DNA of 22,871 bases from a virus. How positions within the stretch are numbered: the stretch's first letter is position 1; each line of letters begins with the position of its first letter. This document shows positions 1 to 22,871 of this stretch, piece after piece. The stretch is taken from IMG/VR virus record IMGVR_UViG_3300042914_003545, positions 1 through 22,871 of that record. One strand, 5' to 3'. The notes under the pieces were generated by a model that made no database searches, was not told the DNA's origin, and saw only the letters and a program-made list of their open reading frames with translations. The translations under genes and the position numbers were made by a program.

Positions 1-20
1 TTCGCCCTTTTGCCGCCGCT

Positions 21-332
21 GTGATTCGTGAGGCAGTGAAACAGGCTGCGCCGTTTAACCTTGTTAACATTGTTGACATGTCTATACAGCAAGTTATTCC
101 ATCACACCAGCCCGAAAAAAGAAAAGATTTGCTAGTTGTAGCATTACAAGACCTTATGGATATCGCTGACAACCTGCACGCCCTGCCACCACCCCCGCCG
201 ACGCGGGAGCAGATGGAAGAGGCGCTGCGCTTCCTGCTTGATCACCTCAATTGCAACCCATTAAGCCAACTAGCCCAGGAAGCAGCAACCCTTGCAGCCG
301 GCATTGACCACTACTGCAAGGAGCAGCCATGA
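21..332 (+). CDS. Small hypothetical phage protein, possibly truncated by the window edge
   Basis: I do not recognise this protein. The frame is open to the left edge, so the gene may begin outside the window. Possible starts inside are GTG at 21 and ATG at 78, and the second would give 84 residues. The middle has a run of five prolines, and the C-terminal half looks helical and acidic (REQMEEALRFLLDHL). Its stop overlaps the start of the Rad52-like gene as ATGA, which suggests co-translation and places it at the head of the recombination operon. A promoter-like sequence lies inside the 5' part, so the true start is uncertain. The frame is plausible because of this coupling and because codon use fits the neighbours. 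Confidence 0.55.
   Translation: MIREAVKQAAPFNLVNIVDMSIQQVIPSHQPEKRKDLLVVALQDLMDIADNLHALPPPPPTREQMEEALRFLLDHLNCNPLSQLAQEAATLAAGIDHYCKEQP
61..88 (+). promoter_or_regulatory. Candidate sigma-70 promoter
   Basis: TTGTTA at 61-66 and TATACA at 83-88 are separated by 16 bp, each matching 4 of 6 consensus positions. A perfect TTGACA lies at 73-78 but has no good partner 17 bp downstream. The site lies at the start of the recombination operon. It would fall inside the first gene if that gene starts at or before 21, so it remains tentative. Confidence 0.3.
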
Positions 333-1231
333 GCGACGCAACGCCCGCCCATCGTGCTGGTTTTTCGGCTGACCAGATCGCAGCATTAGCGGCACCGCTT
401 GATCGCGCCAACGTTAAGCAGCGCGAGCAATCTGGTCAAAAACTCAGCTATATTGAAGGCTGGGTTGTAATTGCAGAAGCCAACCGCATCTTTGGCTTTG
501 ACGGCTGGCAGCGTGAAACTGTCACGCTTAAGTGTGTCTCTCAGCTAGAGCGCCCAGTAGGCAAACAACAAAGGCCCGGATGGGGTGTCACCTACAGCGC
601 CCGCGTTCGCATCACCGTCACTGCTGGCGGGCTGCAGCCAATCATCCGCGAAGGCAGCGGCGCTGGTCACGGCATCGACGTGGACCTAGGACAGGCCCAT
701 GAATCCGCGCTCAAGGAGGCAGAGACCGACGCGATGAAGCGGGCCCTGATGACTTTCGGCAACCCGTTTGGCCTGGCTCTTTACGACAAGCTGCAGCGGG
801 AGGTAGAGGGTGATGCCCCGCCTGCGTCAGGTTCCCAGCGATCGTCTTCGCAGCGAACCCAACAAGCGGGCTCTTCTGCTCCGCGCCAGTCAGCGGCAGC
901 CGTTGTTCGACGGGGGGACCCTGCTGGCCAGTCAGCCCCCGCCGCCCAAGCACCCGGCAGCGCCGCGCCACCCAGCGCCACCACTCAACCCCTTAGCGGC
1001 TTTGCGGCCACCACGGCGGCGGCTATCACGGCGTGTCATGAGGCGGGTCTTACCGCGCTCGGTATCGCCGCCATGTGCCACGAACTGAGCAAAGGTGAGT
1101 GTGGCGCCGTTGCGGGCTTGCCTCTGAAGACTCAAGAGAAGCTGATCACGGCTGGCGTATCTGCCGCATCTGCCGCCAAGTGGAACGCCGCCGGGGCCGA
1201 AGCCGAAGATTCTGATCCTCCGATGATCTAG
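329..1231 (+). CDS. Rad52/Rad22-family single-strand annealing protein
   Basis: Single-strand annealing proteins of this family coat phage ssDNA and anneal complementary strands during recombination-dependent replication and repair. The first 160 residues carry the family signature: LSYIEGWVVIAEANRIFGFDGW near residues 39-60 (quoted motif parts YIEGW and ANRIFGFDGW), an REGSGAGHG loop at 107-115, and AHESALKEAETDAMKRAL at 123-140 followed by the diagnostic TFGNPFGLALYDK at 142-154. Residues 165-225 are a Ser/Gln/Ala/Pro linker. The tail is helical and ends in an acidic stretch (EAEDSDPP). At 300 residues it is within the range of phage members. Its ATG overlaps the upstream stop by 4 bp. SSB and RusA homologues lie downstream, as expected for a phage recombination module. 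Confidence 0.92.
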   Translation: MSDATPAHRAGFSADQIAALAAPLDRANVKQREQSGQKLSYIEGWVVIAEANRIFGFDGWQRETVTLKCVSQLERPVGKQQRPGWGVTYSARVRITVTAGGLQPIIREGSGAGHGIDVDLGQAHESALKEAETDAMKRALMTFGNPFGLALYDKLQREVEGDAPPASGSQRSSSQRTQQAGSSAPRQSAAAVVRRGDPAGQSAPAAQAPGSAAPPSATTQPLSGFAATTAAAITACHEAGLTALGIAAMCHELSKGECGAVAGLPLKTQEKLITAGVSAASAAKWNAAGAEAEDSDPPMI

Positions 1232-1285
1232 GCGCTCCCGTCGCCGCTTGATTAATCCTTCCTCTACACCTCCGTAACTAATGAC

Positions 1286-1669
1286 ATGGCAATGACTAAG
1301 AAAGAGCAGGCAGAAATGAAGGCAGCGATTGACCGCGCCGACACGCTTGCCGCTTTGCGATGGACAAACCCGGTTCCACGCGATGTGGGCATACCCGAAA
1401 CTGGCTACAGTCAGGGTTGGGATTACAACGCCTGGACTCGGGAAGTGCGTATTTATTGGAGTAGTAGTGTTTCCCACGGGACCGGCCCCGCGCCTGAGGC
1501 TGGAAAGCGCAGAAACGGATCTCAGAAGCCTCTACGCATGTATTCCACCGAAGCGCTCGCGCTGGCCGCGATGCGCCATGAAATTGAGCTAAAAACGGCA
1601 GCCGATCTACTCAAAATTGATCGACTGATTGCCGCTGCGCTGCATGTCGGCGGCACCGAACCCGCCTAA
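1286..1669 (+). CDS. Conserved phage protein of the recombination cluster, function unknown
   Basis: This 127-residue protein belongs to a type I recognise from phage recombination/replication clusters but cannot assign a function to. The N-terminus is a charged helix (KKEQAEMKAAIDRA). The centre has an aromatic motif, QGWDYNAWTREVRIYWSSS at about 53-71. The C-terminal segment YSTEALALAAMRHEIELKTA is a helix typical of this group. It sits 54 bp after the Rad52-like gene and about 45 bp before the SSB ATG, on the same strand, so it is probably co-transcribed with both. ATG 1286 is preceded by no clear Shine-Dalgarno, as for several genes here. Codon usage fits the neighbours. Confidence 0.8.
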   Translation: MAMTKKEQAEMKAAIDRADTLAALRWTNPVPRDVGIPETGYSQGWDYNAWTREVRIYWSSSVSHGTGPAPEAGKRRNGSQKPLRMYSTEALALAAMRHEIELKTAADLLKIDRLIAAALHVGGTEPA

Positions 1670-1715
1670 CCCCGCCCTCCGGGGCCAATCTCGGCAACCT
1701 TCGTTAACCCCAATC

Positions 1716-2108
1716 ATGGCATCCCTCAACGTCTGCGGCTTCACCGGTCGCGCTGGTAAAGATCCTGAAGTCCGTTACTTCGAGTCCGGTAAAATGGTTA
1801 CTGAATTCAACATCGCAGTTGACGGATGGAAGCGCGACGAAAAACCCCTCTGGCTCAAACTCAAAATTTGGGGCAAAACCGCCGATGTGGCAGCCAACTA
1901 CGTGCGCAAGGGCAGCATGATTGCCGTCTCTGGCCAGCTTGAAAACGAAACTTGGACAGATAAAGGATCGGGAGAGGAAAGAAGTAAGATTGTACTCAAC
2001 GTCAAGGATCTCACCTTGCTGGATAGCAAGCGGGACTCAGATGCCAGTGGTTTTGGCGGGTCCGTTGCAGACCACGTTGACGACTTAGACGACGACCTTC
2101 CATTTTGA
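1716..2108 (+). CDS. ssb: Single-stranded DNA-binding protein
   Basis: This OB-fold protein would protect ssDNA and recruit replication and recombination partners. The start chosen is ATG 1716, giving 130 residues that begin directly with the OB fold (GFTGRAGKDPEVRYFESGK). A longer open frame begins at 1629 but overlaps the previous gene and adds unrelated sequence. The segment IWGKTADVAANYVRKGS is a strong bacterial/cyanobacterial SSB signature. The C-terminus is an acidic tail ending DDDLPF, the canonical partner-docking peptide that binds RecO, PriA, ExoI and similar proteins. The protein is shorter than host SSBs because the linker is reduced. The stop overlaps the RusA ATG by one base (TGATG), which points to coupled translation. 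Confidence 0.95.
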   Translation: MASLNVCGFTGRAGKDPEVRYFESGKMVTEFNIAVDGWKRDEKPLWLKLKIWGKTADVAANYVRKGSMIAVSGQLENETWTDKGSGEERSKIVLNVKDLTLLDSKRDSDASGFGGSVADHVDDLDDDLPF

Positions 2109-2581
2109 TGGAGCCCATCACCTTTCAAGTTGAAGGCATGGCCGCCGCACCCCAGGGAAGCAAAGTCCATGTTGGTAAAGGGGTGATGATTGAATCTTGC
2201 AAGAACGTCAAGCCATGGCGAGCAATGGTGGCCCACGCCGCCATCGCTGCCAAGGTGCCATTGATGCGGGGCCCGATTTGTATGTCGGCGGTGTTTTTGT
2301 TACAGCGACCTGCCAATCACTACCGCCGTGATGGCACACTCAAGCCGCTCAATGCAGCCCTGAGCAGCGCAACCAGCAAGGAAGCGCCGCTGCATCACTG
2401 CGTCAAGCCCGATGCCAGCAAGCTTCAGCGATCAACCGAAGATGCGTTGTCGAACCTGGCCTATGAGGATGACGCCAGGATTTGCGACATGGTGATCAAA
2501 AAGCGTTGGTGCGTTGGCGACGAACGGCCAGGAGCGCTGATCACTTTGATCCCCCTTAGCCGCCAACAGCGAAGCCCCTAA
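2108..2581 (+). CDS. rusA: RusA-like Holliday junction resolvase
   Basis: RusA-type endonucleases cut four-way junctions made during recombination and replication. The N-terminal strand ITFQVEGMAAAPQGSKVH has the PxGxK-like loop. The diagnostic part is KPDASKLQRSTEDALSNLAY followed by EDDARICDMVIKKRW, matching the family pattern of KPD-x2-K, then a DAL helix, then DDARI with a lysine a few residues on. These acidic residues bind the catalytic metal. ATG 2108 is preferred over the in-frame TTG at 2105 because it overlaps the ssb stop. Length (157 residues) is somewhat above the 120-residue E. coli protein but usual for phage homologues. It completes the Rad52-SSB-RusA set. Confidence 0.88.
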   Translation: MEPITFQVEGMAAAPQGSKVHVGKGVMIESCKNVKPWRAMVAHAAIAAKVPLMRGPICMSAVFLLQRPANHYRRDGTLKPLNAALSSATSKEAPLHHCVKPDASKLQRSTEDALSNLAYEDDARICDMVIKKRWCVGDERPGALITLIPLSRQQRSP

Positions 2582-2610
2582 CGATCAACGCCAGGGGCCC
2601 CGCCTACCAC

Positions 2611-2628
2611 CACCGAGCTGCCTCGGTG
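2611..2628. repeat. Short perfect hairpin after the recombination operon
   Basis: CACCGAG and CTCGGTG form a 7-bp stem with a 4-nt loop, 30 bp after the RusA stop. No T-tract follows on the plus strand, so it is not a convincing intrinsic terminator. It may still stabilise a 3' end. Confidence 0.35.
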
Positions 2629-2816
2629 CGCAACAGGAACCACCCCGCTGCTCCGCCATTGTAGCAGCAGCAAGGACTACGGATTGTTACGGCCGCACTC
2701 GCAGTCGCGCAACCGATGGGGTATGGTTTGGAGGTCGAAGCGATTCGACGCACCATTCCCAACCACCCGGCGAGGACCTTGAGCGGCCCCGGTTGGTGAT
2801 CCACACCCCAAGACCA

Positions 2817-3332
2817 ATGAACACCACCATCAAGGCGGCACTTCGGGCTGACTGGGCCCCTGCAATCGAGTCCACTGCTCGCGCCATTGGCGTTGCGATC
2901 GCCTGCGTGATCGTTGCCGCCGACTGGCTGCGCTTCACCCAGCAGCACCCGTGGGCGGGGTTGCGAGCGCTTGAGTTTCCCGGCGCCGCCAGCTCCCCGA
3001 ATTTGACCACTAGCTCCCCGAATTTGACCACTAGCTCCTCGAATTTGGCGGTTAGCTCCTCGAATTTGGCGGTTAGCTCCTCGAATTTGGACGCTGCTAT
3101 AGCAGCTACTGAGCGCTATGCGTTGGCATTTGGCGGGAACAGTTCTGAAGTTGTGGATTGGCTGTTGCGGCGCCAATCTGAAGCCGCGATGCAGAACGCG
3201 ATGGGCAAGCTAGCAATGCTCCCCGCTACGCCGGAGCCACTTCTGCTGCCCGCCGCATTGGATCCGATCGCCCCAGTCCCAGCACCCCGCAAACGCGGCC
3301 GTCGCGCCACTCGACAACCAAAGGTGGCGTAA
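2817..3332 (+). CDS. Small protein with a hydrophobic N-terminal helix and a 7-residue tandem repeat
   Basis: I do not recognise this 171-residue protein. ATG 2817 is chosen; an in-frame TTG lies at 2793. Residues 22-36 are a hydrophobic stretch (IGVAIACVIVAADWL) that could be a membrane segment or buried helix. At about 61-95 there are five in-frame copies of a heptad of the form SS(P/S)NL(T/A)(T/V), from a 21-bp DNA tandem repeat. A helical segment follows (DAAIAATERYALAFG and VVDWLLRRQSEAAMQ). The C-terminus is proline-rich then strongly basic (PRKRGRRATRQPKVA), which suggests nucleic-acid binding. The gene stands alone on the plus strand, convergent with the minus-strand island, and a terminator hairpin lies just past its stop. 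Confidence 0.65.
   Translation: MNTTIKAALRADWAPAIESTARAIGVAIACVIVAADWLRFTQQHPWAGLRALEFPGAASSPNLTTSSPNLTTSSSNLAVSSSNLAVSSSNLDAAIAATERYALAFGGNSSEVVDWLLRRQSEAAMQNAMGKLAMLPATPEPLLLPAALDPIAPVPAPRKRGRRATRQPKVA
2991..3089 (+). repeat. 21-bp tandem repeat, five units, in frame
   Basis: Units start AGCTCC(C/T)CGAATTTG followed by six variable bases. The first two units end ACCACT, the next two GCGGTT, and the last diverges into the following codons. Each unit encodes seven residues. The two subtypes are each internally identical, pointing to recent unit-by-unit duplication by slippage or unequal recombination. Confidence 0.9.
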
Positions 3333-3336
3333 GGCC

Positions 3337-3365
3337 AAAAAAAGAGGGGCCCATCCCGGCCCCCT
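3337..3365 (-). terminator. Intrinsic terminator of the minus-strand island
   Basis: Read on the minus strand, GGGGCC (plus 3358-3363) pairs with GGCCCC (plus 3346-3351) across a 6-nt loop. TC and a run of seven T (plus 3337-3343) follow. This is a canonical GC stem plus U-tract, 21 bp past the stop at 3386. It also lies directly after the convergent plus-strand gene ending at 3332, although on that strand no T-run follows. Confidence 0.85.
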
Positions 3366-3385
3366 TCCAATCCTCTTGAGTATTC

Positions 3386-3943
3386 TTACCCAACCGGTTC
3401 GGCTTGGCGATCCCATGCGCTCGCAAGCTGACCATTGGTCAGCGCTTCCCGAGCCTCTTGCAACATCTCAAGCGCAACGCCAAGGGCCATCATGCTGCGG
3501 CGATCACCCGCCCGCTGGGTTCGCAGCTTTAGTTGCTCAACCTTGCGGCTGGCCTCCACCACCGACCCCACCGCTTCCTGCACTTCACGGGTCATCGGGT
3601 CATAGTGCTCAACGACTGGCGCCATCGCCTGCGTTACCGGCCGCACCGATGCCACCCGCGTCTCCGGTTGAGCGCTGGGCACCACCCGCACCACCTTGAT
3701 CAGCGTGCTGGCCTGGTGCTCCCGCCATTGCTCGGCCGCCACCGGATCGCGCCATTCAAACGCCGGGTGCAGTGGCGCATCCTCGGGGCGGGCTTCATCG
3801 ACTACCGCCGCAGGCTTGATCGTGCCATCACGGCGGCGAATGCGGTCTAGTTCGCTGCCAGCCGTCTGGGCATCAATGCCTAGCACCTCATCGCCATCTT
3901 CGATTCTGAAAGTGAATTCGGGTTTAGCTTTGGTGGGATTCAT
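3386..3943 (-). CDS. Conserved phage protein with an LHPAFEW motif, function unknown
   Basis: This 185-residue protein starts at ATG 3943. The open frame extends further upstream into the repeat array, but that part is repeat-derived. Residues 43-78 hold the most distinctive segment: a Val/Asp/Ala-rich strand, then ARPEDAPLHPAFEWRDP and a helix with EQWREHQAS. It is reminiscent of a widespread phage group I remember as hypothetical. Residues 111-168 are predicted helical or coiled coil (MTREVQEAVGSVVEASRKVEQLKL). The gene is last in the minus-strand island and is followed by a strong intrinsic terminator. It probably shares a transcript with the 5335-4688 gene, with the GG-repeat array between them. 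An inverted repeat lies 18 bp upstream of its start. Confidence 0.8.
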   Translation of the reverse strand: MNPTKAKPEFTFRIEDGDEVLGIDAQTAGSELDRIRRRDGTIKPAAVVDEARPEDAPLHPAFEWRDPVAAEQWREHQASTLIKVVRVVPSAQPETRVASVRPVTQAMAPVVEHYDPMTREVQEAVGSVVEASRKVEQLKLRTQRAGDRRSMMALGVALEMLQEAREALTNGQLASAWDRQAEPVG

Positions 3944-3961
3944 TTGATCAGTGGGTAAAGG

Positions 3962-3991
3962 GAATGAGGGGGCCCATTCAAGCCCCCATTC
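3962..3991. repeat. Inverted repeat at the right end (minus-strand sense) of the GG-repeat array
   Basis: GAAT plus GGGGGC (3962-3973, with a 2-nt bulge) pairs with GCCCCCATTC (3982-3991) across an 8-nt loop. It lies between the repeat array and the start of the 3943-3386 gene. There is no U-tract on either strand, so it may be an RNA structural element or a translation-control hairpin rather than a terminator. Confidence 0.5.
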
Positions 3992-4645
3992 TGCTGCCAT
4001 TTGGCATCTGCAACAACGCCGGCAATACCTTGCGGTGCCTTGCGCCGTCAAGCCAGGCCACGCCTGCCGCGCAATGCCGTGCAACACCGTGGGCCGTCAA
4101 GCCAGGCCACGCCTGCGATGCCGTACCTCTCCAGTCCACTCCGTGCCTTGCCGGTCCTGCGGAGCCAATCCCGGCCTACCGAGCCATGCCTGCCTCGCGT
4201 TACCAAGCCCATCGGTGCCCACCGGTCCACGCCACGACTGCATCGCGCTGCCAAGCGCTGCCTTGCCTAACCATGCCTGCCGTGCCATGCCGTTCCTCGA
4301 ACGCACCTGGCCTCGCCACGCCGTGCCTGCAATACCACGCGGAGCCATACCGGTCCACGCCACGCCTGCCAATCCGATCCTGGCCCATCCATCGCTGCCT
4401 CACCTGCCGCGCCTGACCTGGCAACGCCCTGCCTCGCCTGCCGTGACTGTTCGTGGCTCTCCGGGCCTTGCCTTGCCTGCGTCGCCGTACCTTGCACTAT
4501 CCCGACCACGCCTAGCCAGCCGTGACTGAACAGGCCGTACCTTGCGAAGCCATGCCTGCCATTCCGGGCCAACCTGACCGTGCCACTCCTGCCAATCCTT
4601 GCCACGCCCTTTCGTGCGGAGCCTTGCCTAACCGGCCATGCCAGA
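3992..4645 (-). repeat. Degenerate pentanucleotide (GGCAN-like) repeat array, non-coding
   Basis: Read on the minus strand, the stretch is an almost unbroken series of 5-nt units beginning GG (GGCAT, GGCAA, GGCAC, GGTAC and others), interrupted by 4-nt GGCA units. On the plus strand this appears as CCAYGCCTGCC recurring near 4060, 4110, 4185, 4273, 4358 and 4545. A 24-bp exact direct repeat lies at 4044-4067 and 4093-4116. Smaller repeats such as GCGGAGCC, GCCGTACCTTGC and GCCGTGACTG also recur. Open frames of up to 192 codons run through it on both strands, but they are compositional artefacts. The array lies between two minus-strand genes, downstream of the first, so it should be transcribed as a long internal untranslated region. 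The unit is far too short and variable for CRISPR. Confidence 0.85.
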
Positions 4646-4674
4646 CCCTGGCTGCCGTAAAGCAATCGCCAGGG
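4646..4674. repeat. Inverted repeat at the left end (minus-strand sense) of the GG-repeat array
   Basis: CCCTGGC (4646-4652) and GCCAGGG (4668-4674) form a 7-bp stem with a 15-nt loop, 13 bp past the stop of the 5335-4688 gene. No U-tract follows in the minus direction, so read-through into the array is likely. Confidence 0.5.
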
Positions 4675-4687
4675 CCATGATCAATCA

Positions 4688-5335
4688 TCAGACGATCTCG
4701 AACAGACCGAAGCCCAGCCCCGCGCTGTTTTTGCTGTCGGGTCGTCCTTCGCCGATACCAACCTGAAGCCCCACTCGGCTGATCAGGTTGACCAGGTCGG
4801 CCGAAGTAAACATTCCGGCGTCGTACCGGATTCGTAAATTTGCCGCCCACTCTCTATACATCGGACGGCAGCGTAAATCAATGACACCCGTGGTGTTTCG
4901 AGTAGGGGCTGTCCATTCTTCTGCTGTTCCCTCCGTCAGCCGAACCAAAGGGGCACCGTCAACCCGGTCAAAGCCATCGGCAAACACACTAAACGCCAAT
5001 TTGGCGTGAGTCATTTTGACTCCGACGGTACGACAGGCGGAAATGGCGCCGTTCCTGAATGCGGCGGCATGGATCCCTTCCCATCCTTCGGCGGCAACAT
5101 GCTTGGCGCTCTCGAAAAGAGCGGTAAAATCCTTTGCCTCGCGCACCTTCTTGCCTCTGGCGGTGCTGCCCGCTTCCTGCGTGGCTCGCATCTGGTCCAT
5201 GGCTTTTTTGCTGAAGCGATTGATCACCAATGGGCTGGTGCCCCTAATCTTGATCTCAATGAGCCTGAAGTCAGGGGCCTGAATAGTGATGGCCTCTTCC
5301 GGTGCCTGGGATTTGGCCTTGGTGGTGGTTGCCAT
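4688..5335 (-). CDS. Conserved phage protein with a C-terminal GxGEGRP motif, function unknown
   Basis: The start is ATG 5335 (MATTTKAK). Sequence further upstream in the open frame overlaps the divergent gene and is not plausible. The 215-residue protein opens with a Thr/Lys/Glu-rich tail, then the hallmark segment IEIKIRGTSPLVINRFSKKA at 26-45. The middle contains AAFRNGAISACRTVG (91-105) and a helix with KLAFSVFADGFDR. The C-terminus is glycine-rich, LQVGIGEGRPDSKNSAGLG at 190-208, then FGLFEIV. I recognise this as a common phage family without assigned function. The Gly-rich end recalls the loops of RAMP/Cas7-like ferredoxin folds, but that is a guess. It leads the minus-strand island and is divergent from the coiled-coil gene at 5448. 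Confidence 0.82.
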   Translation of the reverse strand: MATTTKAKSQAPEEAITIQAPDFRLIEIKIRGTSPLVINRFSKKAMDQMRATQEAGSTARGKKVREAKDFTALFESAKHVAAEGWEGIHAAAFRNGAISACRTVGVKMTHAKLAFSVFADGFDRVDGAPLVRLTEGTAEEWTAPTRNTTGVIDLRCRPMYREWAANLRIRYDAGMFTSADLVNLISRVGLQVGIGEGRPDSKNSAGLGFGLFEIV

Positions 5336-5447
5336 GGTGGCGTTCTCAATGATGGAGTTTGGAGATTTGTGCCGTGCCTGCCGCTGACTGTAAGCCGTTG
5401 CGGTCTTGAAATGGTATCGTACGTAGGGCAATACGAAACCACCACCG
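5336..5447. promoter_or_regulatory. Divergent intergenic control region
   Basis: This 112-bp stretch separates the divergent starts at 5335 and 5448, so promoters for both directions are expected here. I see TTGAAA with a CAATAC about 17 bp on (plus strand) and a palindrome-centred TATCGTACGTA, but neither is a convincing promoter. The call rests on gene orientation. Confidence 0.45.
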
Positions 5448-6593
5448 ATGACCACGGCAAAGGCCAGCACCAAGACCAAAGCCGCCGCAACCGCCGAACT
5501 TCCCCTAGTCGCCACAACTGAGGCCGTCCCTGAGGAAAACGACGCCACCACCACCGCCCCAGACGGCGCCATTGTCCCAGCAGGTGAAACCACTGCAATC
5601 TCCCGATGGGAGGCGCTGGCCCTCAGGATCGCGGAAGCCGAAGAGAAGGCGGCTAGCAAGCGGTTTGACTACCGAGACGAATGGGACAACAAAGCGGCCC
5701 GTTCCTGGGTGCACGAATTGCGGGGCATCAAGGGTTCAATAGAGCGCTGCAGGAAGGAGGCCAAGGCCGTTCACCTGGAGCGCGGCAGGGCTGTAGACGA
5801 CAGCGCCAAGCTGCTGGAGTCCGCCGTTCAAGGACTGATCGAGCCCCACGAAACGGCGATCAAGGCCATCGAGGCCGAAGAACAGGCCCGCATCGACGCC
5901 CACCGCGCCGTGCTTGACCGCATCGCCGCCCTGGCTGATGCCGCTGGGGCAGAAGGGGGAGACGGCATCGTTGACGTTGACGCCAGGCTGGCAGAACTGG
6001 CAGCGATCGATACCAGCACCCTCGAAGAGTTTGCGCAGGCCGGTCTGAACCGCCAGGCCGAAGCTATTGAGCAGCTGGGACTGCTGCGGGACAAACTGGA
6101 AGCCCAGGAGGCCCAGCGTATTGAGCTGGAGGCCCTGCGTGCGCAGGCCGCCGCCCGTGAGGACGCCGACCGCATTGCGAGACTGCAACAGGAGGCGGTA
6201 GAGGCCGACCGGCTGGCCCGTGAGGCGGAAGCGGCAGCCCGTGTTGCCGAAGCCGAAGAGCGGGCACGCAAGGAACGGGAGGATGCCGCTACCAGGGAAG
6301 CTCAGGCGCTGGCCCAGGTGGAAGCAGCACGCATTGCGCAGGAGGAGGCGGAGCGCCGGGCCGAGGAGGCGGCTGCACGGGAGGAGGCCCGCGTTAAGCA
6401 GCAAGCCGAGATGGAGGCGGCATTGCGGGAGGCGGCTGCCAGGGCTGCGGCGGCACAGCAGCAGTGCCGGGATGCGTTCGTGGCTGCCCTTACCGCGACC
6501 TTCACCACCATGGGCCCCGCCGACGCCGCCCGCGCCATCGCTGACGGGACGCTTCATCCGGCGGTGAAGGTGGACTGGTCTTTGGTCGCCTGA
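5448..6593 (+). CDS. Long coiled-coil phage protein of the recombination/replication region
   Basis: The 381-residue product has a Thr/Ala/Lys-rich N-terminal 50 residues, a helical domain at about 50-150 (HELRGIKGSIERCRKEAK), and then a long Ala/Glu/Arg coiled coil at about 195-345. The last 35 residues are a small domain, FTTMGPADAARAIADGTLHPAVKVDW. This arrangement, a coiled coil plus an A-R-A-I-A-x-G-x-(I/L)-HP-x-V end, is common in phage proteins encoded beside single-strand annealing proteins. Its biochemical role is not known to me. It may be a structural or partner-binding accessory of recombination. ATG 5448 has no clear Shine-Dalgarno. The coiled coil generates several long spurious frames on the other strands. 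Confidence 0.82.
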   Translation: MTTAKASTKTKAAATAELPLVATTEAVPEENDATTTAPDGAIVPAGETTAISRWEALALRIAEAEEKAASKRFDYRDEWDNKAARSWVHELRGIKGSIERCRKEAKAVHLERGRAVDDSAKLLESAVQGLIEPHETAIKAIEAEEQARIDAHRAVLDRIAALADAAGAEGGDGIVDVDARLAELAAIDTSTLEEFAQAGLNRQAEAIEQLGLLRDKLEAQEAQRIELEALRAQAAAREDADRIARLQQEAVEADRLAREAEAAARVAEAEERARKEREDAATREAQALAQVEAARIAQEEAERRAEEAAAREEARVKQQAEMEAALREAAARAAAAQQQCRDAFVAALTATFTTMGPADAARAIADGTLHPAVKVDWSLVA

Positions 6594-6598
6594 TCGCC

Positions 6599-6979
6599 AT
6601 GCTCACCTGCCCTCACTGCGGCATCGCAATCCGCGATCAACCGCCCACCAGTCCCGACGACCAGCCACTGGACAGCGAATCCGCCCGCCAGTTGCAGCGC
6701 ATTGAGGCCGAACTGGCGCGGGTGAAGGCTGCGATACAGCCGCAGACTGCCCCGGTGCCAATCGAAGACCTGAAGCTATCGACGCGGGCTAACAACGCGC
6801 TGAAGCGCGTTGGAGTTCACACCCTGGCCACGCTGCTCAACTGCAGTAACTTCGACTTACTGGACATTCGCAACTTCGGCCCCAGCTCACTCGGCGAAGT
6901 GCAGTTGGCCTTGCATCTGCGAGGCTTGAAGTTGCGGAAGGATCGAATGCTGCCACGGACTGGACGGGCTCGCAGTTGA
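6599..6979 (+). CDS. Phage protein with an RNA polymerase alpha C-terminal domain (alphaCTD-like), copy 1
   Basis: Residues 53-113 are an RNAP alphaCTD: PIEDLKLSTRANNALKRVG, a helix, then LLDIRNFGPSSLGEVQLAL and GLKL. In bacteria this domain binds UP-element DNA, activators and sigma region 4. Aligned to E. coli alpha, the DNA-contact residues R265 (here R63), N268 (N66), G296 (G94), S299 (S97) and E302 (E100) are present. C269 and K298 are replaced by Ala and Ser. The N-terminus has a single CPHC knuckle (C4, C7), likely a decayed version of the zinc ribbon in the next gene. A helical linker (about 27-46) joins the two. No alpha N-terminal domain is present. It follows the coiled-coil gene by 5 bp and precedes its paralogue by 31 bp. 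Confidence 0.9.
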   Translation: MLTCPHCGIAIRDQPPTSPDDQPLDSESARQLQRIEAELARVKAAIQPQTAPVPIEDLKLSTRANNALKRVGVHTLATLLNCSNFDLLDIRNFGPSSLGEVQLALHLRGLKLRKDRMLPRTGRARS

Positions 6980-7010
6980 TTACTTAACCAGATAGCCACT
7001 ACCAATTGCC

Positions 7011-7502
7011 ATGTTCCCCTGCCCTAACCCCAACTGCAAATGCTTTGAGCGGCGGGTGCTGGAGACTCGCTATGAGTCCAGTCGCGCTGCTATCCGCCGC
7101 CGTTGCATCTGCAAAACTTGCGGATTTATCTTCACCACGGAGGAGAAAGTTCGGATTGCCAAGAAAGAGCAACGGCCAATTACGGGCGCATCAGATCAGC
7201 CGTTGGTGCCCATCACACTGGAAGCCCGACTTGATAGCATCGAAACCGAACTGGCAGTGGTCCGGATGGAAATAGCCCAGGCACCACCACCAGTCCCTGT
7301 GCCTATCCAAGAGCTTGAACTTGGCGCGTACGCTTACGGCTCGCTGAAGCGGCAAGGGATCACCACCGTTGATGCCCTGGTCAAATTCTCAGGCGCGGAC
7401 CTGTTGAGCCTGCGCAATTTTGGTCAACAATCACTGAATGACGTGCGGGTGGCCCTAGCCCTGCGGGGGCTGGCCCTGCGCCCGGAGCGGACTAGCCCAT
7501 GA
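7011..7502 (+). CDS. NrdR-like zinc ribbon fused to an alphaCTD-like domain, copy 2
   Basis: This 163-residue protein has two domains. Residues 1-50 resemble the NrdR zinc ribbon: C4-x4-C9 and C34-x2-C37, with the SSRAAIRRRCIC and GFIFTTEEKV segments. In NrdR this part binds operator DNA; the ATP-cone domain that normally follows is missing. A helical linker (about 69-90) leads into an alphaCTD at about 97-157, IQELELGAYAYGSLKRQG then LLSLRNFGQQSLNDV and LRGLAL. The helix-hairpin-helix core (NFG, SL) is intact, but the positions of E. coli R265 and N268 are Tyr 107 and Gly 110. DNA contact may therefore come from the ribbon and protein contact from the alphaCTD fold. ATG 7011 is chosen as it starts just before C4. 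Confidence 0.9.
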   Translation: MFPCPNPNCKCFERRVLETRYESSRAAIRRRCICKTCGFIFTTEEKVRIAKKEQRPITGASDQPLVPITLEARLDSIETELAVVRMEIAQAPPPVPVPIQELELGAYAYGSLKRQGITTVDALVKFSGADLLSLRNFGQQSLNDVRVALALRGLALRPERTSP

Positions 7503-7545
7503 TCGTTTATTGGTAGCCTGATGCTGCCGGGTCTATCCACACCCT

Positions 7546-7551
7546 AAAGGA
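7546..7551 (+). promoter_or_regulatory. Shine-Dalgarno of the 7559 gene
   Basis: AAAGGA lies 7 bases before ATG 7559. It is one of the few clear Shine-Dalgarno sites in the window and fixes this start. Confidence 0.7.
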
Positions 7552-7558
7552 ATTAACA

Positions 7559-7798
7559 ATGGAAACTTGCAAAACCTGCAAACATTGGATGCCGTATTCC
7601 GACAAATACCCCAAACGCCGCGCAAGCGAGGCCAAAAAAGCTGGCGGCCTATGTCAAAGCGAGAAGCTGAACGAAGATTGGGGGCAAAGCTACGGCGCTG
7701 ATATGTTGATCTATGAATTCGGGGAAGGCGGCGGGTTCTGGACCGGCCCCGACTTTGGTTGCGTGCATCACCAAGCAGCTGCTGTCAACGACGAATAA
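7559..7798 (+). CDS. Small zinc-binding phage protein
   Basis: The 79-residue protein has C4-x2-C7 (ETCKTCKHW), C32, and C68-x-H70-H71, a set that can bind one zinc. The conserved-looking core is LIYEFGEGGGFWTGPDFGCVHH at about 50-71 (quoted parts YEFGEGGGF and GPDFGCVHH). I have seen this layout, CxxCxxW, a later Cys, an acidic Tyr-rich strand and an FGCVHH end, in hypothetical proteins of many siphophages. The function is unknown; the fold may be a rubredoxin-like knuckle. It has a good Shine-Dalgarno and is separated by 66 bp from the next gene. Confidence 0.82.
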   Translation: METCKTCKHWMPYSDKYPKRRASEAKKAGGLCQSEKLNEDWGQSYGADMLIYEFGEGGGFWTGPDFGCVHHQAAAVNDE

Positions 7799-7864
7799 CC
7801 CCACGGCATCACGGGGCTTACAGCCCTCTGCTGCCCTGCAGCTACCACCCTTTCACCATTATCC

Positions 7865-8314
7865 ATGTTTGATTTAAACAGCATCACGCCATCGGAAGAG
7901 TTGCTGGAGGACTGGTACTGTTCCCGTCCTGACTTTTCCATTCATCACGACAGATTCTACAAGGACTACATCATTGCCGCCCGCTGGGGCGCCGCCCAGG
8001 CCGTCAAGGCGCTGCGGCATCAGTGGCCTGAGCCGATTACGGATAGGCCTCCGACCGAGGCGGATGCGGATGAAAATGGATTCGTGCAATGCCTGGGTAC
8101 CAGTGCATGGCAAGTTACGCACTGGCATGATGCTCGCCGGACAAAGAGGGGGTGGCTCCACATCCCCAACTGGCGCCCAAGGCCCGAGCCCACGCGAAAG
8201 CAGAAGGCGCGGGCTCTACTGGACGCAGTCAGCATTCACTCTGAGCCCTTCACAGCGGAACAAGTCGAGCTGCTCCGTCAGGTTGTGGAGTCGGCGCCGG
8301 AAGCCACGCCATGA
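7865..8314 (+). CDS. Conserved phage/cyanobacterial hypothetical protein (PITDRPPTEADADENG motif)
   Basis: The 149-residue protein starts at ATG 7865. The N-terminal half is helical with an Asp/Tyr-rich patch (FYKDYIIAARWGAAQAVKAL). The centre holds PITDRPPTEADADENGFVQ, then a Trp/His-rich strand (TSAWQVTHWHDARR and GWLHIPNWRP). The C-terminal 45 residues form a basic segment (PEPTRKQKARALLDA) and a helix with EPFTAEQVELLRQVV. The PITDRPPTEAD-x-DEDG block occurs in many phage and cyanobacterial hypotheticals, where it looks like a short recurrent module. I cannot assign a function. No Shine-Dalgarno is evident. A shared promoter-like element follows its stop by 22 bp. Confidence 0.75.
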   Translation: MFDLNSITPSEELLEDWYCSRPDFSIHHDRFYKDYIIAARWGAAQAVKALRHQWPEPITDRPPTEADADENGFVQCLGTSAWQVTHWHDARRTKRGWLHIPNWRPRPEPTRKQKARALLDAVSIHSEPFTAEQVELLRQVVESAPEATP

Positions 8315-8336
8315 CCGCCCCAAGCCACTGAGCCCC

Positions 8337-8403
8337 GATTGTGACGGTTCGCTAAGTGCTTTGCCTTTTTGGCTTTACGAAAGCGGGGGATGCGGCTTAT
8401 GAT
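8337..8403 (+). promoter_or_regulatory. Candidate phage promoter with upstream 22-bp element
   Basis: TATGAT (8398-8403) with TTTACG (8374-8379), spacer 18 bp, forms a good -10 and a moderate -35. At 8337-8358 a 22-bp element beginning GATTGTGACGG is shared, 20 of 22 positions, with 22371-22392. The -10 context GGCTTATGAT is identical at 16285-16294. Confidence 0.55.
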
Positions 8404-8439
8404 TTGTGGACCGGGGCGAACCCGGTAGCCACCACCGCC

Positions 8440-8444
8440 AAGGA
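8440..8444 (+). promoter_or_regulatory. Shine-Dalgarno fixing GTG start at 8451
   Basis: AAGGA lies 6 bases before GTG 8451. This supports the GTG rather than the upstream in-frame GTG at 8406, which would lie on top of the predicted transcription start. Confidence 0.65.
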
Positions 8445-8450
8445 TCGACC

Positions 8451-8738
8451 GTGACCAACTCCTTAGCCGACGCCCTGACCACCATCGGCAAACACCCGCT
8501 CTGCATTGAAACGAAAACTGAGCAGGGTGACACCAAGGACCTTGCCTTTTTTATCCAAAACGATGAGACAGGTGATCCTTCGTGGCCCGCCGACCTAGAA
8601 GCCGACCTGGCCAGCTACGACCAGGCCGGTCCTTACAGAATCACGATCATCCTGCCTCAGGATCAGGATTGCATTGAGCCCGACGATCGGGGCCCCACTG
8701 CTGCCGAGCGCAACCCCAGTATGTTGGCCCGCGTTTGA
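8451..8738 (+). CDS. Small acidic hypothetical protein
   Basis: I do not recognise this 95-residue protein. It starts at GTG 8451, supported by AAGGA 6 bp upstream and by a good -10 at 8398. It is acidic, with a predicted mix of strands and helices: DALTTIGKHPLCIETKTEQG, then LAFFIQNDETGDPSWPADLEA and YRITIILPQDQD. The pattern suggests a small alpha/beta domain. It opens a run of small accessory genes (8451-10233) that may be expressed from its promoter. The next ATG is 49 bp downstream. Confidence 0.7.
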   Translation: MTNSLADALTTIGKHPLCIETKTEQGDTKDLAFFIQNDETGDPSWPADLEADLASYDQAGPYRITIILPQDQDCIEPDDRGPTAAERNPSMLARV

Positions 8739-8786
8739 TTGCTGCCGCATCCGCCTAACTGCGCTTTCCAATCCACACCGCTTCCC

Positions 8787-9032
8787 ATGAAAAACTCACA
8801 GATTATTGCATCAGCTATTGCAATCGTGCTTAGCGAAAATCGAATACTTTCCCCTGGCGATACTGTTGCACACGCCAGCGACCCAATGGCTTATGAATTT
8901 TACAAATACGAAAACGGTATGGCCGTTGTTGGTTTTAACGGTGTTACTAAATCTTTCCCGATGGGAGAGGTTTTTGATGTAAATGTTGTAAATAAAGTTG
9001 CTCTAAGTTTAATTCCCTTGTGCCATCCATGA
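8787..9032 (+). CDS. Small hypothetical protein of lower GC content
   Basis: This 81-residue protein starts at ATG 8787. The frame is open further upstream, but that segment has a Pro-rich, non-coding look. It begins with a hydrophobic helix (IIASAIAIVLSENRIL) and continues with a beta-rich part, DTVAHASDPMAYEFYKYENG and MAVVGFNGVTKSFPMGEVF. That second part looks like a small barrel or SH3-like fold, but I see no family match. Base composition is clearly AT-richer (AAATGTTGTAAATAAAG near 8982) than neighbouring genes, which suggests recent acquisition from another source. Confidence 0.65.
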   Translation: MKNSQIIASAIAIVLSENRILSPGDTVAHASDPMAYEFYKYENGMAVVGFNGVTKSFPMGEVFDVNVVNKVALSLIPLCHP

Positions 9033-9036
9033 ACTA

Positions 9037-9297
9037 ATGCCAGCCACTTACACCACCCGCCAAGCTCCAGTCGCTGCCGTTATGGCCTATCTGCTGGTCC
9101 AGGCGGAAGCGACAGCCCGCGCCATTGAAAACAACGCCTGCGAAGACGGCGAGCCTTTGAGCGACGAAGCGTTCCGCGACTGGATCAACCGTCTGGACAT
9201 GATCGCTGGCGTGCTGACCCGCGCTTCCAAAACGCAGCGGCGCCAGCCCTCTTACTTGCCAGCTTTCCCGTCGTTCACCGGCAAAGAGCTGCAATAG
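9037..9297 (+). CDS. Small helical hypothetical protein
   Basis: The 86-residue protein starts at ATG 9037, 4 bp after the previous stop. It is mostly helical: PVAAVMAYLLVQAEATARAI, then DGEPLSDEAFRDWINRLDM and IAGVLTRASKTQR. No metal motif or family is recognised. Codon usage returns to the GC-rich norm. A short spacing to both neighbours suggests one operon. Confidence 0.7.
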   Translation: MPATYTTRQAPVAAVMAYLLVQAEATARAIENNACEDGEPLSDEAFRDWINRLDMIAGVLTRASKTQRRQPSYLPAFPSFTGKELQ

Positions 9298-9301
9298 TCC
9301 A

Positions 9302-9475
9302 ATGGCCTACCTCATCATTTACCATCCAGCACCCCATGACCCTCTCACCACTAATCAACCGCCCATCCAAACAGAATGGATCACCCCAAAAGGGTGGTCA
9401 GCCGAACAAGCAAAAACCAGTTTCGAGTTGCGGCACCCTGGAGTTGCCGTCCTTCGGTGCGACCCGATCCCGTAG
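9302..9475 (+). CDS. Very small conserved-looking protein (57 residues)
   Basis: ATG 9302 begins 4 bp after the previous stop and the frame runs 57 codons to TAG 9473. The product starts MAYLIIYHPAPHDP and continues with TEWITPKGWSAEQAKTSFELRHPGVAVLRCDPIP (cite parts WITPKGWSAEQAKTSF and RHPGVAVLRC). The pattern, strand, GWSAEQA helix, RHPGAxVL strand, looks like a folded small protein rather than chance. No function can be assigned. Overlapping frames at 9336 and 9376 are probably shadows in their 5' parts. Confidence 0.6.
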   Translation: MAYLIIYHPAPHDPLTTNQPPIQTEWITPKGWSAEQAKTSFELRHPGVAVLRCDPIP

Positions 9476-9482
9476 GACACCA

Positions 9483-9677
9483 ATGCCCTGCCGGCAGCTT
9501 GACAACAACAGGATTGACTCTGCCGTGGTTGCTGTCCTCCTGCTACTGGGCAACCACCTGCTGCTGTGGATCATCCTGTTGGGGGGGAGCGTTGCTGTTC
9601 TCGCAAGCAATGATGATGCGCGATGCCGTGCAAATCCTGCAGTACCAACGCTCAGTCGCCCCGGTGCTCCGCAATGA
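9483..9677 (+). CDS. Small putative membrane protein
   Basis: ATG 9483 gives 64 residues, chosen over an upstream in-frame ATG (9336) because the upstream part overlaps the 57-residue gene. Residues 14-40 (AVVAVLLLLGNHLLLWIILL and GGSVAVLA) are strongly hydrophobic and could span the membrane once or make a short hairpin. The C-terminus is polar and Pro/Arg rich. Its TGA overlaps the next ATG as ATGA. Function unknown. Confidence 0.5.
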   Translation: MPCRQLDNNRIDSAVVAVLLLLGNHLLLWIILLGGSVAVLASNDDARCRANPAVPTLSRPGAPQ

Positions 9678-10033
9678 CTGAAGCCACCGCATCGGCGCCG
9701 TGCTGCGGAAACTGCCGCTACAGCGTGTTAGATCAAGTCGAACATCGGCTCACCTGCAACCGCTACGCACCTAAGACTGAATCTTGCTACGGCACGGGCT
9801 CAAGAGATACCGTCGGCGACTATTGGGCTTACTGGCCTTCTGTCTCTAGCGCTGACTGGTGCGGGGAATGGGCATTGCCTCCTGAAGTTGACTTGGCGCC
9901 GCCAACCCTGCAAGAAGTACAGGCTCTTGCCGACCTTATGGCCATGACCAACCCCGCACCCTACGGCGATACCCCGCCGCTTCCCGCCAGCGACCAGCAG
10001 GAAGCTCCGACCACCTACGACCAATTCGACTAA
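9674..10033 (+). CDS. Small Cys-rich phage protein, putative zinc binder
   Basis: ATG 9674 is chosen because it overlaps the previous stop (ATGA); an in-frame ATG at 9623 would add 17 residues. The 119-residue protein has C11-x2-C14 (CGNCRYSV), C28 in TCNRYAPK, and a Trp-rich end of the motif, YWAYWPSVSSADWCGEW at 50-66, with C63. This CGNCR / CxRxAP / WPxVxxxDWCGE layout is one I know from phage hypotheticals and looks like a four-Cys zinc site. The C-terminal 50 residues are Pro-rich and probably disordered. Function unknown. Confidence 0.72.
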   Translation: MTEATASAPCCGNCRYSVLDQVEHRLTCNRYAPKTESCYGTGSRDTVGDYWAYWPSVSSADWCGEWALPPEVDLAPPTLQEVQALADLMAMTNPAPYGDTPPLPASDQQEAPTTYDQFD

Positions 10034-10050
10034 TTCGAGGACATCCTTGC

Positions 10051-10233
10051 ATGACCGACAGTTCCACCGCCTACCAGCTCGGCTGGTATCTCAAGCGCAC
10101 GCCAGGCCCTGGCCGCCGCGCTCTCGTTGGCCGCGAAGTGTTTGAAAGTATCACCGATGCCTTTGCGAAGGGCGAGACCCTGTTAGACGAAGGGTTCGAG
10201 GTGCGGATCCTGCCGGTTCGGGGGAAGACATGA
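10051..10233 (+). CDS. Small hypothetical protein
   Basis: This 60-residue protein starts at ATG 10051. It has a compact strand-helix-strand pattern: YQLGWYLKRTPGPGRRALVG, then ESITDAFAKGETLLDEG and FEVRILPV. It is basic in the first half. Its TGA overlaps the helicase ATG by 4 bp (ATGA), so the two are probably translationally coupled. I recognise no family. Confidence 0.7.
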   Translation: MTDSSTAYQLGWYLKRTPGPGRRALVGREVFESITDAFAKGETLLDEGFEVRILPVRGKT

Positions 10234-11762
10234 AACATTCCTTGAAACTTGATCCAGTTGATGATTATGTCAGTTTCTTAGACAAAAAAACTCATAGCGG
10301 CGCTAGTCATGGTTTTCAACCATTGTGGATACCTTCTGAGCTTTTTGATTTTCAGCAAAGTCTCGTAAGTTGGGCAATCCTTAAGGGCAGAGCGGCTATC
10401 TTTGCTGACTGCGGGCTGGGAAAAACTGCCATGCAACTTACCTGGGCTGAAAATGTGGTCCGTTACACCGAACTGCCGGTGCTAATCCTGACCCCTCTGG
10501 CCGTAGCAGCTCAGACCATCCGAGAGGGCGAAAAGTTCGGCATTGAATGCGCCCGGTCTTCTGATGGCGCAATCAACAGCCGGATTGTTATCACCAACTA
10601 CGAACGGCTAGAACATTTTAACCCTGCCGACTTTGCCGGAGTGGTTTGCGATGAGTCCAGCATCCTCAAGAGTTTTGATGGTGCTCGCCGTGGGCAGATT
10701 ACCGAGTTCATGCGCAAGGTTCCTTATCGGCTGTTGGCCACCGCCACTGCCGCGCCAAATGACTTTATCGAGCTGGGTACCAGCAGTGAAGCCCTTGGCT
10801 ACATGGGCTACATGGACATGCTTGCCAGGTTCTTCAAGAACGACCAGAACAACTGCACTAGCCGGCGTCTGTACGGAGAGGCTCCGAAATGGCGATTTAA
10901 GGGCCATGCCGAGCAGCCGTTTTGGCGGTGGGTCACCAGTTGGGCAAGGGCCTGCCGTCAACCTTCAGACCTTGGTTTTGATGATGGTCGGTTCATCTTG
11001 CCGCCGCTGAACGAGATTGACCATCTGATCGAGACCAACACCGTACCTGAAGGGATGTTGTTCGCCATGCCTGCCACCGATCTTCGGGAGCAGCGGGCCG
11101 AAAAAAAGCGCACTGTTCGGGAACGATGCGAGCAAGTGGCTGCCATGGTTAGCAATACCGGTCAGCCGGCGCTGGTGTGGTGCCACCTCAACGAAGAGGG
11201 TAACCTGCTGCAGCAGTTGATTCCCGATGCTGTTCAGGTATCAGGCTCCGACCGTGACGACGTGAAAGAAGCCCGGTTGATCGACTTCGCCGAGGGCCGA
11301 TCCAGAGTGCTGATCACAAAACCGAAAATCGGTGCATGGGGCCTGAACTTCCAGCAGTGCAGCCACATCACCTACTTCCCGTCTCACAGCTTTGAGCAGT
11401 ATTACCAAGCCGTCCGGCGCTGCTGGCGGTTTGGACAGAAGAATCCCGTGACCGTTGACATCATCCTTACCGAGGGCGAACGTCGAATCATGGAAAACCT
11501 GCAACGAAAGCGCGGCCAAGCTGAAAAAATGTTTGCCAGCCTGGTTTCCGAGATGAACAATTCACTGGCCATTGAAAAGGCCGCCTATCGAACTCAACCC
11601 ATCACCATTCCATCATGGATGTCATCACCGATCGTTACGCTATCTACAATGGAGACTGCGTCGAAGTCATGCGCGGACTCCCTAGCGAATCCGTCCATTT
11701 CTCGATCTACTCGCCACCGTTTGCCGGCCTCTACGTCTACAGCTCCAACGAGCGAGACATAA
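10230..11762 (+). CDS. SNF2-family DEAD-like helicase/translocase
   Basis: This is a superfamily 2 ATPase that would move along or remodel DNA. Motif I is ADCGLGKTAMQL at 60-70 and motif II is VVCDESSILKSFDG at 138-151. Motif III is ATATAAPNDF at 170-179. In the second RecA-like lobe are VLITKPKIGAWGLNFQQC and QAVRRCWRFGQ, motifs V and VI with the arginine finger. DESS instead of DEAH is usual in phage members. The open frame ends 148 bp inside the methyltransferase gene. Its last 46 residues are Ser/Thr-rich with no folded look. The functional protein probably ends near residue 461, and the tail looks like frame overrun. Pairing with a DNA methyltransferase is common in phages. Confidence 0.92.
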   Translation: MKHSLKLDPVDDYVSFLDKKTHSGASHGFQPLWIPSELFDFQQSLVSWAILKGRAAIFADCGLGKTAMQLTWAENVVRYTELPVLILTPLAVAAQTIREGEKFGIECARSSDGAINSRIVITNYERLEHFNPADFAGVVCDESSILKSFDGARRGQITEFMRKVPYRLLATATAAPNDFIELGTSSEALGYMGYMDMLARFFKNDQNNCTSRRLYGEAPKWRFKGHAEQPFWRWVTSWARACRQPSDLGFDDGRFILPPLNEIDHLIETNTVPEGMLFAMPATDLREQRAEKKRTVRERCEQVAAMVSNTGQPALVWCHLNEEGNLLQQLIPDAVQVSGSDRDDVKEARLIDFAEGRSRVLITKPKIGAWGLNFQQCSHITYFPSHSFEQYYQAVRRCWRFGQKNPVTVDIILTEGERRIMENLQRKRGQAEKMFASLVSEMNNSLAIEKAAYRTQPITIPSWMSSPIVTLSTMETASKSCADSLANPSISRSTRHRLPASTSTAPTSET

Positions 11763-12640
11763 GTAACTGCACTGACTACGATCAGTTCTTTGTGCATTAT
11801 GGCTTTGTGGTTTCCGAGCTACACCGGCTAACCCTGCCGGGTCGGTTGACCGCTGTTCATTGCACCGACATCCCGACCGGCAACAGTGGCCAGGATGCCT
11901 TGATGGATCTGCCTGGAAAAATCATCGCGTTACATGAAAAGGAAGGATGGCACTATGTCGCTCGCCACACCATATGGAAGGAGCCACTATGGGTGCGAAA
12001 TCGCACCATGGTAAAGAACCTTGCCCACAAAACGATTGTTGACGACGCCGCTTTTGCAGGCGTGGCATCTGCTGACTACTTGCTAATTTTCCGCCGCAGT
12101 GGCGAGAATCAGATACCGATAGCAAACCCCACGGGACTGGACCACTACGCCGGGGAGTGTCCGATCCCGCAAGATCTGCACCGCTACAAAGGGTGGAAAG
12201 GGAAGCAGACCGAAAACCGCTTTAGTCACTGGATCTGGCGGCGCTATGCGTCTTCTATTTGGGATGATATCAATATGGGACGAGTGCTGCCCTTTCGTGA
12301 CGCCAAGGACCCCGATGACGAAAAACACGTTCACCCGCTGCAGCTAGATGTAATTGACCGCGCTATTTGCTTAAGGTCGAACATTGGAGAGACAGTGCTT
12401 ACTCCATTTATGGGAGTTGGCAGCGAAGTGTATGGGGCTGTGTCGCTAGGTCGTCGTGGTATTGGTATTGAGCTAAAGAAACCTTATTTTAATCAAGCTA
12501 TTAAAAATATGGAAATAGCGGTAGAAGATACCAGAAAGCCCGATCAAGGCGATTTACTCGATGATATCGACCTGGAAAGCATTGAAGATAGCGTCGCCTT
12601 TGCAGCGGATGATGCCATGACTCAAGGAGAAAAGCCATGA
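11615..12640 (+). CDS. DNA methyltransferase, beta class (N4-cytosine/N6-adenine)
   Basis: The product (341 residues) would methylate phage DNA, often as defence against host restriction. The catalytic motif SPPF is at 33-36 and precedes the SAM-binding motif FMGVGSE at 265-271 with GIGIELK at 282-288. This order is the beta arrangement of the N6_N4_Mtase family. SPPF rather than DPPY favours N4-cytosine, but specificity cannot be read from sequence. The substrate-recognition part is probably 80-220. ATG 11615 lies inside the helicase frame and gives the usual phage N-terminus with YNGDCVEVMRGLP directly ahead of SPPF. No cognate restriction enzyme is seen here. The acidic C-terminal 40 residues are extra. 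The stop overlaps the next ATG (ATGA). Confidence 0.93.
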   Translation: MDVITDRYAIYNGDCVEVMRGLPSESVHFSIYSPPFAGLYVYSSNERDISNCTDYDQFFVHYGFVVSELHRLTLPGRLTAVHCTDIPTGNSGQDALMDLPGKIIALHEKEGWHYVARHTIWKEPLWVRNRTMVKNLAHKTIVDDAAFAGVASADYLLIFRRSGENQIPIANPTGLDHYAGECPIPQDLHRYKGWKGKQTENRFSHWIWRRYASSIWDDINMGRVLPFRDAKDPDDEKHVHPLQLDVIDRAICLRSNIGETVLTPFMGVGSEVYGAVSLGRRGIGIELKKPYFNQAIKNMEIAVEDTRKPDQGDLLDDIDLESIEDSVAFAADDAMTQGEKP

Positions 12641-12750
12641 CCACCCAAACCGCCTACGACGGCCTCACCGACGACAACTGGCACCTAGTCATCACCGCCC
12701 GCCCCGTCTTGATCTCTGATGGTGTGGCGGTTAGCCGGGGGAGGCCATGA
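12637..12750 (+). CDS. Tiny coupled ORF, 37 residues
   Basis: ATG 12637 and TGA 12748 make 37 codons, beginning MTTQTAYDGLTDDNWHL. Both ends overlap neighbours as ATGA, the same arrangement used through this block. It would be too short to score on its own, and the coupling is the evidence. No family recognised. It could also serve only to couple ribosomes between the methyltransferase and 12747. Confidence 0.45.
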   Translation: MTTQTAYDGLTDDNWHLVITARPVLISDGVAVSRGRP

Positions 12751-13172
12751 CCTTCCACATCGACTCCAACGGCGGCCGGATCGGTCGATTCTGGTGGGAC
12801 AACAGCGGCATGGGCGGCATCTTTGCCAGGGCCGGCCAATTCAACACCAGCTTCTGGCCTGGCCGTTGTGGCTGGCGTGAATCCTGGCCTGATCGCCATG
12901 CCTGGCCTGTGATGCCATGGGGCCCAGGTGATGCCGTAGACGAGCATTATCGGGACTTCACGGCTTTTGATCTGTGGTTTGATCGTCAGATGGAAACCCG
13001 CAGGCTCAACCTTGATCTAAACATTACAGACAAAATCGAGCTGTATTCAATGCTGTGCAACATTTTTGAAGCTGGCGTAGAGGCCGGCCAAAACCCCTGG
13101 CGATGGGCTAAGGATGTGGAAGCTAAGCTGCTGCGCCAGGCTGTTGAACCGGCAGACCGGGAGGTGGGGTGA
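12747..13172 (+). CDS. Hypothetical protein with a GGRIGRF.W.NS motif
   Basis: The 141-residue product begins with DSNGGRIGRFWWDNSGMGG, a short motif repeated in the 13963 gene. The next part is Trp/Gly/Pro-rich (FWPGRCGWRESWPDRHAW). The C-terminal half is helical, KIELYSMLCNIFEAGVEAG then WRWAKDVEAKLLRQ. It is coupled to both neighbours: ATGA at the start and TGATG at the end. I do not recognise the protein. The two-part layout suggests a beta N-terminal module plus a helical module. Confidence 0.68.
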   Translation: MTFHIDSNGGRIGRFWWDNSGMGGIFARAGQFNTSFWPGRCGWRESWPDRHAWPVMPWGPGDAVDEHYRDFTAFDLWFDRQMETRRLNLDLNITDKIELYSMLCNIFEAGVEAGQNPWRWAKDVEAKLLRQAVEPADREVG

Positions 13173-13507
13173 TGGCTGTCAACGATTCCCCCTGGGACCA
13201 CCCCAAACGGTCAACCTGCTACACACCACTACACCCCACTGCCGCCCTATCCGGTGGCGCCGATCCAATCACCCAACGAGGCACCATGACCACCCCCAAC
13301 CCCCGCAGACTCGCTGCGCAGGCGGTTCTAGTTGCTTTTTGGAAGCACCCTGGCGACCGCTCAGCCTTGGCCGCTGCGTTTCGCGCTGCTGTGGATAATC
13401 TTGACTACCTGATTGAGCGTTGTGGTTCCCCGCAAGACGCAGAAGGGCGTTCGGCTGTATTAGATGGCTTTCTTGCAATCGCCACCGAACTGGAGCAACA
13501 GCCATGA
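13172..13507 (+). CDS. Small hypothetical protein with a helical C-terminal domain
   Basis: ATG 13172 overlaps the previous stop by one base and gives 111 residues. A second in-frame ATG at 13286 begins MTTPNPRRLAAQAVLVAFW, resembling the start of the 13821 gene (MTTPTPLSPAAQAV). The real start may therefore be 13286 (73 residues), with the first 38 codons being a Pro/Thr-rich leader. The folded part is helical: FWKHPGDRSALAAAFRAAV, then DNLDYLIERCG and AVLDGFLAIATELEQQ. Unknown function. The stop overlaps the next ATG (ATGA). Confidence 0.6.
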   Translation: MAVNDSPWDHPKRSTCYTPLHPTAALSGGADPITQRGTMTTPNPRRLAAQAVLVAFWKHPGDRSALAAAFRAAVDNLDYLIERCGSPQDAEGRSAVLDGFLAIATELEQQP

Positions 13508-13824
13508 GCGACACCCTGCCCCCAGACCTCTACGGTTCGACGATCCGCCGAAACGCGGACGGGTCGTGGTCGTATCAAGTCGGCCCCCACGCATGGCGCC
13601 CAATGCTTGCCCCTCAGACCGCAGCACCGTGGGCAACACCTTCAGCGGCTTCCATTCCCATGGAAAGGCTTGATGCACAAGCGCTGGCAGTCCAGCTAGA
13701 GGAAGACGGCAAATACTTGATGGCATCTGCTATTGCCAATCAATGCCCCAAAACACGCGATCTGGCCGTTCGGGTGATCCGCGCTGCCGTGTTGCTTGCT
13801 GGTGGCTGGGGAGGTGAGCGATGA
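13504..13824 (+). CDS. Small hypothetical protein
   Basis: The 106-residue product starts at ATG 13504 (ATGA overlap). The N-terminus reads like a small beta module (YGSTIRRNADGSWSYQVG, then PHAWRPML), followed by a Pro/Ala linker. The helical end has DAQALAVQLEEDGKYLMASA and DLAVRVIRAAVLLAGGW. No family is recognised. Its stop overlaps the next start as ATGA. Confidence 0.65.
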   Translation: MSDTLPPDLYGSTIRRNADGSWSYQVGPHAWRPMLAPQTAAPWATPSAASIPMERLDAQALAVQLEEDGKYLMASAIANQCPKTRDLAVRVIRAAVLLAGGWGGER

Positions 13825-13970
13825 CCACCCCCACGCCACTAAGCCCCGCCGCGCAGGCGGTGAAGTCCGAAGCCGAAGAGGCCTTTTGGGACTGGGACAA
13901 CGCGCAGCCCAAGGACCCCCAGGAAATCGCAGCAGCCTTGATCCGCCGCCTTGTGATCCTGCATGGCTGA
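13821..13970 (+). CDS. Tiny coupled protein, 49 residues
   Basis: ATG 13821 to TGA 13968 gives 49 codons starting MTTPTPLSPAAQAV and containing a helix-forming acidic part, EAEEAFWDWDN, then EIAAALIRRLVILHG. It overlaps the previous gene by ATGA and the next by 8 bp. The start resembles the internal ATG of 13172-13507, suggesting a duplicated leader. Codon position use is GC-rich and consistent with coding. Confidence 0.6.
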   Translation: MTTPTPLSPAAQAVKSEAEEAFWDWDNAQPKDPQEIAAALIRRLVILHG

Positions 13971-14172
13971 TCCTTTCATCACCATTGCCTCCACAGGTGG
14001 CAGGATTGGTCGCTTCTGCTGGGTAAACAGCGATCTGCGCCGGGATCACCGCAGTTGCATTATCGTCCAGGGGCAGATTGGCGGTCGAGCGCCCTGGGAT
14101 TACCCCCTCGGCTGGTGGGGTTCGTCGTATTTGTGCTCACCCCATCCGGCGACGCCCGGGGAGGCGTGGTGA
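13963..14172 (+). CDS. Small protein repeating the GGRIGRF motif
   Basis: The 69-residue product from ATG 13963 begins with TIASTGGRIGRFCWVNSDL, nearly the same as the start of the 12747 protein. The rest (IIVQGQIGGRAPWDY and a Pro/His/Ser end) differs. It may be a truncated or separately evolving copy of that N-terminal module. It is coupled upstream by an 8-bp overlap and downstream by TGATG. Confidence 0.55.
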   Translation: MADPFITIASTGGRIGRFCWVNSDLRRDHRSCIIVQGQIGGRAPWDYPLGWWGSSYLCSPHPATPGEAW

Positions 14173-14513
14173 TGCTTGGCCTGACCCTTTCAAACCGCAT
14201 TGCCCTGGTGCTCTGCCAAGCTCAGGACGGCGGCCCCCCTTGCCCTGCCCCGTGCGTTCGCTGCCGCGCCATGGCCGCTGCAGCTGCCCACGAAATTGCC
14301 GACTGGCTGCGTGAGCGCCACGGTGGCAGCAGCACCACTGCCGACCTGCTTGATGGGGTCGGGTGCCACCAGCCCGACACCGAGCCGTCTATCCAGGACA
14401 GATGGAGAGCCCTGGAGCGCAGGCAGGACCCGCGAATGTGGCCACCGATTGACCCGGGGCAGGAAGCTGCCGCGCTGGCCGTTGGCCGGGAGCTGCGGAG
14501 GCCCCATGTCTGA
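14172..14513 (+). CDS. Small hypothetical protein with a Cys cluster
   Basis: ATG 14172 overlaps the previous TGA and gives 113 residues. Cysteines at 15, 24, 28 and 31 (QDGGPPCPAPCVRCRAM) could bind a metal. A helix follows, AAAHEIADWLRERHGG. The C-terminal part is acidic and Trp/Pro-rich (DRWRALERRQDPRMWPPIDP). I recognise no family. It is coupled to the next gene by an 8-bp overlap (ATGTCTGA). Confidence 0.62.
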   Translation: MLGLTLSNRIALVLCQAQDGGPPCPAPCVRCRAMAAAAAHEIADWLRERHGGSSTTADLLDGVGCHQPDTEPSIQDRWRALERRQDPRMWPPIDPGQEAAALAVGRELRRPHV

Positions 14514-14769
14514 TCCCATCACAATTACCCCCGAAGAGGCGGCGGCCATGCGATCGCTAAAGCGCCTTGCCAAGAAGTGGCCCCAGTCCCTAAAGCTGTT
14601 TTCGTGGTCAGGCACCCTGATGGTTGTAAAACGCAACAGCGACGACATTGACGCCGAAATTGCCACAATTGAAGGTATACCAAATGACGGTGGGGATCCT
14701 AATGCTTCTCCAGAAGTGTCGGGAGACACTTTTTGGATAGATACAGAGCCGGAGATTGTATGGCCATGA
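14506..14769 (+). CDS. Small conserved phage protein (LKRLAKKWPQSLKLFS motif)
   Basis: This 87-residue product starts at ATG 14506. It has EEAAAMRSLKRLAKKWPQSL, then KLFSWSGTLMVVKRNSDD. The pattern of a basic helix followed by LxLFSxSGxLxVxK is one I have seen in many phage accessory proteins of unknown role. The C-terminal 40 residues are acidic (IEGIPNDGGDPNASPE). Both ends overlap neighbours. Confidence 0.7.
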   Translation: MSDPITITPEEAAAMRSLKRLAKKWPQSLKLFSWSGTLMVVKRNSDDIDAEIATIEGIPNDGGDPNASPEVSGDTFWIDTEPEIVWP

Positions 14770-15161
14770 GTTCCGTCAGCAACGATGAGCTGGACTGGCT
14801 GATCTGGCGCGCTTTGCGGGATAGCGACGTGCATCCGTTTTCTGACCCCAATTTGACGCCTCCTGGCGGGGATTGGGGCGGATCAAAGGCGGCTCGAATT
14901 GACTGCAGACTCCAGGCTATGCGTCATGACGGTCGCATCCGGTTTCATCGCCATAGCCCCCCAAGACCCGCCCACGTCCGCGCCCACGGCTGGGAAGTGC
15001 TCGGCTGCCCCGGTGCCGGCATCCAGGGGGATGGGCAATTTGACTGGGCTTATGGCTGCGCCGATTGCCTGCGCCGCGTTAGGCCAGATCCCGCCGATGG
15101 GGTTATCGATCCGCCGCCGATCATTGCTTTTGAATGTGAGTTGAGAATTGAACCATGCTGA
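14766..15161 (+). CDS. Hypothetical protein, 131 residues
   Basis: The ATG at 14766 (ATGA overlap) is preferred, though an ATG two codons upstream (14760) is possible. The N-terminus is helical, NDELDWLIWRALRDSDVHPF. The middle is basic and His/Arg-rich (MRHDGRIRFHRHSPPRP). The C-terminal part has a YGCADCLRRVRPD CxxC-like pair and ends with a hydrophobic strand, IIAFECELRIEPC. Function unknown. It overlaps the next ATG by 7 bp. Confidence 0.62.
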   Translation: MSSVSNDELDWLIWRALRDSDVHPFSDPNLTPPGGDWGGSKAARIDCRLQAMRHDGRIRFHRHSPPRPAHVRAHGWEVLGCPGAGIQGDGQFDWAYGCADCLRRVRPDPADGVIDPPPIIAFECELRIEPC

Positions 15162-15394
15162 CCCCTGACTGGCTAATGAACCCCACAGGGGTTGGGTGTC
15201 ACCCGCACGGGGGGTCGCAGCCCGTTCAGCAGCCATCTCAGATCCGTGATGGCACCACGCCTCGGCAACGGCTCGCCATGGCTCGCTACAAGCGCCAAAT
15301 TAACCTGCGCATTACTCGCAGGGCGTGGCGATTGACCAGTTGCTACCTGGGTTGCATGAAGGTGATAAGTGCACTCAGGGGCTTCCGGCCATGA
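15155..15394 (+). CDS. Small basic hypothetical protein, weakly supported
   Basis: ATG 15155 gives 79 residues, with a Pro/Gly/Gln-rich start and a strongly basic second half (ARYKRQINLRITRRAWRL). A shorter start is the ATG at 15278. Support is mainly the 7-bp overlap upstream and ATGA overlap downstream. A competing frame starting GTG 15325 (AIDQLLPGLHEGDKCTQG) joins the next gene in frame and also looks protein-like, so only one of the two is probably real. Confidence 0.4.
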   Translation: MLTPDWLMNPTGVGCHPHGGSQPVQQPSQIRDGTTPRQRLAMARYKRQINLRITRRAWRLTSCYLGCMKVISALRGFRP

Positions 15395-15573
15395 CCACCC
15401 CCAAGCAGCCCGGCTGGGGCCTGCGCATCCTGGAGGTGCGCAACACCGCCGGTACCCCAGAGGCGTTGATCCTGCCCCCCGATCACGAAGCGCCCTACTG
15501 GGCGGACCTCCGCCAGATCGCCCGGCACAAGGCCCGCGCTATCTACGAACCCATCACCCCCAGCACCAAGTGA
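15391..15573 (+). CDS. Small hypothetical protein, 60 residues
   Basis: ATG 15391 begins MTTPKQPGWGLRILEVRN. The frame is open back to GTG 15325, which could add 22 residues. The core has LRILEVRNTAGTPEALILP, then YWADLRQIARHKARAIYE, a strand-then-helix pattern. The stop overlaps the Dcd GTG as GTGA, so it is coupled to dcd. No family recognised. Confidence 0.6.
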   Translation: MTTPKQPGWGLRILEVRNTAGTPEALILPPDHEAPYWADLRQIARHKARAIYEPITPSTK

Positions 15574-16253
15574 CCGCCACACCCGAGCAGCAAGAAACCC
15601 TACTGCCAAGCCACGGCCCGATCCACATTCCCAGCCCAGCCGGCCCCATTCCTGATTGGCGCATCCGCCAGCTTGCGGAGCAGGGCATGATCAGCCCGTT
15701 TGAGCCGGGGAAGATCCGGCATGTGGAGGCGCATTTTCCCGGCGCCCCGTGGGACATCTGCAAGCGCCCGGTCATCAGCTACGGCACCAGCTCCTACGGC
15801 TACGATCTCACGCTCTCGCTTAAGGATTTCCGCATCTTCCGGCATATCCCTGGCTTGATCGTTGACCCCAAGAACTTTAATGACCGCTGCCTGGCTCACG
15901 CAGACCTGTACCACGATGAGCGGGATGGCGACTACTTCATCCTCCCTGGGCACACCTACGGCCTTGGGGTGGTGATCGAGCGACTGAAGCTCCCGCCCAA
16001 TGTCACCGCCCAGTTCATCGGCAAGAGCACCTACGCCCGCTGTGGAATCATCGTCAACCTCACCCCAGGTGAAGCTGGCTGGGAAGGTTACCTGACCCTA
16101 GAAATCAGCAACTCATCCGGGGCTGACTGCCGCATTTATGCCAACGAGGGCATCTGCCAGGCGCTGTTTTTTGAGGGCCTGCCATGTGACAACGCTTACG
16201 GCGAGGGCAAGTACCAAAAGCAGGCGGCTGGCGTGACATTGGCGAGGGTCTGA
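15570..16253 (+). CDS. dcd: dCTP deaminase
   Basis: Dcd converts dCTP to dUTP, the precursor of dTMP. The trimeric dUTPase-like fold is recognisable from GKSTYARCG at 151-159, TPGEAGWEGYLTLEI at 165-179 and the strand with ICQALFFEG at 195-203. By alignment with E. coli Dcd, R157 and E178 match the substrate and catalytic residues R115 and E138. The start is GTG 15570, overlapping the upstream TGA (GTGA). It gives 227 residues, longer than E. coli (193) because of an N-terminal extension of about 25 residues and an insertion at 104-120 (NDRCLAHADLYHDERDG). Some homologues are bifunctional dCTP deaminase/dUTPases, which cannot be excluded. It is functionally linked to the tmk gene downstream. 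Confidence 0.9.
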   Translation: MTATPEQQETLLPSHGPIHIPSPAGPIPDWRIRQLAEQGMISPFEPGKIRHVEAHFPGAPWDICKRPVISYGTSSYGYDLTLSLKDFRIFRHIPGLIVDPKNFNDRCLAHADLYHDERDGDYFILPGHTYGLGVVIERLKLPPNVTAQFIGKSTYARCGIIVNLTPGEAGWEGYLTLEISNSSGADCRIYANEGICQALFFEGLPCDNAYGEGKYQKQAAGVTLARV

Positions 16254-16266
16254 CGGCCTGCTGCCC

Positions 16267-16294
16267 TTCTCAATCCGCAGCAATGGCTTATGAT
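16267..16294 (+). promoter_or_regulatory. Candidate promoter of the packaging operon
   Basis: TTCTCA (16267-16272) and TATGAT (16289-16294) are 16 bp apart in the only sizeable gap (16254-16353) between 12637 and 19738. The -10 context GGCTTATGAT is identical to that at 8394-8403. A TGACGG is found at 16251, as in the elements at 8337 and 22371. Confidence 0.55.
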
Positions 16295-16353
16295 ATGGCT
16301 GTGGGGGGAGGGGCAACTCTCTCCCCGGTCACTATTCGCCATCACCAGAACCT

Positions 16354-16851
16354 GTGTCAGTCGGCGGTCGTCCATCCAAACTCACCGCCGAACTGGTGAA
16401 GGCCGCACGATTGGAAGCGGAGCACGGCTTTCCTGTTGCATTGATCGCTGACCGACTTGGGGTTGGCCGTTCAACCGTCAGCAACTGGATAAAAAATGCA
16501 GACGCCAAGGGTGAAGACAGCCTTGAATACAAGTTTCGGGAAGCCATCTTTCTGGCAGATGCTGAAAAATGTAAAAACCTTCTGTCAGGATTGCAGGCTG
16601 CAGCCGCCGGAGATCCAGCCAATGGAATCTCGCCAAATGCCTGGGCGGCAACCTGGCTACTGACCCATCACCCCAGGCTGCGCGATCACTTCAGCGATGC
16701 CGCCGCTGAACGTCGCACCGAACGCAAGACCGTCGCCGCCGTGGTTGATGCCATTGCCGCCGCTGGCCTGACGTCGGAGGATGAGCGCCGGGTGATGCTG
16801 CAGATCAATGCCCGTGGGCTGGAAACACCTGAGGTTCAAGGGGAAGGATGA
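16354..16851 (+). CDS. HTH protein, probable terminase small subunit
   Basis: The 165-residue product begins at GTG 16354, placing the sequence GGRPSKLTAELVKAARLEAE at the N-terminus, then a helix-turn-helix at about 25-49 (VALIADRLGVGRSTVSNWIK). A GRPSK(L/Y)T start, an HTH that selects DNA, and a later helix such as NAWAATWLLTHHPRLRDHF are typical of small terminase proteins, which mark the packaging site and load TerL. Three genes separate it from TerL, which is unusual but consistent with a packaging operon. A transcription regulator is the alternative. The start is inferred from the motif position; no ATG is available nearby. Confidence 0.72.
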   Translation: MSVGGRPSKLTAELVKAARLEAEHGFPVALIADRLGVGRSTVSNWIKNADAKGEDSLEYKFREAIFLADAEKCKNLLSGLQAAAAGDPANGISPNAWAATWLLTHHPRLRDHFSDAAAERRTERKTVAAVVDAIAAAGLTSEDERRVMLQINARGLETPEVQGEG

Positions 16852-17063
16852 ACGATCACGCAAACCGGATCGCAAAAGCTGCGCAAGCCCGTAAGTTCAT
16901 CGGGCAAGTGGTTAGGTGGTGGCCACTCCGTTGGGGCAGTGCATGGGCCGCAAATGGCACCTTGCGGGAAGTGGCAGGAAGAAACGTCTTGATTGATCAC
17001 GATTGGAAATGGCTGCCTGACATTTATATGGAGCCACTGCCGCAATCTGTGGAGGGGGAATGA
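16848..17063 (+). CDS. Small hypothetical protein
   Basis: ATG 16848 overlaps the previous TGA (ATGA). The 71-residue product is Trp-rich: QVVRWWPLRWGSAWAANG, then REVAGRNVLIDHDWKWLPDI. It reads like a small beta barrel, but no family is recognised. Its stop overlaps the tmk ATG, and the end of its frame contains the GGAGGGGG purine run that can act as Shine-Dalgarno for tmk. Confidence 0.65.
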   Translation: MNDHANRIAKAAQARKFIGQVVRWWPLRWGSAWAANGTLREVAGRNVLIDHDWKWLPDIYMEPLPQSVEGE

Positions 17064-17719
17064 TGACCAACCCAACCCCATCCCGTGGCCGGTTCATCGT
17101 TCTGGAGGGGATCGACGGCTGCGGCAAGACCACCCAGCTGGAGGCCCTGCGCCAATGGCTACCTGGCAGTGGCCTGCTGCCCCCTGGTGCTCGCGTGATC
17201 GTGAGTCGAGAGCCTGGGGGAACCGCCCTGGGCCAGGCCCTGCGGGAGCTGCTGCTGCACCCTCCCGACGGAACTGCCCCGGTGCCCCGTGCAGAGCTGC
17301 TGCTCTATGCAGCCGACCGTGCCCAGCATGTCGAAACCGTCCTCTGGCCCGCGCTGGAGCGGGGGGATTGGGTGCTGTGCGATCGGTTCACCGGATCGAC
17401 GGCCGCGTATCAAGGCTATGGCAGGGGTTTGCCCCTGGCTCTGATTGACACGCTGGAAAGCCTGGCCACAGGCGGTCTGCAGGCCGATCTCACTCTATGG
17501 CTGGATGTCTCCCTGGCCGAGTCGATTCGGCGCCGCGGCGGGCAAGCGGCCGACCGCATCGAGGGGGAAGGGTGGGAATTCCTGTCTCGCGTGAGCCGGG
17601 GGTTTGCCGTCATGGCCGGCCAGCAGGGATGGACCCGCATCGCGGCAGAACACGGTGAGGCTGCTGTGACGATGGCCTGTCGCCGCGCCATGGTCCGTAC
17701 GTTTTGGGGGCGTGCATGA
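17060..17719 (+). CDS. tmk: Thymidylate kinase
   Basis: Tmk phosphorylates dTMP to dTDP with ATP. Motifs visible are the P-loop GIDGCGKTT (17-25), the REPGGTALG segment (50-58), DRFTGSTAAYQGYG (108-121) for dTMP binding, and a LID region R157-R166 with RRRGGQAADR. The length (219) is the normal bacterial size, so it is complete. The sequence reads like a picocyanobacterial chromosomal Tmk, in particular FIVLEGIDGCGKTTQLEAL, and codon usage is slightly more GC-rich than its neighbours. Transfer from a host is the likely source. ATG 17060 or 17063 are both possible and a purine-rich GGAGGGGG precedes them. With dcd it forms a dTTP-supply pair. Confidence 0.93.
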   Translation: MMTNPTPSRGRFIVLEGIDGCGKTTQLEALRQWLPGSGLLPPGARVIVSREPGGTALGQALRELLLHPPDGTAPVPRAELLLYAADRAQHVETVLWPALERGDWVLCDRFTGSTAAYQGYGRGLPLALIDTLESLATGGLQADLTLWLDVSLAESIRRRGGQAADRIEGEGWEFLSRVSRGFAVMAGQQGWTRIAAEHGEAAVTMACRRAMVRTFWGRA

Positions 17720-17997
17720 CCCCCGACCTGGTGCGCACCGTCCTGGCCCGCCGCCCGTGGGTGCCCTCCAACACCCTGCTCGATTGCCTTGACCTTGCCG
17801 CCTGGCTGGCCCCGCGTATCGCTGCCGGCCTGACACCACATGTCGCCATGTCTGAATTGACAACCCGCTGGGGCTGTCCGCAGTTTGAGGCAAGCCGTCG
17901 GATGGCGGACCTTTTGGGTGCCCAATTGATTGATGCCAGCCACCACCCAGGGCAAGCCGCCTACTGGGCCGTGCATCGCGTGGGGCCGGTGACATGA
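17716..17997 (+). CDS. Small hypothetical protein, possible winged-helix
   Basis: ATG 17716 (ATGA overlap with tmk) gives 93 residues. The sequence contains a helix pair, LLDCLDLAAWLAPRIAAG, then HVAMSELTTRWGCPQFEASR and RMADLLGAQLIDA. The spacing of the last two helices followed by AAYWAVHR (a strand) resembles a winged helix-turn-helix, but no family match is evident. It sits directly before TerL, where a packaging accessory would be reasonable. Its stop overlaps the TerL ATG by 4 bp. Confidence 0.65.
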   Translation: MTPDLVRTVLARRPWVPSNTLLDCLDLAAWLAPRIAAGLTPHVAMSELTTRWGCPQFEASRRMADLLGAQLIDASHHPGQAAYWAVHRVGPVT

Positions 17998-19556
17998 TCG
18001 TCCGCGCTCCCACCGCCGCCGCACGCCTCGCGGTGCTGGAGTTGGAGCGCGAGGCTAACGCCAGTAAGACCCAGGCACCCATCGTCGGCAGCTTTGAGGC
18101 CTACATCAGGGAAGTCTGCCCATCATTCCCCTGGAGCCCGCACACCTACCGACTGGTCGCTCTGGGCCAGCGTGTCGCCGATGGTGAGCTGCGCCGCTTG
18201 ATGGTGGAGCTTCCCCCGCGCCATTACAAGTCCACCATCTTCTCGATCTTCCTTCCCGGCTACTTTCTGCGCCGCTACCCGAACCGTTCGGTCGGCATCG
18301 GCTGCCACACCGCCACCCTTGCCGAGGGCTTTTCCCAGGATGCCCGCGACTACTTCACCGCCTCCGGTGGCGCCCTCTCGCCCACATCAGGAGGCGTCAA
18401 GAAGTGGGGCACATCCGGCATTGGTGGCCTGTGGACTGCTGGTGTAGGCGGAGGCACCGGCAACCCTGGTGATCTGATCGTGGTAGACGACCCGATCAAG
18501 TCCCGCGAGATGGCCGATTCTGCCGCCTGGCGCCGTCAGGTTCATTCATGGTGGGATTCGGTGCTGAGCACACGGGAGGAACCGGGCAACGCCGTGGTCA
18601 TCGTTCACACCCGTTGGCACAGCAACGACCTGATCGGTTACCTGCTGGCCAAGAACGAGGAACTGGAGAAAGATGGCCTTGAGGCCCAGTGCGAGCCCTG
18701 GCATGTGGTGTCTATGCCGATCGAGGCCACCCCTGCCAATGCGATCAAGCCCCTCCCGCGCACAGTCACCCGCGAGCAGGATGACCGGCCCCCTGGCCAG
18801 GCCCTCGACCCGACCCGGTTTGATGAGGCATGGATTGAGCGCAAGCGGGCCAACACCCCCCGTCGGGACTGGGAAGCGATCTACCAGCAGGCCCCCACCG
18901 AAAGCGCCGGAACAATCTTCAGTCGCGACACCCTGCGGTTCTACGTGCTGCCCGGACAGCAGGCCCAGGAGGGCGATGTGCTGCTTCCCGAGTACGGCAT
19001 CCGCAAGCTGGCCTCAGTGGACGCCACCTTTAAGGACTCTGCCGGTTCCGACATGGTGGGCATCGGCCTCTGGCTTCAGACCCAGGAGGGCATGTTCCGG
19101 GTCGATCAGGTGAACCGCCGCATGGGCTTTACCGACACTCTCGACATGCTGCGCCGCCTGCAGCCGGTGTGGAAATTCAATGAGCTGCTGATCGAAGACA
19201 AGGCTAACGGCCCAGCGATAATCGACACACTCAAGCGCGAGGCTGCCTATGCCGTCCATGCCGTCAACCCCCTCGGCGGTAAGGTGGCACGGGCTGAGGC
19301 CGCTTCAGTGATGTTCCGCCAGGGCCGTGTATTCCTGCCGCGTCATTCCCCATGGCTAAGCGAGTACGTGGGACAGGTGATGGCCTTCCCATCAGGCACC
19401 TTTGATGACCTCGTGGATGAAACCACGCAGGCTCTGAACTTCTGCGCGAGCACCGGCCCGATGCGGATCACCACCGCCACCTACGGCCACGGCGTTGCCG
19501 CCCCGCCACCACGGGAGCCGGTGCCAAGGCGATCGCCTATCCCCGGCTTCCGATGA
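17994..19556 (+). CDS. terL: Phage terminase large subunit
   Basis: TerL is the ATP-driven motor and nuclease that packages DNA into the prohead through the portal. The ATPase domain has a Walker A-like ELPPRHYKST at 72-81 and Walker B LIVVDDP at 161-167. The nuclease domain (from about 335) has the acidic residues in SVDATFKDSAGSD (341-353), LLIEDKANGPA and a DDLVDET near the end. The length (520) is typical of the Terminase_6/GpA-like group. ATG 17994 overlaps the upstream stop. It sits with the portal about 1.3 kb downstream, separated by a sigma factor, an unusual insertion. The packaging mode (cos or pac) cannot be judged from this sequence alone. Confidence 0.95.
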   Translation: MIVRAPTAAARLAVLELEREANASKTQAPIVGSFEAYIREVCPSFPWSPHTYRLVALGQRVADGELRRLMVELPPRHYKSTIFSIFLPGYFLRRYPNRSVGIGCHTATLAEGFSQDARDYFTASGGALSPTSGGVKKWGTSGIGGLWTAGVGGGTGNPGDLIVVDDPIKSREMADSAAWRRQVHSWWDSVLSTREEPGNAVVIVHTRWHSNDLIGYLLAKNEELEKDGLEAQCEPWHVVSMPIEATPANAIKPLPRTVTREQDDRPPGQALDPTRFDEAWIERKRANTPRRDWEAIYQQAPTESAGTIFSRDTLRFYVLPGQQAQEGDVLLPEYGIRKLASVDATFKDSAGSDMVGIGLWLQTQEGMFRVDQVNRRMGFTDTLDMLRRLQPVWKFNELLIEDKANGPAIIDTLKREAAYAVHAVNPLGGKVARAEAASVMFRQGRVFLPRHSPWLSEYVGQVMAFPSGTFDDLVDETTQALNFCASTGPMRITTATYGHGVAAPPPREPVPRRSPIPGFR

Positions 19557-19738
19557 CCACCCACCAACCACCCGAACCCATGGACACCCCTGAATCAATG
19601 GAAACCAAAGTGGCCATGCCCGAAGAACTTAAGGCGGAATTTGAAAAACTACGAAACCAAAACCAGACTTTTAGGATTTGCTTCTACCTTCAATCCCTTG
19701 CCATCCTGATATTGACATTTGGTCCCCTTCTGCAGTAA
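19553..19738 (+). CDS. Small putative membrane protein
   Basis: ATG 19553 (ATGA overlap with TerL) gives 61 residues: a Pro/Glu-rich start, a short charged helix (PEELKAEFEKLRNQNQTF) and a C-terminal hydrophobic segment (ICFYLQSLAILILTFGPLL) that would span a membrane once. Base composition in the second half is AT-richer than the neighbours. The TAA overlaps the next ATG (TAATG). Position next to packaging genes does not define a role. Confidence 0.6.
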   Translation: MTTHQPPEPMDTPESMETKVAMPEELKAEFEKLRNQNQTFRICFYLQSLAILILTFGPLLQ

Positions 19739-20829
19739 TGACCACCATCCTCAACCCGCAACCACGGCCCACCAATGACAACCCTGAAGCTCCCGAAGGC
19801 TCCCTTGTCCCAACTGATCGGCAAGCCGGTGGCGGGGACATGGCGTCTTCGCCAGTCGTCGCAGGGGAGCCACCTGGAGCTGTTCCGCTTCGGGGGGAGC
19901 TGGACGGCGCCATCGCCGGCGGTGAGGATCCACCTGACCCCCGCCCACGTCGTACTACTCGATCGCGGCGAGCTGTTCGTGAAGGAGAACCCCTAGAACA
20001 GCCAGTCAAGCCCGGCAGCCCGCCCCGTACCGAGCTATCCGAGCGGTTGATCACTGAAAACCAAGGCCTCGCCCGCAAAGCTGCCAACAAGTGGGCAAGG
20101 CTTTGTGGTCGCCCCTATGACGACTTCATCGGCCCCGCGTTGTTAGGGCTTGTCAATGGCTGCCGACGCTACGACCCCACCCGTATCAACACTGGCACCG
20201 GTCGCCCGTATGCCATCTCTACCTGCGTCTGCCAGTACATCGAAGGGGAGATCAAGCACTACATCAGAGATCACGGATATGACGTAAAAATGCCTAGCAA
20301 GTGGCGCGAGCACTACCCAAAGGTGCGCCGGTTGCTGGCCGAAGGCTTGACCCTGGCCCAGATCGTAGAGGCCATCCCCGCTTTTGCCGAGTCCGAGATC
20401 ACCGAAATGATGGGCGCCATGGTCGGCACCGTAGAGCTTGAGGACGAAATCACCCTGTTCAGCGATCACCAACCCCAGGCCGTGGACGAAAGCCTTGCCC
20501 CGGCGTTGTTCCGCCTGACTGAACAGGCATTTAACAACCTGCGACTCGCTGACCGTGGCTTGCTGGAGCGATGGGCTGCCGATCCGTTCAAGAGGAGCTA
20601 CCCATCAGGGCCGATCATCCAGTTTCACAACCGCTTGAAGGCCCAGCTGCGCGGCAAGACCCTGCAGCAGTTCCGCCAGGGGATGCTTGGTATTGACGTG
20701 GTGGCCACACCCCCAGCACCCAAGGCCCGCAGCCCACGCCAGCCCAGGCCCGCAGCTTCCCCAGTCGTCCAGCCGTCGCTGTTTGGCCGTAATCAGCGCA
20801 AGCCGCACCCTAGGGCGGTAAAGCTATAG
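19738..20829 (+). CDS. Phage sigma-70-type factor (regions 2-3 clear, region 4 not recognisable)
   Basis: The core at about 101-240 is sigma-70 region 2 and part of region 3. ITENQGLARKAANKWARLC and PYDDFIGPALLGLVNGCRRY match region 2.1-2.2, with an AISTCVCQYIEGEIKHYIRD helix for 2.3-2.4. VKMPSKWREHYPKVRRL is the region 3 start. The tail (240-363) shows no region 4 helix-turn-helix and ends Pro/Lys-rich. Such a factor could direct host RNAP to phage promoters but may lack -35 contacts. The first ATG (19738, TAATG) gives a Pro-rich N-terminal 95 residues. Those 95 codons run over a second, better-looking frame (19775-19996), so the true start could be farther downstream at a non-ATG codon. Confidence 0.85.
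   Translation: MTTILNPQPRPTNDNPEAPEGSLVPTDRQAGGGDMASSPVVAGEPPGAVPLRGELDGAIAGGEDPPDPRPRRTTRSRRAVREGEPLEQPVKPGSPPRTELSERLITENQGLARKAANKWARLCGRPYDDFIGPALLGLVNGCRRYDPTRINTGTGRPYAISTCVCQYIEGEIKHYIRDHGYDVKMPSKWREHYPKVRRLLAEGLTLAQIVEAIPAFAESEITEMMGAMVGTVELEDEITLFSDHQPQAVDESLAPALFRLTEQAFNNLRLADRGLLERWAADPFKRSYPSGPIIQFHNRLKAQLRGKTLQQFRQGMLGIDVVATPPAPKARSPRQPRPAASPVVQPSLFGRNQRKPHPRAVKL
19775..19996 (+). CDS. Possible small gene overlapping the sigma N-terminus
   Basis: ATG 19775 opens a 73-codon frame with a coherent strand-rich product: QLIGKPVAGTWRLRQSSQG, then LELFRFGGSWTAPS and HVVLLDRGELFVKENP. Third codon positions are mostly G or C, which is the signature of coding in this GC-rich genome. The sigma frame over the same bases is Pro/Arg-rich and has mixed third positions. 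I think this is a real gene, with the sigma 5' region either dual-coding or misassigned. No family recognised. Confidence 0.55.
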   Translation: MTTLKLPKAPLSQLIGKPVAGTWRLRQSSQGSHLELFRFGGSWTAPSPAVRIHLTPAHVVLLDRGELFVKENP

Positions 20830-20871
20830 CCCAGTAGGAAAGCTCCAGTAGCAGGCTAATCGTAGGCGCTG

Positions 20872-22368
20872 GTGAAGTCGAGTCATCCTGGAACTGACCC
20901 CAAGCTGCCGAGTTTTCAGCATCCGGTGCTAAAGGAGCACCGTGATGACCTAGAGCGTGCGTATGACGCGTGGCATTGCCTCAAGGGTGATGAGATCAAG
21001 CGTAAATACTTACCAGCCGAACCAGCCGAGCCACCTACTGCCTACGAAGGACGATTGGGTCGCGCTGTGTTCAGCGACTTCTTCAGGGCTGGCCTGGAAG
21101 GGTTCGCTGGGGTGCTATCACGCTCCGAGCTGAAAGATCCGCCGCCAACATTTGAGGCGAACACGGACAACGTAGACCTAGAGGGCAATTCGCTTGAGGC
21201 GTTCTGGCTCACCGTGGATCCCCTATGCCTACGCGATGGCGCCGTCCCGATCATCGTGGAGATGCCAGATGGCCAGCCTACTGATGGGGCCAGTGAAGCG
21301 GCGGCAAGGCGGCGCCCGTACCTGGTCAGTCGCACCCGCGCCACCTGCCTGAACTGGCGGACCGCTGTAGTGGGTGCGGTTGAGGTGGTGAGCCGCTGCA
21401 CCTTCCTGGAATGGGCGGAAGTTGATAGTGAGGATGGTGATTTTGGGGTGAGGTATGAGGAGCGCTACCGGGTGATCGAACCGGGGAAATGGACGCTCTA
21501 CCGGCTAGTGAAACGTGCTGACGGTTCGATGGTGATGCAGGAGGTAAGCAAGGGGCAGTACCTGGACTCGAATCAGAAGCCGCTGACCATCTGCCCAGTG
21601 GTCTGGTATTCGGCAGAGAAGGCTGGCTTCGGCCATGGTGCGCTGCCATTGCGGCAGGTGGTCGAGCACTGCTTCCAGTATTTCCGCAATTCAAGCGATC
21701 TAGAGGAGAAAACCCACAAGTGCGCCATGCCGGTGCCGGTGCGCAAGGGTGCCTTACCACCAATGCCTGGCCAAGCAGTCACACCGCTGGTTATTGGCCC
21801 TAACACGGCTGTCGATGTGGACAAAGACGGGGACTTCTTTTTCCGCGAGCCATCGGCCACGTCCCTTGCTGAGCAGCGGGCTCAGATCAAGGAAGTCAAG
21901 GAGCTGATTGATCAGCAGTTGCTCGGCTTCCTGACCGGTGAAAGCAAAATCACTAAAACCGCCACCCAGTCCCAGCTCGAAGGCGGCCGAACCCAGGCGA
22001 GCATCAGGGCGATGGGCGAGCGCAAGAAGTCGGTAATGCAGTCCATATTTGCGATCTGGTGCCTCTACACCGGCGAGCAGCTGGCGGTAGGCGCTGGCCT
22101 GACGATGGACGAAAACGCTTTCGCTCCCCCGGTGGATGCGCAACGAGCGGACGCATTGCAGCGGCTTGCTGGTGGGGTTGAGCTGATCAGCCAGGAGAGC
22201 GGCGTTGCGGAGCTGATCCGTGGTGGCTTCAACCGGTCAGCAACCAGCGTCGACGATGAGATGGAAAGGATCAATCGAGAGCGCCCGGTGTTGGGGGCAC
22301 CGACGCCGGAGCGGGACGACCTGTCCACGCCGCTGGATGAGGAGCTACCGGCAGAGGATGAAAACTGA
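20872..22368 (+). CDS. Phage portal protein, DUF4055 type
   Basis: The 498-residue product would form the dodecameric portal through which DNA enters the capsid. The start is GTG 20872. Recognised features include HPVLKEHRDDLERAYDAW, then YEGRLGRAVFSDFFRAGLEG and the strand VPIIVEMPDGQ, which fit DUF4055 proteins. The middle has a beta-rich part (about 160-270) and a helical stem near 300-400 (EEKTHKCAMPVPVRKG; LAEQRAQIKEVKELIDQQLL). A Gln/Thr-rich segment near 360-380 is typical. The C-terminus is acidic. Position after TerL fits a head-gene order, although a sigma factor and a small gene intervene. The usual next gene, a minor head protein, is not in the window; a zinc-knuckle gene follows instead. 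Confidence 0.88.
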   Translation: MKSSHPGTDPKLPSFQHPVLKEHRDDLERAYDAWHCLKGDEIKRKYLPAEPAEPPTAYEGRLGRAVFSDFFRAGLEGFAGVLSRSELKDPPPTFEANTDNVDLEGNSLEAFWLTVDPLCLRDGAVPIIVEMPDGQPTDGASEAAARRRPYLVSRTRATCLNWRTAVVGAVEVVSRCTFLEWAEVDSEDGDFGVRYEERYRVIEPGKWTLYRLVKRADGSMVMQEVSKGQYLDSNQKPLTICPVVWYSAEKAGFGHGALPLRQVVEHCFQYFRNSSDLEEKTHKCAMPVPVRKGALPPMPGQAVTPLVIGPNTAVDVDKDGDFFFREPSATSLAEQRAQIKEVKELIDQQLLGFLTGESKITKTATQSQLEGGRTQASIRAMGERKKSVMQSIFAIWCLYTGEQLAVGAGLTMDENAFAPPVDAQRADALQRLAGGVELISQESGVAELIRGGFNRSATSVDDEMERINRERPVLGAPTPERDDLSTPLDEELPAEDEN

Positions 22369-22370
22369 GG

Positions 22371-22434
22371 GATTGTGACGGATTGCTAAGTGTGCAGGCT
22401 GGTTGCTGCTGAGCCGTAACGGACCGGCTACCAT
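22371..22434 (+). promoter_or_regulatory. Candidate phage promoter with upstream 22-bp element, second copy
   Basis: The 22-bp element at 22371-22392 (beginning GATTGTGACGG) matches 8337-8358 at 20 of 22 positions and starts 2 bp past the portal stop. A weak -10, TACCAT, lies at 22429-22434 in the context GGCTACCATATGG. The element-to-start-codon distance is 116 bp, against 114 bp at 8337. Confidence 0.5.
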
Positions 22435-22486
22435 ATGGGGACAGGCAAGGGAAACCGAGCCGCCACCGCCACCCCGCCAGCCAGCC

Positions 22487-22864
22487 ATGAAAGCCCTCTA
22501 CCTTGATGACTCCATTACTACCTGCGACTGCTGCGGTCGGACACAACTGAAGGCCACGGTCGCCATGCAGCTTGACTGCGGCGGCATCCTGCACTACGGC
22601 CGCACCTGCGCCGCTCGCAACAGCGGTAAGGATCAAAAGCAAATTCGTCAAGAAATCTACGCCGAAGAAGCCGCTAAGGTGAGTCGCGCTTCTTGGGAGT
22701 ACCGGACCAGTGATGAGTGCCGCAGCCTGCGAACCTTCCTGTCTGTTGCAGCTCAAGAAACTAAAGGATGGATGTCAGACCACGAAGACCGCCTACGCAA
22801 TGCAGCCAGAGCAGTAAAAAAGCAAATTGCCGCAAAGCATGGCTTGAAATACGGCAGCTTCTGA
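22487..22864 (+). CDS. Zinc-knuckle phage protein with a basic helical tail
   Basis: ATG 22487 is chosen; the frame is open upstream but that part is Pro-rich and lies over the promoter. The 125-residue product starts with C13-x2-C16 (TTCDCCGRTQLK), then C31 and HYGRTCAAR with C41, a layout of four cysteines that can bind zinc. The pattern CxCCGR..LK....L.CGG..HYG..CA is known to me from phage hypotheticals. The rest is helical and basic (AEEAAKVSRASWEYR and ARAVKKQIAAKHGLK). It could bind nucleic acid. The gene follows the portal by about 118 bp and has its own promoter candidate. Confidence 0.75.
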   Translation: MKALYLDDSITTCDCCGRTQLKATVAMQLDCGGILHYGRTCAARNSGKDQKQIRQEIYAEEAAKVSRASWEYRTSDECRSLRTFLSVAAQETKGWMSDHEDRLRNAARAVKKQIAAKHGLKYGSF

Positions 22865-22871
22865 CCCCCCC

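Follow-up and report, generated by a model that had tools for sequence, protein, structure and literature searches.

The analyzed window, an IMG/VR virus record of 22,871 bases, carries a vipr gene, a GG-rich repeat array, and a vap-like gene. The three share the minus strand and probably form a single operon. As the preliminary description had stated, the array is flanked by two co-directional genes. The locus comprises the following features:

4688..5335, minus strand: vipr gene, 215 aa, PHROG 4652; predicted RAMP (Cas7/Csm3-like) protein expected to coat GGYNN RNA
4646..4677, minus strand: leader hairpin that follows the vipr stop codon and precedes the array
3992..4656, minus strand: putative vrRNA array of ~130 units, mostly GGYNN, in ~15 modules parted by 4-nt units, mostly (N)GCA
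4117..4157, minus strand: example module with the units GGACC GGCAA GGCAC GGAGT GGACT GGAGA GGTAC GGCAT
4015..4068, minus strand: last module, best kept among relatives, down to contig L009
3957..3991, minus strand: GC-rich hairpin 3' of the array, a predicted fold without a T-run
3386..3943, minus strand: vap-like accessory gene, 185 aa, PHROG 15946
3345..3364, minus strand: tentative terminator-like site of the intrinsic type 3' of the vap-like gene, a 7-pair stem followed by a T-run

The portal protein encoded in the window is nearest to the portals of Synechococcus and Prochlorococcus phages, which makes a cyanobacterium the probable host. Adjoining the portal gene, 19678-20829 (plus strand) encodes a sigma-factor-like phage protein (PHROG 36098, E 7e-18). 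An RNA polymerase alpha C-terminal domain is present in the products of two small phage genes on the plus strand, 6599-6979 and 7011-7502 (E 2e-15 and 2e-14), the second of which also carries an NrdR-like zinc ribbon; both proteins are possible transcription modulators. Further, an ORF at 2793-3332 (plus strand) contains a tandem 7-residue repeat (SSPNLTT/SSSNLAV), the apparent source of which is a short DNA repeat inside the gene.

Both inverted repeats said to bound the array are present. The upstream one (within 4640-4690) folds with a minimum free energy of -22.6 kcal/mol, well below shuffles (z -3.0), and the leader hairpin is kept in five close relatives. The downstream hairpin (within 3950-4000) is no stronger than same-composition shuffles (z -0.2); the element at 3957..3991 is a possible terminator or attenuator ahead of the vap-like gene.

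The GG-every-5-nt period reported for the array is borne out. The minus strand at 3992-4645 contains 108 GG dinucleotides in 654 nt, and a GG-to-GG distance of 5 is observed 61 times, whereas shuffles that preserve the dinucleotide content predict 17.4 (z 12.1). Other GG-spacing peaks occur at 10, 14, 19, 24, 29, 34, and 39, indicating 5-nt units with a 4-nt unit inserted every few units. Tokenization of 4656-4015 by dynamic programming yields 133 units, of which 110 have 5 nt, 21 have 4 nt, and 2 have 6 nt. Among the 5-nt units, G occupies position 1 in 95/110 and position 2 in 98/110, C or T occupies position 3 in 91/110, and positions 4-5 are mixed. The array unit is GGYNN, in which GG is fixed, Y is mostly a pyrimidine, and NN is nearly information-free. 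A search of 3300-5500 with the Rfam 15 covariance models gave no match up to E 1.

The two-layer G-quadruplexes envisaged earlier can be drawn as 64 overlapping motifs, and the stretch could be read as an RNA or DNA tract kept for this structure. However, three-layer motifs are absent and GGG runs number only 7, neither the 5-nt period nor the pyrimidine at position 3 is needed for quadruplex formation, and the link to the RAMP gene would be left unexplained. Quadruplexes are physically conceivable but not required to account for the GG period, and we regard this reading as extremely unlikely.

The 4-nt (N)GCA units part the array into modules of mostly 7-11 units, the commonest size being 8-9 five-nt units; no tail lies between modules in the window array. 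(N)GCA makes up 58% of 867 distinct four-nt units, and the border consensus over 407 distinct boundaries reads [G]GCA-GGC-RW-GGC-NN-GGC-NN. Over the same boundaries, GG carries ~1.2-1.9 bits and interior NN 0.03-0.12 bits. In the example module at 4117..4157, the NN positions read CC AA AC GT CT GA AC AT, and nearly identical NN are found in two relatives (L004 and L007). Close relatives, with vipr 94-96% identical, keep most modules and differ by whole modules gained or lost; the last module could serve as the array's 3' terminus or tail. The preliminary description had asked whether GG periodicity is kept while the sequence changes. Y varies most, then NN, and GG least: in shared units, the variable columns, small in number, are 26% for Y (mostly C/T), 14-18% for NN, and 6-11% for GG. 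Small as these numbers are, a guide array selected to keep its targets would look like this, with Y more variable than NN and NN more variable than GG.

An RNA-guided system with repeats of this type has been described. According to a preprint of April/June 2026 (PMC13142463), VIPR (Viral Interference Programmable Repeat) is a CRISPR-like phage tool that binds and silences rival-phage DNA. It combines a RAMP protein with RNAs of 9-16 YNNGG repeats, the NN pairs of which recognize DNA as NNxNN. The preprint further states that the studied Vipr members, SUSP1 Vipr being the protein studied, bind GGY/NN RNAs, that an invariable 3' tail comes after the repeat tract, with staggered and overlapping array forms also named, and that accessory vap genes (vap1-6) belong to the system.

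The gene at 4688-5335 encodes a predicted Vipr, a RAMP protein with a modeled Cas7/Csm3-type fold. Its AlphaFold2 model (pLDDT 84) has Csm/Cas7-type RAMP subunits as best structural matches (VIA-align Z ~11), and the first-ranked of these align ~130-150 residues at an rmsd of ~3.4-3.9. A conserved GIGEGRPDSKNSAGLGFG near the C-terminus looks like the RAMP glycine-rich loop. One PDB chain is well matched by the Vipr sequence, 36pp "SUSP1 Vipr protein" (phmmer E 9e-4, profile E 1.6e-4); this match is weak but specific, with low sequence identity, and the Alf5 homolog is matched at E 6e-8. The RAMP fold expected of a Vipr protein, with its RRM core and glycine-rich loop, is supported by the structural matches of the model, the conserved C-terminal motif, and the 36pp sequence match. 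Pfam, where the family is absent, NCBIfam, and PADLOC returned nothing useful for Vipr, and the three likewise returned nothing useful for the vap-like gene. The model of the vap-like protein (pLDDT 73, pTM 0.38) gave no Foldseek match below E 0.7, and its sequence is unrelated to Alf5 gp092. The vap-like gene is found by profile in 81/96 loci with vipr, and both genes match 33 phage records each with the same organism breakdown. The gene at 3386-3943 is probably the vap partner of Vipr.

The array goes together with vipr across relatives. A scan of viral contigs with the 4688-5335 product led to 80 fetched relatives, nearly all with an adjoining same-strand GG-period array. The preliminary description had allowed for relatives with the gene pair and no array; what is found in the enlarged set is a same-strand GG-period array in 84 of the 90 fetched loci with the upstream gene vipr, and among the six loci without array, two lie on contigs that stop near the gene (L035 and L047). 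Loci without vipr have an array in only 6/123 cases (1.29 Mb), of which four (L138, L139, L175, and L119) are explained and two (L154 and L180) are near threshold. L138 at 2974-3700 (minus strand) and L139 likewise carry a vap-like gene and a short decayed array without vipr, and are probably remnant VIPR loci. L119 and L175 are cyanophage contigs related to the window via the terminase and the helicase, respectively. L119 at 13763-14288 (minus strand) has another VIPR-like kind of array, in which each GG-period tract carries a hairpin tail (AGCAAGGAGGG...CCCTTCCCTGC). L175 at 300-1390 (minus strand) also shows VIPR-like GG-period tracts with hairpin tails, and a divergent vipr (E 2.7e-7) lies just upstream. 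Thus, two VIPR kinds occur among related cyanophages.

The array is placed up- or downstream of vipr, always on the vipr strand, in loci with differing neighbors. Cyano-, Mycobacterium, and Gordonia phages as well as Verrucomicrobia and Planctomycetota contigs, whose vipr identities span 34-96%, all retain its 5-nt period. By blastn against phages, the array matches only Mycobacterium and Gordonia phages, all of which carry the same system. In the Mycobacterium phages Donkeykong (L002:5960-6315) and Saal (L003:3980-4230), a GGCNN array lies just upstream of the vipr homolog; it lies in an unannotated gap in Saal and under the hypothetical protein gp48 in Donkeykong, which is probably not a real gene.

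This linkage bears on two further explanations. A DNA element, be it a replication origin, a recombination hot-spot, or a protein-binding iteron array, would suit the Rad52/SSB/RusA cassette near the array (329-2581). The constant strand relationship to vipr among differing neighbors argues against it, and iterons would have conserved units, whereas NN is nearly free here; we consider it very improbable. Of the roles suggested in the preliminary description, the replication origin and the recombination hot-spot thus find no support, while a protein-coated minus-strand RNA is favored by the adjoining gene for the RAMP protein Vipr. Neutral polymerase slippage could produce a short tandem repeat, and the short period and the GC-rich phage would fit. 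The units are diverse, however, and a period maintained over such vipr divergence in an array tied to this gene leaves slippage with hardly any likelihood.

The earlier statement that the array has no coding sense holds for protein but not for the NN positions, which resemble guide information. This could be tested independently of any target, using the NN dinucleotides of 545 distinct guides. Corrected for base composition, their log-odds correlate at 0.89 with sense codon positions 1-2; the remaining frames reach 0.56-0.78, and dinucleotides overall 0.78. Sense positions 1-2 come out best in 495/500 bootstraps by locus and in each of three subsets, although weakly (0.39) in the window's subset, and they are again the best fit when the base composition of NN is considered. 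This statistical and indirect signal would be expected under the published NNxNN one-base-skip code with one NN per codon. It further suggests that guides are mostly mRNA-sense and would pair with the DNA template strand rather than with the mRNA.

When viral contigs were scanned for exact matches to two window guides and three further ones, hits were absent or at chance level. One in-frame match, PKTVLETI, falls in a gene that resembles tail-fibre genes (L218/L220) and is indistinguishable from chance. A local target search over 2.1 Mb, in which skips 0-3 and mismatches were allowed, likewise yielded no clear excess for the one-base skip, and the isolated hits in L025, L060, L083, and L161/L162 correspond to what chance would produce. 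The association between neighboring NN pairs is too weak to pick a skip length.

The stretch could alternatively be a VIPR-derived array that specifies a long Vipr-coated RNA filament with a structural or decoy role, in which NN are filler rather than guides. The lack of tails between modules and the failure of the searches to reveal a target are compatible with a filament, as is the modal module of 8-9 units, which lies at the low end of the published 9-16 repeats. Yet the modules form separate blocks with (N)GCA borders and are turned over whole, NN are kept better than Y in close relatives (in small numbers), and their likeness to codon positions 1-2 is unlike filler. We therefore consider a filament or decoy improbable, in favor of a guide array.

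Taken together, the match of Vipr to the RAMP fold and to SUSP1 Vipr, the GGY/NN array, and the second small gene, as in PMC13142463, identify the locus as VIPR. We conclude with high confidence that the stretch serves as the vrRNA guide array in a VIPR system carried by the phage, formed by vipr (5335-4688), the array (4656-3992), and the vap-like gene (3943-3386). Noncoding repeats with conserved GGY and hypervariable NN, and a same-strand array beside vipr, are both found here. Mechanistically, one Vipr (RAMP) subunit would hold the GGY of each GGYNN unit and leave NN to pair with DNA. Successive NN would be read as NNxNNxNN, the skipped target base usually being the codon wobble base. One module (~7-11 units) would represent one guide, with the 4-nt (N)GCA unit as its border. 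Once bound, guides may silence genes of rival phages, prophages, or satellites that share the host, probably a cyanobacterium. By analogy to PMC13142463, we infer that the array RNA is expressed and processed at (N)GCA or close to it, that it assembles into an RNP which binds DNA and represses rival elements, and that the vap-like protein assists.

More tentatively, the locus might belong to a distinct VIPR lineage with tailless head-to-tail guides, (N)GCA units breaking the Vipr register, guides that are mostly in-frame copies of the coding strand (the first two bases of each codon), hence unable to pair with the mRNA and expected to act on DNA, and whole-module gain and loss in many phage groups; we regard this as possible but rather doubtful. 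VIPR has been proposed to predate CRISPR, and its description dates only from 2026. The window locus and its ~90 relatives provide a diverse comparative set for the tailless lineage, in which the (N)GCA border, module turnover, and codon-like NN lead to testable predictions on guide length, RNA processing, and target strand. As phages of Mycobacterium smegmatis, for example Saal and Donkeykong, carry the same kind of array, tests are feasible in a standard laboratory host.

Compared to known systems, TIGR-Tas (PMC12045711) is similar in being RNA-guided, compact, and borne by phages, and in having a guide array. The search that led to its protein started from a Cas9 RNA-interaction domain, the abstract does not call this protein a RAMP, and nothing of its type was found at the VIPR locus. 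Class 1 CRISPR-Cas shares the RAMP fold of the Csm/Cas7 backbone and, by analogy, the combination of an RNA-coating subunit with a modular guide array. In contrast, the array has no palindromic repeat with unique spacers, no adaptation or other cas genes occur among the genes annotated here, and the information is spread over NN pairs inside the repeat. Instead of near-identical direct repeats and unique spacers of constant length, the array is a continuous GGYNN tract in which only the 4-nt (N)GCA border recurs.

VIPR type II (SUSP1, with a relative in Alf5) is alike in its RAMP-fold vipr, the adjoining same-strand GGY/NN pentanucleotide repeats with hypervariable NN, a second small gene, and its presence in phages. 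In Alf5, however, a conserved structured non-repeat 3' tail follows each tract, while the window guides have none and are separated by 4-nt (N)GCA units only; moreover, the window Vipr is distant from SUSP1 Vipr, and the vap-like gene has no relationship to Alf5 gp092. The "staggered arrays" of PMC13142463 may be the same as this tailless, GCA-punctuated form, for which no new type is claimed. Arrays with the same GCA punctuation are present in Cyanophage Cy-LDV1, Gordonia phage ODay, and the Mycobacterium phages Saal and Donkeykong, which have homologous vipr and vap-like genes, GGCNN arrays, and GGCA borders, and differ in their guides and in whether the array lies before or after vipr. The type of system is already known, and the window locus is a new VIPR representative of a tailless GCA-punctuated lineage that Mycobacterium and Gordonia phages also carry.

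Follow-up and report, generated by a model that had tools for sequence, protein, structure and literature searches.

A tandem pair of cyanophage genes encodes proteins ending in an RNA polymerase alphaCTD, one of them behind an NrdR-type zinc ribbon

The window analysed here is the whole 22,871-nt (22.9-kb) linear virus record IMGVR_UViG_3300042914_003545. It contains two adjacent genes, p1 and p2, whose products both end in the C-terminal domain of the RNA polymerase alpha subunit (alphaCTD; Table 1), a module for docking to DNA and activators that is normally confined to the alpha subunit of the host polymerase. The pair lies outside the structural region, inside an SSB-Rad52-helicase stretch, with recombination genes (Rad52, SSB, RusA) on one side and a helicase/methyltransferase on the other. 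The stop codon of the coiled-coil-rich upstream gene is located 5 nt before the p1 start, indicating that the three genes are probably transcribed together. Both genes are under purifying selection, with dN/dS values of 0.23–0.41 for p1 and 0.16–0.22 for p2, which excludes chance or non-coding reading frames. In PHROGs, p1 has no family and p2 no significant one.

Table 1. Coordinates of p1, p2, their domains and associated genes in the window (alphaCTD, C-terminal domain of RNA polymerase alpha).
Feature	Position	Strand	Description	Basis
Coiled-coil-rich upstream gene	5448..6593	+	PHROG 16469	
p1	6599..6979	+	126 aa; CPHCG knuckle, heptad helix, alphaCTD	ORF; PF03118, 57 bits
p1 linker helix	6674..6733	+	residues 26-45	AlphaFold helix H26-45; heptad test
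p1 alphaCTD	6743..6937	+	residues ~49-113	profile, PDB sequence matches, tree, fold
p2	7011..7502	+	163 aa; NrdR-type zinc ribbon, heptad helix, alphaCTD	ORF; PF03118, 53.5 bits; PF22811, 27.2 bits
p2 NrdR-type zinc ribbon	7011..7154	+	residues 1-48; C4-x4-C9 / C34-x2-C37, IRRR, E-T-R	PF22811; identity to host NrdR
p2 linker helix	7218..7280	+	residues 70-90	AlphaFold helix H70-90; heptad test
p2 alphaCTD	7299..7490	+	residues 97-160	profile, PDB sequence matches, tree, fold
SigF/SigB-type (group 3) sigma factor	19678..20829	+	between terL and portal; likely functional partner of p1/p2	

Two further features of the window were observed upstream of this locus. A strong 5-nt and 10-nt periodicity runs through positions 3990-4660 (about 650 bp), where no convincing gene was recognised; the units are of the type CATGC CTGCC GTGCC ATGCC, and autocorrelation at lag 5 is 0.43 vs 0.26 for the window. 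A similar peak occurs in 10 of the 11 related loci scanned, the exception being L007, and in most cases it lies next to the same pair of minus-strand genes; the segment is a candidate replication origin or structural element. At 2991-3090, a 21-bp repeat (4.8 copies) within the ORF 2793-3332 encodes a repeated 7-residue unit.

An earlier note on this DNA had proposed that both products end in a genuine alphaCTD, and Pfam profile, PDB sequence matches and AlphaFold fold agree on this. RNA_pol_A_CTD (PF03118) is the best Pfam family for residues 49-106 of p1 (57 bits, E 1.6e-15) and for residues 97-150 of p2 (53.5 bits, E 2e-14), in both cases more than twice the curated cut-off of 23.8 bits. 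In a sequence search against solved structures, p1 matched nothing but RpoA chains; for p2, every strong match was an RpoA chain, accompanied by four marginal NrdR matches. The AlphaFold models of p1 and p2 superpose on solved alphaCTDs (1lb2, 1z3e, 7vpd, 9dvt) with target-normalised TM values of 0.8–0.9, in models whose pLDDT is mostly above 90 in the alphaCTD and whose whole-chain pTM is just 0.42–0.53. No other helix-hairpin-helix family outscored RNA_pol_A_CTD in the profile search; among orthologues and other phage alphaCTD proteins, HHH_5 reached 15–18 bits (cut-off 27) vs 42–78 bits for the alphaCTD. The proposed lack of an alpha N-terminal domain (alphaNTD) was likewise upheld: the profile search gave no alphaNTD match in p1 or p2, and full rpoA models align at their C-terminal end only, with 59 bits vs a cut-off of 434. 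The two proteins are paralogues, as had been suspected, sharing 43–46% identity over 114–131 aa, linker helix included, and clustering with a support of 0.93 in an alphaCTD tree whose power is limited by the shortness of the domain.

The large terminase subunit TerL of the phage is closest to those of cyanophages S-CRES3, P-SS2 and S-CBS2 (~35% identity), and its thymidylate kinase (17060-17719) shares up to 79% identity with Synechococcus/Cyanobium relatives. Judging from these sequence affinities, the host is probably a freshwater picocyanobacterium. The kinase itself is apparently host-derived and is widespread in this phage group. Among 121 Cyanobiaceae genomes, the alphaCTD model matched in 111, with a single rpoA-sized match in 110 and two in one; as the matches are, with one exception, single and rpoA-sized, proteins of the p1/p2 type are not a host family. 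A separate observation in a bacterial assembly, that of Cyanobium sp. CZS25K (L188), is a 1730-aa ORF (G059:C26) encoding a long coiled-coil protein with two alphaCTD matches. Identity to the host alphaCTD amounts to 28/60 residues for p1 and 25/60 for p2. Capture of the present host's rpoA is rejected for p1/p2, since identity is only ~45% although the host domain hardly varies within its family.

The earlier description of both products as free-standing alphaCTDs holds for p1 but not for p2, the N-terminus of which is an NrdR-type zinc ribbon. PF22811 matches p2 with 27.2 bits, exactly at the cut-off, and its orthologues in L201, L203 and L204 with 37–40 bits. The ribbon shares with the NrdR repressor two cysteine pairs, of which the first is spaced C-x4-C, the RRR motif and the specificity motif, which reads E-T-R where host NrdR has E-S-R. 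Equivalents of IRRR, R12 and R17 are kept, and the ribbon agrees with that of host NrdR at 21 of 46 positions (46–50% identity). In the NrdR ribbon-DNA complex, six arginines including RRRR contact backbone phosphates, and D15 and R17 contact bases (PMC9110341). Whereas NrdR continues into an ATP-cone, for which neither p1 nor p2 gave a profile match, p2 continues into a heptad helix and the alphaCTD. In p1, only one CPxC knuckle (CPHCG) is retained and no NrdR ribbon was recognised. The ancestral gene most likely encoded an NrdR-type zinc ribbon at the N-terminus. The linker helices of p1 and p2 both show a hydrophobic 3-4 spacing. That of p1 follows the pattern L-x2-I-x3-L-x2-V; in the heptad test its periodicity falls at 2–3% of shuffles and that of p2 at 0.3%, and in orthologues L201 and L203 the signal is no better than in shuffles. 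We regard the modelled helices of p1 and p2 as a candidate dimerising coiled coil.

The two alphaCTDs also differ in the residues that read DNA (E. coli RpoA numbering). With the host alphaCTD, p1 shares the fold, the profile and the equivalents of R265, N268, S299 and E302. The host domain has R265, N268 and K298; K298, a position that touches DNA in E. coli, is lost in p1 and replaced by Q in p2, where R265 has become Y and N268 has become G. Across the family, R265 is constant in every p1 and in every single-copy orthologue and is lost in p2 only, and position 268 is G in four of the p1 proteins from eight other contigs. K298 is changed in all members, and DNA affinity may therefore be low. 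R265 and N268 are critical for alphaCTD-DNA binding (PMC11434276). Having lost both, p2 should not bind UP-element DNA in the classical way, and the takeover of UP elements suggested in the earlier note is not supported for it in that form. The DNA-reading parts are thus distributed differently between the copies: p1 has kept R265/N268, which serve minor-groove DNA binding, and lost most of the ribbon, whereas p2 retains the ribbon, including its DNA-contacting arginines, but neither R265 nor N268.

About 17 related cyanophage contigs carry an alphaCTD gene at a single syntenic position, and others have lost it; all relatives are metagenome fragments, so that absence of the gene from any one of them is weak evidence. 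p1 occurs in 8 related contigs with 87–99% identity. p2 was seen beside p1 only, and p1 stands alone in L007, where p2 is cleanly absent, and in L011, where another ORF takes its place. A second, more divergent subgroup (L199-L204, L222, L225) has just one gene, built in the same way, that either combines ribbon and R265 or has undergone an internal deletion of the ribbon (L199, L200). In a short-alignment tree this subgroup (L199 type) lies nearer the cyanobacterial alphaCTD. Neighbouring genes are 35–77% identical and in the same order in both subgroups, which identifies the locus as one and the same. L220 and L226 retain an intact neighbourhood but lack the alphaCTD gene; L226 has a short ORF starting MPTCPHCG that looks like a remnant of it. 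As some related phages do without the gene, it is not universally essential. A different protein of ~200 aa is encoded where it is missing (L220:7103-7712 and L226:10378-10996, reverse-complement coordinates), which by eye resembles a KilA-N type DNA-binding protein, as a candidate assignment.

The window also encodes a sigma factor. Its region 2 is matched by PRK07408 (NCBIfam; 68 bits over 24-120 of 258) and SigBFG (47 bits), both scores lying below the whole-protein cut-offs, and the protein matches PDB 8x6g_H with an E-value of 1.4e-4. No profile match extended beyond region 2-3, and region 4 could be divergent or lost. In cyanophage P-SS2, a group 3 sigma gene occupies the corresponding position, directly after terL (PMC2784084). 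All eight alphaCTD-bearing contigs that extend as far as the sigma locus (G000, G001, G008, G011, G012, G036, G183, G184) carry the sigma gene; G006 and G192 have an alphaCTD gene and no sigma gene, and are ~26-kb fragments ending at or before the expected position. Relatives without an alphaCTD gene (G181, G182, G185 and others) carry the sigma gene as well, and on the evidence of G181 and G185 the pairing is not obligatory. The occurrence of alphaCTD genes inside a sigma-bearing clade is thus suggestive of a link, though not an exclusive one. The phage sigma factor makes a role of p1 and p2 in redirecting transcription, as envisaged in the earlier note, more plausible.

Our preferred reading, which we hold tentatively, is that p1 and p2 serve the phage as transcription adaptors, which would provide an alphaCTD in trans and redirect the host polymerase, probably together with the phage sigma. 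The linker helices would dimerise p1 and p2, standing in for the absent alphaNTD, so that two alphaCTDs come together as they do in the polymerase. The p2 ribbon and the p1 alphaCTD would hold this complex upstream of selected promoters, and the alphaCTD surface could then contact sigma region 4, the host polymerase or an alphaCTD-dependent activator. In this way the host polymerase, probably in complex with the SigF-like sigma of the phage, would be steered to the selected promoters. Dimerisation, DNA targets, partner contacts and the direction of the effect are all what we infer for this model. Phage control through the alphaCTD has precedents: mutations in P2 Ogr suppress rpoA L290H (PMC11434276), and T4 ADP-ribosylates R265 (PMC2988020). 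The phage shows no enrichment of NrdR boxes, and no target site for the adaptor was identified. A bolder proposal, which we consider unlikely, is that the chimera of ribbon, coiled coil and alphaCTD is a detachable alphaCTD which, paired with a phage sigma in which no region 4 is recognisable, provides the upstream promoter recognition of a phage-specific holoenzyme; the tandem copies would then split the job, one reading DNA by its alphaCTD and the other by its ribbon.

The same domains could also work against host transcription. A free alphaCTD might act as a decoy, competing with that of the polymerase for host activators such as RpaA or for UP-element DNA and so shutting host transcription down, with p2 operating purely via protein contacts. 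This would fit the contact between RpaA and the Synechococcus alphaCTD at PkaiBC (PDB 9dvt/9dvu, among the fold matches of p1 and p2), the purifying selection that keeps the p2 fold even without R265/N268, and the placement of the genes away from the structural region. A decoy, however, needs neither an NrdR ribbon with DNA-contact arginines nor the conserved R265 of p1, and an identity of just ~45% to the host alphaCTD means that host surfaces are not closely mimicked, making this reading a rather unlikely one. We find it improbable that p1 and p2 are generic helix-hairpin-helix DNA binders for replication or recombination, in which an alphaCTD-like fold is divorced from transcription. Their position between Rad52, SSB, RusA and the helicase/methyltransferase would suit such a role, and alphaCTD-like stretches occur in non-polymerase proteins too, for example as weak matches in PglW; yet RNA_pol_A_CTD scores far above the generic HHH_5, the second domain is a transcription-factor ribbon, and the phage has a sigma factor. 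A part in a defence system was rejected, as the similarity to PglW is weak and confined to the alphaCTD-like stretch.

The ribbon raises another possibility, namely that p2 binds the NrdR boxes ahead of the host genes for ribonucleotide reductase, where its alphaCTD would turn repression into activation, providing more dNTP for phage replication. The closeness of the ribbon to that of host NrdR, the retained E-S/T-R specificity motif, the presence of NrdR in the host, and the tmk and dCTP deaminase genes of the phage are in keeping with this. On the other hand, NrdR boxes show no excess in the phage itself, the host reductase promoter was not located using PF02867, which misses the cyanobacterial enzyme, and neither p1, the invariant member, nor the loss of the ribbon in L199 and L200 is explained. 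We judge this decidedly improbable.

Like the putative adaptor p2, the P2 Ogr and P4 Delta activators are small zinc-binding phage proteins, and Ogr acts through the alphaCTD. Whereas Ogr contacts the alphaCTD of the host, p1 and p2 have one built into the phage protein. The Ogr/Delta profile PF04606 matched neither p1 nor p2; it reached 22.6 bits in L203 (cut-off 26.3) and an E-value of 1e-4 in orthologue ribbons. The gp33/gp55/gp45 system of T4 late transcription also combines a phage sigma-like factor with small co-factors that steer the host core polymerase, but has no sequence relation to p1/p2, and to our knowledge no part of it contains an alphaCTD.

Phage proteins containing an alphaCTD have been annotated before. 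Several are named as such in UniProt (via BFVD), and another is found in Bacillus phage Goe8; ORF40 of Erythrobacter phage vB_EliS-L02 is annotated accordingly (PMC9127768), and proteins of Zenteno07 and Mazun match the alphaCTD profile though not so named in their records. Many tblastn matches labelled 'phage' or 'plasmid' proved to be chromosomal rpoA operons on mis-labelled records (e.g. a C. difficile record), and one in a Streptomyces record was a full alpha subunit; all of these were left out of the counts. The other phage proteins share with p1 and p2 an alphaCTD without alphaNTD and differ in their N-terminal parts where these were determined. None of those examined (Goe8, Zenteno07, Mazun, L211, L023-L025) has an NrdR ribbon, and no tandem pair was seen, several published proteins being compared by name alone. 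We found no paper on a tested function for any of them, in a search mostly without subscription journals. Given the absence of the ribbon from the other proteins examined, the NrdR-ribbon-alphaCTD fusion and the split tandem pair appear, at the sequence level, to be new, whereas phage alphaCTD proteins as such are already known.

Redirection of the host enzyme by phages that lack their own polymerase is understood in a few model phages; for cyanophages, knowledge of it is poor. The family of p1 and p2 offers a clean test system for this question: it includes a natural gene pair of which one member retains R265 and the other does not, a second DNA-binding domain can be recognised, and the genome also encodes a phage sigma factor.
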